This document shows, piece after piece, positions 1-64,000 of a DNA stretch of 64,000 bases. Each line of letters begins with the position of its first letter. The stretch's first letter is position 1. The stretch spans positions 310,001 to 374,000 of the forward strand of contig NZ_QEYD01000004.1 of NCBI RefSeq assembly GCF_003122215.1. Reading direction: 5' to 3'. Position numbers and translations under genes: made by a program. The DNA comes from Pararhodobacter marinus. Its GTDB lineage: Bacteria > Pseudomonadota > Alphaproteobacteria > Rhodobacterales > Rhodobacteraceae. Under the pieces are notes generated by a model. The model made no database searches, was not told the origin of the DNA, and was given only the letters and a program-made list of their open reading frames with translations.

Positions 1-561
1 TCGCGCAACACCGTGCGCGAGGCGCTCGACGTGCTGGAAACGCGCAAGCTGATCCGGCGGCGGCAGGGCAGCGGCAGTTTCGTGATCTACCAGTCCGAAC
101 GCCCCGAGGCCCCCTCGCCCGATTCCATCGGTGAGCGCACCAGCCCGCTCGATCATCTGATCGTCCGCTCGATCATCGAGCCCGAGATGACGCGGCTGGC
201 GGTGATGAACATGACCCCGCGCGAGCTGGATGCGCTGGCGCAGACGGTCGCGCGGATCGAAGCGGTGCGCACCGATCTGAACGAGTTCATCCGCTGCGAA
301 GAGGATTTCTATCGCCGCATCGCGCAGGCCACCCGCAACCCGTTGCTGGAATCCTGCTATGAGCTGACGATCGAGGTCTGCCGCCAGTCGTTCCGCACGG
401 CGCTGATGCGCAAGCACCTGACGCCCGACCGGATCCAGGAATACCAGACGCGGTTCAACTCGCTGTTCAACGCCATCGCCACGCGCGATGTCGAAGCCGC
501 GGTCGAGATCACCAAGCTGCATCTGGTCGAAGAACAGCGGCTGTTCCTGCACGACGGCTGA
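1..561 (+). CDS. GntR-family regulator, FCD subfamily (5' end cut by window edge)
   Basis: The reading frame is open from base 1, so the true start lies left of the window. The visible part begins inside the winged-helix domain (SRNTVREALDVLETRKLI, the recognition-helix region typical of GntR) and continues into an all-helical FCD effector domain with conserved Arg, Asp and His positions. FadR/FCD-type GntR proteins are dimeric repressors or activators that bind short palindromes of the TGGT-N-ACCA kind and respond to small carboxylates or amines. It ends 9 bases before the convergent stop of the binding-fold protein at 571-1806. Because it sits beside tmm and a TTGGT/ACCAA palindrome lies in the tmm promoter, I infer it controls the methylated-amine genes; that is not shown directly. 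Confidence 0.85.
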   Translation, partial: SRNTVREALDVLETRKLIRRRQGSGSFVIYQSERPEAPSPDSIGERTSPLDHLIVRSIIEPEMTRLAVMNMTPRELDALAQTVARIEAVRTDLNEFIRCEEDFYRRIAQATRNPLLESCYELTIEVCRQSFRTALMRKHLTPDRIQEYQTRFNSLFNAIATRDVEAAVEITKLHLVEEQRLFLHDG

Positions 562-570
562 GCGCCGGGT

Positions 571-1806
571 TCAGCTTTCGACGATGCGCGAGGTCAGGCC
601 GGTCTTCTGGTCGCCCGTTTCCAGGCGTTGCTGCCACAGCTGGCCGACGGCGCTGAGATGACGCTGCAAGAGCGCCTCGTGTTTCTCCAGCCAGTCGGGG
701 ATCGAGCCGAATTCGACGATCCGCGCGCGGCCTTCCTGAAGCGTGACCACCGGCCAGTCGCCAATGAGCGCGTTGTCGATGCCGAAGATGCTTTCGCCCC
801 ACCAGCGGGCGGCCCCGAAAGCATGGGTGGTGGTGTCCATGTGCTTCATAGTGTTCAGCACCGAGACCGGGTTGACCGATCCCACCTTTTCCACCGCCGA
901 GTGCCACAGATCAAGGATCGCGACATATTCCCAGCTGACCGCGCTCCAGCTGTCCGGGTAGCGGGCGTTGTACTCCTTGAAGAAGGTGCTGGGGCGGTTG
1001 AAGAAGAAGGCCTTCTTGGCCAGCTTCGGATCGTCGAAATCGGGAAACTGGAAGATCGCGCCGTCCATGAAATCCAGCGAGGTGCGCGCAACCAGTCGCT
1101 GGTAGTTGTCCATCGTGCAGGACAGGATTTCACCTTTGTAGCCCATTTTATGGGCATACTCGGTCATCGAGTGGACCATTGGTGTGTAACTGGTACACCA
1201 GCACAGCAGATCCGGTTCGGAATCGAGCATCGGCTGCACGATCCCGGCGACGTCGCTATCCGCCGGATCGTAGAGGATATCCTTGACCACATCGATTCGC
1301 GCGGCCTCGAACGCGGCGCGGTAGGTCGCGACCGACGGCAGCCCCAGCGCGTCCTTCTGACTGCAAAGCGCCACCTTCCGCAAACCGGGACGCGCACGCG
1401 ACAGCCAGTCGACGGCGGTGACGTTGTAGAGCGGATGCACCTCGGCCGGGGCGATCAGGTAGCGGGTATCGGGGGACAGGTCCGAAGGCAGCAAGGTCGA
1501 AGCCAGAACCTTGTTTTCATTCAGGAATTGACGCAATGGCGTGAAGGTGTCGCCGCCCAGCATCATCAGCAGCTGCACCTGTTCGTGGCGCACCAGGTGG
1601 CGCGCGCCCTCTGTCGCCTGCTCGGGGTCGTAGCCGCAATCGAAGGGAATGATCGAGACCGGGTAGCGCCGCCCGCCGATCAGCATGCCGCCGGCGCGGT
1701 TGAGCCAGTCTTCCCATAACCGGCACCCGTGCAGCCCCGGCAGGCCCCAGGAACTGACCGGGCCGGTCAGCGGCGCCAGAAAGCCGATCTTGACCGGATC
1801 GTTCAT
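571..1806 (-). CDS. type-I periplasmic-binding-fold protein (amide/urea/branched amino acid binding family), no visible signal peptide
   Basis: A 411-residue protein of the Leu/Ile/Val- and amide/urea-binding (Peripla_BP_6, AmiC/UrtA-like) family, beginning MNDPVKIGFLAPLTGPVSSW and so entering the first beta strand of the fold almost at once. I chose the ATG at 1806. The frame stays open to 2010, but the extra 68 residues contain no Lys/Arg-plus-hydrophobic signal sequence and run into the tmm promoter. Without a signal peptide or neighbouring permease or ATPase genes it may be a cytoplasmic ligand sensor, as AmiC is, rather than a transporter subunit; this is inference. It is convergent with the GntR gene and divergent from tmm, a position that suits regulation or sensing of methylated amines. 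The family call is firm; ligand and location are not. Confidence 0.8.
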   Translation of the reverse strand: MNDPVKIGFLAPLTGPVSSWGLPGLHGCRLWEDWLNRAGGMLIGGRRYPVSIIPFDCGYDPEQATEGARHLVRHEQVQLLMMLGGDTFTPLRQFLNENKVLASTLLPSDLSPDTRYLIAPAEVHPLYNVTAVDWLSRARPGLRKVALCSQKDALGLPSVATYRAAFEAARIDVVKDILYDPADSDVAGIVQPMLDSEPDLLCWCTSYTPMVHSMTEYAHKMGYKGEILSCTMDNYQRLVARTSLDFMDGAIFQFPDFDDPKLAKKAFFFNRPSTFFKEYNARYPDSWSAVSWEYVAILDLWHSAVEKVGSVNPVSVLNTMKHMDTTTHAFGAARWWGESIFGIDNALIGDWPVVTLQEGRARIVEFGSIPDWLEKHEALLQRHLSAVGQLWQQRLETGDQKTGLTSRIVES

Positions 1807-1957
1807 GCCGACTCGGCTTTGGGGAAACAGCGAAGTCACCGCCATGCGGTGCGCGAAACTGGAGTTGATCATGCCAATTCGTAGCACCGGACCCTTTGAT
1901 GTCAAAAGGGAAATGATGTTCCCAGGAATAAAAACATATGCCTGTCGTGAATTAATG

Positions 1958-1986
1958 TTGACATTTTGGTCTGCCGTTGGCGTACT
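1958..1986 (+). promoter_or_regulatory. candidate tmm promoter
   Basis: A perfect -35 hexamer TTGACA lies at 1958-1963. At the usual 17-19 base distance are CGTACT (1981-1986) or TACTTT (1983-1988), weak -10 matches. The stretch just upstream is AT-rich compared with the rest of the window. It leads directly into the operator-like palindrome at 1987-2000 and the tmm start at 2036. Confidence 0.45.
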
Positions 1987-2000
1987 TTGGTCCGGACCAA
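1987..2000. promoter_or_regulatory. 14-bp perfect palindrome TTGGTCCGGACCAA, candidate operator of tmm
   Basis: The site is a perfect inverted repeat with TTGGT/ACCAA half-sites, as seen in FadR/LldR/PdhR-type GntR operators, though the central spacing here is even. It overlaps the expected -10/+1 region of tmm, 35 bases before the start codon, where a bound repressor would block initiation. A 12-of-14 match lies upstream of dmmD at 8161-8174. The likely binder is the GntR protein at the left edge. Confidence 0.6.
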
Positions 2001-2035
2001 GAAGAACCAATTAGGACCGACAAGGGAGCATCCAT

Positions 2036-3385
2036 ATGAGCAAGAAACGCGTCGCCGTCATCGGGGCCGGGCCATCGGGTCTGGCGCAGCTTCGCGCCTT
2101 CCAGTCCGCCGCCGCCAAGGGGGAAGACATCCCCGAGATCGTCTGCTTCGAAAAGCAGGACAACTGGGGCGGGCTGTGGAACTACACCTGGCGCACCGGG
2201 CTCGATGAGAACGGCGAGCCGGTTCATTGCTCGATGTATCGCTACCTGTGGTCGAACGGCCCCAAGGAGGGCCTGGAATTCGCCGACTATTCCTTTGAAG
2301 AGCATTTCGGCAAGCAGATCGCCTCGTACCCGCCGCGCGCCGTGCTGTTCGACTACATCGAAGGCCGCGTGAAGAAGGCCAATGTCCGCGACTGGATCCG
2401 CTTCTCGACCGTGGTGCGCTGGGTCGAATACGACAATGACAGCGGCAAGTTCACCATGACGCTGCACGACCACCAGAAGGACTATGTCTATACCGAGGAA
2501 TTCGACAACGTCATCGTCGCCTCGGGCCATTTCTCGACGCCGAACATCCCGTATTACGAAGGCTTCGAAAGCTTCAACGGCCGCCTTCTGCACGCCCACG
2601 ACTTCCGCGACGCGCGCGAATTCGCGGGCAAGGACATCCTGGTCATGGGCTCGTCCTATTCGGCCGAGGATATCGGCTCGCAATGCTGGAAATACGGCGC
2701 CAACTCGATCACCAGCTGCTACCGCTCGGCACCGATGGGCTTTGCCTGGCCCGACAACTGGGAAGAAAAGCCCGCTCTGGTCCGGGTCGAGGGCAACACC
2801 GCGCATTTCAAGGACGGCTCGAGCAAGGAAGTCGATGCGATCATCCTGTGCACCGGCTACAAGCATTTCTTCAACTTCCTGCCGGACGACCTGCGGCTGA
2901 AGACCGCCAACCGGCTGGCGACCGCCGATCTCTACAAGGGCGTGGTCTGGGTGCATAACCCGCAGCTGTTCTATCTGGGCATGCAGGACCAGTGGTTCAC
3001 CTTCAACATGTTCGACGCGCAGGCCTGGTGGGTCCGCGATGCGATCATGGGCAAGATCGACCTGTCGGCGGTGACCAAGGAGCAGATGCTGGCCGATGTG
3101 AAAGAGCGCGAAGAGCGCGAGGAAGCCGACGACGACACGAAATACGCGATCCAGTATCAGGCGGATTACGTCAAGGAGCTGGTGGCCGAGACGGATTATC
3201 CCAGCTTCGACATCGACGGTGCCTGCCAGGCCTTCTTCGAGTGGAAGAAGCACAAGATGAAAGACATCATGGGTTTCCGCAACAATTCCTACAAGTCGGT
3301 CATCACCGGCACCATGGCGCCCGTGCACCACACGCCGTGGAAGGATGCGCTGGACGACAGCATGACGGCCTATCTGCGCAACTGA
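2036..3385 (+). CDS. tmm: trimethylamine monooxygenase (bacterial flavin-containing monooxygenase)
   Basis: A 449-residue class B FMO, the usual length of bacterial Tmm, which oxidises trimethylamine to TMAO with NADPH and O2 in the cytoplasm. The FAD-binding GxGxxG is GAGPSG at residues 10-15, the NADPH-binding segment GSSYSAED is at 205-212, and the FMO fingerprint FxGxxxHxxxF is at 180-190; a CTGYKHF segment follows near the end of the second Rossmann fold. The ATG at 2036 follows a GGGAG Shine-Dalgarno. Identification as Tmm rather than another FMO is strengthened by fhs, tdm and dmmDABC downstream, the set known from marine Roseobacter methylated-amine pathways. It is separated from fhs by 172 bases holding a strong hairpin (3394-3433), so expression of the two genes may be uncoupled. 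Confidence 0.93.
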
Positions 3386-3393
3386 CCGGCCCC

Positions 3394-3433
3394 TCCGTCC
3401 TGCCCGAAGGCGCCCGCTCTCGGGCGGGACGGA
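3394..3433 (+). other. strong hairpin between tmm and fhs
   Basis: Arms 3394-3407 and 3420-3433 pair over 14 positions with one G-T wobble, around a 12-base loop. It begins nine bases after the tmm stop and is not followed by a T run, so it could be a weak terminator, an attenuator, or a 3' stabiliser of the tmm message. Confidence 0.55.
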
Positions 3434-3557
3434 CGATACGCCCCGCGCCCTTTCCGTCCGGCAAACGTGCCCCGGGAGGACCGAGACCATACCGAAGCCC
3501 AGCAAAAGCCGGCCCGGCCGGCGCCTTTGCCCTGCAAACCGACAGGACGCCCGGATC

Positions 3558-5234
3558 ATGAGCTACAAGAGTGACATCCAGATCGCCCGCGAAGCGAAGA
3601 AACAGCCGATCATGCAGATCGGCAACGCGCTGGGGATCCCGGCCGAGGATCTGCTGCCCTATGGCCACGACAAGGCCAAGGTCAGCCAGAAGTTCATCAA
3701 CTCGGTCAAGGACCGGCCCGACGGCAAGCTGATCCTTGTCACGGCCATCAACCCCACGCCCGCGGGCGAAGGCAAGACCACCACCACGGTAGGGCTGGGT
3801 GACGGTCTGAACCGGATCGGCAAGAAGGCGATGATCTGCATCCGCGAGGCCAGCCTCGGCCCGAATTTCGGCATGAAGGGCGGGGCTGCGGGCGGCGGTT
3901 ATGCGCAGATCGTGCCGATGGAAGAGATGAACCTGCACTTCACCGGCGATTTCCACGCGATCACCAGCGCGCATTCGCTGCTCTCGGCGATGATCGACAA
4001 CCATATCTACTGGGGCAACGAGCAGGATATCGACATCCGCCGCGTCGTCTGGCGCCGTGTGGTCGACATGAACGACCGCGCGCTGCGGCAGATCACCTGT
4101 TCGCTGGGCGGGGTCGCCAACGGTTTCCCGCGCGAGGCGGGCTTCGACATCACCGTCGCGTCCGAAGTGATGGCGATCCTGTGTCTGGCCAATGACCTGA
4201 AGGATCTGGAAAAGCGGCTGGGCGACATGATCGTGGCCTATCGCCGCGACCGCAGCCCGGTCTATTGCCGCGATATCGGTGCCGAGGGCGCGATGACGGT
4301 GCTGCTGAAGGACGCGATGCAGCCCAACCTCGTGCAGACGCTGGAAAACAACCCGGCCTTCGTGCATGGCGGCCCCTTCGCCAATATCGCCCATGGCTGC
4401 AACTCGGTCATTGCCACGACCACCGCGCTGAAGCTGGCGGATTACGTGGTCACCGAGGCCGGTTTCGGCGCCGATCTGGGCGCCGAGAAATTCATGAACA
4501 TCAAGTGCCGCAAGGCGGGGCTGGCGCCCTCAGTCGTGGTCTGCGTGGCCACGGTGCGCGCGATGAAGATGAATGGCGGCGTGGCCAAGGCCGATCTGGG
4601 CGCGGAGAGCGTCGAGGCTGTGAAAAAGGGCTGCCCCAATCTGGGCCGCCATATCGAGAACCTGAAAAGCTTCGGCGTGCCGGTCGTGGTGGCGATCAAC
4701 CATTTCGTGACCGATACCGAGGCCGAGATCCAGGCGGTGAAGGATTACGTCGCCGGGCAGGGCGCCGTCGCGGTGCTGTCGCGCCACTGGGAACTGGGTT
4801 CGGAAGGGTCCGAAGAGCTGGCCCGCAAGGTGGCCGAGATCGCCGAGGCAGGGCAGGCCAATTTCGCGCCGATCTATCCCGACGAGATGTCGCTTGCCGA
4901 CAAGATCCAGACCATCTGCAAGCGCATCTACCGCGCCGACGAGGCGCTGATGGACAAGAAGATCCGCGATCAGCTCAAGCTGTGGGAAGAGCAGGGCTAT
5001 GGCCACCTGCCGGTCTGCATGGCGAAGACGCAGTATTCGTTCTCGACCGATCCCAACCTGCGCGGCGCGCCGACCGGGCATTCGGTGCCGGTGCGCGAGG
5101 TGCGGCTCAGCGCCGGGGCGGGCTTCGTCGTCGTGGTCTGCGGCGAGATCATGACCATGCCGGGCCTGCCGCGCCAACCCAGCGCGCTGAGCATCCGGCT
5201 GAATGACGACGGCCAGATCGAAGGCCTGTTCTGA
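3558..5234 (+). CDS. fhs: formate-tetrahydrofolate ligase
   Basis: A 558-residue protein matching formyltetrahydrofolate synthetase in length and motifs. The ATP-binding P-loop TPAGEGKTT spans about 67-75, and the C-terminal stretch with [20 protein letters not shown] (about 520-540) is the conserved folate-side motif. It makes 10-formyl-THF from formate, THF and ATP, reversibly. In methylotrophic Roseobacter genomes fhs sits with tmm, tdm and dmm, where the THF-linked C1 route oxidises or assimilates formaldehyde released by demethylation. Here it lies between tmm and tdm on the same strand. No folD or purU is visible in the window, so the rest of the folate route must be encoded elsewhere. 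Confidence 0.97.
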
Positions 5235-5243
5235 AACCGGCGC

Positions 5244-5286
5244 GGGCGGTTCCCGGTGAGGCCCCGGGCGCCCGCCTGAACCGCCC
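5244..5286 (+). other. inverted repeat between fhs and tdm
   Basis: GGGCGGTTC (5244-5252) pairs perfectly with GAACCGCCC (5278-5286), closing a GC-rich loop that can form further structure. It is not followed by a T run. It is the second intergenic hairpin of this cluster, possibly a processing or attenuation element. Confidence 0.4.
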
Positions 5287-5311
5287 CCCGGATTAGCGAA
5301 AGGGTGATCCC

Positions 5312-7681
5312 ATGCTGGACGACAAGTACCCCCCGGTCAAAGCCGGCCCGCCGCGTCCCAGCGGCCTTATCCAGCCGCGCGTCTTCTCGATGCCGCCGGG
5401 AACCGAGCGCTACGTCGTCGAGGGCGCGGGCGCGATCCTGATCCGGGTCGAACCGGGCGACCGGATCGAGGTGCAGAATACCGAGGGCGGCCAGCCCTGC
5501 GAAATCGTCTGCGCCGATCCCAAAGGCGCCACCGATCCCGGCATCCTGGGCGTTCCCGCGACGGATGAGCCCAAAGGGTTGAGAGCGCTTGTCACAAGCG
5601 GCGATGCCTCGCTGCGCAGCCTGCGGCTGGGACTCGAGGCGCGCGGCATCGACCTTTCGACGGCGCGCGCCATCACGCTCTTCGACAGCCGGACCCCTGC
5701 CGGCACCTCGGAAAGCTTCACCGCCAGCCGCGAGGGCGTGGCGATCATCGCCGCGCCGGGCGGCATCATGGATTTCGACGCGCAGGACACGGCCACGCCG
5801 CTGACGGTGATGGTGCGCCGCGCGGTCATCAAACACGCCCCGCGTTTCGAGCTGCCCGACCCGCTGGCCGATCCGGTCAGCGACATCCGCGTCCATTCCG
5901 CCACCGCCGAGGCCTATTTCGTCAAGGCGGGGGATTACATCCAGATCCTCGATGTCGACGGGCGGCAATGCACGGATTTCCAATGCTTCGCCGCGCGCAA
6001 GCTGGACAAGGGCGTGATCCACGCGCTGGACGTGACGACCACGCGGACGCTGATGGAACACGCCTATCCGATGCCGGGGCTGCACGCGAAATACTACGAC
6101 CACGACATGCTGCCGCTGGTCGAAGTGGTGCAGGATACCTGCGGGCGCCATGACGCCTTCGCACTGGCCTGTTCGGCCAAATATTACGACGACATCGGCT
6201 ATCCGGGCCACGTCAATTGCTCGGACAACTTCAACGCAGCCCTCGCGCCCCATGGCGTGACCGCGCGGCGCGGCTGGATGGCGATCAACTTCTTCTTCAA
6301 TACAGGGCTCGACGAGCACGGCGTGATGTATTCCGACGAGCCGTGGTCACGCCCCGGCGATTATGTCCTGTTGCGCGCGCTGACCGATCTGGTCTGCGTA
6401 AGCTCTGCCTGCCCCGACGATACCTCGGCCGCGAATGGCTGGAACCCGACCGACATCCATGTCCGCACCTATAGCGGCAAGGAAACCTTTCAGCGGGCCA
6501 TTGCCTATCGCCCGACGCCCGACTCGGAGCCGAAAATGACCAAACAGACTGGCTTTCACGACAGTTTCGCCCGCTTCACCCAGAATTTCGTCGAGTATAA
6601 CGGCTATTGGCTGGCCAGCAGCATCGCGACGGCCGGGCCGATCGAGGAATACCACGCCTGCCGCCAGAAGGCGGTGGTGATGGACCTCAGCGCGCTGAGG
6701 AAATTCGAGATTACGGGGCCGGACAGCGAGGCTCTGTGCCAGTATGTCTTTACCCGCAACATGAAGACCCTGCCGGTGGGCGGCGTGGTCTATACCGCGA
6801 TGTGCTATCCGCATGGCGGCATGATCGACGACGGCACCGCGTTCCGTCTGGGCCGCGACAATTTCCGCTGGATCGGCGGGTCGGATTACGGCGGCGAATG
6901 GCTGCGCGAGAAGGCGGCCGAGCTGGGGCTGAAGGTGCTGGTGCGCGCCTCGACCGACATGCAGCACAACATCGCGGTGCAGGGGCCCGAAAGCCGCGAG
7001 ATCCTGAAAAAGGTGATCTGGACCGCACCGCACCAGCCTCGCTTCGACGCGCTGGACTGGTTCCGCTTCACGCCCGCGCGGATCGGCGATGCCGAGGGGA
7101 TCCCGGTGGTCGTCTCGCGCACCGGCTATACCGGCGAGCTGGGCTACGAGATCTTCTGCCATCCCAAACACGCCGGCGCGGTTTTCGACGCGGTGTGGGA
7201 GGCGGGGCAGCCGCACGGGCTGACGCCGATGGGGCTGGAAGCGCTGGACATGCTGCGGATCGAGGCCGGGCTCATCTTTGCCGGTTACGATTTCAGCGAT
7301 CAGACCGACCCGTTCGAGGCCGGTATCGGCTTCACCGTGCCGCTTAAGTCTAAGCCCGACGATTTCATCGGTCGCGACGCGCTGATCCGGCGCAAGGAGC
7401 ATCCCGCGCGCAAGCTGGTGGGGCTGGATATCGACAGCAATGTCGCGGTGCATCACGGCGATTGCGTCCATATCGGGCGGGCACAGATCGGCGAGGTGAC
7501 GTCCTCCATGCGCTCGCCGCTTCTGGGCAAGAACATCGCGCTGGCCCGCGTCGACGTGGCCCATCACGCCGAGGGCACCGAGGTCGAGATCGGCAAGCTG
7601 GACGGTCACCAGAAGCGCCTGCCCGCGCGAATCGTGCCCTTCGCGCATTACGACCCACAGAAGACGCGCCCGCGCTCGTGA
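5312..7681 (+). CDS. tdm: trimethylamine N-oxide demethylase (DUF1989 plus THF-binding GcvT domains)
   Basis: At 789 residues this matches the length of characterised Tdm (about 788). The N-terminal half is DUF1989-like; C287, C303 and C367 reproduce the 16- and 64-residue spacing of the three zinc-binding cysteines reported for Methylocella Tdm (263, 279, 343). From about residue 415 a GcvT/aminomethyltransferase THF-binding domain follows, with RTGYTGELGYEIF as its landmark. Tdm splits TMAO into dimethylamine and formaldehyde, and the folate domain is thought to capture the formaldehyde. The ATG at 5312 follows an AAAGGGTGA ribosome site. It lies directly after fhs, which fits folate-linked handling of the C1 unit. 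Its stop overlaps the GTG start of the truncated haemoglobin gene. Confidence 0.95.
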   Translation: MLDDKYPPVKAGPPRPSGLIQPRVFSMPPGTERYVVEGAGAILIRVEPGDRIEVQNTEGGQPCEIVCADPKGATDPGILGVPATDEPKGLRALVTSGDASLRSLRLGLEARGIDLSTARAITLFDSRTPAGTSESFTASREGVAIIAAPGGIMDFDAQDTATPLTVMVRRAVIKHAPRFELPDPLADPVSDIRVHSATAEAYFVKAGDYIQILDVDGRQCTDFQCFAARKLDKGVIHALDVTTTRTLMEHAYPMPGLHAKYYDHDMLPLVEVVQDTCGRHDAFALACSAKYYDDIGYPGHVNCSDNFNAALAPHGVTARRGWMAINFFFNTGLDEHGVMYSDEPWSRPGDYVLLRALTDLVCVSSACPDDTSAANGWNPTDIHVRTYSGKETFQRAIAYRPTPDSEPKMTKQTGFHDSFARFTQNFVEYNGYWLASSIATAGPIEEYHACRQKAVVMDLSALRKFEITGPDSEALCQYVFTRNMKTLPVGGVVYTAMCYPHGGMIDDGTAFRLGRDNFRWIGGSDYGGEWLREKAAELGLKVLVRASTDMQHNIAVQGPESREILKKVIWTAPHQPRFDALDWFRFTPARIGDAEGIPVVVSRTGYTGELGYEIFCHPKHAGAVFDAVWEAGQPHGLTPMGLEALDMLRIEAGLIFAGYDFSDQTDPFEAGIGFTVPLKSKPDDFIGRDALIRRKEHPARKLVGLDIDSNVAVHHGDCVHIGRAQIGEVTSSMRSPLLGKNIALARVDVAHHAEGTEVEIGKLDGHQKRLPARIVPFAHYDPQKTRPRS

Positions 7682-8088
7682 GTACGACCCCGCTCGACGC
7701 GCTGGGCGGCGAGGCGGCTCTGCTCCGGCTTGTCACCCGGTTCTACGACCGGATGGAAACCGATCCGGCGGTGCATGCCCTGCACCGGCTGCATTTTCGC
7801 GGGCATGGCCTGTCGCATACCCGGCAGGCCCAGTTCGAGTTCCTGTGCGGGTTTCTGGGCGGGCGCGCCCATTACCGCGAGCGGCATGGCCACATGAACC
7901 TGCGCGAGATTCACGCCCATGTGCCGATCCGCAGCGTCGATGCCGATCTGTGGCTGCGGACCTTCGATGCGGCGCTGCAGGATTGCGCGATGACCGGGCC
8001 GGTGGTCGAGCGCCTGCGCGCCACCTTGCGGCGTGCGGCGCACAAGCTGGTCAACGACGTGCCCGACTGGCGGGATGGGGCAGGGTGA
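7678..8088 (+). CDS. group II truncated haemoglobin, translationally coupled to tdm
   Basis: A 136-residue globin of the 2/2 group II type. Visible landmarks are FYDRM at 22-26, FLCGFLGG at 55-62, the proximal histidine H79 in NLREIHAHVPI, and W92 in DADLWLRTF (the TrpG8 hallmark of group II). I placed the start at GTG 7678, whose last two bases begin the tdm TGA stop, because the globin fold begins right after it; the frame is open further upstream only as a shadow inside tdm. Group II globins bind O2 or NO or act as electron-transfer partners. Coupling to tdm, between two O2-consuming steps (Tmm and Dmm), suggests oxygen delivery, NO protection or a redox role in amine oxidation; this is inference. 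Confidence 0.88.
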   Translation: MSTTPLDALGGEAALLRLVTRFYDRMETDPAVHALHRLHFRGHGLSHTRQAQFEFLCGFLGGRAHYRERHGHMNLREIHAHVPIRSVDADLWLRTFDAALQDCAMTGPVVERLRATLRRAAHKLVNDVPDWRDGAG

Positions 8089-8158
8089 TTCTCGGACCTC
8101 TGGTTCCGGCGACCGGAAATGCCGTGTTCCCAGGGGTCCAATCTGCCCGGATTTTAAA

Positions 8159-8176
8159 CATTGGTATGGACCAATG
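8159..8176. promoter_or_regulatory. palindrome CATTGGTATGGACCAATG, candidate operator upstream of dmmDABC
   Basis: Seven-base arms CATTGGT and ACCAATG are perfectly inverted. The core TTGGTATGGACCAA (8161-8174) differs from the tmm-proximal palindrome at 1987-2000 in only two central bases. It lies 70 bases after the globin stop and about 230 before dmmD, followed by TATGCT (8191-8196), a possible -10 box whose -35 would overlap the palindrome. Confidence 0.6.
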
Positions 8177-8299
8177 CATTTTTTGACCGCTATGCTTTCC
8201 GCAGGGAGAGCGCCGGGGCCAGCGGGACAAATTTCGTCGAGCCTCAGTTTTCAAAGCCGGGTCAATGTTTTGCACAGCGTTTCGGCGCTTGGATGCTTG

Positions 8300-8321
8300 C
8301 TGCCCGGAAATTTCCCGGCAG
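8300..8321. promoter_or_regulatory. 22-bp near-perfect palindrome in the dmmD leader
   Basis: Ten of eleven base pairs match around the centre GGAAATTTCC (8306-8315), with outer arms CTGCC and GGCAG. It lies 84 bases before the dmmD start, downstream of the TTGGT/ACCAA site. It could be a second operator (an XRE-cupin and a GlxA-type regulator are encoded just beyond the operon) or an RNA hairpin in the leader. The rest of the 317-base gap 8089-8405 holds no convincing gene. Confidence 0.5.
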
Positions 8322-8405
8322 GAAATAAATGTGAACTAAAGTGTTGATTTTCACCGGTCACTGCGGCTGAATGCGGTGAAACCACATGCCTTGGGAGGTC
8401 AGTTC

Positions 8406-9551
8406 ATGGCGATTATCTACAGAACCTCGGCGCTTGCGCAGCGCCATGCCGAAATCGGCGGCGAGCTGGAAGATTGGAACGGCATGGGCACCGCCTGGTT
8501 CTACGACCACAGCGACGAGCGTGCCGAGGCGGATTACCTTGCCGTGCGGACCAAAGCGGGCCTGATGGATGTCTCTGGTCTGAAAAAGGTTCATCTGGTT
8601 GGACCTCATGCCGCTGCCGTCATCGACCGCGTGACCACCCGCAATGTCGACAAGATCATGCCGGGCCGCGCGATCTATGCCTCGATGCTCAACGACGACG
8701 GCAAGTTCATCGACGATTGCGTGATCTACCGGCTGTCGGTCAATCACTGGATGGTCGTCCACGGCGCAGGCACGGGCCACGAATCCATGGCCATGGCCGC
8801 TTTCGGCAAGAATGTCGCGATGATCTTCGACGACGCGCTGCACGACATGTCGCTGCAGGGGCCGGTGGCCGTCGATTTCCTGGCCAGGCATGTGCCCGGC
8901 ATCCGCGATCTCGCGTATTTCGGCATCATGCAGACCAAGCTGTTCGGCAAGCCGGTGATGATCTCGCGCACCGGCTATACGGGCGAGCGCGGCTACGAGA
9001 TCTTCTGCGAAGGCCGCCACGCGATCGAGCTGTGGGACACGATCCTGTCCGAGGGCAAGGATATGGGCATCCGGCCCGTGCAGTTCTCGACCCTCGATCT
9101 GCTGCGCACGGAAAGCTATCTGCTGTTCTTCCCCGGCGACAATTCCGAAACCTTCCCCTTCGCCGATGAGCCTGCCGGCGACACGCTGTGGGAGCTGGGC
9201 CTCGATTTCACCGTCTCGCCGGGCAAGACCGGTTTCCGCGGGGCCGAGAACCACTATGCGCTCAAGGGCAAGGAGCGGTTCAAGATCTACGGCGTGAAGC
9301 TTGAGGGCACCACCAAGGCCGATATCGGCGCCAAGCTGGTCAAGGACGGCAAGGAAGTGGGCCTTGTGACCTTCGGGATGCATTCGGGGCTGAACAACCA
9401 CAATGTCGGCATCGCCCGGATGCCCGTCGATTGCGCCGTGCCGGGGGTGAAGATGGTGGTGGTGAACGCGGACGGCACCGAGATCCCCTGCGTGACCGAA
9501 GAGATGCCCTTCTACGACAAGGACAAGTCGATCCGCACCGCCAAGGGCTGA
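8406..9551 (+). CDS. dmmD: GcvT-family subunit of dimethylamine monooxygenase (DmmD)
   Basis: A 381-residue aminomethyltransferase (GcvT) fold protein, recognisable by the THF-binding landmark SRTGYTGERGYEIF in its middle and the C-terminal GcvT barrel. It is the first gene of a four-gene run in the order D-A-B-C described for dimethylamine monooxygenase of Roseobacter and Pseudomonas (heme-dependent oxidative N-demethylase, delta subunit). The expected role is to bind the one-carbon unit released from dimethylamine onto THF. Start ATG 8406 is preceded by GGGAGGTC; an in-frame ATG at 8376 has no comparable site. It is a paralogue of the C-terminal half of Tdm. Symbol assignment follows gene order and family, not a direct comparison. 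Confidence 0.85.
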   Translation: MAIIYRTSALAQRHAEIGGELEDWNGMGTAWFYDHSDERAEADYLAVRTKAGLMDVSGLKKVHLVGPHAAAVIDRVTTRNVDKIMPGRAIYASMLNDDGKFIDDCVIYRLSVNHWMVVHGAGTGHESMAMAAFGKNVAMIFDDALHDMSLQGPVAVDFLARHVPGIRDLAYFGIMQTKLFGKPVMISRTGYTGERGYEIFCEGRHAIELWDTILSEGKDMGIRPVQFSTLDLLRTESYLLFFPGDNSETFPFADEPAGDTLWELGLDFTVSPGKTGFRGAENHYALKGKERFKIYGVKLEGTTKADIGAKLVKDGKEVGLVTFGMHSGLNNHNVGIARMPVDCAVPGVKMVVVNADGTEIPCVTEEMPFYDKDKSIRTAKG

Positions 9552-9559
9552 CCCCTTTG

Positions 9560-9589
9560 ACAGGCGCCGCCGGGAACGGGGGCGCCTGT
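9560..9589 (+). other. hairpin between dmmD and dmmA
   Basis: Arms 9560-9568 (ACAGGCGCC) and 9581-9589 (GGCGCCTGT) pair perfectly over nine bases around a 12-base loop, with no T run after it. Within a likely single transcript it may set the ratio of DmmD to DmmABC by processing or partial termination. Confidence 0.45.
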
Positions 9590-9628
9590 GTCGCAACAGG
9601 CAACAGGACAACGGGAGTGACCGCCGCG

Positions 9629-10237
9629 ATGTCGAAATTCCAGTTCCCCAAGAGCATTGCGAGCCGCCCGGTCTATGGCACCCTCGCGCCGCGACCGGGC
9701 AAGGCGCATCTGATGATGGCCGATGCCGAGGGCGCCGAGGCGCTGCTCGATCTGGCCGCGCAGGATGCGGGCCTGATGGGCAAGGCGCATATCCTTTATA
9801 TCCCGCGCGATACCGGCCAGACCTATACCGACCGGCTGCGCGCGCTGGAGCCCGCGCAACTTTATGTGGGCCCCAGCTTTGACGCGGCTTTGCCGCGCCT
9901 GCGCCGGGTGCTGTCGGACGCGCATATGGGCCTGCAGGTCTATCTGGCGGGAACCGAGGGCCTGATGGGGCGCGCGGCGGCCGAGGTCACGGCCGCGGGC
10001 ATCCCCCTTGGCGCGGTGCAGACAGAGCATCGCGGCTCGGTCGCGCGGCGGATGCAATGCGTCCATTGCAAGGGCATCACCGAGGACGTCACCACCGACC
10101 CCTTCACCTGTTCGCATTGCGGGCTGAACCTGTTCGTGCGCGACCATTACTCGCGCCGCCTTGCCGCCTTTCAGGGCGTGTGCATCGATGCCGAGGATCC
10201 CGGCAACGTCCCCGAACCCGTGGAGCTGTACAAATGA
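9629..10237 (+). CDS. dmmA: dimethylamine monooxygenase subunit DmmA
   Basis: A 202-residue protein of the DmmA-like family. The first ~135 residues form an alpha/beta region; the C-terminal part carries two CxxC pairs, C144/C147 and C161/C164, a compact metal-binding knuckle (zinc ribbon or rubredoxin-like). In the heme-dependent oxidative N-demethylase this small subunit belongs to the complex passing electrons from the flavin/ferredoxin subunit to the heme subunit; its exact role is not settled. I chose ATG 9629, ten bases after GGGAG; a GTG slightly upstream is possible. The stop overlaps dmmB by four bases (ATGA), implying translational coupling. Confidence 0.88.
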   Translation: MSKFQFPKSIASRPVYGTLAPRPGKAHLMMADAEGAEALLDLAAQDAGLMGKAHILYIPRDTGQTYTDRLRALEPAQLYVGPSFDAALPRLRRVLSDAHMGLQVYLAGTEGLMGRAAAEVTAAGIPLGAVQTEHRGSVARRMQCVHCKGITEDVTTDPFTCSHCGLNLFVRDHYSRRLAAFQGVCIDAEDPGNVPEPVELYK

Positions 10238-11220
10238 GCGCCGCCCCCCAGAAAGCCAAGGCCGGCGCCGAGAAGATCGAGGTGATCGTCAGCGCCGTCG
10301 TCCCGGTCAACGACCTGGTCACCCGCTTCGAGTTCCGGCGCCCCGACGGCGCGCCCTTCCCGCCGTTCTCGGCCGGGGCGCATACGGTCGTCGAGATGAA
10401 CGACGCGGGCCGTACGCGCCTGAACCCCTATTCGCTGATGTCGGACCCCGCCGATTCCGGCACCTACGCCATCTCGGTCCGCCGCGACGATCAGGGGCGG
10501 GGCGGGTCGCTGTTCCTGCATCGCAACGTGAAGCCCGGCGACCGGATGACGCTGTCCTATCCGGTCAACCTGTTCCCGATCGATCTGCGCGGGCGCAAGC
10601 ATGTGTTTCTGGCCGGCGGGATCGGCATCACGCCCTTTCTTGCCATGATCGCGCAGCTTGAGAAGCTCGGCGCGCGGTGGGAGCTGCATTACGCCTGCCG
10701 CAACGAGGCGCTCGCCTCCTATGCCGACGTTCTGACCGCCCGCCATCCCGGCAAGGTCCGGATCTATTACGACGACCGCAAACAGGCGATTCCGCTGGGC
10801 GATCTGCTCGACGGACAGCCGCTGGGCACGCATGTCTATGTCTGTGGCCCCAAGGGCATGATCGAATGGGTGCACCGCACCGCCACCGAACATGGCTGGC
10901 CCGACGACAACGTGCATTCCGAGGAATTTCTCGCCCCGCAGCCCGGCCAGCCCTTCGAGGTGCGGCTGTGCAAATCCGACATGACGATCACCGTGGGCGA
11001 GAATGAAAGCCTGCTGGAAGCCATGGAGCGTTGCGGTGTCGACGCGCCCTTCCTGTGCCGGGGCGGCGCCTGCGGACAATGCGAAACCGATGTCGTCGAG
11101 CATGACGGCGAGTTCATCCACCGCGACCACTGGCTGGAAGACGATCAGCAGGCGAGCGGCACCAAGATCATGCCCTGCGTCAGCCGCTTTGTCGGCCCGA
11201 CGCTGGTTCTGGACCGATAG
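10234..11220 (+). CDS. dmmB: dimethylamine monooxygenase reductase subunit DmmB (phthalate-dioxygenase-reductase type)
   Basis: A 328-residue PDR/VanB-type oxidoreductase with three modules: a flavin-binding barrel with NPYS at 64-67, an NAD(P)-binding domain with GGIGITP at 128-134 and CGPKGM at 204-209, and a C-terminal plant-type [2Fe-2S] ferredoxin domain with cysteines C275, C280, C283 and C315. It takes electrons from NAD(P)H and feeds the heme-containing oxygenase subunit. The ATG at 10234 overlaps the dmmA stop by four bases, and dmmC follows after ten. The family assignment is firm; the dimethylamine role comes from the operon. Confidence 0.92.
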   Translation: MSAAPQKAKAGAEKIEVIVSAVVPVNDLVTRFEFRRPDGAPFPPFSAGAHTVVEMNDAGRTRLNPYSLMSDPADSGTYAISVRRDDQGRGGSLFLHRNVKPGDRMTLSYPVNLFPIDLRGRKHVFLAGGIGITPFLAMIAQLEKLGARWELHYACRNEALASYADVLTARHPGKVRIYYDDRKQAIPLGDLLDGQPLGTHVYVCGPKGMIEWVHRTATEHGWPDDNVHSEEFLAPQPGQPFEVRLCKSDMTITVGENESLLEAMERCGVDAPFLCRGGACGQCETDVVEHDGEFIHRDHWLEDDQQASGTKIMPCVSRFVGPTLVLDR

Positions 11221-11230
11221 GGAGCATCGA

Positions 11231-12298
11231 ATGACCATCCAGTTCAACGACGAGACCTTTCGCGGCGATTACTCCTTCCGCAACTCGCCCTGGGCCATCA
11301 GGCGCTTCCCGTTTCCGTTCCACGAAGACAGTTACATGTACTCCGTGAACATGGAGCAGCATCGCGGCGGTCCGGCGGGATCGGTCTATGAAAAGCGCTT
11401 CGATGTCGACGAGCATTACGTCTCCGAGATGCGCGACCGCGCGATCGTGCTGGCCGAGGATCCGCTGCGCTGCCAGTCGCTGCCGCATATGACGCTGGCG
11501 GGCTGGGACCTGCTGGAGCTCATCATGGTCTCGAAATCCGAGGATTATCCGGACCTGTTCGAGCTGCACCGCGACGGCGAACGCTGGCGCTGGGTGAACA
11601 GGCCTATGGGAATCGACGATACCTTCACCTTCATGGACGAAACCACGCTGCCTTACGGCCCGATGGAATACATCACCCGCCAGACGCAGGGCGATTTCGC
11701 CGTGCTGGATCAGCGCGACGACAATCTGTGGATGGATGCCGGGATGGTGACGACGCAGGCGGACTGGTCGCTGGATTTCGATATCGGCATGAATTTCTTC
11801 GAATGGCACGCTCCGGTGCCGCTGGCGCATGAGATGGGGATCTTCAAGCGCGCGCTGAAATTCCTGATGAACGTGCAGCAAGGCGCGCCGGCGCGGCGGC
11901 TGAACTGGACGATGACGGTCAACCCGCTGCTGGATACCAGCCCCGAGAATTACCACAAATGGGGCATCCAGAAGACAGAACTCACGCCAGAGAATATCGG
12001 CGCCAAGCAGCATCTGCGGGTCGAGCTGCAGACCTTCTACCGGCTGCCGCGCTCGAACGCGCTGGTGTTTCCGATCCGCTGCTACCTGATCGCGTTTCAG
12101 GATCTGGTCACGGTGCCCAAATGGGGCCGCCGCCTGCACCGGGTGATCCGCGATCTGCCGGACGAACTGGCGACCTACAAGGGTTTCATCGCCAACCGGC
12201 CCCTCATGCTGGATTACCTGAGCCGATACGATGACGGGTTGCCCACCTCGCCCGGCGTCTGGCCCGATCTGGACACCGAGCCGCCGCTGCAGAAATGA
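11231..12298 (+). CDS. dmmC: heme-dependent oxidative N-demethylase catalytic subunit (DUF3445; DmmC)
   Basis: A 355-residue DUF3445/HODM alpha-subunit-like protein. The family has a PAS-like heme fold that oxidatively demethylates dimethylamine to methylamine and formaldehyde, as described for the Pseudomonas mendocina enzyme. Typical segments are the N-terminal FPFPFHEDSYMYSVNM region and the QTFYRLPRSNALVFPIRCYL segment near residue 275. The start at 11231 follows GGAGCATCGA. It is the last gene of dmmDABC and is followed immediately by a strong terminator. The symbol dmmC follows gene order; some naming schemes call this polypeptide HODM alpha. Confidence 0.88.
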   Translation: MTIQFNDETFRGDYSFRNSPWAIRRFPFPFHEDSYMYSVNMEQHRGGPAGSVYEKRFDVDEHYVSEMRDRAIVLAEDPLRCQSLPHMTLAGWDLLELIMVSKSEDYPDLFELHRDGERWRWVNRPMGIDDTFTFMDETTLPYGPMEYITRQTQGDFAVLDQRDDNLWMDAGMVTTQADWSLDFDIGMNFFEWHAPVPLAHEMGIFKRALKFLMNVQQGAPARRLNWTMTVNPLLDTSPENYHKWGIQKTELTPENIGAKQHLRVELQTFYRLPRSNALVFPIRCYLIAFQDLVTVPKWGRRLHRVIRDLPDELATYKGFIANRPLMLDYLSRYDDGLPTSPGVWPDLDTEPPLQK

Positions 12299-12304
12299 GA
12301 TCCG

Positions 12305-12329
12305 GCCCCCCGCAATCCGGGGGGCTTTT
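12305..12329 (+). terminator. intrinsic terminator after dmmC
   Basis: A perfect eight-base stem, GCCCCCCG (12305-12312) with CGGGGGGC (12318-12325), five-base loop, followed by TTTT. It sits between the convergent ends of dmmC and the XRE-cupin regulator. Confidence 0.85.
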
Positions 12330-12979
12330 CACTTTTCGCGCGGGTAGCTGATGATCGACAGGTAGCGCGCGGGGAGTTGCACCAGCCGTTCGGGCCCGTG
12401 CGGCGCGTCGGCATCGAAGAACAGCGTGTCACCGGGTTCCAGCGGATACATTTCGGCCCCGTGGCGGTAATCGACCTTGCCCTCCAGCATGTAGATCATC
12501 TCAATCCCGTCGTGCTGAAACGTCTTGAACACGTCCGATTCGGAATCGAGCTGGATCAGGTAAGGCTCGACGATGACCCCGCTGGCATTCGAGCCGATAT
12601 GGCCCAGAAGCTTGTATTGATGCCCCGCGCGGGTGCCCGCCCGCTCGATCTCGACCCCGCGCCCCGATTTCGTATGCACTGCCTGCCGCCGCTCCTCGTA
12701 TCCCTTGAAAAACGCGGTCAGGGGCACCGACAGGGCATCGGCCAGTGTTTGCAAGGTGGTCAGCGAGGGCGAGGTGTTGCCGTTCTCGATCTTTGACAGC
12801 ATGCCGATCGACAGGTCGGTCAGCCGGGACAGCTCGGCCACGGTGATGTTCTGCTGCTTGCGATACGCGCGGACCTCGCGACCGATGGCGACTTCGAGGA
12901 TCTTTTCGCGCGCGTCGCGCAGGCTGTGCGGATCCTGTGTCAGCCTGGACCCCGTTTCGGTCGCCGCGCCCTTGGTCAT
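12329..12979 (-). CDS. XRE-family regulator with C-terminal cupin domain
   Basis: A 216-residue protein with an XRE helix-turn-helix at about 30-90 (REVRAYRKQQNITVAELSR, then IGMLSKIENGNTSPSL) and a cupin_2 barrel at about 140-210 with the HDGIEMIYMLEGKVDYRHG motif. Such regulators (PuuR-like) sense small metabolites, often amines or amino acids, through the cupin. Its position at the end of the dmm operon, convergent with it, makes it a candidate controller of amine genes and perhaps the binder of the 22-bp palindrome at 8300-8321. The ATG at 12979 is the first good start. It is separated by 120 bases from the GlxA-type regulator upstream on the same strand. Confidence 0.9.
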   Translation of the reverse strand: MTKGAATETGSRLTQDPHSLRDAREKILEVAIGREVRAYRKQQNITVAELSRLTDLSIGMLSKIENGNTSPSLTTLQTLADALSVPLTAFFKGYEERRQAVHTKSGRGVEIERAGTRAGHQYKLLGHIGSNASGVIVEPYLIQLDSESDVFKTFQHDGIEMIYMLEGKVDYRHGAEMYPLEPGDTLFFDADAPHGPERLVQLPARYLSIISYPREK

Positions 12980-13099
12980 GCCGTGTGTCTCTCTTCCGCA
13001 AGCCGGCCCTGCTGCCGCAAGCCCGGATCCGTGCCCCAGTGTGGGCGCTCCATAGCGCAGGGCGGCGCAAAGGGCGACCGTCCTCGTGTGGTCGGCGCC

Positions 13100-14047
13100 T
13101 CAATCCGCTTCCTTCCGGGCGCGCAGCGACGACGGCGGCGCGCCGAACTGCGCGCGAAAGGCTTCCGTGAAGTTGGCCTGACGCGCAAAGCCCGTCATCA
13201 GCGCGATTTCGGACAACGGCAGACGGGTCGAGACGATCAGGTCGCGCGCGGTTTCCAGCCTGATGCGGCGATACTCGGCCATCACCGAACGGCCGAGGCT
13301 GGCATTGAACTGCCGCTGCAATTGCCGCGCCGAAAGCCCGGCCAGCGCGGCAAGCTGGTCGTGCGACAACGGGTCGGCGATATGCGATTCCATCAGCTCC
13401 AGAGCCGCTGTCACCGGCCCGGGCAGGGCGCCGTAACGCGCCGCGATCGAGGCGGTCTGCGGCGCCTCGGGGCTGCGGATCTCGGTCTGGATGAACCAGT
13501 CGGAAATGCGCTGGGCGAAAGCCGTGCCATGCGTGCGGGCGATGATCGCGTGCATCATGTCCAGGGGCGCCGCGCCGCCCGCGCAGGTATAGCGGTCGCG
13601 GTCGATGACGAAGAGCCGGCGCTCCAGCAGCCAGGCGCCGCCCAGCGCCTCGAAATCTTCGTAATGGTGCCAGTGGACGGTGAAGCGGCGCTGGTCCAGA
13701 AGCCCGGCCTTGGCCAGGATCACCGCCCCGCCGGAAATGCCGCCCAGAGCGATGCCCTGACGGTCCGCCTGCCTGAGCCACGCGAACAGCGCGGGGTCGG
13801 AGACCCGCGCGGGATCGCCGCCCGCCGCCACGAAGATCAGGTCGAAATCGAGCGCCACCTCGCGATAGGGGCGGGTCGGAAAGCTGGCGCCCACCGACGA
13901 CAGGGCCGCGCCGCCGTTGCGTGACAGCAGCGTCACCTCGAACGCCTGACCGTCCGAAAACAGGTTTGCCGCCCGCAACGGTTCCAGCGCCGAGGCGGTC
14001 GACAACAGCGCGTGTCCGTCGATCAGCAGAAAGGCGATGCGTCTCAT
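13100..14047 (-). CDS. GlxA-type transcriptional regulator (DJ-1/PfpI domain plus AraC HTH)
   Basis: A 315-residue regulator with an N-terminal DJ-1/PfpI-like domain (about 1-190, beginning MRRIAFLLIDGHALLSTAS) and two AraC helix-turn-helix motifs at the C terminus (about 220-315, including LSARQLQRQFNASLGRS and IALMTGFARQANFTEAF). I chose the ATG at 14047 because the DJ-1 strand starts there; the frame extends upstream without meaning. Relatives such as GbdR, CdhR and ArgR-like regulators control catabolism of glycine betaine, carnitine and dimethylglycine, all methylated amines, which suits this neighbourhood. It is divergent from amt across a 443-base gap. Confidence 0.9.
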   Translation of the reverse strand: MRRIAFLLIDGHALLSTASALEPLRAANLFSDGQAFEVTLLSRNGGAALSSVGASFPTRPYREVALDFDLIFVAAGGDPARVSDPALFAWLRQADRQGIALGGISGGAVILAKAGLLDQRRFTVHWHHYEDFEALGGAWLLERRLFVIDRDRYTCAGGAAPLDMMHAIIARTHGTAFAQRISDWFIQTEIRSPEAPQTASIAARYGALPGPVTAALELMESHIADPLSHDQLAALAGLSARQLQRQFNASLGRSVMAEYRRIRLETARDLIVSTRLPLSEIALMTGFARQANFTEAFRAQFGAPPSSLRARKEAD

Positions 14048-14490
14048 GGCAGCTTTTCCGGTCAGTCCGGATTTCGCAATAGGATGACCGGAAAAGGAAA
14101 GCAACCGGCCCGGCCCCGGACGGAAAACGGATCCTGTTCAGGCCGGGCAGGCGGGTCGGGACAACCAGTGCCGCCAGTCCGGTCGCACGACCTGACCAAT
14201 TGGGCGAATCTTTGGCGCCCGACCTCATTCTTCCTGCAGCGGATCGAACGCGGGACGCCTTTTTTTCAAGACCGGAAGACGTGCACGTTGCGCGCATATT
14301 TTCATCTTTCCGGGCCTGCCAGTCGCTTTCCTGACCCAAATTCATGCGCTATAAAATTCTTAAGAAGAAAAAATTTTGACTGAAAGTGATTCATTCCGCT
14401 CTGATTGTCGTCACTGAGTGAGCCACAGCAAGAAATTGGTTCAGGCCAAACCGGCTCGGGACAAACGACAACGCATAACGGGAGACTGAC
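14048..14490. promoter_or_regulatory. 443-base regulatory gap between GlxA-type regulator and amt
   Basis: No gene is convincing here. Visible elements are GGTCGCACGACC (14181-14192, inverted repeat), an AT-rich island with palindrome TTCTTAAGAA (14357-14366), and TTGGTTCAGGCCAA (14436-14449), which matches the tmm operator at 11 of 14 positions and lies 41 bases before amt. I found no clear sigma-54 -24/-12 promoter, although amt genes are often NtrC-controlled. The drop in GC suggests promoters for both divergent genes. Confidence 0.5.
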
Positions 14491-15870
14491 GTGGAACAGG
14501 AACTCGCATCCCTGACGGCCTCGATCGCCGAGATACAGGCGAACCTTGCCGCCACCAACGGCACGTTTTCGGAGACCTTCTATTATCTGACGATCCCCCT
14601 CATGGTGCTGATCCATGCCGGGTTCCTCGCCTACGAGATGGGCGCCTCGCGGTCGAAGAACGCGCTGGCCTCGGGCATCAAGAACATCCTCGCCTTCGCG
14701 ATGATCGTGCCGTTCTTCTATTTCATCGGCTGGTGGATCTACTGGGCCTTCCCCACAGGGCTGACGCTGTCCGAGGGCGCGATGGGCATTTCGGGGCTGG
14801 CCTATGCCAATGACATCGCCCTGCCCTGGAGCGACTATATGGGCCCCAACCTTGACGATCGCTCGTCGGGCGTGTTCTGGGGCGCCTTCGTGCTCTTCGC
14901 GGCGACCACCGCGTCGATCATGTCGGGCGGCGTGATCGAGCGTATCAAGCTGACGGGCTTCGTCGTGCTGGCGATCGTGCTGGGCTCTTTCGTGTGGATC
15001 CTTGGCGGCGCCTGGGGCTGGCACGCGGATGGCTGGCTGGTCACGCAATTCGGCTATCACGATTTCGGCGCGGCGGGTGTCGTGCACATGATCGCGGGCT
15101 TCTTCACGCTGGGCGTGCTGATCAATCTCGGGCCGCGAATCGGCAAGTTCAACGCCGATGGCAGCGCCAACCACATCGCCGGTCACTCCATGCCGATGAC
15201 GCTGATCGGGCTGATGCTGATCATCGCCGGGTTCTGGGGCTTCCTGATGGGCTGCGTCATCGTCCCGGGCGAGGCCTGGTCGTGGGGCAACGCGATCGAG
15301 GCCACGATCTATGGCACGCCGATGACGATCTCGGGCATGACCTTCAACACGCTCATGGGCTTTGCCGGCGGCATCATCGGCGCCTGGATGGTGACCCGCG
15401 ATCCGTTCTGGATGATGTCGGGCGCGCTGGGCGGGATCATCTCGTGCGCGGCGGGGCTTGATCTGTGGTACCCGCCGATGGCTTTCGTGATCGGCTTCCT
15501 CGGTGCCGCGATGATGCCCTTCGTCGCGTCGTTCATCGAGCGCCGCAAGATCGACGACGCGGTCGGCGCCTTCGCGGTGCACGGGTTCCTCGGCATGTGG
15601 GGCGTGATCGCGGTCGGCATCGCCGCGCAAGGCTATCCCGCGCTGTTCGGCGAGGACGTGATCCAGATCTCGTTCACCGGCCAGCTCATCGGCGCCGTGG
15701 TGATGGGGCTTCTGGGCTTCGTGCCGGGTTACGTCGTGTCCTTCATCCTGAAGGCCACGGGCCAGCTGCGGGTTCCCGAAGAGGCCGAGATCCGGGGTCT
15801 CGACGCGGTCAAGGTTCCGGCCTCGGCCTATCCCGAAGGGCTCAACATCTCGGTCAGCCCGGCTGAATAA
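14491..15870 (+). CDS. amt: ammonium transporter (Amt/MEP/Rh family)
   Basis: A 459-residue polytopic membrane protein of the Amt family with about eleven hydrophobic helices. The twin-histidine pore is visible in GAAGVVHMIAGF and FAVHGFLGMWG. The start is GTG 14491 after GGGAG; no signal peptide is obvious, and the extended N terminus (MEQELASLTASIAEIQANLA) is amphipathic. Amt proteins carry ammonium and methylammonium. No glnK gene is adjacent, unlike the common glnK-amtB pair; instead a 56-residue single-helix protein follows after 23 bases. Placement beside the amine-oxidation genes suggests recapture of ammonium or methylammonium released from methylated amines. Confidence 0.95.
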   Translation: MEQELASLTASIAEIQANLAATNGTFSETFYYLTIPLMVLIHAGFLAYEMGASRSKNALASGIKNILAFAMIVPFFYFIGWWIYWAFPTGLTLSEGAMGISGLAYANDIALPWSDYMGPNLDDRSSGVFWGAFVLFAATTASIMSGGVIERIKLTGFVVLAIVLGSFVWILGGAWGWHADGWLVTQFGYHDFGAAGVVHMIAGFFTLGVLINLGPRIGKFNADGSANHIAGHSMPMTLIGLMLIIAGFWGFLMGCVIVPGEAWSWGNAIEATIYGTPMTISGMTFNTLMGFAGGIIGAWMVTRDPFWMMSGALGGIISCAAGLDLWYPPMAFVIGFLGAAMMPFVASFIERRKIDDAVGAFAVHGFLGMWGVIAVGIAAQGYPALFGEDVIQISFTGQLIGAVVMGLLGFVPGYVVSFILKATGQLRVPEEAEIRGLDAVKVPASAYPEGLNISVSPAE

Positions 15871-15893
15871 TCAACACAGGGAAGGAAAACATC

Positions 15894-16064
15894 ATGGAAG
15901 CTCCGTTCACCGCGACCTCCTGGGATGGCATCACCGGCGCGATCTATGCGGGCCACGGCTCGGTCGAGGGGATGTGGGTCGCCGCCAGCCTCGCGCTGGT
16001 CGTCGTCGCCATCATCTTCGGCTGGCGCCACGAGCACCACGCCTACAAGGCGCTGAAGAAGTAA
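15894..16064 (+). CDS. 56-residue single-pass membrane protein downstream of amt
   Basis: A small gene with ATG 15894 preceded by GGGAAGGAAAA, and TAA at 16062-16064. Residues 1-25 are soluble (MEAPFTATSWDGITGAIYAG), 27-43 form one hydrophobic helix (MWVAASLALVVVAIIFGW), and the tail is basic and His-rich (RHEHHAYKALKK). It starts 23 bases after the amt stop and is followed by two hairpins, the second a clear terminator, so it is almost surely co-transcribed with amt. I do not recognise a named family. A single-helix companion could tune or stabilise the transporter, as small proteins do for other carriers; this is inference from position and topology. Confidence 0.75.
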   Translation: MEAPFTATSWDGITGAIYAGHGSVEGMWVAASLALVVVAIIFGWRHEHHAYKALKK

Positions 16065-16083
16065 CGTCTGACAACCTCGGTCC

Positions 16084-16137
16084 GGCCGGGCAATAGGCCC
16101 GGCCCTTCCGGCGGCGCCCCGGCGCCGTCGGTTTTTT
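16084..16137 (+). terminator. double hairpin ending the amt operon
   Basis: The first stem is GGCCGGGC (16084-16091) with GCCCGGCC (16097-16104), perfect. The second pairs 16108-16118 with 16121-16131 (eleven positions, one G-T wobble) and is followed by TTTTTT (16132-16137), a textbook intrinsic terminator. Confidence 0.85.
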
Positions 16138-16187
16138 GCCCCCGCACGCCGCGCATCCGCCGCGTCACGACACGAAAGGCCCCGACC

Positions 16188-16502
16188 ATGTCCTGGATCC
16201 TGCTGGCAATCGCCGGACTGCTAGAAATCGTCTGGGCGACGACGATGAAGGCCTCGAACGGCTTCACCGTGCTGGTGCCCAGCATCGTCACCGTGGTGGG
16301 CATCGTCGCCTCGCTCAGCCTGCTGGCCGTGGCGATGAAGGAGCTGCCCGCCGGGCCGTCCTATATGGTCTGGACCGGGATCGGCGCGGTCGGCACCTTC
16401 ATCGCCGGCGTGATCCTGCACGGCGAGGCGCTGAATGCCACGCGCATCGCCGCCGCCGTGCTGATCGTTGCGGGCATGACGCTGATGAAGCTCGACACCT
16501 GA
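16188..16502 (+). CDS. sugE: small multidrug resistance transporter, Gdx/SugE (guanidinium exporter) type
   Basis: A 104-residue, four-helix SMR protein with the essential glutamate at position 13 (AGLLEIVWATTMK). The WATTMKASNGFT and MVWTGIGAVGTFIAG segments match the SugE/Gdx branch, whose characterised members export guanidinium against protons, rather than the EmrE multidrug branch. It acts as a dual-topology dimer in the inner membrane. I see no guanidine riboswitch in the short leader after the amt terminator (16138-16187). It may be its own transcription unit. Some Gdx proteins carry related small cations, so an amine-efflux role beside this cluster is possible but unproven. Confidence 0.88.
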   Translation: MSWILLAIAGLLEIVWATTMKASNGFTVLVPSIVTVVGIVASLSLLAVAMKELPAGPSYMVWTGIGAVGTFIAGVILHGEALNATRIAAAVLIVAGMTLMKLDT

Positions 16503-16565
16503 CGCCCCGCCCCGACGAACGCCCCCGCGACGCAGACGGGGATGTCTGCGCGCGGGGCGACGCGG

Positions 16566-17234
16566 TCAGCCGACGTGTTCGGCAAACAGTTTTTCGGTGC
16601 GTTTCTGGGCCATCGCGGCGGCTTCGGGATGGAAGCTGGCGCGGCGGTCGCAATTGAAGCCGTGATCGGCCTCTTCGTACAAATAGAACTCGCAATCGGG
16701 CCGCGCCGCGCGCACCGCCTCGTAGTTCTCGGGCGGAATGCCCTTGTCCAGCGCGCCGTAATGCAACTGCACCGGGCAGCGCGGTTTCTTGTCGGCGAAG
16801 TCCTTGATCTTGCCGCCGTAATAGCACGAGGCAGCGGCGATCCCGTCCATCTCGGCAGCGGCAAGGAAGGCGACCGAACCGCCCAGGCAATAACCCACGA
16901 TCCCGACCTTGCCGTATTGCGCCAACTCGGCGCGCGCGGCCTCGGTGTCCAGCATCACGCCGTTCCAGTCCAGCTTGGGGATGAAGGCGCGGGCCATGGC
17001 GATGTCGTCGGGCTCGTAGCCGCATTCGAAGTCCCGCTCGATCCGGTCGAAAATCGCGGGTGCCAGCGCCGCATATCCTGCTGCGGCGAACCGGTCGCAC
17101 ATGTCGCGGATATGGACGTTCACACCGAAGATTTCCTGGATGACGACGATGCCGCCGCGCGGCGTTCCCTGCGGCAGGGCCAGATAGCCCCCCAGGTCGT
17201 GCCCGTCGCTGGCGGTAAGGGTGATGGCGGTCAT
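16566..17234 (-). CDS. dienelactone hydrolase family protein
   Basis: A 222-residue alpha/beta hydrolase of the dienelactone hydrolase family. The catalytic triad is visible as C116 (GIVGYCLGGS), D163 (YGALDKGIPP) and H191 (EEADHGFNC), with the conserved E34 in VIQEIFGVN. Classical members open dienelactones in chlorocatechol degradation, but the wider family includes carboxymethylenebutenolidases and esterases of unknown substrate. I chose the ATG at 17234 with GGAGA upstream; the open frame beyond it has no protein-like character. It lies 40 bases downstream of the IclR gene on the same strand, so the two are probably co-transcribed. Confidence 0.9.
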   Translation of the reverse strand: MTAITLTASDGHDLGGYLALPQGTPRGGIVVIQEIFGVNVHIRDMCDRFAAAGYAALAPAIFDRIERDFECGYEPDDIAMARAFIPKLDWNGVMLDTEAARAELAQYGKVGIVGYCLGGSVAFLAAAEMDGIAAASCYYGGKIKDFADKKPRCPVQLHYGALDKGIPPENYEAVRAARPDCEFYLYEEADHGFNCDRRASFHPEAAAMAQKRTEKLFAEHVG

Positions 17235-17274
17235 GATGTCTCCGTTCTTTGGGGCCCCGTCGGGGCGATGGGTC

Positions 17275-18033
17275 TCAGCGCAGAAGGCCGCGCAGGTTGT
17301 CTTGCATGTCCACAAGCGCAGGCAGGAACGTGTCGGTGAGCGCAGCGGCGGCATGGGTCGAGGCCGCAAGCCCGACATTCAACGCCGCCGTCACCCGCCC
17401 GTGGCTGTCGAAAAGCGGCACGGCGAGCGACCGCAGGCCGATTTCGACCTCTTCGTCGATCACCGCGAAGCCCTGCGCGCGGATCCGGCCCAGCTCTTCA
17501 AGGATCTGCCGGGGATCCGTCATGGTATGCGGTGTCCGGGCGGGCAGGGGGGCGGTGCCCAGGATCTCCGCCGCCGTATCCCGTGCCAGCGCGGCCAGCA
17601 GCACGCGGCCCATGCTGGTGCAATAGGCGGGCAGTCGCGAGCCGGGCATCAGCGCGATGGACATCACCTTGCGCTGCGCGGCGCGGGCGACATAGACGAT
17701 CTCGTCCCCGTCGAGGATCGAGACCGAGGTGCTTTCGCCGATCCGGTCCGACAAGGCGTCCAGATGCGGCTGCACGATCTGCGGCAAGGGCATGGTCGCA
17801 AGGCAGGCGGTGCCCAGCCTCAGCACGCGGGGCTTCAGGGTGAAGAACTTGCCGTCGTAATCGGCATAGCCCTCATGCGCGAGCGTCAGCAGGCAGCGCC
17901 GGGTGGTCGCGCGGTCCAGCCCGCAGGCCGCCGCAGCCTCGCTGATCGACTGGCGGGGGCGGTCGGCGGTGAAGGTCTCGATCACCCGCAGACCCTTGGC
18001 AAGCCCGCCCATCAGATCCCGTTCGATGCCCAT
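17275..18033 (-). CDS. IclR-family transcriptional regulator (PcaR/PobR-like)
   Basis: A 252-residue IclR protein: winged helix at about 10-70 (LAKGLRVIETF, RATTRRCLLTLAHEGYADYDG) and an IclR effector domain with STSVSILDGDEIVYVARA and AYCTSMGRVLLA. PcaR/PobR-type members control aromatic-acid catabolism and the adjacent gene is a dienelactone hydrolase, which fits. The ATG at 18033 is preferred over upstream in-frame possibilities because IclR homology begins there. It is divergent from the ThDP enzyme at 18266, with a palindrome at 18239-18248 that either promoter could use. Confidence 0.92.
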   Translation of the reverse strand: MGIERDLMGGLAKGLRVIETFTADRPRQSISEAAAACGLDRATTRRCLLTLAHEGYADYDGKFFTLKPRVLRLGTACLATMPLPQIVQPHLDALSDRIGESTSVSILDGDEIVYVARAAQRKVMSIALMPGSRLPAYCTSMGRVLLAALARDTAAEILGTAPLPARTPHTMTDPRQILEELGRIRAQGFAVIDEEVEIGLRSLAVPLFDSHGRVTAALNVGLAASTHAAAALTDTFLPALVDMQDNLRGLLR

Positions 18034-18238
18034 GACTTGCCTGCCCGACTGCCGCGCCCTTCGATCACCGGCACGATAGCGCAGCCACGGCAGGCGCAAA
18101 ACCCTTGCCGGTCTGCAACGTGGAAAAGGGGGCGACAGGGACCGCCAGAGTGCGCGTGTTTCGACCGGATTTGCCAATCTCCAGTTAAATAAACGATTTT
18201 TTCGCTCTTCCGTCATCCCGCGATTTCTGTATTACTAT

Positions 18239-18248
18239 CTGTATACAG
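18239..18248. promoter_or_regulatory. palindrome CTGTATACAG before the ThDP gene
   Basis: A perfect 10-bp palindrome 17 bases before the start at 18266, flanked by partial repeats of CTGTAT on both sides (18227-18232 and 18251-18256). The region is AT-rich against its surroundings. It overlaps the expected start region of the ThDP gene and is a candidate operator for the divergent IclR or for the GntR protein at 29432-30133. Confidence 0.45.
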
Positions 18249-18265
18249 CACTGTATGAGGGCAGC

Positions 18266-19972
18266 ATGGACAGGACTCATAACCAGCTCAATGGCGCGGA
18301 AGCGGTGGTGCGCATGCTTGAAGCGCACGGCGTGACGCATGTCTTCGGGCTGTGCGGTGATACCTCGCTGCCGCTCTACGACGCGCTGGCGCGGCTCGAT
18401 CACGGCATTACCCATGTCCTGACCCGCGACGAGCGCAGCGCCGCTTACATGGCCGATGGCTATGCCCGCGTGACCGGGAAGGTCGGCGTGTGCGAGGGGC
18501 CGTCGGGCGGGGGTGCGACCTATATCCTGCCGGGGCTGGTGGAAAGCAACGAAAGCTCGGTCCCGGTTCTGGCAATCACCACCGATGTGCCGGTCAGCGC
18601 GCGGGGCCATTTTCCGCTGACCGAACTGGACCAGACGACGCTCTATCGCCCGCTGACCAAGTGGAACAAGGTGATCGACACGGTGGGCGAGATCCCGCAG
18701 ACGATGCGCACCGCCTTTCGCGCGATGACGACGGGCAAGCCTGGCACGGCGCATATCGGTCTGCCCTATGACGTGCAGAAACAGCCCGCGCCCGACGCGA
18801 AGATCTGGGCCCAGCCCGAGCATGGCCGCTATCCCGCCTGGCGCCCGGGGGCGAACCCCGCCGAGATCGGGCGCGCGGCGCAGGCGATCCTGTCGGCGAA
18901 GCTGCCCGTCTTCGTCTGCGGCGGCGGCGTGGTGATTTCGGGCGCCGAGAGCGCGCTGGCCGCGCTGGCCGAAAGCCTGAATGCCCCGGTCTGCACCACG
19001 ATCAGCGGGCAGGGTTCGCTGTCGGATGACCATCCGCTGATGGTCGGCGTGGTCGGCGCGAATGGCGGCGTGGTGCAGACGCGCGAGGTGCTGTCGAAGG
19101 CCGATCTGGTGGTCTTCATCGGTTGCCGCGCGGGCTCGACCTCGACCGAGCACCGCACGGTGCCCGGCCCGGGCGTGCCGATCGTGCATATCGATATCGA
19201 CCCGATGGTGATTTCCTGCAACTACCAGACCGAGGTCGGCATCGTCGCCGATGCCCGCCTTGCGCTCGAAGCGCTGGGCGAAGCGGTTGGCGCGGGGCTG
19301 GACGGCCGCTTCGACGGCGCCGGCGACGGCGCGGCGCTGGCGAAAACCGCGCGCGACGGCAAACGCGCCGATTTCGCCGCGCTGGCCGCGTCGACCGATA
19401 GCCCGGTCAAGCCCGAGGCGGTGATCGACGCGCTCAACCGGCTTTTGCCCGACAATGCCGTCCTGGTCGCCGATCCCGGGACGCCATGCCCCTATGTCTC
19501 GGCCCATTACCGCCAGAAGCGGGCAGGCCGTCAGGTCATCACCAACCGCGCGCAGGGTGCGCTGGGCTATTCGATGTCGGCCGCTGTCGGCGCGTGGTTC
19601 GGGCGCCCCGACGCGACGGTGCTGTCGCTGATGGGCGATGGGAGCTTCGGCTTCACGGTGGGCGAGCTGGAAACCATCCGCCGCTTCAACGTGCCGCTGA
19701 AGATGATCGTCTTCTCGAACTCGGTCTTCGGCTGGATCAAGGCCAGCCAGAAGGCCGGCTACGAAGAGCGCTATTTCTCGGTCGATTTCAACCGCACCGA
19801 TCACGCCGCCGTCGCGCGGGCCTATGGCGTCGAGGCCTGGACGGTCGATGACCCGGCCAAGCTTGACGAGACGATCCGCGCCGCCCTGGCGCATGATGGC
19901 CCGGCGCTGATCGATGTGATCAGCCAGCCGCTGCAGGACACGGCCGCCCCCGTGAGCCAGTGGATGGGCTGA
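18266..19972 (+). CDS. thiamine-diphosphate-dependent enzyme of the acetolactate synthase superfamily
   Basis: A 568-residue three-domain ThDP enzyme: N-terminal pyrimidine-binding domain with the catalytic glutamate in THVLTRDERSAAYMADGYAR, a central Rossmann-like domain, and a C-terminal pyrophosphate domain with the MGDGSFGF...FSNSVFGWIK metal-binding motif. Members include acetolactate synthase, glyoxylate carboligase, oxalyl-CoA decarboxylase and benzoylformate decarboxylase. No regulatory subunit gene adjoins it, arguing against biosynthetic acetolactate synthase. The divergent IclR regulator suggests an inducible catabolic step. A perfect 15-bp hairpin separates it from the ABC transporter operon. 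The specific reaction cannot be assigned. Confidence 0.88.
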   Translation: MDRTHNQLNGAEAVVRMLEAHGVTHVFGLCGDTSLPLYDALARLDHGITHVLTRDERSAAYMADGYARVTGKVGVCEGPSGGGATYILPGLVESNESSVPVLAITTDVPVSARGHFPLTELDQTTLYRPLTKWNKVIDTVGEIPQTMRTAFRAMTTGKPGTAHIGLPYDVQKQPAPDAKIWAQPEHGRYPAWRPGANPAEIGRAAQAILSAKLPVFVCGGGVVISGAESALAALAESLNAPVCTTISGQGSLSDDHPLMVGVVGANGGVVQTREVLSKADLVVFIGCRAGSTSTEHRTVPGPGVPIVHIDIDPMVISCNYQTEVGIVADARLALEALGEAVGAGLDGRFDGAGDGAALAKTARDGKRADFAALAASTDSPVKPEAVIDALNRLLPDNAVLVADPGTPCPYVSAHYRQKRAGRQVITNRAQGALGYSMSAAVGAWFGRPDATVLSLMGDGSFGFTVGELETIRRFNVPLKMIVFSNSVFGWIKASQKAGYEERYFSVDFNRTDHAAVARAYGVEAWTVDDPAKLDETIRAALAHDGPALIDVISQPLQDTAAPVSQWMG

Positions 19973-19980
19973 GGGACGAC

Positions 19981-20018
19981 CCGCCCCGGCGCGCGTAGCA
20001 AGCCGCGCGCCGGGGCGG
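19981..20018 (+). terminator. perfect 15-bp hairpin after the ThDP gene
   Basis: Arms 19981-19995 and 20004-20018 are exact complements around an eight-base loop. There is no T run, but such stems often end transcription in high-GC genomes. It begins eight bases after the ThDP stop. Confidence 0.55.
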
Positions 20019-20096
20019 TGGCACCCGGACACAGAATCCGGGGCCTGAACACGCTGGCCGGGACCAACCCCGGTCCGATCCAACCCTTGGGCCTCG

Positions 20097-20122
20097 CCCC
20101 CGATCAAGGCCCCCGATCAAGG
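20097..20122. repeat. tandem 13-bp duplication CCCCCGATCAAGG before the binding-protein start
   Basis: Two exact adjacent copies, 20097-20109 and 20110-20122. The second supplies the AAGGAG ribosome-binding site of the gene starting at 20133. It looks like a recent slippage duplication; it may also create two overlapping Shine-Dalgarno sites. Confidence 0.7.
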
Positions 20123-20132
20123 AGTGACAGGG

Positions 20133-21218
20133 ATGTCCCAATCGAAGTTTCACCTGAACCGCCGGCATTTCCTGGCCGGAACCGCCGGGCTGGGCCTGGC
20201 CAGCACCCTGCCGGGCCTGGCCCGCGCGCAGGAAAACGTTTCGGTCACCCAGTTCATCTGGACCGGCGCGCAGGAACCCGTCCCGCGCCGGATCGCCGAG
20301 GAATACGTCGCCGCCAATCCGCATGTCACCATCGACATGATTGCCGGGACGAACGGCGCGACCTTCCCGCAGCTTCAGGCCAGCCGCGATATCGACCCCG
20401 AAGACCCGCTGCTGAATCTGGGCTTCTTCAACATGGACGCGACCGAGCGCGGCAAGCTCGTGGACATGTGGCTGCCGATCACGCCCGACAACGTGCCGGC
20501 GGTGGCGAATATCCTGCCCGATTACCGGCAGGAAAATGATCTTGGCGCGTTCTTCTGCATGGATGTCTGCGGGCTGGTCTATAACACCGACTATTTCGAC
20601 GAGGCCCCCGATAGCTGGGAAATCCTGTTCGACCCGGCCTTGCGCGGCAAGGTAGCGATGTTCGACGGTTTCTGGCCGGGCAACGGGCTGGTCTCGACCG
20701 CGCTGATCAATGGCGGGTCGGAAGACGATATCGAGCCGGCGATGGCGATCTATGAACAGGCTGCGCGCGACGGGCAGATCCATTCGCTCTTCACCTCGAA
20801 CAGCCAGGCGCAGCAGCTTCTGGTTTCGGGCGAAGTCGTGGTGATGCCGCATTTCCGCGGTGTCGCGCTGCCGTGGCGCAATGGCGGCGCGCCCGTCGAT
20901 TACGCGGTGCCGAAAGAGGGGCAGGTCGCCTTCCCCGAAGGCTTCCAGGTCGTCAACGGCTCGACCGAGGCGCAGCTCGATGTGTGCTACGATCTCGTCA
21001 GCAAATCGCTTGAGCCGCAGAACGTGCTGGATTACTGCCAGACCGCCTATGTCGTGCCGCTGATGGACAATGTCGACCTGCCCGAGGACATGGCTGCCGA
21101 CCCGGCGATCTCGCCCGAGGCCATCGCCAATGCGCAGAAGCTGGATTACGCGAAGATCGCCGCCAATGGCCCGGAATGGTCCCGGATGTGGAACCGCCGC
21201 GTGAAGGCGAATCTCTGA
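20133..21218 (+). CDS. ABC transporter periplasmic binding protein (spermidine/putrescine PotD-like), Tat signal
   Basis: A 361-residue extracellular solute-binding protein. The N terminus has a twin-arginine signal (NRRHFLAGTAGLGLASTL) with cleavage expected after ARAQ near residue 35. The rest matches type-II binding proteins of the polyamine/iron/thiamine group. I chose ATG 20133 with AAGGAG eight bases ahead; the GTG at 20124 would place the ribosome site inside the gene. It is the first gene of a run with an ATPase, two permeases, HyuA, HyuB and an M24 enzyme, so the imported ligand is probably the substrate of those enzymes (a small cyclic amide, hydantoin or related nitrogen compound). 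The ligand itself is unknown. Confidence 0.9.
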   Translation: MSQSKFHLNRRHFLAGTAGLGLASTLPGLARAQENVSVTQFIWTGAQEPVPRRIAEEYVAANPHVTIDMIAGTNGATFPQLQASRDIDPEDPLLNLGFFNMDATERGKLVDMWLPITPDNVPAVANILPDYRQENDLGAFFCMDVCGLVYNTDYFDEAPDSWEILFDPALRGKVAMFDGFWPGNGLVSTALINGGSEDDIEPAMAIYEQAARDGQIHSLFTSNSQAQQLLVSGEVVVMPHFRGVALPWRNGGAPVDYAVPKEGQVAFPEGFQVVNGSTEAQLDVCYDLVSKSLEPQNVLDYCQTAYVVPLMDNVDLPEDMAADPAISPEAIANAQKLDYAKIAANGPEWSRMWNRRVKANL

Positions 21219-21353
21219 TCTGACCGCAACCGATACGCGGCCCGGGCTGGTCTTCACCCTCTCCCTGTACCAGATCCGGGTCGCGTGTCCCGTTTTCCGG
21301 GGCGCACTGTTTCGCCGCCGCCCCGGAAGCGGGCCCCAAACACGGGATGGCTC

Positions 21354-22430
21354 ATGGCCGATATCGTCCTTTCCGCCGTCGACAAGATCTTCGGATCCGA
21401 CCGCGTCGTCAGCAATGTCGATCTCACCGTCGAGAATGGCGAGTTCTTCTCGCTTCTGGGCCCGTCGGGTTGCGGCAAGACCACCACCCTGCGGATGATC
21501 GCGGGGCTTGAGACGCCGACATCGGGCGATGTGACGATCCGCGGCCAGCGCATGAACGACGTGCCGATCAACAAGCGGCCGACGAATCTCGTGTTTCAGA
21601 AAATGGCGCTGTTCCCGCATCTCGACGTGTTCGAGAACGTGGCCTTCGGCCTGCGCCTGAAACGGTTGCCGGGGGCCGAGATCAAGCGCAAGGTGGGCGA
21701 TATCCTTGACGTGGTCAGCCTGACCGGGTTCGAGAAACGCGCGGTGTCGCAGCTTTCGGGCGGCCAGCAACAGCGGGTGGCGATTGCCCGCGCGCTGGTG
21801 AACGAACCCGCCGTGCTGCTGCTGGACGAACCGCTCGGCGCCTTGGACCTGAAGCTGCAGCTTCACCTGCAGCGCGAATTGCGGCGCATCCAGAAGGCCA
21901 CCGGGACGACCTTCATCTACGTTACCCATAACCAGGCCGAGGCTCTGTCGATGTCCGACCGGCTGGCGGTGATGAATGGCGGCAAGATCGAGCAGATCGG
22001 CACGCCTGCCGAGATGTATCTCAGACCCGCGACCAGTTTCGTGGCATCCTTCATCGGCCGCACCAACCTGATCGAGGCGCGGATTGACAACGTCACCTCG
22101 GGCGCGGCGCATCTGAGCCATGAGGGCCTGCCGCTTTCCGTTCCGGCCGAGGAACTGGGCGCGGGCGAGACAGTGATGCTGTCGCTGCGTCCCGAACGGA
22201 TCGAGATCCGTGCGCCCGGCGCCGAGGGCATCGACGCCACCGTGACCGAAGCCGAGTTCATGGGCTCGACCGTGCTCTACCGCATGAAGACCGCCTCGGA
22301 CCGGACGCTGATCGTGCAGACGCTGGCCGACCGGGCGCCGCTGCGCGATGGAGAGAGCGCCCGGATCGGCTGGGCTCCGGACGCCGCCGTGCAGATCCGT
22401 CAGACCTCGGTCGCGGAGGATATCGAATGA
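21354..22430 (+). CDS. ABC transporter ATP-binding protein (PotA-like)
   Basis: A 358-residue ATPase. Walker A is GPSGCGKTT, the signature is LSGGQQQRV, Walker B is LLLDEPLGALD, and the switch histidine is in YVTHNQAEAL. A C-terminal TOBE domain (about 270-350) is typical of the polyamine/iron/sugar importer branch. The start at 21354 (MADIVLS) is chosen because the ABC fold begins there; the upstream open frame covers the 135-base gap after the binding protein. Its stop overlaps the first permease by four bases. Confidence 0.93.
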   Translation: MADIVLSAVDKIFGSDRVVSNVDLTVENGEFFSLLGPSGCGKTTTLRMIAGLETPTSGDVTIRGQRMNDVPINKRPTNLVFQKMALFPHLDVFENVAFGLRLKRLPGAEIKRKVGDILDVVSLTGFEKRAVSQLSGGQQQRVAIARALVNEPAVLLLDEPLGALDLKLQLHLQRELRRIQKATGTTFIYVTHNQAEALSMSDRLAVMNGGKIEQIGTPAEMYLRPATSFVASFIGRTNLIEARIDNVTSGAAHLSHEGLPLSVPAEELGAGETVMLSLRPERIEIRAPGAEGIDATVTEAEFMGSTVLYRMKTASDRTLIVQTLADRAPLRDGESARIGWAPDAAVQIRQTSVAEDIE

Positions 22431-23326
22431 GCGGGGCCACTGCCACGCCGCTTGCCGCGCCGCTTGCCGCGCCCGGTCGCGTCCTGCCGCGCTGGGTGCG
22501 TCTGGCGCTGCTGATCGGGCCCGGCTTCTTCCTGATCGTGCTGCCCTTTTTCGGCGCGATGGTGATGCTGGGCACCTATTCGCTGAACCTGCGCGACGCC
22601 AACGGGATGGGGATGGGCTTGTCGCTGTGGATGGATTTCGCCTCCGACGGTTTCAACTGGTCGGTTCTGTGGAACAGCGTGCGCATCGCGGGCATTTCCA
22701 CGATCCTGTCGGTGGCGCTGGCCTATCCGGTAGCCGCAGCGCTGTTGCGGGTCAGAAGCCGCGCCTTTCTGGCCTTTGCCTATATCGCGCTGTTCTCGCC
22801 CTTGTTGATGAGCATGGTCAGCCGCGCCTATGGCTGGCTGCTGTTGCTGTCCGATAACGGCTTCGTCAATCAGACGCTGGGCTTGCTGTTCGGCATCGAC
22901 CCGATCCGGCTGGTGTTCAACGAAACCGGCGTGATCATCGCCATCGTCCATGTCGTGCTGCCCTATGCGGTGCTGCCGATCCTGAACACCATGACGCAGG
23001 TGCCGCCCGTCTACCGCGAGGCCGCGCTGGATCTGGGCGCCTCGGGCTGGACGGTGTTCCGCCGCGTGACCCTGCCGCTCACGCTGCCCGGCGTCATCGT
23101 CGCCGCCGAGATCATCTTCGCGCTGTCCGCGTCGGCCTTCGTCACGCCCAGCCTGCTGGGCGGCGGACGCGTGCTGACGCTGTCGCAGCTGGTCTACGAG
23201 AATATCGGCATGATCGAATGGGGCATGGCCGCCGTTCAGGCCATCGTGCTGCTGGTCACGGCTCTGGCGGTGCTGTTCGTGCTTGAACGTGTCAACCGCG
23301 CCACCCATGCCGCGAGGGAGAGCTGA
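22427..23326 (+). CDS. ABC transporter permease (PotB-like)
   Basis: A 299-residue inner-membrane permease with about six hydrophobic helices and the EAA loop REAALDLGASGWTVFRRVTLP, the site of contact with the ATPase. It matches the PotB side of the polyamine-type importer. Translation is coupled to the ATPase by an ATGA overlap, and the second permease begins two bases after its stop. Confidence 0.93.
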   Translation: MSGATATPLAAPLAAPGRVLPRWVRLALLIGPGFFLIVLPFFGAMVMLGTYSLNLRDANGMGMGLSLWMDFASDGFNWSVLWNSVRIAGISTILSVALAYPVAAALLRVRSRAFLAFAYIALFSPLLMSMVSRAYGWLLLLSDNGFVNQTLGLLFGIDPIRLVFNETGVIIAIVHVVLPYAVLPILNTMTQVPPVYREAALDLGASGWTVFRRVTLPLTLPGVIVAAEIIFALSASAFVTPSLLGGGRVLTLSQLVYENIGMIEWGMAAVQAIVLLVTALAVLFVLERVNRATHAARES

Positions 23327-23327
23327 G

Positions 23328-24146
23328 ATGCCCGAATCCCGGTTGAAATTCTGGACGCTGCGGGCGGTGCTGATCCTTGTCATCGTCTTCATGCTGTCGC
23401 CGATCCTGATCGTCGTGATCAACAGCTTCAACGCCTCGCAATTCAGCGCCTGGCCGCCCGAGGGCTTCACGCTGGACTGGTATCGCCGGGTGCTGGATAA
23501 CCCCGCTTTCCGGCGCGGCGCGTGGAATTCGTTGCAGGTGGGCGTGCTGTCGACGCTGCTGGTGCTGATCCTTGGCACCCCCATCGCCTATGCGCTGGCC
23601 CGTATCCGGATGCGCGGTCTTGCCGCTTTCCGCGCGGTGCTGTTCGCGCCGCTGGTCGTGCCGCGCGTGGCCATCGGTTTCGCGCTGTTCGTGCTGTTCA
23701 TCGTGCTGGCGCGGCCGCTCTACGGCAGTTTCGCGGGCGTCGTGCTGGCGCATTCCATCCTGATGCTGCCCTTCGTCGTGGCGATCCTGACCGCCAGTTT
23801 CGGCGAGGTCGATCCCATCGTCGAGGAAGCCGCCCGCGATCTGGGCGCAAGTCCCCTTCAGGCCTTCCGCCTTGCGGTTCTGCCGCAGATCAAGGGCGCG
23901 CTGCTGGTCTCGGGGATCTTCGCTTTCATCACCTCGTTCGACGAGGTGGAAACCACGATCTTCATCGTCCGGCCCGATGTGAACACGCTGCCGGTCGAGA
24001 TGTACCTGTTCCTTGAACAATACCAGGACCCCACGCTGGCCGCCCTGTCCACGCTGCTGATCGTCTTCACCTTCGCGGTGATCCTGATCGTGCCCTTCGT
24101 GGTCCGGGGCAATGCGCTGCTGAAAATGATGGGGTCGGGGAGATAA
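23328..24146 (+). CDS. ABC transporter permease (PotC-like)
   Basis: A 272-residue permease with six predicted helices and the EAA loop EEAARDLGASPLQAFRLAVLP. Together with the preceding permease it forms the channel of the importer. The ATG at 23328 follows GAGGGAGAGC; an upstream in-frame ATG lies inside the previous gene. The HyuA gene starts four bases after its stop, indicating one transcript for uptake and first catabolic step. Confidence 0.93.
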   Translation: MPESRLKFWTLRAVLILVIVFMLSPILIVVINSFNASQFSAWPPEGFTLDWYRRVLDNPAFRRGAWNSLQVGVLSTLLVLILGTPIAYALARIRMRGLAAFRAVLFAPLVVPRVAIGFALFVLFIVLARPLYGSFAGVVLAHSILMLPFVVAILTASFGEVDPIVEEAARDLGASPLQAFRLAVLPQIKGALLVSGIFAFITSFDEVETTIFIVRPDVNTLPVEMYLFLEQYQDPTLAALSTLLIVFTFAVILIVPFVVRGNALLKMMGSGR

Positions 24147-24150
24147 TCTG

Positions 24151-26235
24151 ATGAGCGACAAACGCTACCGCCTGGGCATCGATATCGGCGGCACCTTCAC
24201 CGACCTGTTCGTGGTCGACGAGGTTTCAGGTGCAACGCTGTCCTTCAAGACGCCCTCGGTCCCGTCGGACCCGGCGCAGGCGGTGCGCAATGGCGTGCGG
24301 ATCCTTGAGGAAGAACACGGCATTCCCGCCGCGCAGATCGGCTACTTCGTGCATGGCACCACGCTGGGCCTGAATACGCTGTTGCAGCGCAACGGCGACC
24401 GCGCGGGGCTTCTGGTCACCAAGGGTTTTCGCGACGTGCTGGAGATCGGCCGCCTGCGGCTGCCCGATCCGACAAATTACTATGTCGAGCGTATCAAGCC
24501 CTTGATCGCCCGCGACGATGTGCGCGAGATCGACGAGCGGCTGGGCGTCGATGGCCGGGTCATCACCCCGCTCGATCTGGACGCGGCCGAGGCCGCTGCG
24601 CGCGACCTGCTGGAGGCGGGCGCAAAGACGCTGGCCATCGTTTTCCTGCATTCCTATCGCAATTCCGTGCATGAGGCCGCACTTGCGGCCCATCTGCGCC
24701 GCGTCTTCCCCGGCACCTATGTCTGCGCCAGCCACGAGGTCTGGCCCCAGCAGCGCGAATACGAACGCGGGCTGGTGACGGCGATCAACGCCCATATCGG
24801 CGATCGCATGAAGCACTATTACGCCCGTTTGCACGACGACATGGCCGAGGCCGGGCTGACCGCGCGGCTGATGACCACCAAGTCGAATGGCGGCATCATG
24901 GCCGCCGCCAGCGCCGCCGAGGCGCCTGTCGAAACGCTGCTGTCGGGGCCCGCCTCGGGGGCGATGGGCGCGCTGATGGTCGGGCGCTCGGGCGGTTACG
25001 ACAAGCTCATCGGCTTCGACATGGGCGGCACCTCGGTCGATGTGGCGATCATCGACGGCGACGTGCTCTATTCCACCGAAAGCCGGATCGGGGATTTCCC
25101 GCTGATCATGCCCGCCGTCGATATCTCGTCCATCGGCGCGGGTGGCGGGTCGATCGCGTGGCTCGATGCCTCGGGCATTCTGAAGGTCGGCCCTCACAGC
25201 GCGGGCGCGATGCCCGGCCCCGCCGCCTATGGCCATGGGGGCGAGCAGCCCACCGTGACCGACGCCTATGTCCGCATCGGTCTCTATGCCCCCGACCGCG
25301 TGCTGGGCGGCGGGCTGCGGCTGGATCGCGCCAAGGCCGAAGCCGCGTTGCAGACCATCGCCGCCCCGATGGGGCTCAGCACCGCCGAGGTCGCGCAGGG
25401 GATCCTCGACGTGACGACTGCCAACATGTTCGCGCAGTTCATGCCGCTCATGGCGCGCAAGGGGCTTGACCCGCGCGACTTCAAGCTGCTGGCCTATGGC
25501 GGCGCCGGGGCGCAGCATGCGTTTCTTCTGGCGCGCGAAGTGGGTGTCGACGCGGTGCTGGTGCCTGCCTCGCCGGGGACACTCTGCGCGCAGGGCAGTC
25601 TGGGCGCCGATCTGCGGCAGGACTTCATCCGCACTTTGCCCGCCCATGCCGGCGCCGCCTCGCTGACCGAAGCCTGGGACGCGCTGATGGCCGAGGGCGA
25701 TGCCTGGCTCGATGGCCAGCCCGAGCGGATCACCGGCATCGAGCGGCAGCGCTCAGCGGATATGCGCTATCACGGCCAGAGCTTCGACCTGACCGTGCCG
25801 CTGCCCGAGGGCGAGGCGGTGTCCATCGACACGCTACTCACCGCCTTCCATACCGCTTACGAGCGGATCTACGGTTTTTCCGATCCCGAGGCGCTGGTCG
25901 AGATCACCAATGCCCGCGTCACCGTGCTGGGCCTGATCCCGCGCGTCGATGCGGTGCCGAAGATCGCCGAAGCGACGCCCGGCGAGCGCCCGCAACCGCG
26001 CCTGACAGCCCCGCTGATCGAGGATGGCGCTGAGGTCGATGCCGCGTTCTACGACCGCGCCACGTTGAAGGCCGGCCATGTCATCGACGGTCCCGCCGTG
26101 ATCGAGGCGCCCGATACCACGATCTACCTGCCCGGCGATTTCACCGCCGAGGTGGACGCGTTCGGCAATCTCGTCGGGCGCTTGCGTGGCGTTACCGGCG
26201 CGGCAGAACACAGCATCGCGGAGGCCAGCGCATGA
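24151..26235 (+). CDS. hydantoinase/oxoprolinase family protein, subunit A (HyuA-like)
   Basis: A 694-residue protein of the HyuA/ATP-dependent amidohydrolase and carboxylase superfamily. The N-terminal ATP-grip DIGGTFTD is at 11-18, and MGGTSVDVA and GGAGAQHAFLLARE carry further nucleotide-binding motifs of the acetate-kinase-like fold. With HyuB such proteins open 5-oxoproline, N-methylhydantoin or caprolactam with ATP, or carboxylate acetone or acetophenone. The dedicated ABC importer, HyuB overlapping by four bases and an M24 enzyme next in line favour a ring-opening amidase on an imported nitrogen compound. The precise substrate is not deducible. Confidence 0.9.
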   Translation: MSDKRYRLGIDIGGTFTDLFVVDEVSGATLSFKTPSVPSDPAQAVRNGVRILEEEHGIPAAQIGYFVHGTTLGLNTLLQRNGDRAGLLVTKGFRDVLEIGRLRLPDPTNYYVERIKPLIARDDVREIDERLGVDGRVITPLDLDAAEAAARDLLEAGAKTLAIVFLHSYRNSVHEAALAAHLRRVFPGTYVCASHEVWPQQREYERGLVTAINAHIGDRMKHYYARLHDDMAEAGLTARLMTTKSNGGIMAAASAAEAPVETLLSGPASGAMGALMVGRSGGYDKLIGFDMGGTSVDVAIIDGDVLYSTESRIGDFPLIMPAVDISSIGAGGGSIAWLDASGILKVGPHSAGAMPGPAAYGHGGEQPTVTDAYVRIGLYAPDRVLGGGLRLDRAKAEAALQTIAAPMGLSTAEVAQGILDVTTANMFAQFMPLMARKGLDPRDFKLLAYGGAGAQHAFLLAREVGVDAVLVPASPGTLCAQGSLGADLRQDFIRTLPAHAGAASLTEAWDALMAEGDAWLDGQPERITGIERQRSADMRYHGQSFDLTVPLPEGEAVSIDTLLTAFHTAYERIYGFSDPEALVEITNARVTVLGLIPRVDAVPKIAEATPGERPQPRLTAPLIEDGAEVDAAFYDRATLKAGHVIDGPAVIEAPDTTIYLPGDFTAEVDAFGNLVGRLRGVTGAAEHSIAEASA

Positions 26236-28196
26236 GCCCGATCAAGACCAGCCCCGTCCAGCTGGAAATCTTCCGCAACCGCTTTCAGGCAATTGTCGAG
26301 GAAATGGCCAGCGTCACCCTGCGCACCGGCTTCACCGTCTTCGTCAAGGAGACCGGCGATTTCGGCGCCTGCCTCGTCGCGCCCACGGGCGAGGTTCTGG
26401 CCGCACCGACCGAGGCCGCCGTCAGCCTGATGGTGGGCCTGCCCGGCTGGGAAGCGATCGGCGCCTTCGAGCACTACGAGGAAGGCGATGTCTGCATCGC
26501 CAACGATCCCGACACCACGCGCGGCCTGTCCACGCACCTGCCCGATATCTGGGTCTGGCGACCGATCTTCGTCGAGGGCGAGATCATCGCCTTTGCCTTC
26601 AACTTCATCCATTCCTCGGACGTAGGCGGGCGCGTTCTGGGGTCGATCACGCCCGTCGCGCGCGATGTCTGGGAAGAGGGGCTGCGCATCCCGCCCTTGA
26701 AGCTGATCAAGGCGGGTGTGATGAATGACGATGTGGTCAGGCTGATCTTGCTGAACTGCCGCATCCCGGATCAGAACTGGGGCGACATCAAGGCCGAGCT
26801 GGCCTCGCTCACCACTGCCGAACGGCGGGTCAAGGAATTGGCCGTCCGCTATGGCCGCGACGCGGTGCGCGACGGTATCGCCGACCTTCTGTCCAGCGCC
26901 GAGGAACGCGCGCGCAAGATCATCGCGACGATCCCCGACGGGCGCTATTCGGCCTCCGATTACATGGAGATCGAAGTCGGCGTCGACCGTCCGATCCGCA
27001 TCGCCCTGACGATGGAGGTCCGCGGCGACGAGATCCTGCTCGACTTCACCGGCTCGGACCTGCAGGTGCGCGCGGCCTTCAACCTGCCCACCTATGGGCA
27101 GCCGGGGCATTACATGATGTCGTTGGCGATGCTGAACTATTTCCGCACGCTCGACCCCGAGATCCCCTATAATTCGGGCCTGACCCGCCCGATGAAAATG
27201 ACCATCCCGCAGGGCACGATCCTGAACCCCGATCCGGGGCGCGCCTATGGCGTGCGCGCGGCGACCTTCATCCGGGTGATGGATTGCATCATGGCCTGTC
27301 TTGCACAGGCTTTGCCCGACGCGACGCCTGCAGCCTCGGCGGGGGCGATCGCCATCGTTCTGGTGTCGAACATGGACATGGAAACCGGCAAGCGGCGGAT
27401 CACCGTGGCCCAGCCTTTGACCGGCGGATCGGGCGGGCGCCCGGCGCAGGACGGCGTCGATGGCACATCCTTTACCGGCGGCTGGCTGCGCAACGTGCCC
27501 AACGAGGTGCTCGAAGCCGAGATGCCGCTCATCGTCGAAGAATACGGATACGCCACCGACAGCGCCGCCGCCGGGCGGCTGCGGGGCGGGGCCGGGATCC
27601 GGTTCCGGATGCGCAACCTGCAGGACGGCACCGCCCTGACCGCGCGCGGGCTCGAGCGGTTCCAGTTCAATGCTTGGGGCAGTCATGGCGGCAAGGCGGG
27701 CGCGAACACGCAGGTGGTGCTGAACCCCGGCACCGACAGCGCGCGCGATCTGGGCCAGATCGATCTTGTGGAACTCAAGCGCGGCGACCGGGTCGAGTTT
27801 GTCTCGCCCACCGGCGGCGGCTACGGCGATCCGTTCCAGCGCCCGCCCGCTCAGGTGCTGGCGGATGTCGTGCATGGCTATGTCTCGCCCGGGGCGGCGC
27901 AGGCGCTTTATGGCGTCGTGATCGACGGCGCAGCCGTGGACGAGGCCGCGACCGAAAAGCTTCGCCGCGGCCACGAACCCGCCACCGGCACGGACAGGGG
28001 CGCCAAGCGCGCCGCGTTCGAGCGGGACTGGCCCGAAGAGGTGCAGGCGGCCATGATCGCGGCGCTTCTGGACCGGCCCGCACCCCAGCGCGACATGCTG
28101 CGCGGCCCGCTGGAAGCGGCGATCCTGACCGAGACCCGCGCGGGCAATCCGCCCGACCGCGCGCGCATCGACGCGCTGATCGACACGCTGTTCTGA
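26232..28196 (+). CDS. hydantoinase B/oxoprolinase family protein (HyuB-like)
   Basis: A 654-residue HyuB-family subunit with the characteristic N-terminal region (VQLEIFRNRFQAIVEEMASV), a metal-site region around ANDPDTTRGLSTHLPD and the C-terminal glycine-rich SPTGGGYGDPFQRPP. About 80-100 residues follow that motif, a longer tail than the second HyuB copy in this window (544 residues). It is the partner of the HyuA gene, with which it overlaps by ATGA. HyuB performs the hydrolysis or transfer on the substrate phosphorylated by HyuA in characterised systems. The M24 enzyme gene begins eight bases later. Confidence 0.9.
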   Translation: MSPIKTSPVQLEIFRNRFQAIVEEMASVTLRTGFTVFVKETGDFGACLVAPTGEVLAAPTEAAVSLMVGLPGWEAIGAFEHYEEGDVCIANDPDTTRGLSTHLPDIWVWRPIFVEGEIIAFAFNFIHSSDVGGRVLGSITPVARDVWEEGLRIPPLKLIKAGVMNDDVVRLILLNCRIPDQNWGDIKAELASLTTAERRVKELAVRYGRDAVRDGIADLLSSAEERARKIIATIPDGRYSASDYMEIEVGVDRPIRIALTMEVRGDEILLDFTGSDLQVRAAFNLPTYGQPGHYMMSLAMLNYFRTLDPEIPYNSGLTRPMKMTIPQGTILNPDPGRAYGVRAATFIRVMDCIMACLAQALPDATPAASAGAIAIVLVSNMDMETGKRRITVAQPLTGGSGGRPAQDGVDGTSFTGGWLRNVPNEVLEAEMPLIVEEYGYATDSAAAGRLRGGAGIRFRMRNLQDGTALTARGLERFQFNAWGSHGGKAGANTQVVLNPGTDSARDLGQIDLVELKRGDRVEFVSPTGGGYGDPFQRPPAQVLADVVHGYVSPGAAQALYGVVIDGAAVDEAATEKLRRGHEPATGTDRGAKRAAFERDWPEEVQAAMIAALLDRPAPQRDMLRGPLEAAILTETRAGNPPDRARIDALIDTLF

Positions 28197-28204
28197 GGCC
28201 CGCC

Positions 28205-29428
28205 ATGACCAAGGTTTCCCCCGCCCAATACCCCTGCGACATGGACCGTCTGCGCGCACTGATGCAGGCCGCCGGGATGGATGCGATCCTGGCCTGGGGC
28301 GGGGCGAACTTTCGCTATGTCACGGGTTTCGCGAATTACTTCGACAATCCCGGCGGCTCGGTCGCGCTGATCCCGGCCGACCCGGCGCTGGAGCCTGTGA
28401 TCCTGGTGGCAAGCTGGGTCGAGGACGCGGCGCGCGCCGATAACCGGCTGGGCACCATCCGGACCTATCCGCTCTGGATCGAGATCGGGGACGTGGAACA
28501 GGTTCGCGCGGGTACGGCCAAGGAAACGCCCAAACCCAGCCCGCGTTTCGATCTGGGCGCGAACATGCGCAGCCTCGCGCAGGCGCTGGCCGAACGAGGA
28601 CTCGAGGCCGGGCGCATCGGGATCGAGATGAACAGCGTCAGCGCACAGGCGTTCCAGCTTCTGACCGAAGCCCTGCCCCGGGCCCGGTTCGCCGAGGCGG
28701 CGGGCGTTTTCACCGACCTGCGCCTATGCAAGACCGACTGGGAAATCGCCTGCATGGTCAAGGCCACGCAACTGGCCGAGACCGGGCTGCTGGCGGTGGC
28801 CGACGCGCCGCTACAGGGGCTCGATACCGTCGGGCTGAAGCAGATCTATGACGCCGCCGTCACCGATGCGCTGGCGGGCGATCCCGACAGCGGCTTCAAC
28901 GGCACGCGCGTCACGGCCTCGATCGGCGGCGCGGTGTCACCCGTCATCTCGGGCGGGCCGCGCGTCACGGGCGAAGAACTGGTCTTCTTCGATTGCGCGG
29001 TGTCGATCCATGGCTATGGCTCGGATACCGGGCGCACGCTGACCTTCGGCCCGCCCGGTCCCGAAGCGCGGCGTATCATGGACGCCGTCTGCGCGGGGAT
29101 GGATGCGGCGATTCCGCTGCTGGTGCCCGGCACGCCGATGTGCGACGTGTTTCGCGCCGGGCAGGATGCGGTGCGCGCCGCGGGCCTTCCCTGGTACACG
29201 CGCGGGCATATCGGTCACACGATGGGTCTGGGGATGGGGGAACAGGGGCCCTATCTGTCGCCGGTCGAGACACGGCCGCTTGAACCGGGCATGGTGATCG
29301 CGCTGGAGACCCCGCTCTACATGCGCGGGCTTGGCGGGTTTCAGGTGGAGGAATGTTTCGTGATCACAACCGAGGGCCATCGGCGCTTTACCACGCTGCC
29401 GCGCGATTTCCTGCAGGCGAGGCTGTAG
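28205..29428 (+). CDS. M24-family metallohydrolase (Xaa-Pro dipeptidase / creatinase fold)
   Basis: A 407-residue pita-bread enzyme. The five metal ligands are visible: Asp in VFFDCAVS, Asp in GYGSDTGRT, His in GHIGHTMGLGMG, Glu in VIALETPLY and Glu in FQVEECF. An intact site points to a metal-dependent aminopeptidase P/prolidase-type hydrolase rather than metal-free creatinase. The start at 28205 (ATGACCAAG) is used; the frame is open far upstream only as a shadow of hyuB. It follows HyuAB in the same operon, so it may cut the linear product of ring opening (a peptide-like or ureido compound). Confidence 0.9.
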   Translation: MTKVSPAQYPCDMDRLRALMQAAGMDAILAWGGANFRYVTGFANYFDNPGGSVALIPADPALEPVILVASWVEDAARADNRLGTIRTYPLWIEIGDVEQVRAGTAKETPKPSPRFDLGANMRSLAQALAERGLEAGRIGIEMNSVSAQAFQLLTEALPRARFAEAAGVFTDLRLCKTDWEIACMVKATQLAETGLLAVADAPLQGLDTVGLKQIYDAAVTDALAGDPDSGFNGTRVTASIGGAVSPVISGGPRVTGEELVFFDCAVSIHGYGSDTGRTLTFGPPGPEARRIMDAVCAGMDAAIPLLVPGTPMCDVFRAGQDAVRAAGLPWYTRGHIGHTMGLGMGEQGPYLSPVETRPLEPGMVIALETPLYMRGLGGFQVEECFVITTEGHRRFTTLPRDFLQARL

Positions 29429-29431
29429 CCC

Positions 29432-30133
29432 ATGGCGCCGCGAGGGGATGAGACACCGCCGCCGCAAAGCAGCGTGGAACGCGTCTACGAGGAATTGCGC
29501 GAACAGGCGATCCGCTTCGACCTGCTGCCGGGCGACCGGATCAACGAAGTCGAATTGTCCAAGCGCTTCGGCGTCAGCCGCACGCCGCTGCGCGAGGCGC
29601 TCAACCGGCTGGTCGCGGACGGGTTTCTGACCTTCACCGCCGGCAAGGGATTCTTCCGCCGCAATCTCGAAGTGAAAGAGGTGTTCGACCTCTACGAGAT
29701 GCGCCAGCGGCTGGAAATGATGCTGGCCGAACTGGCCGTCGAGCGCGCGTCGCCCGAAGCGATCGAGGAAATCCGGGGCTTTCTGGAAATCAGCCGCCGC
29801 GAGGATCCCACGCGCAGCGTCTACGATCTCGTGCGGCTGGACGAAGGTTTCCACGAACGCCTCGCCGCGCTCTCGGGCAATGTCGAGATGCTAAACGTTC
29901 TGAAGGACATCAACGCACGCATCCGGTTCGTGCGCTGGGTCAACATGGAACGGGGCCGCCGCACCCGCACGCAGGGCGAGCATCTGGAGATCCTCGAGGC
30001 GGTCGCGGCGGGCGATGCCGGGCGCGCGCGCGATCTCTTGCAGACTCATATCGACGGGCGGCTCGAACAGATCACCGAGGCGATCCGCGACGGCTATGCG
30101 ATGATCTACATGCGCCGCAGCGGGCAGGGGTGA
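29432..30133 (+). CDS. GntR-family regulator, FCD subfamily
   Basis: A 233-residue regulator with a winged helix at about 10-75 (NEVELSKRFGVSRTPLREAL) and an FCD domain carrying the YEMRQRLEMMLAELA helix and later His ligands. It begins three bases after the M24 stop, as the last gene of the importer-HyuAB operon, so it probably autoregulates that operon. A terminator-like hairpin follows. It is one of three FCD-type GntR proteins in the window (also at the left edge and at 57458-58120). Confidence 0.92.
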   Translation: MAPRGDETPPPQSSVERVYEELREQAIRFDLLPGDRINEVELSKRFGVSRTPLREALNRLVADGFLTFTAGKGFFRRNLEVKEVFDLYEMRQRLEMMLAELAVERASPEAIEEIRGFLEISRREDPTRSVYDLVRLDEGFHERLAALSGNVEMLNVLKDINARIRFVRWVNMERGRRTRTQGEHLEILEAVAAGDAGRARDLLQTHIDGRLEQITEAIRDGYAMIYMRRSGQG

Positions 30134-30188
30134 CGGAAAGCCGGGGTTGGGAAAGCGGTGCCCTCAGGGGCGCCGGAACCCGGGTGAC

Positions 30189-30215
30189 GGCGGGTCGGAT
30201 CCGATCCGGCCCGCC
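30189..30215. terminator. hairpin between convergent GntR and aminotransferase genes
   Basis: Arms 30189-30200 and 30204-30215 pair at twelve positions with one wobble around a three-base loop. It lies between two convergent genes and could serve both; there is no clear T run on either side. Confidence 0.55.
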
Positions 30216-30224
30216 GGATTGATG

Positions 30225-31682
30225 TCAGGCCGCGCGCCAGCGCGCCGTTGCCGGATCGACCGTGTAGAGCGGCGCCAGACTCTCGGCCCGCAGCACGATG
30301 TCGCGCACCGCAGCGATGATCCGGTCGGCCTGGGCATCGTCATGGCACCAGCCCAGGTTAAGCCGCGTCCAGCCCGGTTTCGCCATCTCGTCGCCCGCCG
30401 CCAGCCGTTTCTGCAAAGCCTCGGACGTCGCCCGGTCGATGCCCAGCAGACGGTGCGCAAACGGACCCGCGCAGGCACAGCCGCCGCGCGCCTGCACGCC
30501 GTGCATATCCGACAGCATCCGGGTGACAAGCTGCGGATGGACAAGGCCGTGCGCGCCCGTCACCTGAAACGAGAAGATCGGCAGGGCAGGGACATTCTCG
30601 GCAGGAGACAGCAACCGCAGCCCCGGCAGATCGGCCCAGGCGGCCAGCGCGCGGGCGCGCAGGACGTGCTCGCGCGCGGCGATGGCCTCGGTCCCCACCA
30701 CGCGCTTCACTTCCAGCGCCAGCGCCGCGCGAATGTCGCCCAGCACGTTGGGCGTGCCGGCCTCTTCGCGGGCTTCGACGCGGGGGGAATAGACCTCGGC
30801 CCAAGGCGAGGTGAACTGCACGGTCCCGCCGCCGGGCTGGGTGGGTCTGTCGGTACAGACCATCGTGTCGCGCACGACCAGCACGCCGCTGGCTCCCGGC
30901 CCGCCGACGAATTTATGCGGCGAGAAGACGATGGCGTCTTTCTTCACCCCGTCTTCGGTCATCTGCATCGGCAGATACGGCCCGGCGCAGGCATAGTCCC
31001 ATACCGACAATGCCCCGGCTTCTTTCAGCATCCGTGTCACCGCCTGCACATCGGTGATCTCGCCCGTGACGTTCGACGCGGCCGAGAACGTGCCGACCAC
31101 CAGATCCGCGCCTTTCGCCTGCGCCAGCGCCTCGGCCAGCGCGTCCAGATCCACGCCGCCGCCCGCCGCCCGCGGGATCTCGGTCACCTTGGCGCCGCTT
31201 TCGCGCCACGGCAGCAGGTTCGAATGATGCTCGAAGGGGCCGTGGATCACCCGCACATCCTCGCCCCGCGCCACGCGCCGGGGAATATCGGCCAGCGCCA
31301 CCAGCCGGTTCAGCCCCGCGGTCGCCCCCGATCCGCCGAAGATCACGTGGCAATCCGCCTCGGCGCCGGTTTCGCGCGCGACGACGGCGCGGGCGGCGGC
31401 GCGCATCCGGGTGATCTGCTGACCGCAATGCGACGCTTCGGTATGACTGTTGGAATAGATCGGCAGGATCTCGGTCAGAACCATCTGCTCGATCTGCATC
31501 AGCGCCCGGCCCGAGGCGGTGTAGTCGGCATAGGTCAGCGTCTTCGTCCCGAACGGCGTGACGATCTCGTGGCCCTCGCCGATCAGTCCCGCGCGGATCG
31601 CCTCGACCCCGCCGGCATCGACCAGCGACCGGGCAAAACGGTCGAACGGGGTGACAGAGGGGGCGGTCAGATCCTTGGGCAT
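30225..31682 (-). CDS. class V PLP-dependent aminotransferase (cysteine desulfurase / selenocysteine lyase-like)
   Basis: A 485-residue fold-type I PLP enzyme related to SufS/CsdA. The Schiff-base lysine is K257 in SPHKFVGGPG, the PLP-ring aspartate is D229 (VWDYACAG), and H152/H153 lie in GPFEHHSNLLPW as in SufS. The segment RGGCACAGP places a cysteine (C404) where SufS has its catalytic Cys, with a second at C402. It could be a desulfurase or a selenocysteine lyase; many paralogues have unknown substrates. Its divergent neighbour is an Lrp/AsnC regulator, suggesting amino-acid-responsive control, and a selD fusion gene follows that regulator. Confidence 0.85.
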   Translation of the reverse strand: MPKDLTAPSVTPFDRFARSLVDAGGVEAIRAGLIGEGHEIVTPFGTKTLTYADYTASGRALMQIEQMVLTEILPIYSNSHTEASHCGQQITRMRAAARAVVARETGAEADCHVIFGGSGATAGLNRLVALADIPRRVARGEDVRVIHGPFEHHSNLLPWRESGAKVTEIPRAAGGGVDLDALAEALAQAKGADLVVGTFSAASNVTGEITDVQAVTRMLKEAGALSVWDYACAGPYLPMQMTEDGVKKDAIVFSPHKFVGGPGASGVLVVRDTMVCTDRPTQPGGGTVQFTSPWAEVYSPRVEAREEAGTPNVLGDIRAALALEVKRVVGTEAIAAREHVLRARALAAWADLPGLRLLSPAENVPALPIFSFQVTGAHGLVHPQLVTRMLSDMHGVQARGGCACAGPFAHRLLGIDRATSEALQKRLAAGDEMAKPGWTRLNLGWCHDDAQADRIIAAVRDIVLRAESLAPLYTVDPATARWRAA

Positions 31683-31794
31683 GGGGGTCTCTTGCTCGGG
31701 GGATGGTGTTTGAAGAGAAATCTCATGCTTTCAGCGCGAGATGTTCACAGTTTTTCCGCTTGTTGATCCTAAAATTGGGTCATATGATCGAAGA

Positions 31795-32256
31795 ATGGCG
31801 GAAAAACTCGATGAAATGGACCGGCGCATCCTGCGCGCGCTGCAGATCGAATCCTCGCGCTCGCAGCGTGCGCTGGCCGAGGATGTGGGCCTGTCGCAGA
31901 ACGCGCTCTGGCGGCGGCTGAAAGCGCTGGAAACAAGCGGCGTCATCAAGGGCTATACCGCGCGGCTGGACCGCGAAGCGGCGGGCGCCTCGCTGGTCGT
32001 GTTCTCGATGGTCAAGACGCGGCGGCATTCCGCGGACTGGCTGCGCAGCTTCCGCGCGCATCTGGAATCGATCCCCGAAGTGGTCAGCCTGTACCGGATC
32101 AGCGGCGATTTCGATTACATGCTGAAGATCGTCACGCACGACATTGCCGGGTTCGACCGGGTCTATCAGCGCGTGACCGAAAAGCTCGAGCTTGAGGCCG
32201 TCACCTCGTATTTCGCCATGGAAGCGATGATCGAAGACCGGCCAATCCCGCTTTAG
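31795..32256 (+). CDS. Lrp/AsnC-family transcriptional regulator
   Basis: A 153-residue Lrp-type protein with a helix-turn-helix at about 5-60 (LDEMDRRILRALQ, VGLSQNALWRRLKALE) and a RAM ligand-binding domain (YRISGDFDYMLKIVTHDIAGFD). The ATG at 31795 is preferred; the frame from 31741 lacks Lrp character before it. It is divergent from the class V aminotransferase over 112 bases, which is the usual layout for local Lrp regulators and their target. Its stop overlaps the convergent selD fusion gene by four bases. Confidence 0.93.
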   Translation: MAEKLDEMDRRILRALQIESSRSQRALAEDVGLSQNALWRRLKALETSGVIKGYTARLDREAAGASLVVFSMVKTRRHSADWLRSFRAHLESIPEVVSLYRISGDFDYMLKIVTHDIAGFDRVYQRVTEKLELEAVTSYFAMEAMIEDRPIPL

Positions 32257-34412
32257 ACCACCCGCAAGGCCGGGCCGTCGCCGGCGTCGCGCAGATGCCC
32301 GATGCAGGCGGCATGATAGCCGGCCTCGCCCAGTTCCTGCAGCATTGCTTCGACGCGCGCCTCCGGCACGGCGGCCAGCAAGCCCCCCGCCGTCTGCGGA
32401 TCGAAGAGCAAGCCCGCCCGCGCGCTTGAGGGCGCGGCGATCCGGCCCAACAATGCCGCGCGGTTCGCGGGCATGATGGTCGAGGCCACGCCCGCCTCGG
32501 CCATCGCCAGCGCGCCGTCAAAAAGCGGGATCCGGTCCAGCGCGATCTCGGCCCCCAGCCCGCTTGCGCGCAGCATCTCGTCCAGATGCCCGGCCAGCCC
32601 GAAGCCGGTCACATCCGTCATTGCGCGCGCATCGCGCGACAGGATGGCCGAGGCCCGGCCCTGCGGCTGCGTCAGGAACGGCCAGAGCGCGGCAATCGCC
32701 CGGCCCGGCGCCTTTTTTTGCATCTCGGCGGCCAGCAATGTGCCCGATCCGATGGGCTTGGTCAGCACCAGCGCGTCGCCGGGTTGCCCGCCGCCCTTGG
32801 TCAACACCCGTTCCCCCGCCAGCCCGGTGACGGTAAGCCCGATCGTCAGCTCGGCCCCCTGCGTCGTGTGCCCGCCCGCCAGATCGGCGCCGGCTTCGGC
32901 GAGGACCTCGGTCATCCCGGCCATGATCTCGGCCAGCGTCCGCTCTTGCAGCGGTTCGGACAGGCGCGGCAGGATCAGCATCGCCAGCGCCGCCTGCGGC
33001 GTGGCCCCCATCGCCCAGACATCCCCCAGAGCATGCACGCTGGCGATCTTCGCCATCAGCCACGGATCGTCCGTCACCGCGCGCAGATGGTCCGTCGCGA
33101 TCACCTGCCGCGCGCCGTTGATCCGCAGCACCGCCGCATCGTCGCCGACACCCTGCTCCAGTGCGCCGCCCCGGGGCAGAGACGCCAGCGCGTGGCGCAG
33201 CGCATCGGGGCCGACCTTCGCGCCGCAACCGCCGCACAGGGGCTTGACGCCCACAAGCTCGGCCAGACCTTGCGTATGGTGTCGGGGAAGGGGGGCGGTT
33301 TCCATCTCGGGCAGCGCGTGAAACATCCGCATGAATTTGCGGTCGATCCGCGTCTTCAGCCGCCACATGGCCCGCCCGGCCAGCGGCAGCCCCCATTTGT
33401 CGGCCAGCGCGGACTTGCCGCCCAGCGAGATCAGCTTGAGATAATCGCGCTGCGGCCGGTAGGGACGCATCGCCCCGCCGGACAAGGCCGCGCGCAGGTT
33501 GTGGTGCAGGTAGGGCGCCTGCCGCACGGCAAAGACCCCGGCTTTCGGGCGCGGGCTTTCCGTCATATGCGCGCAATCGCCGACCGCGAAGATCTCGGGA
33601 TGCGAGACCGAGCGCAGCGTCGGATCGACCGACACGTAGCCCTCGTGCAGCGCCAGCCCGGTATCCGCCAGCCAGTCCTGCGGACGGCTTCCCGCCGCGC
33701 CCAGCGTGAAATCCGAGCGCAGGCTGCGCCCGTCGGACAGCGCGACGGCACCGGCTTCGACCCGCACGGCCTCGGTTCGTTCGATCAGCGCGATGTCCCG
33801 CGCGCCGAGAAGCGCCAGCAGCCGCGCCCGCGCCCGCTTGCCCATATGCGGCAGCGCGACCGAGCGGTCGATCACGGTGATCTGGGCGCCCGGCAGCCGG
33901 TGCTTCATCGCCAGCGCCAGTTCGATCCCGCCGACCCCGGCCCCCAGAACGGTGATGCGGGGCGCGTCGGGCGCATCGTGCAGGAAGGCGTCCCAGCGCG
34001 CGGCATAGGCGGCGAGCGGTTTCGCGGCGACGGCGTGCTCGGCGAAACCCGGCAGGGCGGGCAGGTCCGAGGTGATCCCGATATCGACCGACAGCACGTC
34101 ATAGCGGACCGGCGGCCGCCCCGGTATCAGGACCTGCCTTGCCGCCGGGTCGAGGCCCGCGGCGCGCCCCAGAATCAGCCGCGCCCCCGCGTGCCGCGCC
34201 AGCGCGACCAGATCCATCTCCAGCGCCGCGCGGTCGAAATGCCCGGCGATCAGGCCTGGCAACATGCCGGTATAGGGCGCGGTCGGATTGGGGTCGATCA
34301 GCGTCAGCCGCGCCCCGGCCAGCGGGTTCATGGCCCAGCGCAAGAGCACCAGCGCATGCGCATGGCCGCCGCCGATCAGCACGAGGTCTCGGGTCTGGGG
34401 CAGGGTTTGCAT
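32253..34412 (-). CDS. selD: fusion of NDH-2-like FAD/NAD(P) oxidoreductase and selenide, water dikinase (SelD)
   Basis: A 719-residue two-domain protein. Residues 1 to about 380 form a pyridine nucleotide-disulfide oxidoreductase (GGGHAH at 14-19, LGAGVGGIE near 155, FAVGDCAH near 274). From about 388 the SelD domain begins with LCGGCGAKVG; C395 and K398 align with E. coli Cys17 and Lys20, while the second cysteine of that motif is Ala. GDDAAV, AMGATPQAA and AGGHTTQGAELT are further SelD motifs. SelD makes selenophosphate from selenide and ATP; the fused flavoprotein may reduce a selenium compound or pass electrons. ATG 34412 follows GGAGGT. No selA, selB, selU or tRNA-Sec gene is in the window, so the selenium end use is unknown. 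Confidence 0.92.
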   Translation of the reverse strand: MQTLPQTRDLVLIGGGHAHALVLLRWAMNPLAGARLTLIDPNPTAPYTGMLPGLIAGHFDRAALEMDLVALARHAGARLILGRAAGLDPAARQVLIPGRPPVRYDVLSVDIGITSDLPALPGFAEHAVAAKPLAAYAARWDAFLHDAPDAPRITVLGAGVGGIELALAMKHRLPGAQITVIDRSVALPHMGKRARARLLALLGARDIALIERTEAVRVEAGAVALSDGRSLRSDFTLGAAGSRPQDWLADTGLALHEGYVSVDPTLRSVSHPEIFAVGDCAHMTESPRPKAGVFAVRQAPYLHHNLRAALSGGAMRPYRPQRDYLKLISLGGKSALADKWGLPLAGRAMWRLKTRIDRKFMRMFHALPEMETAPLPRHHTQGLAELVGVKPLCGGCGAKVGPDALRHALASLPRGGALEQGVGDDAAVLRINGARQVIATDHLRAVTDDPWLMAKIASVHALGDVWAMGATPQAALAMLILPRLSEPLQERTLAEIMAGMTEVLAEAGADLAGGHTTQGAELTIGLTVTGLAGERVLTKGGGQPGDALVLTKPIGSGTLLAAEMQKKAPGRAIAALWPFLTQPQGRASAILSRDARAMTDVTGFGLAGHLDEMLRASGLGAEIALDRIPLFDGALAMAEAGVASTIMPANRAALLGRIAAPSSARAGLLFDPQTAGGLLAAVPEARVEAMLQELGEAGYHAACIGHLRDAGDGPALRVV

Positions 34413-34592
34413 GGCACCTCCGGTCATTTCCCAGATGTAGCCGCAGATCCCCGCCCGGGCGAGGCGGCAAAGCGCCCGCGCGGCGTTTTCCGCGCCGGTC
34501 CACTTCGGGTGGATTTCCCTCTTGACGCTGTTCGAGGGCTGGCCTAGGAAGCCGCCAGCCACCGGGGCCGCGCCCCGACCGATCGGCATCGG

Positions 34593-34669
34593 GGCGGAGT
34601 AGCTCAGTTGGTTAGAGCAGCGGAATCATAATCCGCGTGTCGGGGGTTCAAGTCCCTCCTCCGCTACCA
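34593..34669 (+). tRNA. tRNA-Met (anticodon CAT)
   Basis: A 77-base cloverleaf with encoded CCA. Acceptor arms GGCGGAG (34593-34599) and CTCCGCT (34659-34665) pair with one G-T; the anticodon loop ATCATAA carries CAT; the T loop is TTCAAGT. The anticodon stem sequence and D loop match elongator tRNA-Met of alphaproteobacteria rather than the initiator, which would have a C-A mismatch at the first pair and three G-C pairs in the anticodon stem. A lysidine-type tRNA-Ile(CAT) is less likely. Confidence 0.93.
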
Positions 34670-34817
34670 TCCTTTCCCCCGGGTTTCCCTGTTTTAATGA
34701 CGTCGCCGCCAGCGGTGCGGTTTTGCGTGACCCGCGTTGCAAACACGGTGCGTGTCGCGGACGGGCCGCGCGCGGTCGTAGTTTCGATTGACCCGTGCCG
34801 CGTCGTCGGGCATCAAG

Positions 34818-35003
34818 CAGGCGTGATCGGTTCCGCCACCCATGACGGCGGAGGCAAGAGGGAATGCGGTGCGACCTGCCAGCCAGGTCAAAGCCGCAGC
34901 TGTCCCCGCAACTGTGAGCGGCAAGCCCGGCTGACGATGCCACTGGAGCAATCCGGGAAGGCCAGTCAGGGCGTCCGAGCCGCGAGCCAGGAGACCTGCC
35001 GGG
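34818..35003 (+). promoter_or_regulatory. cobalamin (B12) riboswitch
   Basis: The conserved boxes of the adenosylcobalamin riboswitch occur in order: GGGAATGCGGTGCG (34860-34873), CCCCGCAACTG (34904-34914), GCCACTGG (34939-34946) and the B12 box AGCCAGGAGACCTGCC (34985-35000). Outer GCAGG (34818-34822) can pair with CCTGC (34995-34999) as the closing stem; the exact 5' edge is uncertain. Downstream hairpins at 35009-35024 and 35034-35052 may form the expression platform. It heads the cobalt transporter operon starting at 35149 and should switch it off when B12 is plentiful. Confidence 0.95.
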
Positions 35004-35148
35004 CACACGCATCCTGAGGGATGCCTGCAACTGGACGCCGGGGAAAAGCGTCTGGCATGGGCATGTCCCGCCAGGGGCCGTCCTCGCCAAACTCCCCGTC
35101 CGTCTCTCCCCGTCCGGCGCCCTGCCGGCGGACAGACAGAGGACGAAA

Positions 35149-35940
35149 ATGAAACTGTACACCACTCTCATGGCCGCCACGGCCGCAACGTTGCTGCCGC
35201 TTTCGGCGTCGGCGCATTTCCAGCTGATCTATACGCCCGAGGCCGTGGTCGAAAGCACCGGCGAACTGCCCGTGAAGCTGATCTTCTGGCACCCGCTGGA
35301 CAACGGTCACGTCATGGACATGGCGACCCCGCGCGAATTCTACATGGTCCATAACGGCGAACGGACGGATCTTCTGGACACGCTTTCGGCGGTCGATTTT
35401 CAGGGGGCCGAGAACAGCGGCGCCGCCTTTCGCGGCTCGGTGCCGATCCGGCGGTCGGGCGATTACGTGCTGGTGACGGTGCCCGAGCCGTATCACGAGG
35501 AATCGGAAGACATCTACATCCAGCAAATCACCCGCGTCTTCCTGAACCGCAACGGGCTGCCGACCGACTGGCCCGACGTGATGGGCCTGCCCGCAGAGAT
35601 CCAGCCGCTGAACCGCCCCTATAACGTGCTGGCAGGGTCCACCTTCACGGGGCGTGTGCTGTCCGAAGGCGAACCCGTCGCCGGCGCCGAGATCGAGATC
35701 GAATACATGGCGTCCGAACCCGACATGGACAGCGCGGCGACGACGGAGCCCACGGTGACCCCGCCCGCCGGCGGCACGCTGGTCGCCCTGAGCGACGCCA
35801 ACGGCTATTTCACCTTCGGCATTCCGCGCGCCGGGTGGTGGGGCTTCGCCGCGCTGGGCGTCGGCCCCGAGACCGAGCATGATGGCAAGGAACTGTCCCA
35901 GGACGCCGTGATCTGGATTCACGCGACCGAGCTGGAGTAA
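35149..35940 (+). CDS. DUF4198 periplasmic component of a cobalt/nickel ECF transporter (NikK-type)
   Basis: A 263-residue secreted protein with a signal peptide (MKLYTTLMAATAATLLPLS) cleaved probably after ASA, leaving His as the first mature residue (HFQLIY). The body matches DUF4198, and the pattern of beta strands near 170-235 suggests a carboxypeptidase-regulatory-like domain. DUF4198 proteins are the K component of Nik-type ECF importers. It lies directly behind the B12 riboswitch and four bases before cbiM, so cobalt is the likely metal. The probable role is periplasmic metal capture or gating; biochemical evidence for the family is thin. Confidence 0.85.
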   Translation: MKLYTTLMAATAATLLPLSASAHFQLIYTPEAVVESTGELPVKLIFWHPLDNGHVMDMATPREFYMVHNGERTDLLDTLSAVDFQGAENSGAAFRGSVPIRRSGDYVLVTVPEPYHEESEDIYIQQITRVFLNRNGLPTDWPDVMGLPAEIQPLNRPYNVLAGSTFTGRVLSEGEPVAGAEIEIEYMASEPDMDSAATTEPTVTPPAGGTLVALSDANGYFTFGIPRAGWWGFAALGVGPETEHDGKELSQDAVIWIHATELE

Positions 35941-35944
35941 GGGC

Positions 35945-36562
35945 ATGCATATCGTCGACGGCGCGCTTGCGAATCCGGTGGTGATCGGCGGGGCCGTACT
36001 GGCTGCCGGTGGCATCGCCATGGGGCTGAGGTCCCTGACGCTGGAGAAAATACCGGCGGCGGGTGTGCTGTCGGCCAGCTTCTTCGTGGCCTCGCTGATC
36101 CATGTTCCGATCGGCCCGTCCTCGGTGCATCTGATCCTCAACGGTCTGGCCGGGCTGGTGCTTGGCTGGGCCGCTTTCCCGGCGCTGTTCGTGGGGCTTC
36201 TGCTGCAGGCGGTGTTCTTCGGTTTCGGGGGGCTGACGGTGTTGGGGATCAATACCCTCAACATCGCGCTGCCCGCCGTTCTCTCGGGCCTGATGCTCGG
36301 CCCGCTGATCGCCCGCTCGTCGCCCGTGACCGGCGCCGTCTGGGCCGGGATCGGCGGCGCCTTCGCCATCGGCGCGACAACCCTGATGGTCGCGGCCTCG
36401 CTGATGCTGTCGGGCGACGAATTCGTGCCCGCGGCGCAATTCGTCTTTGTCGCGCATATCCCTGTCATGGTGATCGAGGCCCTGCTGACCGCCGCCGCCG
36501 TCTATCTTGCGCGGCAGGTCAAACCCGATCTGTTCAACGCGCTGCAGGGGGCGCGGCCATGA
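35945..36562 (+). CDS. cbiM: cobalt transporter substrate-specific membrane component CbiM
   Basis: A 205-residue membrane protein beginning MHIVDGAL, whose His2 is the metal-binding residue of CbiM/NikM proteins. The LIHVPIGPSSVHLILNGLAG and AVFFGFGGLTVLGINTLNI stretches are family hallmarks, and six to seven helices are evident. It is the S component that binds the metal in an ECF (group I) importer. It overlaps the following L-type gene by ATGA. B12-riboswitch control favours cobalt over nickel. Confidence 0.95.
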   Translation: MHIVDGALANPVVIGGAVLAAGGIAMGLRSLTLEKIPAAGVLSASFFVASLIHVPIGPSSVHLILNGLAGLVLGWAAFPALFVGLLLQAVFFGFGGLTVLGINTLNIALPAVLSGLMLGPLIARSSPVTGAVWAGIGGAFAIGATTLMVAASLMLSGDEFVPAAQFVFVAHIPVMVIEALLTAAAVYLARQVKPDLFNALQGARP

Positions 36563-37140
36563 TGCGCGCCCTGATCGTGACGCTGGTGCTGCTGATGCCG
36601 CTTCCGGCTTTCGCGCATAACGTGATCGCGTCGGTCTTTCCGTCGGGCAGCGCCATCGAGGGCGAGATCGGTTTTTCCAACGGCGAGATGGCGACCGGGC
36701 AAGTGGTCGAGGTTTTCGATCAGACCGGCACCAAGCTGGGCGAGACCGTGACCGATGGCGACGGCTTCTTCCTGTATACCCCGACCGCGCCGGTGACCCA
36801 TGTCTTCCGCGCCAATCTTGGCGCCGGGCATGTGGCCGAGATGGCCATGCCGGCGGACGAGGTCGCGGCGATCCTGGGGGTTGCGGCCCCCGAGGCCGCG
36901 CAACCCGCCACTGCGCTTGCCGGGCCCGCCGCAGGGCAACTTGCCGCGGCCTCGCTGACGCAGGAAGAACGGCAAGCCATTGCCGAGATCGTCCGCACCG
37001 AAATGCGCCCCCTGCGGCAGGAGATCACCGCCTACAGGAACCATAACGACCTGCAGACGATTCTGGGCGGGATCGGCTATATCGCAGGGTTGTTCGGGCT
37101 GGGCTTCTACCTTGCCGCCCGCCGCCGGCTGGCGGCCTGA
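36559..37140 (+). CDS. CbiL/NikL-type accessory component of the cobalt ECF transporter
   Basis: A 193-residue protein with an N-terminal signal (MMRALIVTLVLLMPLPAFA) probably cleaved before His20, a soluble periplasmic domain of beta character, a coiled-coil-like stretch around 135-165 (LTQEERQAIAEIVRTEM) and one C-terminal helix (ILGGIGYIAGLFGLGFYLAA). This is the topology of NikL/CbiL proteins that replace the small CbiN subunit in K-M-L-Q-O type importers. An ATG at 36562 is an equally possible start. It overlaps cbiM and is followed after two bases by cbiQ. Confidence 0.82.
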   Translation: MMRALIVTLVLLMPLPAFAHNVIASVFPSGSAIEGEIGFSNGEMATGQVVEVFDQTGTKLGETVTDGDGFFLYTPTAPVTHVFRANLGAGHVAEMAMPADEVAAILGVAAPEAAQPATALAGPAAGQLAAASLTQEERQAIAEIVRTEMRPLRQEITAYRNHNDLQTILGGIGYIAGLFGLGFYLAARRRLAA

Positions 37141-37142
37141 CC

Positions 37143-37928
37143 GTGGCGCATATCCTCTCGCCCCGGCGCGCGGCGCTTGCGCAAGGTGACGAAGGCGCAG
37201 GCTGGCTCGACCGCATCGACCCGCGCAGCCGGATCCTGGGGGCGAGCCTGTTTGCCGTGGCGGTGGTCGCCTGTTCCCGGCTCGAGGTGCTGGGGCTGGC
37301 CTTTGCCTGTTCGCTGGCGCTGCTTCTGGCCGCGCGGCTGCCCATCCGTCCGACCCTGAAGCGCATGGCCGCGATGGACGGCTTCATCCTGTTCATGCTG
37401 GTGCTGCTGCCCTTCACCGTGCCGGGCGAGGCGATTGTCACCCTCTGGGGTTTCACGGCCAGCTGGCAGGGCCTGGCGCGGGCTGTCGAGATCGCGCTCA
37501 CCGCGAATGCCGTCGTTCTGGCGCTGATGGTGCTGGTGGGCACGATGGAGCCGGTGACGCTGGGCCATGCCCTGCACGCGCTGAAGATGCCCGAGCGGCT
37601 GGTACATCTGCTGATGTTCTCGATCCGCTATATCGGCACCCTGCGCGAGGAATATCTGCGGCTGCGAGTGGCGATGAAGATCCGGGGCTTCAGGCCGCGC
37701 ACGAACTGGCACACCTATCGCAGCTATGGCTATCTGGTCGGCATGATGCTGGTGCGCGCGGTGGAACGCTCGGAACGCATTCTCGGCGCGATGAAATGCC
37801 GGGGCTTTTCGGGCCGGATCACGATGCTGCACAGCTTTCGCCTGACGCGGGCGGATCTTGCCTTCGGTGCCGGACTGTGCGGAACTCTGGCCGTGCTGCT
37901 GCTTCTGGAGTTCGGCCCGTGGCCCTGA
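37143..37928 (+). CDS. cbiQ: cobalt ECF transporter T component CbiQ
   Basis: A 261-residue energy-coupling membrane protein with four to five hydrophobic helices. The coupling-helix Ala-Arg-Gly type motifs, here AMKIRGFRP and AMKCRGFSG, contact the ATPase. The start is GTG 37143, two bases after the preceding stop. It links the S component CbiM to the ATPase CbiO, whose GTG start lies inside its last codons. Confidence 0.93.
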   Translation: MAHILSPRRAALAQGDEGAGWLDRIDPRSRILGASLFAVAVVACSRLEVLGLAFACSLALLLAARLPIRPTLKRMAAMDGFILFMLVLLPFTVPGEAIVTLWGFTASWQGLARAVEIALTANAVVLALMVLVGTMEPVTLGHALHALKMPERLVHLLMFSIRYIGTLREEYLRLRVAMKIRGFRPRTNWHTYRSYGYLVGMMLVRAVERSERILGAMKCRGFSGRITMLHSFRLTRADLAFGAGLCGTLAVLLLLEFGPWP

Positions 37929-38575
37929 TCGCGCTATCGGACATCCATTTCGCCTATCCCGGGGCGGACCCCATCCTGCGCGGCGCCTCGCTGAACCTGC
38001 GCGCGGGCGAGCGGCTGTCTGTCACCGGGCCCAACGGCGCGGGCAAATCGACGCTTCTGAAAATGATCGTGGGGCTTCTGACCCCGCAGGCCGGCCGGAT
38101 CGAGATCTTCGGGCAAGAGCGCCGCAGCGAGGCCGATTTCGGGCCGGTCCGCACGCGCGTGGGGCTTGTGTTCCAGGATGCCGACGATCAGCTTTTCTGC
38201 CCGACCGTGGCCGAGGATATCGCTTTCGGTCCGCTCAATCTGGGCAAGACGCGGGATGAGGCGCTGGACATCGTCGACGCGGTTCTGGCGCGGCTTCAGC
38301 TTTCGCATCTGCGCGACCGCATCACGCATCACCTGTCCGGCGGCGAAAAGCGGCTGGTGACACTGGCCACCGTGCTGGCAATGGAGCCCGAGATCCTGCT
38401 TCTGGACGAGCCCACCAACGCGCTCGACACGGAAAACTGGACGCGGCTTGTGGCGATCGTCAACGAGCTGCCTCAGGCGATGCTGCTGGTCAGCCACGAC
38501 CCCGCCTTTCGTCAGGCCGTCGCGCCGCGATCCCTGCACCTGACGGACGGGCTGCTGATGCCGGTCCCGGGCTGA
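37919..38575 (+). CDS. cbiO: cobalt ECF transporter ATPase CbiO
   Basis: A 218-residue ABC ATPase with Walker A GPNGAGKST, Q-loop FQDADDQLF, signature LSGGEKRLV, Walker B ILLLDEPTN and switch His in LLVSHD. I place the start at GTG 37919, ten bases inside cbiQ, since the ABC fold begins at ALIALSDIHFAYPG; no ATG is suitably placed. At 218 residues it is shorter than many CbiO proteins (about 270), lacking the C-terminal extension. It is the last gene of the B12-controlled operon; a small hairpin at 38578-38591 followed by CTTTG may end transcription. Confidence 0.93.
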   Translation: MALIALSDIHFAYPGADPILRGASLNLRAGERLSVTGPNGAGKSTLLKMIVGLLTPQAGRIEIFGQERRSEADFGPVRTRVGLVFQDADDQLFCPTVAEDIAFGPLNLGKTRDEALDIVDAVLARLQLSHLRDRITHHLSGGEKRLVTLATVLAMEPEILLLDEPTNALDTENWTRLVAIVNELPQAMLLVSHDPAFRQAVAPRSLHLTDGLLMPVPG

Positions 38576-38625
38576 GTGCCGCCAATGCGGCCTTTGTCAG
38601 CGCGGGCTGTTACAGCGCCGGGCTG

Positions 38626-39330
38626 TCACCGCGCCGGACTGACCCCGGGAATGTCGACAGTGCCGAACACCCGGCCCGAGGGGCGGCCCGTCAGCGATCC
38701 GCCCGGCGGCTCTTCCGAAACGCCCAGCGTCAGGACGCCCTGAACGGCGGCGATCTCGGGCGGCAGGCGAAGCCGCACGTTGTCGCCCGCGGGCCACAGG
38801 CCCACGGATTGCGCGGGCTCATCGGGGCCATGCGCCCAGACCTGCAGGATGCGCCCCTCCGGCGCGGCGCCTGCCGTGCGCGCCAGAAGAACCTCGCTCG
38901 ATTGCATGTCGACCAGCGCGACCACGCGGAAATCGCCCTCGACCGACACGATTTCGGCCGGGTACAGGCGCGACGGCGCGCCGGGATCGGCCGGCCGGAA
39001 GGCCACCACCGCAAGCGCCAGAGCCGCCGCCGCGGCGCCGCCCGCAAGGGTCTGCCACAGGCCCAGACGCTGCCAGAACGGCGCCTTGCGCGGGCGGGGG
39101 AAAATCCGCTCCATCACCGCCGCGCGGACCGGGGCCGGGACGGGGACCGGATCGAAGTCGGCCATGGAGGCAAGCCGCCCCTCCCATACCGCGACCTGCG
39201 CCGCGAAGGCCGGATCGTCGGAAACCCGGCTGCGCGCGGCGCGCCGTTCCTCGCCGTCGAGCAGGCCCATCGCGTATTCGGCGGCAAGCAGCGCGTCCTC
39301 GGGCAGGGTGTCTTCGGGACGCTCGCTCAT
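38626..39330 (-). CDS. anti-sigma factor, RskA type
   Basis: A 234-residue membrane-anchored anti-sigma factor. The N-terminal cytoplasmic part (AAEYAMGLLDGEERRAA...) matches the anti-sigma domain without the zinc-binding HxxxCxxC motif, one helix follows at about 93-112 (LAGGAAAAALALAVVAF), and the C-terminal periplasmic RskA domain ends with GRVFGTVDIPG. The start ATG 39330 overlaps the sigma factor stop by four bases, so the pair is co-translated. It should hold the sigma factor inactive until a periplasmic signal triggers release, typically by proteolysis in RskA systems. Confidence 0.92.
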   Translation of the reverse strand: MSERPEDTLPEDALLAAEYAMGLLDGEERRAARSRVSDDPAFAAQVAVWEGRLASMADFDPVPVPAPVRAAVMERIFPRPRKAPFWQRLGLWQTLAGGAAAAALALAVVAFRPADPGAPSRLYPAEIVSVEGDFRVVALVDMQSSEVLLARTAGAAPEGRILQVWAHGPDEPAQSVGLWPAGDNVRLRLPPEIAAVQGVLTLGVSEEPPGGSLTGRPSGRVFGTVDIPGVSPAR

Positions 39331-39947
39331 CGGGATACGCATTCCTTCAGCGCCATCAGCCCGCGCCGCAGCCATGTCCGCATCGTGTTCAGCGGAATGC
39401 CCGCGCGCTCGGCAAGGTCGGCGTAGCTCAGGCCGTCCAGATACGCGCCGGTGATCGCGCGGCGCCGCTCTTCGCCCAGTTCGTCCAGACAGGCCGAGAT
39501 GCGCCCGGCCTCGGCGCGCGCCAGGATGGCGGTTTCGGGGTTTGATCCCGGGGCGGGGTGGATATCGTGATATTCGGTCACATCGCGGCCGCTGCGCTGC
39601 GCGCGCAGCCGGTCGATGGCGGTGTTGCGCGTGATCGTGATCAGCCATGTCATCGGCGAATGGCCGGTGACGCGGTAGCGCCCGGCATGCGTCCAGATCT
39701 TCACATAGGCATCCTGCATCGCGTCCTCGGCGGCATGTCCCTGTCCAAGGATACGACAGCACACGGCGTAAAGTTTCTGACTGGTGGCATCATAGATCGC
39801 CTCGAACGCGCCTCTGTCCCCGAGCGACGCACGGGCGATCAGGTCCTCAAGCATCGCCTGCGGCGCCGAAAGCGCGGTTTCCGCCTCGGGTTTCGGAGGC
39901 GTTCCGCCGCGGGACGTATCGTCTTTCAGGGTATCGATAAGGGTCAC
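39327..39947 (-). CDS. ECF-family RNA polymerase sigma factor
   Basis: An ECF sigma factor with region 2 (AFEAIYDATSQKLYAVCCRIL through NTAIDRLRAQ) and region 4 (YADLAERAGIPLNTMRTWLRRG). The start is uncertain: the frame is open to a TTG at 40037, a GTG at 39947 gives 206 residues, and an ATG at 39854 gives 175, the usual ECF core length; none has a strong ribosome site. It is coupled to the RskA-type anti-sigma gene by an ATGA overlap and is divergent from the DUF4394 gene, which is probably a target of this sigma factor. Confidence 0.9.
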   Translation of the reverse strand: MTLIDTLKDDTSRGGTPPKPEAETALSAPQAMLEDLIARASLGDRGAFEAIYDATSQKLYAVCCRILGQGHAAEDAMQDAYVKIWTHAGRYRVTGHSPMTWLITITRNTAIDRLRAQRSGRDVTEYHDIHPAPGSNPETAILARAEAGRISACLDELGEERRRAITGAYLDGLSYADLAERAGIPLNTMRTWLRRGLMALKECVSR

Positions 39948-39971
39948 CGTCAAAAAAAAATCGGGCGCGCT

Positions 39972-39996
39972 GAAACTCTGCGGCTGTCCGCGCCGT
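39972..39996 (+). promoter_or_regulatory. possible ECF-type promoter before the DUF4394 gene
   Basis: GAAAC (39972-39976) followed after 17 bases by CGT (39994-39996) resembles the GAAC...CGT pattern of ECF-dependent promoters, 60 bases ahead of the DUF4394 start. The match is short and could be chance. Confidence 0.3.
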
Positions 39997-40055
39997 GGTT
40001 GGGGATGAATTGGCCCGCAGCCCGCGGTCCAATGCAACCAAAAAGGACGTTATCG

Positions 40056-40910
40056 ATGCTGTTCAAGAACACTCTCGCCCTTACCGCCGCCACCCTCACC
40101 TTCGGCAGTGCCGCGATGGCCGACGACCATGCGGGCGTGATGGGATACGCCCTTGCCGATGACGGCAGCACGCTGGTCACCATGGCTGATATCGCCATGC
40201 CGGGCAATGTGGAAACCCATGCGCTGGAGACGCCGCTGCGCGCCATTGCCTATCGTCCCGTCACCGGGCAACTCCTGGGCTATGCCGACGGCATGATCTA
40301 CGAAATCGACCCCGCAACCGGCGAATTGTCGGATCTGGGCGCCAGCTTCATGGACGACGCGATGATCGGCGACGGCGCCGTGGCGTTCGATTTCAACAAC
40401 CAGATCGACGCGGTGCGCGCGGTCGGGGCGGACGGGGCGAACCTCGTCTACTTCCCTGACGGATTCGGCGACAACGACGAGCGGGCGAACTCGGTCCGCC
40501 GGTTCACCGATGCCTATTACGCCGAGGGCGACATGTCGGCCGATCTGGAACCGCAGATCTTCGCCAACGCCTATACCAACGCCATTTCGGGGTCGACGGC
40601 GTCGTCCACGGCGCAATATGCGCTTGATTCCAATGCGAATGCGCTGGTCATGCTGGCCAACAACGACGGCACGCTGACCTCGGTCGGCTACCTGACCGTC
40701 GACGGTGAGGCGATCGACGTGACGGATTGGGGCGGCTTCGACATCGTCTCGCCGGAGGAAGGCTCGGACATGGCCTATGCCATCCTGCAGATCGACGGCG
40801 AAGACTCCGCCGGTCTTTATTCGGTCGACCTGTCGAGTGGCGCGGTCACCGAACTGGCGGATCTTGGCATGGGCGGCTTCAGCGGCTTTGCCGTCTCGCA
40901 CGGCATGTAA
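40056..40910 (+). CDS. secreted DUF4394 domain protein
   Basis: A 284-residue protein with a signal peptide (MLFKNTLALTAATLTFGSAAMA) followed by DUF4394, a beta-propeller-like repeat domain of unknown function (PLRAIAYRPVTGQLLGYADG, GDGAVAFDFNNQIDAVRAVG, GGFDIVSPEEGSDMAYAIL). ATG 40056 follows AAGGA; the upstream open frame overlaps the divergent sigma gene. The protein is acidic, as expected for a periplasmic or surface protein. It adjoins the ECF sigma and anti-sigma pair, so it is likely the regulated output or a periplasmic sensor of that system. No catalytic residues are evident. Confidence 0.88.
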   Translation: MLFKNTLALTAATLTFGSAAMADDHAGVMGYALADDGSTLVTMADIAMPGNVETHALETPLRAIAYRPVTGQLLGYADGMIYEIDPATGELSDLGASFMDDAMIGDGAVAFDFNNQIDAVRAVGADGANLVYFPDGFGDNDERANSVRRFTDAYYAEGDMSADLEPQIFANAYTNAISGSTASSTAQYALDSNANALVMLANNDGTLTSVGYLTVDGEAIDVTDWGGFDIVSPEEGSDMAYAILQIDGEDSAGLYSVDLSSGAVTELADLGMGGFSGFAVSHGM

Positions 40911-40941
40911 CCGCCGCTGCGAATGCCGGACCTGCGACCGG

Positions 40942-40967
40942 GCCCCCGACCTTGCGTCGGGGGCTTT
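40942..40967 (+). terminator. intrinsic terminator after the DUF4394 gene
   Basis: GCCCCCGAC (40942-40950) pairs perfectly with GTCGGGGGC (40956-40964) around a five-base loop, followed by TTT. The remaining bases to 41168 hold no convincing gene; GGAGGGAGGAG just before 41169 is the ribosome site of the next gene. Confidence 0.8.
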
Positions 40968-41168
40968 CGCGTTGAACGCGTCAGCGGGGTGCCCCGGGGC
41001 GCAGCCGGATCGCCCGCCTTTCGCGAAACGCGAATGCGGCTTTGCCGAACGGGGCGCTTCCCTTCCGCTATCGCAAAAGGAGAGGATGTCACGATCGGGT
41101 CTGCGGGGGAGCGGGGCCCGGCTTTGCCAGGGGGCTTCGACGGGAAGTCCCGGAGGGAGGAGAATTCG

Positions 41169-42254
41169 ATGAGCCTTTTCCAGAACCGCGCCGTGACCCG
41201 GCGCCGCCTTTCAGCCCTTGCCTGCGCGACCGCGCTGGTTCTGCCCGTGACGGCGCAGGCCGAGGTCGATTTCAGCGGCGAGACGGTACGCATCGTCTAC
41301 AATGCCGGCCCGGGCGGCGCGACCGGCCTGTTCGCGCAGATCCTGGCCGCGAATATCGGCCGCCACCTGCCCGGTGAGCCCGAGGTCATCGCCGAGCCGA
41401 TGCCCGGCGGCGCATTGTTGCGCGGGATGCAATATGTCTATCACGCCGAACCCGACGGGCTGACGCTGGGCTGGCTGGCCTGGGGTGGCGCGACGCGGGT
41501 GCTGGACCCCGAAGAATTGCAGATCCCGTTCGGCGAATTCGGGCTTGCGGGCGGTCTGGGCAATACCTGGGTCGTGCATGCGGCAACGTCGATGGGGATC
41601 GAGACGGGGGCCGATTTTGCCGATCAGGAGCGCGTGGTCTATGGCGGCTTCACGCCGGGATCGAGCGAGATCCGCGCCGTGGCCTCGATGGACCTTCTGG
41701 GCATCGAGACCGATTTCGTCGGCGGCTTCCGGGGCGGCGCCGAAACGCAGGCGGCGATGCAGCGCGGCGAGATCCAGATGCGCAACGGCACCGTGTCGAA
41801 CTGGCTGACCAGCGTGGTGCCCGAGATGGTCGAAACCGGCGATTCCGTCGGCCTGTTCTACTGGGGCCGTCCCCGCCAGGACGGAACCGAGGCGCCGAAC
41901 GACCAGCTCGACGGGCTGCCCACGTTCTACGACTATGTGCTGGAAGAGCGGGGCGAGGCGCCGTCGGGCGAAGCCTACGACCTGGTGCGCTACCTGTCCT
42001 CGGCCGCCGATGGCATGACCTGGATCTTCGTCACGCCGCCCGAGACGCCCGACGAGATCACCCAAGCCGTCGCCGCGGCCTACGAGGCGGTGATGCAGGA
42101 CCCGGCCATGGCCGAGGCCGCGCGCAATGTCCTGGGCTCGACCCCGGAAGTGGTGCTGCGCGACGAGGCGCTCGAGGTCATGCAGATCGTCGAAGAGGTC
42201 TCGCCCGGGATCCGCGCGACGATGCAGGCCTATATCGACCGGCTGTCGCGCTGA
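41169..42254 (+). CDS. tripartite tricarboxylate transporter substrate-binding protein (TctC family), orphan
   Basis: A 361-residue TctC/Bug-family binding protein. The signal peptide (RRRLSALACATALVLPVTAQA) precedes VRIVYNAGPGGATGLFAQILA, the usual first strand and ligand loop of the family, which binds carboxylates such as citrate, tartrate or aromatic acids. ATG 41169 follows GGAGGGAGGAG. No tctA or tctB adjoins it; a TctA-TctB fusion fragment lies 21 kb away at the right edge. Orphan TctC proteins are common in this group of bacteria and may share membrane partners. It is followed after one base by the beta-propeller protein gene and then by UbiD/UbiX. Confidence 0.88.
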   Translation: MSLFQNRAVTRRRLSALACATALVLPVTAQAEVDFSGETVRIVYNAGPGGATGLFAQILAANIGRHLPGEPEVIAEPMPGGALLRGMQYVYHAEPDGLTLGWLAWGGATRVLDPEELQIPFGEFGLAGGLGNTWVVHAATSMGIETGADFADQERVVYGGFTPGSSEIRAVASMDLLGIETDFVGGFRGGAETQAAMQRGEIQMRNGTVSNWLTSVVPEMVETGDSVGLFYWGRPRQDGTEAPNDQLDGLPTFYDYVLEERGEAPSGEAYDLVRYLSSAADGMTWIFVTPPETPDEITQAVAAAYEAVMQDPAMAEAARNVLGSTPEVVLRDEALEVMQIVEEVSPGIRATMQAYIDRLSR

Positions 42255-42255
42255 C

Positions 42256-43119
42256 ATGCTGCGCGCCGAACGATTGCTGGACCATCCGATCATCGGCCAG
42301 GGCATGGACGACCGGATGGGCAGCAACATCAACGGCCCGTGCCTGATCCGGGTGCCCGACTGGGTGCCCGGAAAGCTGGGGCGCTATTACCTCTATTTCG
42401 CTCATCACCGGGGCCAGTACATCCGGCTGGCCTATGCCGATGCGCTGACCGGGCCGTGGACGATCCACGGTCCGGGCGTTCTGCCGCTGGAACAATCGGG
42501 CTTCTCGCATCACGTCGCCTCGCCCGAGGTGGTGGTGGATCACGACGCGCGGCGCATCCGGATGTTCTATCACGGCGGCGACGTCATCAAGTTCCAGTAC
42601 ACCCGGCTGGCCAGTTCGGCGGACGGGCTGGATTTCACCGGCGGGACCCAGAACCTGATGAACCCCTATGCGCGGATCTTCCGTCATGGCGGGTGGACCT
42701 ATGCCATCGCCATGCCCGGCCAGTTCTATCGCTCGCGCGACGGGGTGTCGGACTGGCAGGAAGGCCCGTGCCTGTTCACCCGGGACATGCGCCACGCGGC
42801 CGTGCGTGTCGTGGGCGATACGCTCACCGTGATCTGGTCGAACCGGGGCGACGCGCCCGAAAGCCTCTGGCAATGCGAGATCGACCTGTCGGGCGACTGG
42901 ATGGGCTGGAGCGAAGGTCCGCACGCGCTGCTGCTCGCGCCCGAGCGGGACTGGGAAGGCGCCGGGCTTCCGGTCGAGCCGTCGGTGATCGGGCCCATCG
43001 ACGAGCCGGCCAACCAGCTGCGCGATCCGGCACTCTTTGACGAGGACGGGCAGCTTTACATGGTCTACGCGGTGGCAGGCGAATGGGGGCTGGCGCTGGC
43101 TGCGCTGCACGAAGCCTGA
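42256..43119 (+). CDS. glycosyl-hydrolase-like five-bladed beta-propeller protein
   Basis: A 287-residue protein with propeller-like repeats resembling GH43/GH32 folds (GRYYLYFAHHRGQYIRLAYAD, HHVASPEVVVDHDARRIRMF, DGQLYMVYAVAGEWGLAL). No signal peptide is visible. It begins one base after the TctC stop, so it is probably co-transcribed with it. Carbohydrate activity is not assured: many such propellers in catabolic operons are lactonases or have unknown functions. The catalytic acid residues of GH43 cannot be confirmed by eye. Confidence 0.7.
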   Translation: MLRAERLLDHPIIGQGMDDRMGSNINGPCLIRVPDWVPGKLGRYYLYFAHHRGQYIRLAYADALTGPWTIHGPGVLPLEQSGFSHHVASPEVVVDHDARRIRMFYHGGDVIKFQYTRLASSADGLDFTGGTQNLMNPYARIFRHGGWTYAIAMPGQFYRSRDGVSDWQEGPCLFTRDMRHAAVRVVGDTLTVIWSNRGDAPESLWQCEIDLSGDWMGWSEGPHALLLAPERDWEGAGLPVEPSVIGPIDEPANQLRDPALFDEDGQLYMVYAVAGEWGLALAALHEA

Positions 43120-43285
43120 CGCGTGACCCGGCGGTGACCCGGGCGGCGTTTTGCCGGTTACCGGATATGCCCGGAATCGAAAAGGAAATGTCTGATCGGT
43201 GAAGCGGCGGCGCTGGTCGTGCCCCGCTTCCTTCGCGTCTAATCGGGGCCAGACGAACCCGGATTGACCAAGGGAGCCCCGATCC

Positions 43286-44614
43286 ATGCACAGCCTGCTG
43301 AAAACGCTCGAAGCCCGGGGCGAGCTGCGCCGCGTCGCGAAAGCCGTCGACCCGCAGCACCAGCTGGCCGCCGTGACCCGGGCGGTGCAGCGTGCGGGCG
43401 GCGAGGCGGTCCTGTTTGAGAACGTCACCGGCAGCGACATGCCCGTCGTGTCCAACATCTTTGGCAGCCACCAGCGGCTTTGCGACATGATCGGCGCCGG
43501 GACGCAGACATTCAACGAGCGGTGGATCGCGCTGACCGAGGCCTGCATCGCCGCCGAACCGGGCAGCACGACCCGCCCCGCGACCGAACAGGAAGCGGCG
43601 GGTTTCGTCAGCGGCAAGCTGTCGGATCTGCCCGCCATCACCTGGCACGGGCGCGATGGCGGCCCCTATTTGACCAGCGCGATCTTCCTGGCCAACGATC
43701 CTGAAACCGGCGTCGCGAACCTGTCCTTCCACCGGTCGCAGCAGATTTCCGATCAGGAATTGCGGGTCCGGCTGGGCGGCACGCATGACCTTGCCCGCTA
43801 CCAGCGCGCCGCCGAGGAAAAGGGCGAAACGCTGGAAGCGGCGCTGATCCTCTCGGCCCCGCCCGAAATCTTCCTGTCGGCCTGCGCCTCGCTGCCCTAC
43901 GAGGCATCCGAATTGTCGATGGCCGCGCAGATCCGGGGCGAGCCGCTGGCGATGCGCAAATGCGTGACGCTGGATCTGGAGGTGCCGGCCAGCGCCGATA
44001 TCGTCGTCGAGGGCCGTTTCCTGCCGCATGAACGCCGCCCCGAAGGGCCGTTCGGCGAGTTCATGGGCAATTACGTCGAGGTGGGCCCCAACCATGTCTT
44101 CGAAATCACGCATGTCAGCTACCGCAAGGACGCGGTGCTGCACGGGCTTCTTTGCGGCTCGCCCGAGGATCTTCGCCCGCTCGAAGCCGTGACGGCGGCG
44201 CGGGTCTACCGGGCGGTCAACGCGGCGGTGCCGGGTGTGCTTGATGTCAGTTGCCGGCCGAACGTGATGATCTCGATCATCAAGATCCGCAAGGCCTATG
44301 AAGGTCATGCGCAGCACGTCTTCCTGGCCGCGCTGGCCTCGCATCTCGATTACAACAAGGTGGTGATCGTGGTGGACGAGGACGTGGATATCCACGACCT
44401 CGATGACGTGATGTGGGCCTATCTCACGCGCGGGCGGGCGGATACGCGGGCGATGATTCTCAACGATATTCCCGGCTTCTACCGCGATCCGAAAAAAGAC
44501 CATTGGGGCCGTCTGTGCATCGACGCGACGATGCCCTGGGGTCGCGAAGAGGAATTCGCCCGCAAGTCGATCCCGGGTCAGGACGAGATCGACCTCGCGG
44601 ACTGGCTGGCATGA
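43286..44614 (+). CDS. UbiD-family (de)carboxylase
   Basis: A 442-residue UbiD-family enzyme (start MHSLLKTLEARGELRRVAKA). The signature RPEGPFGEFMGNYVEVG near 250 carries the acidic residue cluster (Glu, Glu) of the prenylated-FMN site, and NALFGSH-like SNIFGSHQRLC lies near 60. Such enzymes reversibly decarboxylate aromatic, heteroaromatic or unsaturated acids. A UbiX-type flavin prenyltransferase gene overlaps its stop (ATGA), so the cofactor is made in step. At 442 residues it is nearer the short catabolic decarboxylases than the ubiquinone-pathway UbiD (about 490), and there are no ubiquinone genes nearby. Confidence 0.92.
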   Translation: MHSLLKTLEARGELRRVAKAVDPQHQLAAVTRAVQRAGGEAVLFENVTGSDMPVVSNIFGSHQRLCDMIGAGTQTFNERWIALTEACIAAEPGSTTRPATEQEAAGFVSGKLSDLPAITWHGRDGGPYLTSAIFLANDPETGVANLSFHRSQQISDQELRVRLGGTHDLARYQRAAEEKGETLEAALILSAPPEIFLSACASLPYEASELSMAAQIRGEPLAMRKCVTLDLEVPASADIVVEGRFLPHERRPEGPFGEFMGNYVEVGPNHVFEITHVSYRKDAVLHGLLCGSPEDLRPLEAVTAARVYRAVNAAVPGVLDVSCRPNVMISIIKIRKAYEGHAQHVFLAALASHLDYNKVVIVVDEDVDIHDLDDVMWAYLTRGRADTRAMILNDIPGFYRDPKKDHWGRLCIDATMPWGREEEFARKSIPGQDEIDLADWLA

Positions 44615-45177
44615 GTGCCCCGCAGCGGTTGATCGTCGGGATATCGGGTGCCTCGGGCGTGCGCTACGGCGTGCGACTGCTGGAGATCCTGCAGGACACG
44701 CCGATCGAGACGCATCTGGTCATGTCGCAGGCCGCCGAGATCACGCTGGCGCATGAAACCGACTGGAAGGTCGCACAGGTCTACGATCTGGCCGACAGGG
44801 TTCACGGCGCGCGCGATATCGCGGCGGGGATTTCCAGCGGCTCGTTCCGGACGCTGGGAATGGTCGTCGCGCCCTGTTCGGTGCGCTCGATGTCCGAGAT
44901 CGCAAGCGGCGTCACCTCGGGGTTGCTGACGCGGGCGGCGGACGTGGTGCTGAAAGAACAGCGCAAGCTGGTGCTGATGGTGCGCGAAACGCCGCTGCAT
45001 CTGGGGCATCTGCGCACCATGACCCAACTGGCCGAGATGGGGGCGATCATCGCCCCGCCGGTGCCGGCCTTCTATAACCGGCCCGGAACGCTGGACGATC
45101 TGGTCGATCACAGTCTGGGGCGGGTGCTGGACCTGTTCGGGATCGAGACGGATCTGGTCCGGCGCTGGAAGGACTGA
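44611..45177 (+). CDS. ubiX: UbiX-family flavin prenyltransferase
   Basis: A 188-residue UbiX/Pad1-type protein. GISGASG at 10-16 binds the flavin phosphate and the central MVVAPCSVRSMSEIASGVTSGL and C-terminal PPVPAFYNRPGTLDDLVDH segments are family hallmarks. It attaches a dimethylallyl unit to FMN, making the cofactor for UbiD. The start ATG 44611 overlaps the ubiD stop by four bases. In the ubiD-ubiX pair it serves that decarboxylase; whether the genome has another ubiX for ubiquinone is not visible here. Confidence 0.93.
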   Translation: MSAPQRLIVGISGASGVRYGVRLLEILQDTPIETHLVMSQAAEITLAHETDWKVAQVYDLADRVHGARDIAAGISSGSFRTLGMVVAPCSVRSMSEIASGVTSGLLTRAADVVLKEQRKLVLMVRETPLHLGHLRTMTQLAEMGAIIAPPVPAFYNRPGTLDDLVDHSLGRVLDLFGIETDLVRRWKD

Positions 45178-45230
45178 CCCGCCGTCCGTTCCGGCAGCGC
45201 CCCGGCAGGGCCCCGCCACGAACGCCGCGC

Positions 45231-46043
45231 TCAGTCGGCGTCGATGCGGAAGGCCGGGGGCGTCGGACGGGTCACGTCGGGAACCGGGATCGCGTCGATC
45301 ATGCGCCGGGTGAAAGCGTGCTGCGGGTTCGACCAGACCTCGCGCGCGGGGCCGGTTTCGACGATCTCGCCCTTGTACATCATCGCCACCCGGTCGGCGA
45401 AGGTTTCGACCAGCATCAGGTCGTGGCTGATGAACAGATAGCTCAGCCCCATGTCGCGCTTCAGTTCCCACAGCAGGTTCACGATCTGCGCCTGGATCGA
45501 CACGTCCAGCGCCGAGACCGGCTCGTCGCAGATCAGGAGGTCCGGCTGCATCACCAGCGCCCGCGCGATGCCGATCCGCTGACGTTGCCCGCCCGAGAAT
45601 TCATGCGGAAAACGGCGGCCCCAGTCGGTGGGCAGGCCCACGCGCTCCATCATCTCGTGCGCGCGCTTCAGCCGCGAGGACGCCTCGCCGATCTGGTGGA
45701 TATCCAGCGGCTCGCGGATCAGCTGTTCCACCCGCTTGCGCGGGTTGAGCGAGGAAAACGGGTCCTGAAACACGCATTGGATATGCGGCCGGTAGCGTTT
45801 CAGCCGGAAACGGTCGAGCCCCGCGATATCGTTGCCCTCGTATTCGATGCTGCCCGAAGAGGGCGCCTGCAGGCCAAGGATGGTGCGCGCCAGCGTGGTC
45901 TTGCCGCAGCCGGATTCGCCAACCAACGCCAGCGTCTCGCCGCGCTCCAGTTGCAGCGAGATGCCCCGGACCGGGTGGATCATCTCCTTGCCGACGCGAA
46001 AGCTGACATGCAGGTTGTCGATGCGCAGAAGCGGGGTCGTCAT
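45231..46043 (-). CDS. oligopeptide/dipeptide-type ABC transporter ATPase (DppF-like)
   Basis: A 270-residue ATPase with Walker A GESGCGKTT, signature SGGQRQRIGIARAL, Walker B LLICDEPVSALD and switch His in FISHDL. The ATG at 46043 overlaps the preceding ATPase by four bases. The C-terminal oligopeptide-type extension is short. It is the last gene of a six-gene operon read right to left: binding protein, racemase-family enzyme, two permeases, two ATPases. Confidence 0.93.
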   Translation of the reverse strand: MTTPLLRIDNLHVSFRVGKEMIHPVRGISLQLERGETLALVGESGCGKTTLARTILGLQAPSSGSIEYEGNDIAGLDRFRLKRYRPHIQCVFQDPFSSLNPRKRVEQLIREPLDIHQIGEASSRLKRAHEMMERVGLPTDWGRRFPHEFSGGQRQRIGIARALVMQPDLLICDEPVSALDVSIQAQIVNLLWELKRDMGLSYLFISHDLMLVETFADRVAMMYKGEIVETGPAREVWSNPQHAFTRRMIDAIPVPDVTRPTPPAFRIDAD

Positions 46044-47026
46044 GTCAGGGTCTCCCGGGCGACGGGGTGGAAACAGGCATAGCCATGCGCGCCCTCGAAC
46101 GTGGGTTCGGGCACGCGCGCGCGGCACAGATCGCTGGCATTGGGGCAACGCGGGGCGAAGCGGCAGCCGGGCATCGGATCGGCGATGGAGGGCACGGTGC
46201 CGGGGATTTCGCGCAGAACGCCGCCACCGGCTGCCGCCCGTTCGGGATTGGGCGTCGCGTCCAGCAGGCCGCGCGAGTAGGGATGGCGGGGCGACAGGAA
46301 CAGATCGCGCGTCGGCGCTTCCTCAGCCTTGTTGCCGGCATACATGACCATCACCCGGTCCGCGGTATGCGCGACGAGTCCCAGATTGTGGGTGATCAGC
46401 ACGATGGCCACGCCGGTATCGCGCTGCAGCCGTTTCAAAAGCCGCATGATCTGCGCCTGAACGGTCACGTCCAGCGCGGTGGTCGGTTCGTCGGCGATCA
46501 GCACGTCCGGGTTGCAGGCCAGCGCCATGGCGATCACCACGCGCTGCAATTGCCCGCCCGACAGCTTGTGCGGATAGGACCAGGCCAGCGCTTCGGGGTT
46601 GGGCAGGTCGACCTTGGTCAGCAGATCGATGACCCTTTTCCACGCCATCTCGCGCGGGAGCTGTTCGTGCTCTTCGATCACTTCGAGCACCTGCTTGCCG
46701 ACCGGGTAGAGCGGGTCGAGCGCGGCCATGGGTTCCTGAAAGACCATCCCGATCTCGACCGCGCGGACCTTGCGCATGGCGCGGTTGTCGGTGATCGGCA
46801 GCTCGCGCCCCTTGAACCGGACCGAGCCGGCGGTGCGTTCCACAGCATCGGGCAGAAGCCCCATGATGGCGAGCGAGGTCATCGACTTGCCGCAGCCAGA
46901 TTCGCCGACGATGGCCAGCGTCTCGCCGGCATGGACGGTGAACGAGACGCCGCGCAGGATCAGCAGGCCGGGTTTCTTGCGGACGCTGATCTGCAGGTTC
47001 TCGACGGCAAGGATCGGGGTGGTCAT
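46040..47026 (-). CDS. oligopeptide/dipeptide-type ABC transporter ATPase (DppD-like)
   Basis: A 328-residue ATPase with Walker [10 protein letters not shown], signature [14 protein letters not shown], Walker [13 protein letters not shown], and a C-terminal cysteine-rich extension ([18 protein letters not shown]) that in Dpp/Opp ATPases forms an iron-sulfur-like site. The start ATG 47026 shares its A with the TGA stop of the permease upstream. The first ~170 residues of the open frame beyond 47026 belong to a shadow of the permease gene and are not part of this protein. Confidence 0.93.
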
Positions 47027-47877
47027 CAATGCCCCCTCTGGCTGCGAAGCCGCGGATTGAGGTAATCGTTGAGCCCGTCGCCCACCAGGTTGAGCGCCAG
47101 CGCGGTCAGAAGCAGGGCGATGCCGGGAATGGTCATGATGTACCACGCGTCGCGCAGGTTGTTCTTGCCCATGCCGATCATCGTGCCCCATGTGGTCACG
47201 TTGGGATCGCCGAAGCCCAAGAAGCTGAGCGCGCTTTCCATCAGGATCGCGGTGGCGATCATGATCGTGGACATGACGGTGACGCCCGACATCGCGTTGG
47301 GCAGGATCTGGGTGAAGATAATGCGCCGGTCGCTCATCCCGGCGACGATGCAGCCCTGCACATAGGCCTTTTCGCGCAGCACCATGAACTCGCCCCGCAC
47401 AAGGCGCGCGATGGCGGGCCAGCTGACCACGGCAAGCGAGAAGATGATCACCTGGATGGACGGGCCCAGAACGGCGACGACGACGATGGCCAGCATGAAT
47501 TGCGGGATGGTCTGGAACAGCTCGGTGATCCGCATGAGCAGGTTGTCGATCCAGCCGCCGTAATAGCCGGCATAGGCGCCCACGAGGATGCCGAACACCA
47601 TCGCCACGGTGACCGAGGCGAAGCCCACCAGAAGCGACACCTGCGCGCCGTAGAACAGGCCCGCAAGGATGTTGCGGCCCAGCCCGTCGGTGCCCAGCGG
47701 CGCGCCCGGATACTGGCCGGGCCATTGCAGCGGCGGCCCCATCATCGTGTCGGGCGGCTGCGGAAACAGGAAGGGTGCCGAGGCAGCCATGAAGAACACC
47801 GTGGCCAGCAGGATCAGCCCCACAAGCAGCATCCAGTCGCGGAACACGGCGGTGACGAAGGATTTCACGCGGTCCAT
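47026..47877 (-). CDS. oligopeptide/dipeptide-type ABC transporter permease (DppC-like)
   Basis: A 283-residue permease with an N-terminal OppC-type helix, six main helices and the LGTDGLGRNILAGLFYGAQVSL entrance typical of the family, ending NLVGDGLNDYLNPRLR. The ATG 47877 overlaps the preceding permease stop by one base (TGATG), and its own stop likewise overlaps the next start, so translation is tightly coupled throughout the operon. Confidence 0.93.
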   Translation of the reverse strand: MDRVKSFVTAVFRDWMLLVGLILLATVFFMAASAPFLFPQPPDTMMGPPLQWPGQYPGAPLGTDGLGRNILAGLFYGAQVSLLVGFASVTVAMVFGILVGAYAGYYGGWIDNLLMRITELFQTIPQFMLAIVVVAVLGPSIQVIIFSLAVVSWPAIARLVRGEFMVLREKAYVQGCIVAGMSDRRIIFTQILPNAMSGVTVMSTIMIATAILMESALSFLGFGDPNVTTWGTMIGMGKNNLRDAWYIMTIPGIALLLTALALNLVGDGLNDYLNPRLRSQRGH

Positions 47878-48869
47878 CACTTCAGCTCCACGGTCGGGTT
47901 GATGATGGCATAGAGCAGATCGACGATCAGGTTGGCGACAATCACGAACAGCGAACTGAGCACGAGGATGCTGAGCAGCAGGTTCAGGTCCCGCTGGAAC
48001 ATCGCGTCGAACATCAGCCGCCCGACGCCCGGCCACGAGAAGACGGTTTCGGTCAGCACCGCACCGCCCAGGAAGTTGCCGATATTGGTGCCGACCACGG
48101 TGACCAGCGGCAGCACGGCGTTCCTGAGCGCGTGGCGATAGGCGAGCCGTCGCTCGGAGATGCCCTTGGCGCGGGCCACGCGGATGAAATCGAGCGACAG
48201 CACTTCCAGCATCCCGGCGCGCACAAGCCGGATATAGATCGCAAGGTAGAAGATCGACTGTGCCAGCGCGGGCAGGATCAGGTGATGAGCGATATCCACC
48301 ACGCGGTCCCAGCCGGTATGGAAGGCCAGCACGTTCTCCATCCCCGAGGTGGGCGTCCAGCCCAGCCAGACCGCGAAGATCAGGATCATCATCAGGCCGA
48401 TCCAGTAAGGCGGGGTGCCGTAAAGCAGCAGCGCCACGAAGGAAATCGCCCGGTCCGGCCAGCGATTGGCATAGCGCGCCGCCGTGACGCCGAAGACGAT
48501 GCCGCCGATCACCGCGATCAGGATCGCCGCGCCCATCAGCATCAGCGTGGCGGGCAGCCGGCTGAGGATCAGCGTCGAGACGCGTTCGTTGAACACGTGC
48601 GAATAGCCCAGATCCAGCGTGGCCAGCCGGGTCAGGAACGCCCAGAGCTGGCTGAGCAACGGCTGGTCCAGCCCGAACTGCGCGCGAAGCTGCGCGATGT
48701 ATTCGGGATCGGCGGTGCCGGCCTGTCCGGCCAGCGCCTCGGCGGCGTCGCCGGGGGCGAGCTTCAGAAGAAAGAAGTTGATGATGGCAATGGCCAGCAT
48801 GGCCAGTGCACCGTAGACCAGCCGCTTGCCCAGAAAGGCCCAGGGAAAGCGGCGTCGGATCGGTTTCAT
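47877..48869 (-). CDS. oligopeptide/dipeptide-type ABC transporter permease (DppB-like)
   Basis: A 330-residue permease with six helices and the family segments FFLLKLAPGDAAEALAGQAG, FGVTAARYANRWPD and GGAVLTETVFSWPGVGRL. The ATG 48869 overlaps the racemase-family gene stop by four bases, and extension to the upstream ATG would lie wholly inside that gene. It pairs with the DppC-like permease to form the channel. Confidence 0.93.
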   Translation of the reverse strand: MKPIRRRFPWAFLGKRLVYGALAMLAIAIINFFLLKLAPGDAAEALAGQAGTADPEYIAQLRAQFGLDQPLLSQLWAFLTRLATLDLGYSHVFNERVSTLILSRLPATLMLMGAAILIAVIGGIVFGVTAARYANRWPDRAISFVALLLYGTPPYWIGLMMILIFAVWLGWTPTSGMENVLAFHTGWDRVVDIAHHLILPALAQSIFYLAIYIRLVRAGMLEVLSLDFIRVARAKGISERRLAYRHALRNAVLPLVTVVGTNIGNFLGGAVLTETVFSWPGVGRLMFDAMFQRDLNLLLSILVLSSLFVIVANLIVDLLYAIINPTVELK

Positions 48870-49606
48870 GCGGGGATTTCCGTGGAGCTTGCAGCCGGCA
48901 GGCGGCCATCGGGCAGGGCAAGACCCTGATGGATGGCCACAAGCCAGTCGTAATAGCCGTATACCGGCAGGTCCAGCGCTTCGGAAAGCGCCTGCTGATA
49001 GGGCGGCAGGTTGGTACATTCGAGGACCAGCGCCCGGGTTTCCGGCGCGCGGTCCAGAAGGGTCCGGGCGGCGGCGATCAGGTCGGCCTCGGCACGGGCC
49101 GGATCGATGCGACGCCCGGGGTCGTTGGCGCGCAGCACGTCAATGAGATGCGCATCGTCGGGCAGGGCGCCGACGGGCAGCTCGGCCTCGGCGCCCGCCG
49201 CGCGCAGATGCGCGGCGGTGATCGAACCATCCAGAAGCCCCATAATCGCCACCTTGCCGTGCTGGCGCTGTCGCAGGCGGATCTGCAACAGGGACGAGGC
49301 GGTGAACGGCACCGGGCAGTCCCCTGCCAGCCGCTCCTGATGGAACACCAGAAGCCCGCACGAGGTCGTCACCAGCCTTGCACCGCGCGCGACCAGCCTG
49401 TCGCGCGCGGCGGCAAAGCTGTCGGCCAGCGCCGGATCCTGCGGGTCACCCCGCAAAACCCGGTCGATGCCCGCCCCGCCCACCGTTTCGTACAGCACCC
49501 TGCCGCCGAACGAGCGTGCATTGCCAATATCGCCGGGCGGCCGCGCGAAGCGGGTGTCCAGCAACAGGACGCCGACAAGCGGCAGGGGCTGCACGGGATC
49601 GCTCAT
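48866..49606 (-). CDS. Asp/Glu/hydantoin racemase superfamily protein inside a peptide ABC operon
   Basis: A 246-residue protein with the two-cysteine active-site pattern of cofactor-independent Asp/Glu racemases and maleate isomerases: C83 in VTTSCGLLVF and C197 in LVLECTNLPPY, each followed by the expected Gly or Asn. Members interconvert enantiomers of acidic amino acids or hydantoins, or isomerise maleate. It lies between the binding protein and the first permease, overlapping each by four bases, which is unusual for an enzyme in a transporter operon. I infer it acts on the transported compound or its D-form. Confidence 0.82.
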   Translation of the reverse strand: MSDPVQPLPLVGVLLLDTRFARPPGDIGNARSFGGRVLYETVGGAGIDRVLRGDPQDPALADSFAAARDRLVARGARLVTTSCGLLVFHQERLAGDCPVPFTASSLLQIRLRQRQHGKVAIMGLLDGSITAAHLRAAGAEAELPVGALPDDAHLIDVLRANDPGRRIDPARAEADLIAAARTLLDRAPETRALVLECTNLPPYQQALSEALDLPVYGYYDWLVAIHQGLALPDGRLPAASSTEIPA

Positions 49607-51219
49607 CCGGTGAAGGCGAGCGAGCCGTAAGGTGCGCGGATGCCGTCGGGGCCGGGAACGAAGTTCTCGACATTGGCGGCGGCGATGGTGACGTAGATCG
49701 GCCGCGCCACGGGCAGGATCGGCAGATCGGTCATGGCGATCTGCTGGAAGCGCACGAAGAGTTCGCGCCGTGCCTCGGGGTCGGGCTCGACCGCGGCGGC
49801 TTCCAGAACGGCGTCCATTTCCTCGCTCGCATAGCCCGTCGAGTTGACGAAAGGCGTCCCGGGCGAGGCGGCCTCGGACCACCAGAAGCGCTGCGAGCCG
49901 ATGGTCGGATCGGCGGTGACCGATCCCGGATACAGCGTCAGGTCGTAATCGTATTCGCCAAAGACCGAGCGGATGAAGGTGGGGATATCAGCGCTGATCA
50001 GTTCCAGATCGATCCCGATATCGCGGAAGTTCTGTTTCAGGAACTGGCCCATCCGCTCGTAGGTATCGCCCACGGTGGGCGCGATCAGCCGCAGGCCGAA
50101 GCGCATACCGTCCGCGTCCCGCTCGTAGCCGGCCTCGTCCAGAAGCGCGTTGGCGCGGTCGGGGTCGTAGTCGTATTGCGGTACGTCCGAGGTATGGAAA
50201 TTCGGCAGCGTTTCCGGGATCGGGCTGTCGAGGATCTCGGCCAGTCCGTAATAGACCACGTCCAGCATGAGGTCGCGGTTCATCGCGTACATCAGCGCCT
50301 GACGCACTTCCAGTTTCGCCAGATGCTCGTTGCGCATGTTGGTGTGGATCATGTCGAGCGAGTTGTTCATCTCGGTGCCACGGGTCTCCACCTGGAAATC
50401 GGGGCTGTCGATGAAGCGCTGGACCTGGTTGACCGGGATCGGACCATCACCCGCCAGATGCAGTTCGCCCGCATCCAGGGCGGCGGCGCGCGCCGAAGGA
50501 TCGGTGATGATGCGGATCACGAGGCGTTCGAGCTTCGGTTCGCCCTCGCCCCAGTAATTCGGGTTGGCGGCCATCACGATGTGCGAGCCGCGCTCCCAGG
50601 TCTGGAAGACGAAGGGCCCGGTGCCCACGGGGGCGTTGTTGGCGGGGTTCTGCAGAACGTCGGTGCCCTCGTAGACATGCTTGGGCAGCATCGGCGATTC
50701 CCAGCCGGCCAGCGCGTACATCAGCGCGGGCGCGGGTTGGCTGAGGCGGAAGATCGCGGTCAACGGATCGGGCGTTTCCACCGCCGTGACGCTGGCCAGT
50801 GTCGAGCGGCCGCGCGGGTGGTGAACCTTCAGGATTTCCATGATCGTGTATTGCACATCGGCCGAGGTGAACGGCTCGCCGTCGTGCCAGGTGACGCCGT
50901 CGCGCAGGGTGAAGGTGATCGACAACCCGTCCTCGGCCACTTCCCAGGCGGTCGCCAGCGCCGGGATCGGCGAGACGTCGAAATCGTAGTTCAGCAAGCC
51001 TTCGAGCATCTTGCCCGAAACCACCGTCACCGGCGACGCGGTGTTGAAGGCCGAGCACATGGCGTTGGGCTCGGGCGTCACGCACATGGCGAGCGTTCCC
51101 GCGGGCTGCGCGCTCAGCGGCCCGAAGGGCAGGACGCTGGCGGCAAGGCCCGCGCCCGAGGCCATCAGAAGGGCGCGGCGGCTCATGGCGAGAGGGGGAT
51201 GTTGGATCTTTTTGGTCAT
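49603..51219 (-). CDS. ABC transporter substrate-binding protein, family 5 (DppA/OppA-like), Tat signal
   Basis: A 538-residue family-5 binding protein. The signal carries a twin-arginine (SRRALLMASGAGLAASVL), with the mature part expected after residue 38. The SVLPFGPLSAQPAGTLAM start, the LTFTLRDGVTWHDGEPF segment near residue 100 and the large two-lobe size are diagnostic. The ATG 51219 is preferred over a distant upstream ATG in the divergent promoter region. It is the first gene of the operon; substrate may be a peptide, opine or acidic amino-acid compound given the racemase. Confidence 0.92.
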   Translation of the reverse strand: MTKKIQHPPLAMSRRALLMASGAGLAASVLPFGPLSAQPAGTLAMCVTPEPNAMCSAFNTASPVTVVSGKMLEGLLNYDFDVSPIPALATAWEVAEDGLSITFTLRDGVTWHDGEPFTSADVQYTIMEILKVHHPRGRSTLASVTAVETPDPLTAIFRLSQPAPALMYALAGWESPMLPKHVYEGTDVLQNPANNAPVGTGPFVFQTWERGSHIVMAANPNYWGEGEPKLERLVIRIITDPSARAAALDAGELHLAGDGPIPVNQVQRFIDSPDFQVETRGTEMNNSLDMIHTNMRNEHLAKLEVRQALMYAMNRDLMLDVVYYGLAEILDSPIPETLPNFHTSDVPQYDYDPDRANALLDEAGYERDADGMRFGLRLIAPTVGDTYERMGQFLKQNFRDIGIDLELISADIPTFIRSVFGEYDYDLTLYPGSVTADPTIGSQRFWWSEAASPGTPFVNSTGYASEEMDAVLEAAAVEPDPEARRELFVRFQQIAMTDLPILPVARPIYVTIAAANVENFVPGPDGIRAPYGSLAFTG

Positions 51220-51490
51220 GTGGTTTCCCTGTTGCGCTTGTCTTTCGGCCCTTGGGCCCCTTTGTCGGCGCCAAGCGCCGGAACGCTTTGCTGGCGGCAC
51301 GGGTGACGCAGTAGGTCGAGTATTCCGGGGTGGGTGCAATCTCGCCAGTAGGGGTGTTTCAGATTCCAGTTCTGATTTTTCTGTTATCGGTCATTTCACC
51401 CGTTTCGCCTGCAATCAGCGCGCGAGGGCCGTTGCAACTGTCCCTGATCGGGTGAAAACCTGAGGGAAATCAACAGTCGGGAACCGTGAC
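51220..51490. promoter_or_regulatory. 271-base divergent promoter region
   Basis: It lies between the binding protein (leftward) and the ThDP enzyme (rightward). TTTCACCC (51394-51401) and GGGTGAAA (51450-51457) are inverted copies 48 bases apart, a possible looped operator pair. The stretch 51355-51400 is AT-rich. No gene is evident. Confidence 0.4.
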
Positions 51491-53131
51491 ATGGATCATG
51501 CGACAGGCGCAGACATGCTGGCGCTTCTGATCCGCGACTGGGCGGGTCTGCCGGTCTTCCACGTGCCGGGCGAAGGCATTCTGGAGCTGGTCGACGCGCT
51601 CGAAGGCGCGGGCGCCGCTCTGGTATCGTGTCGCCACGAGGCCGGGGCAGTCGTGGCCGCGCAGGCGGCGGGGCTGGTCGCGGGGCGGCCCGGGATCGCG
51701 CTGGTGGGCCGGGCGCCCGGGGCGCTGAACGCGGCCCTGGCGCTGCACACCGCGCGCACCGACGGGGCGCCGATGATCCTGATCCTGGGCCAGCCCTCGC
51801 GCGCGATCGCGGGGCGCGAGCCTTACCTGTCGAACGCCGATTTCGCTCAGGCATTCGCGCCGTCGGCCAAGTGGGTCGGGTCGTGTGACAGCGCCGCGCG
51901 GCTGGTCGAGAGCTTCTCGCGCGCGTGGAGCGAAGCCCTGAGCGGGCGGCCGGGTCCGGTGGTTCTGGCCCTGCATGAAGAGGTCTGGCACGAGAGTATC
52001 CCCCGCGCGGGCCTGCCCGGCACGGCGCCTGTGGTCCCGCGCCCGCAGGCCGCGCCCGACGATCTGGACCGGCTGGCCGATGCGCTGGCCGAGGCGCGGC
52101 GCCCGCTGATCATCGCCGGGGGCAGCGGCTGGACGGCGGCCGAGGCCGCCGCTCTGGCCGCATTCGCCTCTGAAAGCGGGATCCCGGTCGCGACCGCCTA
52201 TCGTCGCCGCGACCTGATGCCCGCCAGCCATCCGCTGATGGCGGGAGAGTTGGGTATCGGCGCGGATCCGGTGCTGGCGGCGAAGGTGGCCGAGGCCGAT
52301 TGCCTGCTGGTGCTGGGGATGCGGCTGGGCGAGATCAACACCTTCGGTGCCAATGTCTTCGAGGGTTATCGCCTGATCGAGGCGCCTGTTCCCGCGCAGG
52401 CGGTGCATCACGTTCATCCCGATCCGGCCGAGCTGAACGCCGTCTACCGCACCCACAGCGCGATACTGGCGCATCCCGGCGACGTGGTGGCGGGGCTGCG
52501 CGCGCGCGGGCCGAAACGGCATGCGCTGACCGAATGGCCGCAAAGCCTGCGCGCCGCGCGCGAAGCGTTCACGACGGGCAGGCCCTGCCTCGGACCGCTG
52601 GACCTGAACGCCGTGTTCCGCACCCTGCGCGCGGCCTTGCCAGAGGACGCGATGCTGACCGTGGGCGCCGGCGCCTATGCGCATTGGCCGCAGCGCTATT
52701 TCCCGCATGAGGTCTTCGGCACGCAACTCGGCCCCAAGAGCGGCGCGATGGGCTACGGCCTGCCCGCGGCCATCGGCGTGCAGGCTGCGCAGCCCGGCCG
52801 CCGGGTCGTCGCGGTGGCAGGGGACGGATGCTTCATGATGCAGGGCGAAGAGCTGGCCACGGCGGCGTTGTACCGCCTGCCCATCGTCACCATCGTGGTG
52901 AATAACAGCCTGTACGGCGCCATCGCCGCCTCGCAGAGCCGGATGTTCGGACGACGCAGCGGCACCGCGTTGGCGCCCGTCGATTTCACCGCACTGGCCG
53001 GGGCAATGGGGGTGAAGGCGTGGAAGGTCACCGCGACCGACGCCTTCGCCCCGGCCCTGCAGGACGCGCTGGCCGAAGGCGGCCCCACCCTGATCGAACT
53101 CATCACCGGCGAAGAGGCCCTGAAACCATGA
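51491..53131 (+). CDS. thiamine-diphosphate-dependent enzyme of the acetolactate synthase superfamily
   Basis: A 546-residue ThDP enzyme with catalytic glutamate in VSCRHEAGAVVAAQ, a central domain, and the pyrophosphate motif AGDGCFMMQ...VVNNSLYGAI in the C-terminal domain. It differs from the ThDP protein at 18266 and is not its close copy. No small subunit follows. Its start ATG 51491 is the first possible; the stop overlaps the FAD protein start by four bases, so the two act together. The divergent peptide-type transporter and racemase suggest a shared catabolic route, possibly decarboxylating a 2-oxo acid; the reaction is unknown. Confidence 0.87.
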   Translation: MDHATGADMLALLIRDWAGLPVFHVPGEGILELVDALEGAGAALVSCRHEAGAVVAAQAAGLVAGRPGIALVGRAPGALNAALALHTARTDGAPMILILGQPSRAIAGREPYLSNADFAQAFAPSAKWVGSCDSAARLVESFSRAWSEALSGRPGPVVLALHEEVWHESIPRAGLPGTAPVVPRPQAAPDDLDRLADALAEARRPLIIAGGSGWTAAEAAALAAFASESGIPVATAYRRRDLMPASHPLMAGELGIGADPVLAAKVAEADCLLVLGMRLGEINTFGANVFEGYRLIEAPVPAQAVHHVHPDPAELNAVYRTHSAILAHPGDVVAGLRARGPKRHALTEWPQSLRAAREAFTTGRPCLGPLDLNAVFRTLRAALPEDAMLTVGAGAYAHWPQRYFPHEVFGTQLGPKSGAMGYGLPAAIGVQAAQPGRRVVAVAGDGCFMMQGEELATAALYRLPIVTIVVNNSLYGAIAASQSRMFGRRSGTALAPVDFTALAGAMGVKAWKVTATDAFAPALQDALAEGGPTLIELITGEEALKP

Positions 53132-54414
53132 GCGACATCATCGTCATCGGCGCGGGTATCGCCGGGCTGACCGCCGCCTATCGGCTGCGGCAGGCGGGCC
53201 ATGCCGTCACCGTTCTGGAAGCGGGCGCCGTGCCCGGCGGGCGCGTCGGCGATCGCGAGACGCGCGGCATCCGCTACAACGCGGGCGCGCGGCTGATCTA
53301 CCCGTTTTCCAAACCGTTCAACCGGCTGCTCGACGAGCTGGGCCTGCGCGAGCAGATGGTGCCGGTGCGCAAGCTGTCGGCCCAGTGCCTCGGCACGGAC
53401 GAGGACTGGCGGATCGAGCTGATGCCGGGTCCTGCCAGCCTGCTGACGCCGGGCCTGTCGCTGGCCGAACGGCTGCGCTTCGTGACCTTCGGCGCGAGGA
53501 TGCTGCTGTCGCGGGCAAAGGCCGATCCCGACGACGCGGCCAGCGCGCTGGCGGCGGACCGCGTCAGCCTTGCCGACTACACGCGGCAGAAGATCGGGCC
53601 GGGCGCGCTGGCGCGGATGGTCGATCCGGTCTTCCGGGGCACGCGGTCGTGGAACGCCGAGGACATCTCGGGCGCCTTCTTCGCCTCGACCACGCCGCAT
53701 CTGATCGGGCAGGACACGGTTCATGTATTCCGCAACGGCATGGCCACGCTGCCCGAGGCACTGGCCCGGGGGCTGGATCTGCGTTGCAACACGCGGGTCA
53801 CGGCGGTGACGCGGTCCGGGACGGACTACGCGGTCGAAACCGAAAGCGGAACGCTGCAGGCCGCGCGCGTCGTCATGGCGGTCGAAGGCTCGCTGGTTTC
53901 CGGGCTGATGCCCGATCTGGCCGAGCGCCAGCGCGCCTTTTTCGACAGCGTACGCTATAATTCGCTGGGAATCGTGCATTACCGGCTGAAGGGGGACGTC
54001 GCGCCAAGGATGAATTTCTTCGCGCGCGAGACGGCCTCGAGCATCGCCACCTACCAGCAAAGCGCGGCCAACCCGGCGACGGGGCAGGCGGCGCAGCTTT
54101 ACGCGCAGCTTTCGCCCGAAGCCAATGCCCGCGCCATTGCCGAGGGGCGCACCGGCGATCTGCACGCCCTCATCGAAGAGCGGCTGTTGCAGCTTTACCC
54201 GACGCTGCACGCCGATTGCGAGGACCGGGTCGAGCAATGGATCGAACGCAAGCTGCCGACCTTCTACCCGGGCTATGCGGCGAGGATGGCGGCTTTCCGG
54301 GCCGAACAGCAGGGTGGGCTGGCCTTTTGCGGCGATTACCTGGCCCAATCCCTTTTGACCGGGGCCTCGGCCAGCGGCGAGCGGGCGGCGGCGCAGATCC
54401 TCGCCTCATTCTGA
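53128..54414 (+). CDS. FAD-dependent oxidoreductase, protoporphyrinogen oxidase/amine oxidase-like
   Basis: A 428-residue flavoprotein of the phytoene desaturase/protoporphyrinogen oxidase superfamily, with the dinucleotide-binding motif IVIGAGIAGLTAAYRL at the start and EAGAVPGGRVGDR completing it. The C-terminal LAFCGDYLAQSLLTGASASGERAA is the second FAD segment. It is translationally coupled to the ThDP gene by ATGA. Heme biosynthetic genes are absent nearby, so a catabolic oxidation or desaturation is more likely than protoporphyrinogen oxidation. Its 3' end overlaps the convergent AraC gene by nine bases. Confidence 0.82.
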   Translation: MSDIIVIGAGIAGLTAAYRLRQAGHAVTVLEAGAVPGGRVGDRETRGIRYNAGARLIYPFSKPFNRLLDELGLREQMVPVRKLSAQCLGTDEDWRIELMPGPASLLTPGLSLAERLRFVTFGARMLLSRAKADPDDAASALAADRVSLADYTRQKIGPGALARMVDPVFRGTRSWNAEDISGAFFASTTPHLIGQDTVHVFRNGMATLPEALARGLDLRCNTRVTAVTRSGTDYAVETESGTLQAARVVMAVEGSLVSGLMPDLAERQRAFFDSVRYNSLGIVHYRLKGDVAPRMNFFARETASSIATYQQSAANPATGQAAQLYAQLSPEANARAIAEGRTGDLHALIEERLLQLYPTLHADCEDRVEQWIERKLPTFYPGYAARMAAFRAEQQGGLAFCGDYLAQSLLTGASASGERAAAQILASF

Positions 54415-55500
54415 GGGGTCGCGCGCCTTTGCCGGGGCTGCCGCGTGCTTGGCGCTCGAGGGCAGCACCCCGAAATGCAGCTTGAAGGCCGAGGTGAAGC
54501 TGGCCTGCCGCTTGTACCCGGCGGTCTGGGCGATCTCGGCGATGGACAAATCGCCCTGCTCCAGAAGGGTCAGCGCGTAATCCATCCGGAACTTCTTGCG
54601 GTATTCGAAGATCGTGGTGCCGTAGAAGAACTTGAACCCGGCCTTCAGCTTGGTCGCATTGGTGCCCAGTTCTTTCGCGAGATTGGTGGCCGAGTAGTTC
54701 TTGGAGAAATCCGTGGCCAGCATCTCGCGCGCGCGCTCGAACATGGCGAAATCGCGCTGCGAGAAACTCTGCGCGCCTTCGTCCGAGCCGTCGTCCAGCG
54801 CATCGGCGACAAGGCAGATGATCTCGGTCAGCTTGGCCGATGCCCGCATCAGGTCGCGCGGGCCGTCGAAGGGGATGTCCCATAATGCCTGCAGCGCGCG
54901 CACGAAGGCGCTGTTGATCTTGCGCTCGACCAGAGGGATCTCGCCCGGGAGCGGGTTGAACAACCGCTCGACAGTGCTGGATTCCAGCCCGAAACTGTCG
55001 CGCAGAAGGGCCGGCGCGACATAGAGGCCCAGAAGCCGGTAGCCGCCCGGCGGAATGCGGACGGTATAGGACAGGTCGGGCGGGCAGCGCAGCGCCACCA
55101 TCGTTGCTTCGTGCACGGGGTGATTGTTGCCCTGGGCAGGCGGCGGGCTGCCTTGCTCGACATCCCAGCTCAGATGCACGGGGCCTTCGATCTGGAAATG
55201 CAGCTCGATCAGGCCCTCGTCGCGGACCTCCTCGTGGCGTTCGTCCAGCGTGTTGCAATCGGTGATGCCGCAGAAGATCTGGTCGCGGACCGACAGGAAA
55301 CGATAGAACCCGCCGCCTTCGTCCGGGGCCAGATCGACCCGCGCCGAGAACAGGCCCTGCGCGGGATCGGCCAATGTCGCATAGCGGTCAGGCCGGGCGG
55401 CGAGGCTGCGGAACACGCCCGCCAGCGTGCCGCTTTCGTCTCCGAATTCGCGCCGCCACAGGCTTTTCACGGCGGGTTGCGTGTCGCGCTGGCCGGTCAT
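54406..55500 (-). CDS. AraC-family transcriptional regulator (PchR-like)
   Basis: A 364-residue protein with an N-terminal AraC ligand-binding-like domain (about 30-240) and two helix-turn-helix motifs at about 262-355 (TNLAKELGTNATKLKAGF, and IAEIAQTAGYKRQASFTSAF). The C-terminal half resembles PchR-type regulators. It lies between the ThDP/FAD operon and the ALDH/RidA genes and could control either. The ATG at 55500 is taken as start; RidA and ALDH are upstream of it on the same strand, separated by 41 bases, so read-through is possible. Confidence 0.92.
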   Translation of the reverse strand: MTGQRDTQPAVKSLWRREFGDESGTLAGVFRSLAARPDRYATLADPAQGLFSARVDLAPDEGGGFYRFLSVRDQIFCGITDCNTLDERHEEVRDEGLIELHFQIEGPVHLSWDVEQGSPPPAQGNNHPVHEATMVALRCPPDLSYTVRIPPGGYRLLGLYVAPALLRDSFGLESSTVERLFNPLPGEIPLVERKINSAFVRALQALWDIPFDGPRDLMRASAKLTEIICLVADALDDGSDEGAQSFSQRDFAMFERAREMLATDFSKNYSATNLAKELGTNATKLKAGFKFFYGTTIFEYRKKFRMDYALTLLEQGDLSIAEIAQTAGYKRQASFTSAFKLHFGVLPSSAKHAAAPAKARDPSE

Positions 55501-55541
55501 GCTGGGCGGTTCCCTCCCGTGCTGGCGATGCGCGGACCAGC

Positions 55542-55916
55542 TTACCGGCGCGAGGCCGAGACCTCAATCTCGACCTTCGCGCCCGGCGCGGGAAGCTGGC
55601 AGACCAGCAGCGTGTTGGTCGGGCGCACGGCGTCGAAATGCGTCTTCAGCACCTGCGCCACGCCCTTCGCGAAACCGGCTTCGGTGATGTAGACCCGCAC
55701 GGTCTTCACATCGGCCAGCGAGGCCCCGGCCTGTTCCAGCGCCCCGGAGACCGAGGCCAGCGCGTTTTCCAGCTGCGCCTCGACGCTGTCGGGAAAGGTC
55801 CCGTCGGCATCGGGGCCAAGGCTGCCCGAGACATGGATCACCGGGCCGTCGATCACCGCCTTGGCGAAACCTGCGAAATCCTCGGCCGGAGAGCCGGAAA
55901 AGATACGGTCCTTCAT
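55542..55916 (-). CDS. RidA-family protein (enamine/imine deaminase)
   Basis: A 124-residue trimeric RidA/YjgF/UK114 fold protein. The conserved arginine lies in DAVRPTNTLLV, and VKTVRVYITE and APGAKVEIEVSA match the family. RidA members hydrolyse reactive 2-aminoacrylate or other enamines; those in catabolic operons often deaminate a pathway intermediate. It starts three bases after the ALDH stop, so ALDH and RidA form one transcript, pointing to an amine or aldehyde oxidation sequence. Confidence 0.92.
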   Translation of the reverse strand: MKDRIFSGSPAEDFAGFAKAVIDGPVIHVSGSLGPDADGTFPDSVEAQLENALASVSGALEQAGASLADVKTVRVYITEAGFAKGVAQVLKTHFDAVRPTNTLLVCQLPAPGAKVEIEVSASRR

Positions 55917-55919
55917 GGC

Positions 55920-57314
55920 TTACGCTTCCTCGGATTTGCGGACGATCAGCGCCTTCTTGCGCAGGAAGCGGTGGAACCCGCCATGGCCGTAGCGGGTGCC
56001 GCCCAGCCCCGAGACGCCGAAGGCGGTTTTCTCGGCCCGGTCGCCGACGCCGCCCATGGTGTCGAAATCGTTGATCCAGACGCCCCCGGCATTGATCCGT
56101 TCACCCACGGCGACCGCTTCTTCCTCGTCGCCGATGACGGTCGCCGACAGGCCGAAAACCGTGTCATTGGCCAGCCGGATCGCCTCTTCGGGTTCGTCGA
56201 AACGGGCGATGGGGATGATCGGGCCGAAGGTTTCGGCCTGCATGATCTCCATGTCCTGGGTGACATCGACCAGAACCGTCGGTTCGCACCAGATGCCGCC
56301 ATCCTTCTCGATCAGCTTGCCGCCGGTCAGGACGCGCGCACCCTTGGCCACCGCGTCATCGAGCTGGGCCTGCAGGATACGCGCCTGCTTGCGGAAGATG
56401 ACGGGGCCCAGCTCGCCCGATTGCAACCCCTCGGTATTCATCGTCAGCGCGCGCGTGCGGGCGACGACGCGGTCTACGAAGGTCGGATAGATGTCCCGCC
56501 CGGCATAGACGCGCTCGATCGAGCAGCAAAGCTGACCCGAATTTTCCATCGCGCCGCGCACCACGATCTCGGCCGCCTCGTCGGCATCGGCGCTGTCGAG
56601 CACCACCGCCGGGTCGTTCCCGCCCAGTTCCAGGAACGCCGTCTTGAACTGCGCAGCCGCGCGTTCCTGCACCTTGCGTCCGGTCGGCACGGAGCCGGTG
56701 AAGACCACCATGTCGGTCACATCGATCACCGCGCCGCCGGTTTCGCCGTCGCCCGCCGCGTAATCGAGAACGTCACGCAGATACTCGACCTCGGACACCG
56801 CTTTCATGAAGGGCTCGATGAAGCGCGGCGTGACTTCCGAGGGCTTGGCCAGCACGGCAGAGCCCGCCAGAAGCGCGGTGATCGCGTCGATCATCGACAG
56901 GATCAGCGGGTAGTTCCAGGGCGAGATGATCCCGACCAGCGGGTAGGGGACATATTGCTGGCGGAAACTCAGCGTGCCATCGCCCGAGCCGCCGGTGGCC
57001 GCGGCCAGCGCCTCTGCAGCGGTGGCGACGCGCATCCTGGTGATGCCCTTGAGGCCCTCGACCTCGGCCACCGACATGGCGTGGCGCCCGGTATCGACGG
57101 ACAGCGCGTCGACGATGGCGGCGTAATGGCGGTCCACCGCGTCGCACATCGCCAGCATCGCGGCCTTGCGGCCTTCAAGCCCGATCTCGGTCCATGTCCG
57201 CTGACCCGCACGCAGACGCTCGGCCCGGGCCTGCAGGGCGGGCAGGTCCGCCACCTCGATCTGATGGTCGACGATCCCGGTCCGGGGGTTCGTCACGTCG
57301 ATTGCACGGCTCAT
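55920..57314 (-). CDS. NAD(P)-dependent aldehyde dehydrogenase
   Basis: A 464-residue ALDH-superfamily protein. The catalytic cysteine is C263 in SGQLCCSIERVY (C264 adjoins), the general base E229 lies in FLELGGNDPAVV, and N134 (SPWNYP) completes the site; TGSVPTGRKV binds cofactor. Length is slightly below the usual ~480-500. The ATG 57314 starts at the family's N terminus. It precedes RidA by three bases and is followed upstream by a GntR gene on the same strand. Confidence 0.93.
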   Translation of the reverse strand: MSRAIDVTNPRTGIVDHQIEVADLPALQARAERLRAGQRTWTEIGLEGRKAAMLAMCDAVDRHYAAIVDALSVDTGRHAMSVAEVEGLKGITRMRVATAAEALAAATGGSGDGTLSFRQQYVPYPLVGIISPWNYPLILSMIDAITALLAGSAVLAKPSEVTPRFIEPFMKAVSEVEYLRDVLDYAAGDGETGGAVIDVTDMVVFTGSVPTGRKVQERAAAQFKTAFLELGGNDPAVVLDSADADEAAEIVVRGAMENSGQLCCSIERVYAGRDIYPTFVDRVVARTRALTMNTEGLQSGELGPVIFRKQARILQAQLDDAVAKGARVLTGGKLIEKDGGIWCEPTVLVDVTQDMEIMQAETFGPIIPIARFDEPEEAIRLANDTVFGLSATVIGDEEEAVAVGERINAGGVWINDFDTMGGVGDRAEKTAFGVSGLGGTRYGHGGFHRFLRKKALIVRKSEEA

Positions 57315-57411
57315 CGGGGCAGCTCTCCGTCATGGGTTTTCAGCGCTTTGGCGCAGCATGAAGCGCGCGGCGAGCGGCGGAAAGACAGGGCCGGGCGATG
57401 CTTCCGATATC

Positions 57412-57421
57412 GAAAATTTTC
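57412..57421. promoter_or_regulatory. palindrome GAAAATTTTC upstream of ALDH
   Basis: A perfect 10-bp palindrome 97 bases before the ALDH start, in the 143-base gap between GntR and ALDH genes. It lies in an otherwise GC-rich stretch and may be an operator or the AT-rich part of the ALDH promoter. Confidence 0.35.
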
Positions 57422-57457
57422 CGCCGGAAATCCGCAGTGTGGCGGGGGCGGGGCCTG

Positions 57458-58120
57458 TCAGCGCGGAAGCGCCATCGCCTTGTAGGCTACCTGCGCGCGG
57501 TCGAGCGTGGCGAGATAGCGCGCCGCCGCCGCGTCGCGGTCGCCGCGCGCCAGCGCCGCGACGACGGCCGCGTGATCCTCGGCCACCGCCGCGCGATTGG
57601 CGCCCTCGGCCAGTGTCACGCTGCGATAGGCCTGCATCCGGTCGTTGCAGTGATCGGCGATCTCGGTCAGGAACCGGTTCGCGCAAAGGTCGAACAGCGC
57701 CCGGCGGAAGGCGGTATTGGCGGCGATGAAATCGCGCGGCGCATCGCCCCGGATCGCTGCCTTCTCGGCCTCGGACGCGGCCCTGAGGGCCGTCACGTCC
57801 GGCGCATCGGGGATCTGCCGCAGGATGTCGGCTTCCAGGAGAAGCCGGGTGTGGAACATATGCGCGACCTCGTCGCGGCTGAGCAGGGGCAGGCAATAGC
57901 CCCGTCCGCGCTCGGTCAGGATGCCGTTGCCGACAAGCCGGAACAGCGCCTCGCGGATCGGCGTGCGCGAGGTTTCGAGCGCCGTGGCCAGTGCGGGTTC
58001 GGTGATCAGGTCGTCAGGGCCGTAATCGCCGCTGCGGATCGCCTCGAGCACCCAGTCGAAGACCTGATCGCTGAGCCTTGCGCGGCGCAGGATACGGGGT
58101 TTGGCCGGGGTCGGAATCAT
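57458..58120 (-). CDS. GntR-family regulator, FCD subfamily
   Basis: A 220-residue FCD-type GntR protein with winged helix (ITEPALATALETSRTPIREALFRLV) and helical effector domain (about 100-210). ATG 58120 is chosen because GntR homology begins soon after; the frame from 58177 has no added character. It lies 63 bases downstream of hyuB on the same strand and upstream of ALDH, so it could be co-transcribed with the HyuA/HyuB pair and control it through the inverted repeat at 61931-61947. Confidence 0.92.
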   Translation of the reverse strand: MIPTPAKPRILRRARLSDQVFDWVLEAIRSGDYGPDDLITEPALATALETSRTPIREALFRLVGNGILTERGRGYCLPLLSRDEVAHMFHTRLLLEADILRQIPDAPDVTALRAASEAEKAAIRGDAPRDFIAANTAFRRALFDLCANRFLTEIADHCNDRMQAYRSVTLAEGANRAAVAEDHAAVVAALARGDRDAAAARYLATLDRAQVAYKAMALPR

Positions 58121-58183
58121 GGGGCGTCCTGTCGGTATTCGGGGGCGCAGGATAGGGGGCCTGCCGGGGCGGGACAACGCCCC

Positions 58184-59818
58184 TCAGCCGGGTTCCAGCC
58201 CTGAACGCCGGTCACGCGCGCGCGCGGCGCGGTCGCGGCGGGCCGGATCGCCGAAACCCGCGCCGCCCGGCACCTCGAAGCACAGACGCTCGCCGGGGCC
58301 GATGATCTGGTAGCCCTTGGGCTGAAGCGCCGCGCCCGAGGCCAGCCCCAGCGCGCCCATCGCCCCCTCGGTGCCGCCTTGGCGGCCCTGCGCGCGCACC
58401 GTGGTGCGGTCGAACATCGCAAACAGCGCCACCGGGCTGCCGTCGCGGGTGGCCAGTTCGATGCTTTGCCCATAGCCGCCGCGATAGGTGCCGTCGCCTG
58501 CCGAACCGGGGCGCAGTTCCTTTTTCCACAACACGATCGGGGCGTGGCTTTCGACCACCTCGACCGGCATGGCGCGCACGCCCGAGGGGAAGGCGGTGGT
58601 GGACAGCCCGTCCGCCATCGGCCGCGCGCCGCCGCCGCCGGCGTTGAAGAACAGCGTCTCCCAGGCCGGGCCCTGCCAGTCGCCGGGGAAATGCCGCGCG
58701 ACTTCGGGCCCGCCTCTCAGCTGGATGCCCCAGAGCCCCGCCGAGCCTTCGGCCGGGACCCTGTCGGGCAGGATCTGCGCCAGGCAGCCCAGTACCGCCT
58801 CGGGCAGGAACTGGCCGATAATGTGGCGCGCGCTGACCGGGTTGGGGCGGGTGACGTTCAGGATCGAGCCTTCGGGCGCCACGACGCGGACGGCAGACAG
58901 CGACCCGGTGTTGTTGGGCACGTCGGCGCCGATGATGCAGCGGGCGCCGAAGGAGGCGTAGGCATTGGTATAATTGTAGACCAGGTTGATGCCCTTCGGG
59001 TGCGAGGGGCTGGAGCCTTCGAAATCCAGAAGCACCTCGTCGTCGCCGATGGTCAGCGTGCAGGTGATGGTGATCGGCGTACCGAAAGCATCAAGCGTGA
59101 TCGTGTTCGAGGCCGAGGTCCTGGGCAGCTTGCGGATTTCCGCAAGCATCGCGTCGCGCGACCGGGCGAGGATCTCGGCGCCGACCTCTTCCAGATCTTC
59201 CAACCCCAGCGTTTTGACCGCCTCGACCAGGACCTGTGCGCTGGCCTCGTTCGCGGCGACATAGGACAAGATATCGGCCTCGACCTCGTCGGGGGTGCGG
59301 ACATTGGCGCGGATCATGGCCATCAGATCGGCGTTCACCACGCCCTTGCGGGTCAGTTTCATCACCGGGATCGCCAGTCCCTCCTCGAAGACCGACGACC
59401 CGTCCGGGCCTTGCCCGCGTCCGCCGATATCCAGCTGGTGGCAGGTGCAGGCGAAGAAACCGATGACCCGCCCATCCTTGAAGACGGGCGATGTCACGGT
59501 GATGTCGTGCACATGCCCCGACGCGATCCACGGATCGTTGGTGATCAGGTGATCGCCCTCGTCCAGCGTATCGGCCGGATGCACGGCCAGCATCTGCGGT
59601 ACGGCGGCGACGGTCGAGTTGACATGGCCGGGCGTGCCGGTCTGGGCCTGCGCCAGCATGTTGCCCGCCCGGTCGAACAGCGCCGCCGACAGGTCGCCCG
59701 AATCGCGCACCACCGGGCTGAAGGCGGTGCGCATCAGCGTGCGCGCCTGTTCCTCGACGATGGCGATGAGGTTCGACCAGATCACCTGAAAGCGGATTTC
59801 GTCCTGTGCCTTGGTCAT
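58184..59818 (-). CDS. hydantoinase B/oxoprolinase family protein (HyuB-like), second copy
   Basis: A 544-residue HyuB-family protein with the N-terminal IRFQVIWSNLIAIVEEQARTL, the metal-site region TNDPWIASGHVHDITVTSPV, and the C-terminal glycine-rich GAGFGDPARRDRAAR. It is about 110 residues shorter than the copy at 26232-28196, matching the shorter branch of the family. Its ATG 59818 lies one base after the HyuA stop at 59820. It has no dedicated transporter beside it, unlike the first pair. Confidence 0.9.
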   Translation of the reverse strand: MTKAQDEIRFQVIWSNLIAIVEEQARTLMRTAFSPVVRDSGDLSAALFDRAGNMLAQAQTGTPGHVNSTVAAVPQMLAVHPADTLDEGDHLITNDPWIASGHVHDITVTSPVFKDGRVIGFFACTCHQLDIGGRGQGPDGSSVFEEGLAIPVMKLTRKGVVNADLMAMIRANVRTPDEVEADILSYVAANEASAQVLVEAVKTLGLEDLEEVGAEILARSRDAMLAEIRKLPRTSASNTITLDAFGTPITITCTLTIGDDEVLLDFEGSSPSHPKGINLVYNYTNAYASFGARCIIGADVPNNTGSLSAVRVVAPEGSILNVTRPNPVSARHIIGQFLPEAVLGCLAQILPDRVPAEGSAGLWGIQLRGGPEVARHFPGDWQGPAWETLFFNAGGGGARPMADGLSTTAFPSGVRAMPVEVVESHAPIVLWKKELRPGSAGDGTYRGGYGQSIELATRDGSPVALFAMFDRTTVRAQGRQGGTEGAMGALGLASGAALQPKGYQIIGPGERLCFEVPGGAGFGDPARRDRAARARDRRSGLEPG

Positions 59819-59819
59819 G

Positions 59820-61892
59820 TCAGCCCTCTTGCCCGGTATAGGTCAGCAGCACGTGGCCGCCCTGGATGCGGCGCGCGTCGAAGCCGCGCGGAACGTGGAT
59901 CGTCGTGCCCTTGTCCTTGATCAGCGCCGGGCCCGGCAGCGGTTCGGTGCCCAGATCCGCGCGCAGGATCTGCGGCGCGGGAACCATCGTGCCGCTGTCC
60001 AGATCGAAGAGCGGAGCGGTTTTCGGCAGCGCACGATCCAGCCGGTCGGCCACCGCGGGGGTCGGCGCCGTGCCCTCGGCCGCGACGCGCAGGCTCAGCG
60101 CGACGATCTCGACCGGGATCCGGTCCAGCGCGCGTTTGTAGAGCGCGGCGTAATGGCTCTGGAACAGGGCGTGCAGGCGCGGGGCGTCGGTCTCGGACAG
60201 GTCGCTGTCCTCGACCGGGATCTGCAGCGTCTGTCCCTGTCCCCGGTAGCGCAGGAAAAGCGTGCGCTGTGCCGCCTGATCCGCGCCGGGCGCGGCGGCG
60301 GCGACGAAGGCGCCGGCTTCGGCCGCCATCTCGGCATAGAGCCGGTTGTAGAGCCCGGCATCGAAACGGGCGAGCGGCATGGCGACGGTGCGGGAAAGCT
60401 CGTAGACCGCCTGCGCCTGCAGGAACCCGATGGCCGAGCCGATCCCTGCGCCCTGCGGCACGATCACCCTTGTGGCGCCAAGCTTTCGGGCGATGCGCGC
60501 AGCGTGGATGCCGCCCCCGCCGCCGAAGGCGATGATCGGCCGGTCGCGCAGATCGGCGCCCTTCTCGCGGGCATGTTCGCGCGCGGCACCGGCCATCTGT
60601 TCCTCGACAACCTCGGCCAGCGCGGCAGCCGCGGCGAGCGGCTCCAGACCCAGCGGACGACCGACGCCCTCGCTCAGCGCCTGCGTGGCGAGCGCGGCGT
60701 CGATCGCGATGCCCGATCCGTCGAAATCGCCGGGCGAAAGGCGTCCCAGTTCAAGATTGGCATCCGTGACCGCCGCCTGCATCCCCCCCCGCGCGTAGCA
60801 GGCCGGGCCGGGATCCGAGCCCGCGCTTTCGGGCCCCACCTGCAACCGGCGCTGGCCGTCGACCCGCGCCAGCGAACCGCCCCCCGCGCCGATCTCGACC
60901 AGGTCGATCACCGGGATGCGGGCGGGCAGGCCGCTGCCCTGCCGGTGCATATGCTCGCGTGCCATCTCGAAAGACGGGCTGCGGCGTGGCACGCCCTTGT
61001 CGATCAGGCAGACCTTGGCGGTCGTTCCGCCCATGTCGAAAGCCAGGATCGCGTCCTCGCCCAGTTCCCGGGCCAGCCCGGCGGCAAAGACGGCGCCTCC
61101 CGCCGGGCCGGATTCGACCAGCCGGATCGGAAAACGCCGGGCAATGTCGAGATGACACAGGCCGCCGTTCGACAGGAACATGAAGACCGGCGCAGACACG
61201 CCCAGCGCGGTCAGCCCGGTTTCCAGGCGGTCCAGATAGCTTGCCACCAAGGGCTGCACGAAGGCATTGGCGGCAGTGGTCGAGAACCGGGCGTATTCGC
61301 CGATCTCGGGGGACACGTCGCTCGACAGACTGAGGCTCACGCCCGGCAGCAGCGGTTGCAGGATGTCGCGCGCGCGGCGCTCATGCGCGGGGTTCACATG
61401 GGCATGCAGGAAACACAGCGCGACGCTTTCGATGCGCTCATCCCTGAGCTGCCCGGCAAGGCGGTGCAGAGCGTCTTCGTCCAGGGGGCGCAGGACAGAG
61501 CCGTCGGCGGCCAGCCTTTCGGGCACTGCGAAGCGCCACCAGCGCGGGATCAGCGGTTCGGGTTTGACGATGGTGATGTCGTATTGATCGAACCGCCCCT
61601 CATCGCCCATAGCCAGCACGTCGCGAAAACCGTCGGTCGTGACCAGCGCGGTGCGCGCGCCCTGCCGCGCGATGATGGCATTCGTAGCCAGCGTGGTGCC
61701 GTGGACGATGCCGGTGACATCGCCGGGGGCATAGCCCGCCTCGCGCAGGATCTGCTGCACGCCCTGCAGGATCGCCTGATCCGGGGCTTTCGGCGTGGTG
61801 GGCAGTTTCAGGGTGCTCAGCCCCCGGGGCGTGGCCAGCGCGAAGTCGGTGAAAGTCCCGCCAACGTCGATGCCGATACGGATCTCGCTCAT
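59820..61892 (-). CDS. hydantoinase/oxoprolinase family protein, subunit A (HyuA-like), second copy
   Basis: A 690-residue HyuA-family protein with DVGGTFTD at 9-16, the second ATP-fold motif DMGGTTAKVCLI, and FGGGGGIHAARIARKLG near 470. It pairs with the HyuB gene after one base. ATG 61892 is taken because the ATP-binding strand starts at SEIRIGIDVGG. It is divergent from the M28-like gene across 204 bases that hold an inverted repeat at 61931-61947. The substrate is unknown; the first HyuA copy is only a distant paralogue by motif comparison. Confidence 0.9.
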   Translation of the reverse strand: MSEIRIGIDVGGTFTDFALATPRGLSTLKLPTTPKAPDQAILQGVQQILREAGYAPGDVTGIVHGTTLATNAIIARQGARTALVTTDGFRDVLAMGDEGRFDQYDITIVKPEPLIPRWWRFAVPERLAADGSVLRPLDEDALHRLAGQLRDERIESVALCFLHAHVNPAHERRARDILQPLLPGVSLSLSSDVSPEIGEYARFSTTAANAFVQPLVASYLDRLETGLTALGVSAPVFMFLSNGGLCHLDIARRFPIRLVESGPAGGAVFAAGLARELGEDAILAFDMGGTTAKVCLIDKGVPRRSPSFEMAREHMHRQGSGLPARIPVIDLVEIGAGGGSLARVDGQRRLQVGPESAGSDPGPACYARGGMQAAVTDANLELGRLSPGDFDGSGIAIDAALATQALSEGVGRPLGLEPLAAAAALAEVVEEQMAGAAREHAREKGADLRDRPIIAFGGGGGIHAARIARKLGATRVIVPQGAGIGSAIGFLQAQAVYELSRTVAMPLARFDAGLYNRLYAEMAAEAGAFVAAAAPGADQAAQRTLFLRYRGQGQTLQIPVEDSDLSETDAPRLHALFQSHYAALYKRALDRIPVEIVALSLRVAAEGTAPTPAVADRLDRALPKTAPLFDLDSGTMVPAPQILRADLGTEPLPGPALIKDKGTTIHVPRGFDARRIQGGHVLLTYTGQEG

Positions 61893-61930
61893 GTCTGTGG
61901 TTCCTCGCCGGGCGTTCCGTTGTTCATTAT

Positions 61931-61947
61931 TCATTATTTGTTAATGA
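61931..61947. promoter_or_regulatory. inverted repeat TCATTA-TTTGT-TAATGA between hyuA and M28-like gene
   Basis: Six-base arms (61931-61936 and 61942-61947) are perfectly inverted in the only AT-rich patch of the gap, 38 bases before the hyuA start. CATTAT is also directly repeated (61925-61930 and 61932-61937). It is a good operator candidate for the GntR protein at 57458-58120 and could affect both divergent genes. Confidence 0.5.
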
Positions 61948-62096
61948 CAGTGAAATGACAGACCGCCCCGGTCCTGTCAATCGGTCCGCTCCGGGGCCGG
62001 CGGGCAGAGCTTTCGGCATTCGCAACAGCGGCTTTGCCGCATTCGGGGCTAGGCAATGCCTCTCGGCGTCGTATCCCTCGAAGAAAGGAGGATCCG

Positions 62097-63272
62097 ATGA
62101 CGATTTCAGACTTGCGGCGCGATCTTGCCCGCCACGCCGGATTTGGCGAGAAATACACAGGCGGGCCCGGCGATCTGGCGACGGCCGCGTGGATCGAGAC
62201 GGAATTGCAGGCGGCAGGGTACGAGACCTGGCGTCAGGACGTGACACTGCCGCGCAACCGGGTGGACCGGTTGACGCTGTCGGGTCTGGACGTGGCGCTT
62301 TACGCCCAGCCCAACCTGGTGCCGGGAACGGTGACGGCGCCGCTGCGGGTGATCCATGACCGGGTTCAGGCGGCGCGCGCTGCGGGGGCCATCGCGGTGA
62401 TCCGGGCGCCTTACGGGCGGCATTCGACGATCTGGCTGCCGCCCTTCCGCGACCTGATCGCCGATGCACTCGAGGCCGGGGCGAAGGCGCTGGTGGTGCT
62501 GCCGACCGGTCCCTCGGGCGATATCGTGGGGTTGAACACCTGGGCGGATCGTCCCTTCGCGCCAGTGCCTCTGGTCATCGGGCGGCCCGACGATCTGCCG
62601 CTCTACCTGCGCAACGAGGGGCAGACGCTGACTCTGACCCTCAGCGGCGCGGTCGAGCCGGTCGCATCGCCCAATATCCTGGCCCGCCGGATCGCCGGGC
62701 CGCGCTGGATCGGCCTTTCCACCCCGCGCACCGGGTTCTTCACCTGCCTGACCGAGCGGGGATCGGGCACGGCGGCGTTTCTGGCGATGGCGCGTCGGCT
62801 GCCCGCTTTGTACCCGGAGCGCTCGGTGTTCCTGATGAACACGACCGGGCACGAGCTGGCGTTCGGCGGGACCCATGCCGCGCTGGATCACGCGCCGCCG
62901 CCCGAGGACACGGATGCCTGGGTGCATCTGGGCGCGACGCTGGCGTCGAACGACCAGCAGGAGACGCGCAACGGCCAGATGCTGAGCGTCGCCGATCCCA
63001 ATCGCGTGGTGATGGCGTCCGAGTCGATGCGGGACGCCTGCGCGGATGCCTTCGCGGGACTGTCCGGTCTGGCGCCGCCGCGCGCGGTCGTGCCGGGCGC
63101 GGGCGAATTGTCGACCATCGTCGATCTGGGATATCGCAACGCCTTCGCGGTGCTGGGGCAGGGGCGCTGGTTCCACACGCCGCAGGATACGCTCGACAAG
63201 CTGGATCCCGGGCTGCTGGCGCCGGTCGTCGAGGCGCATTTGCGCGCGCTCGACGCCGGGTTGCGGCTCTGA
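62097..63272 (+). CDS. M28-peptidase-like protein with PA insert, metal ligands apparently lost
   Basis: A 391-residue protein that resembles M28 aminopeptidases in layout, with a PA-type insert (about 85-185) and the final HTPQDTLDKLDPG histidine motif. By eye, other ligands appear replaced: the HxD segment reads GLSTPRTG, the DNGSG region reads ERGSG, and the EE pair reads GHE. So a standard di-zinc peptidase site looks unlikely. ATG 62097 follows a strong AAAGGAGG. It is divergent from hyuA. It may be a binding or regulatory derivative, or use a different metal arrangement. Confidence 0.78.
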   Translation: MTISDLRRDLARHAGFGEKYTGGPGDLATAAWIETELQAAGYETWRQDVTLPRNRVDRLTLSGLDVALYAQPNLVPGTVTAPLRVIHDRVQAARAAGAIAVIRAPYGRHSTIWLPPFRDLIADALEAGAKALVVLPTGPSGDIVGLNTWADRPFAPVPLVIGRPDDLPLYLRNEGQTLTLTLSGAVEPVASPNILARRIAGPRWIGLSTPRTGFFTCLTERGSGTAAFLAMARRLPALYPERSVFLMNTTGHELAFGGTHAALDHAPPPEDTDAWVHLGATLASNDQQETRNGQMLSVADPNRVVMASESMRDACADAFAGLSGLAPPRAVVPGAGELSTIVDLGYRNAFAVLGQGRWFHTPQDTLDKLDPGLLAPVVEAHLRALDAGLRL

Positions 63273-63285
63273 CGCGGCTGCGCGC

Positions 63286-64000
63286 CTACCAGAGATGGGC
63301 GCGCAGGAACCGGACGTTCAGCACCTCGCCATAAAGGAAGTACAGCACGCAGCCCGCGCCGACGGCATAGAGCGCCACGCCCCAGAGCGGGCGCAGCCGA
63401 CCCACCAGCAAGAGATAGGCCACGACAAAGCCGACCATCGCCGCGATCTGTCCCACCCACCAGGCGGCCAGCACCATGGCCAGCAGCAGGCCGAAGAACA
63501 CCGCCGTGCGCACGGGCGCATCGACGGCAGGCAGCGTTTCCCCGCCCCGCAGGCCACGCCGCAGATCGGCAATCAGCGCAAGCGTGCAGGTCACAAGCCC
63601 GCCCACGGTGACGATCATCGGCATGGTGCGCGCAAAGAGCGACCAGTCCAGCGCCTCGATCAGGGCCCAGCCGAACAGCACGATCAGCGCCGCTCCGAAG
63701 CCTGCCGACAGCCACGGGTTGCGCGCCGCCCCTTCCTGTGCCGGGTTGTCGGAGGCGGTCACCGCCATGCGCCGGGCGCTCCAGAACGAATAGACCATGA
63801 AGACCAGCACGCAGCCCAGCAGGAACAGCGTCTGCGGACGGGCAAGGAAGTCGGCGGGCGCGTAGGACTGGATCGCCAGCACCGCCGATTGCTCCATGAT
63901 CGAGCCCAGCACGAAGCCCAGCACCAGGGGCGGGCGCGGCCATCCTGCCTGTCCCATCAGCCAGCCCAGCACGCCGAAGCCCAGGAGCATGTACCAGCTG
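63286..64000 (-). CDS. 3' part of a TctA-TctB fusion (tripartite tricarboxylate transporter), cut by right edge
   Basis: The frame is open to base 64000, so the N-terminal part lies outside. The first visible residues (MLLGFGVLGWLMGQAGW, then PPLVLGFVLGSIMEQSAVL) match the C-terminal end of TctA, and after a short linker a TctB/DUF1468-like four-helix domain follows (GFGAALIVLFGWALIEALDW, FVVAYLLLVGRLRPLWGVAL). TctA and TctB are usually separate genes. The protein would be the sodium- or proton-driven membrane part of a carboxylate importer. The ATG at 63990 is internal, not the start. Confidence 0.8.
   Translation of the reverse strand, partial: SWYMLLGFGVLGWLMGQAGWPRPPLVLGFVLGSIMEQSAVLAIQSYAPADFLARPQTLFLLGCVLVFMVYSFWSARRMAVTASDNPAQEGAARNPWLSAGFGAALIVLFGWALIEALDWSLFARTMPMIVTVGGLVTCTLALIADLRRGLRGGETLPAVDAPVRTAVFFGLLLAMVLAAWWVGQIAAMVGFVVAYLLLVGRLRPLWGVALYAVGAGCVLYFLYGEVLNVRFLRAHLW

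Follow-up and report, generated by a model that had tools for sequence, protein, structure and literature searches.

Organization of the locus

The 64,000-nucleotide stretch of Pararhodobacter marinus DNA analyzed here (the window) contains an uninterrupted gene of 391 codons on the forward strand (P0001, 62097 to 63272), which runs from an ATG to a TGA (63270 to 63272) and is preceded, 5 nt ahead of the ATG, by an AGGAGG ribosome-binding site (62086 to 62091, +). An earlier reading made from the sequence only had described an intact frame with a strong ribosome site next to hyuA, and this description is confirmed. The divergent neighbor of the M28-like gene, 162 bp away, encodes a HyuA-type hydantoinase/oxoprolinase (59820 to 61934, −) and adjoins a gene for a HyuB-type hydantoinase/oxoprolinase (58184 to 59818, −); for neither of these two genes is the adjacency to the M28-like gene conserved. 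On the other side, a fused TctA-TctB transporter gene, of which the part encoding the C terminus lies in the window (63286 to 64000, −), is convergent with the M28-like gene and runs past the end of the window.

Two genes located farther upstream belong to the recurring partners discussed below. The first encodes a divergent TctC-like solute-binding protein (40923 to 42254, +; start codon unsure), for which the Pfam TctC match is under the cut-off (E = 0.0019). It directly precedes a gene for a protein related to the GH43/GH130 propeller enzymes (42256 to 43119, +), the start codon of which was picked by comparison with relatives. A UbiD-type decarboxylase gene (43286 to 44614, +) comes after the propeller gene. 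The window also holds a second HyuA/HyuB-type pair (24151 to 28193, +), which is 34% and 30% identical, respectively, to the pair adjoining the M28-like gene. At an E value of 0.001, the window protein was its own sole match within the P. marinus genome; a second Pararhodobacter genome carries a copy of the M28-like protein that is 71% identical.

Family membership and predicted fold

Searches for relatives returned 135 loci, and the best 80 were kept. The main alignment (80 rows) comprised the window protein, L002, L003, L004, and 76 of these 80 loci, leaving out L006 (apparently the same contig as L002), L028, L031, and L071; the start codons of the relatives were set by script and some were shortened by hand. 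A profile search that used no sequence patterns, run on 385 Alphaproteobacteria genomes, added seven sequences and brought the family to 87. At an E value of 1e−5 or better, that search gave 15 matches, consisting of the window protein, the seven members (E below 1e−20), and seven weaker matches that were not counted (L116 to L122). The comparison set consisted of 32 M28 proteins (34 minus L153 and L116), including L117 and L118, which were also weakly matched by the family profile.

The window protein scored 24.7 bits (E = 2.1e−5) against the Pfam M28 profile (PF04389), for which the gathering score is 21.3, although this profile matched just 13 of the 80 family members at an E value of 0.01. 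A PA domain was matched in 18 of the 80 members. The profile built from the 80 members matched solved M28 enzymes with E values of about 1e−11 (6.1e−11 for the BSAP/YwaD type). An AlphaFold2 model computed with 78 members (pLDDT 95.5, pTM 0.92) had as its closest solved structure the BSAP aminopeptidase of B. subtilis (PDB 6hc6), with a Z score of 34.6 and 3.2 Å over 360 residues, and further matches included an Aneurinibacillus aminopeptidase (Z = 31.6), transferrin receptor 1 (Z = 29.9), and a Shewanella M28 peptidase (Z = 29.3). The structure comparison was also run with Foldseek. Structure prediction, which had been proposed as a check on the assignment, returned an M28 fold. We dismissed a chance resemblance to M28 because the Pfam score exceeds the gathering score, the profile E value is about 1e−11, and the predicted fold matches. 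By homology and predicted fold, the window protein belongs to peptidase family M28.

In a quick tree of 103 rows, which included 16 of the 32 comparison proteins, the 87 family rows were split from these 16 rows with an SH-aLRT support of 99, and the window protein fell in a clade of 12 rows with a support of 100, both values coming from a quick search that warned of long branches. The window protein matched no NCBIfam model, and a search of phage records for relatives gave no match. Searches of an open-access library returned no description of this M28-like family, the papers returned being concerned with other families, among them the M64 peptidases, and with glutamate carboxypeptidase 2 of C. 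elegans. The protein is not classified as an M28 di-zinc aminopeptidase or as a glutaminyl cyclase, since defining residues of each were looked for and found to be replaced.

Residues at the metal sites

A cropped hhalign alignment of the family profile with the 32 comparison rows (E = 4.6e−11 for the catalytic region) paired P210-R211-T212 (62724 to 62732, +) with the HxD motif, E220 with the bridging Asp, H252-E253 (62850 to 62855, +) with the EE motif, E337 (63105 to 63107, +) with the Asp of the M28 “SD” motif (“SDH”), and H360 (63174 to 63176, +) with the final metal-ligand His. A joint MAFFT alignment agreed on the pairings of HxD, E220, H252-E253, E337, and H360; a profile alignment limited to five rows (E = 1.5e−5), which begins at residue 215, gave the same pairing for E220 and H252-E253. 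The sequence-only reading had held that HxD and the first Glu of the EE pair appear replaced, and both statements are borne out. The profile and MAFFT alignments place P210 at the His and T212 at the Asp of HxD, so that the second-site His and its Asp are lost, and His252 occupies the place of the first Glu.

Seven residues, namely, C217 (62745 to 62747, +), E220 and R221 (62754 to 62759, +), E253, E337, H360, and D364, show no variation across the family (87/87), and all seven are also kept in the seven sequences, originating from five genomes, that were found by the pattern-free search. One of the two scan patterns contained TPR and also C217; C217 was still present in all seven pattern-free sequences. 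R211 of TPR was rejected as a fixed active-site residue, the pattern-free sequences carrying Q (three), L (two), or F (two) at this position.

Within the family, the position of the HxD His is occupied by Pro (85/87) or Ala (2/87) and the EE position by HE (85/87) or AE (2/87). Among the 32 comparison proteins, the HxD His, the HxD Asp, and the bridging Asp are each present in all rows, and EE is present in 28, the remaining four having GHS (three) or GHH (one). A His at the first EE position is thus not, by itself, diagnostic of the family. The residue following the bridging Asp is Asn (27) or Asp (5) in the comparison rows versus Arg in all 87 family members. For the second-site Asp, the alignments are ambiguous: MAFFT pairs it with the invariant G279, two residues after H277 (62925 to 62927, +; 83/87), and hhalign pairs it with E289 across gaps of 4 and 6. 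This Asp is either lost or moved, and H277 lies at its position or two residues before.

As aligned, the five classical ligand positions include two identical residues (E253 and H360), one Asp-to-Glu change (E220), one plain loss (P210), and one position that is lost or shifted (the second-site Asp). Three of the five are still filled by an acid or a His in every one of the 87 sequences. The earlier statement that most zinc ligands had been lost was overstated, the E220/E253/H360 triad being kept throughout the family, and the motif HTPQDTLDKL, which had been read as intact, is present and contributes H360. The bridging Asp had been listed among the replaced residues; the residue is indeed changed, but the change is acid for acid, with Glu in all 87 sequences. 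The alignment with active M28 enzymes, suggested at that stage as a check, upheld P210 at the HxD His but left E220, E253, and H360 in place and offered G279 or E289 for the second-site Asp.

Some sequences depart from these patterns. L112 and L113 are family members with SGAE replacing GHE, so that H252 is replaced by Ala, and with Glu at the position of H277; they represent a second variant within the family. The alphaproteobacterial M28-like protein L118 has intact HxD and NDN motifs, GHH replacing EE, and Glu at the position of the second-site Asp; it may represent a separate rewiring of the M28 fold. L152, L159, and L163, which are M28 proteins of one genome, have GHS in place of EE and keep HxD and the bridging Asp.

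Selection and predicted location

Seven pairs were tested; six of them were diverged and gave Nei-Gojobori dN/dS ratios of 0.12 to 0.19, and the remaining one was near-identical and uninformative. The two pairs involving the window protein were near saturation (dS 1.3 to 1.4). The M28-like gene is under purifying selection. We rejected a decaying pseudoenzyme on this result together with the residue conservation in 87 sequences. The idea that an M28-like subfamily with a nonstandard active site has been kept holds; it is a conserved version of the M28 fold in which the active site has been rearranged, probably around one metal, and not a ruined peptidase.

No signal sequence was seen in the window protein. 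With start codons set mechanically or by hand, an RR pair near the N terminus was counted in 2 of the 12 members of the window clade and a hydrophobic stretch ahead of the conserved core in none of the 12; the corresponding counts for the rows of the main alignment outside this clade were 60/68 and 56/68, so that export signals are present in most members there. Because of the 2/12 and 0/12 counts, the window clade looks cytoplasmic.

Gene neighborhood in relatives

HyuA and HyuB were each found in 1 of the 82 loci of relatives, in the same locus, several kilobases away, and as weak matches. A tie between the M28-like subfamily and HyuAB, which had been proposed as something to look for, is rejected on this count; what recurs in the window clade is the association with solute-binding and propeller proteins. 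Anywhere in the 82 loci, we also counted TonB receptors (47), type B carboxylesterases (31), β-lactamase-fold proteins (26), GntR regulators (25), and MFS transporters (20), which are broad families whose counts in part reflect chance matches. The S8, M14, and membrane dipeptidase neighbors encountered in plasmid loci were present in 1 of 82 loci each, and no link to peptide breakdown is therefore claimed. The plasmid-borne members L003 and L004, from Sphingopyxis and Novosphingobium, lie near TonB receptors and peptidases. In three plasmid records, the M28-like members are annotated “hypothetical protein.”

In the window clade, a GH43/GH130-like propeller protein and a solute-binding protein are encoded in the region of the M28-like gene in 10 of the 12 members. 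In six loci, a gene for an SBP_bac_6-type protein directly precedes the M28-like gene, with the propeller gene just past the latter, in line in L010 and L012 and on the opposite strand in L007, L008, L009, and L011. In L014, the genes for a TctC-type protein, the M28-like protein, and the propeller protein are consecutive. The three Pararhodobacter members have TctAB and TctC-like genes beside the M28-like gene, and their propeller gene is immediately preceded by another TctC-like gene. This latter gene pair is found at a distance of 7 kb from the M28-like gene in L005 and L006, compared with 19 kb in the window (40923 to 43119). A search of the L013 and L015 genomes revealed no propeller gene.

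Surveys of genomes extended these observations. In the genus, 3 of 18 genomes carried the M28-like gene, and these three were also the ones that carried the propeller gene; taking the window genome as given, the probability that the other two coincide by chance was calculated by hand as 1 in 136. In the class, the propeller protein was detected in 2 of 385 Alphaproteobacteria genomes, the same two that have M28-like matches at E values below 1e−100; L111, the M28-like protein of the second of these genomes, falls outside the window clade in the tree. Four further genomes of this survey with a family match at an E value below 1e−20 had no propeller gene. Outside the window clade, the propeller gene was present in 8 of the 46 genomes searched and absent from 38, and in L063 the M28-like and propeller genes are found in one 13-kb locus. 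Short stretches around the propeller gene in nine other genomes contained no M28-like gene.

The model of the propeller protein (pLDDT 94.2, pTM 0.92) matched β-mannan phosphorylases and GH43-type enzymes (Z = 26.5, 2.8 Å over 258 residues). The Pfam GH43 profile matched six relatives, and these only below the cut-off. In L133, the propeller gene lies beside an apparent sulfatase gene, identified by eye, and the stretch examined contains no M28-like gene.

Proposed mechanism and alternatives

Our best reading, in which we place middling confidence, is that the window protein is a one-metal M28-fold amide hydrolase or cyclase acting on an imported carboxylated compound. We prefer it because the E/E/H positions and Arg221 match the precedent of the single-zinc glutaminyl cyclases and because a His general base has a precedent in the E151H variant of the Aeromonas aminopeptidase (see below). 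The cytoplasmic enzyme would have given up the second metal site. It would work with a single metal, probably Zn, coordinated by E220, E253, and H360, which stand at the positions of the residues that bind the lone zinc of glutaminyl cyclases. From the general-base position, His252 would serve to activate water or to help an internal attack along, and Arg221 and H277 would take up the space of the former second site, where they may bind a substrate carboxylate. The enzyme would probably hydrolyze or cyclize an amide of a small, carboxylated molecule imported by a transporter that depends on a solute-binding protein, with the GH43/GH130-like propeller enzyme acting alongside.

Arg221 and the HxD position also bear on a different arrangement, in which the site would have been rebuilt to hold two metals, E220 bridging them, E253 and H360 holding one, and H277, C217, or E289/D286 replacing the lost ligands at the other. 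This we regard as rather unlikely. The conservation of H277 (83/87) and C217 (87/87) fits it, as do the pairing of the acid E289 with the Asp ligand by hhalign and the location of H277 near the end of the predicted strand 272 to 278, since the Asp ligand of canonical M28 enzymes follows the matching strand. However, the HxD His is Pro or Ala in every family member, MAFFT pairs the invariant Gly279 with the Asp ligand, and Arg221, adjoining the bridge, would be expected to crowd or repel a second cation. The loss of both HxD and the general-base Glu and the strong structural similarity to transferrin receptor 1 could also be accommodated by a noncatalytic M28-fold protein serving for binding or as a scaffold. 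We consider this unlikely, as all 87 sequences share the E/E/H triad, C217, R221, E337, and D364 even though identity to the window protein drops to 31% in the 80-row alignment, and members adjoin transporter and enzyme genes.

The metal-ligand positions shared with glutaminyl cyclase, and the membership of HyuAB in the hydantoinase/oxoprolinase family, would fit a pathway in which a glutaminyl-cyclase-like enzyme would form a pyroglutamate-like product to be opened by the neighboring HyuAB. Such a pathway is most improbable given that HyuAB is near only 1 of 82 relatives, that the catalytic Glu201 of the cyclase is replaced by His, and that Asp248 has no clear match; we know of no cyclase activity in this M28-like family. 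The invariance of C217 could instead point to metal-free catalysis by C217, H252, and H277 as active groups. We hold this to be very improbable, since it leaves the retained E/E/H triad unexplained, and metal-free catalysis has, to our knowledge, no precedent in the M28 fold.

Returning to the one-metal hydrolase or cyclase, we would extend it to the whole family as a possible but doubtful scheme. The family would form an unnamed branch of the M28 fold, present in alpha-, beta-, and gammaproteobacteria, with one metal held by E-E-H, a His general base, and an Arg filling the vacated site; in one clade, it would be coupled with differing types of solute-binding proteins to the GH43/GH130-like partner and would degrade an imported amide-containing, possibly sugar-linked, carboxylate. 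M28 aminopeptidases are a textbook two-zinc family. If the proposal is true, a natural one-metal branch with a swapped general base would show the M28 fold moving between two-metal, one-metal, and binding-only states. Since members in the three plasmid records are annotated “hypothetical protein,” the genes surrounding them have no assigned pathway and can be tested directly.

Comparison with known M28-fold proteins

The window protein resembles the zinc aminopeptidases of the BSAP/YwaD type (PDB 6hc6) in its whole-length predicted fold and, in 18 of 80 family members, in a match to the PA domain. It differs from the BSAP/AAP type by the replacement of HxD by P-x-[ST], of the bridging Asp by Glu, and of EE by HE and by a second-site Asp that is not clearly kept. 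The His at the position of the general-base Glu is shared with the E151H variant of the Aeromonas proteolytica aminopeptidase (PDB 2anp), a laboratory mutant that the title of the entry calls functional and in which both zinc sites are said to be otherwise intact. In comparison to this mutant, the change found here occurs in nature and goes together with the loss or alteration of the second site.

The three retained positions invite comparison with the glutaminyl cyclases. Human glutaminyl cyclase is reported to bind one zinc through Asp159, Glu202, and His330; its second site is empty, and Ser160, directly after the bridging Asp, is turned into the active site and given as blocking the second site (PMC11312887). 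Bacteroidal glutaminyl cyclases are reported to bind a single zinc as well, an Asp taking the place of Glu at one of the ligand acids, and Glu201 is given as the catalytic residue (PMC7948796). By alignment, E220, E253, and H360 occupy the positions of Asp159, Glu202, and His330 of the human enzyme as described there, the three positions being filled by Glu/Glu/His here versus Asp/Glu/His in the cyclases, and Arg221 takes the position of Ser160. Unlike in the glutaminyl cyclases, Glu201 is replaced by His252 (85/87; Ala in 2/87). The human enzyme keeps the second-site residues His140 and Asp248 (PMC11312887), whereas the window protein has lost this His and shows no clear counterpart of Asp248.

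Transferrin receptor 1 is similar to the window protein in fold. The transferrin receptor has the M28 fold and is not an enzyme, and since it also scores a Z of 29.9 against the predicted model, the fold by itself is no proof of catalysis. The family described here differs from it by the E/E/H triad, which is invariant in 87 of 87 sequences.
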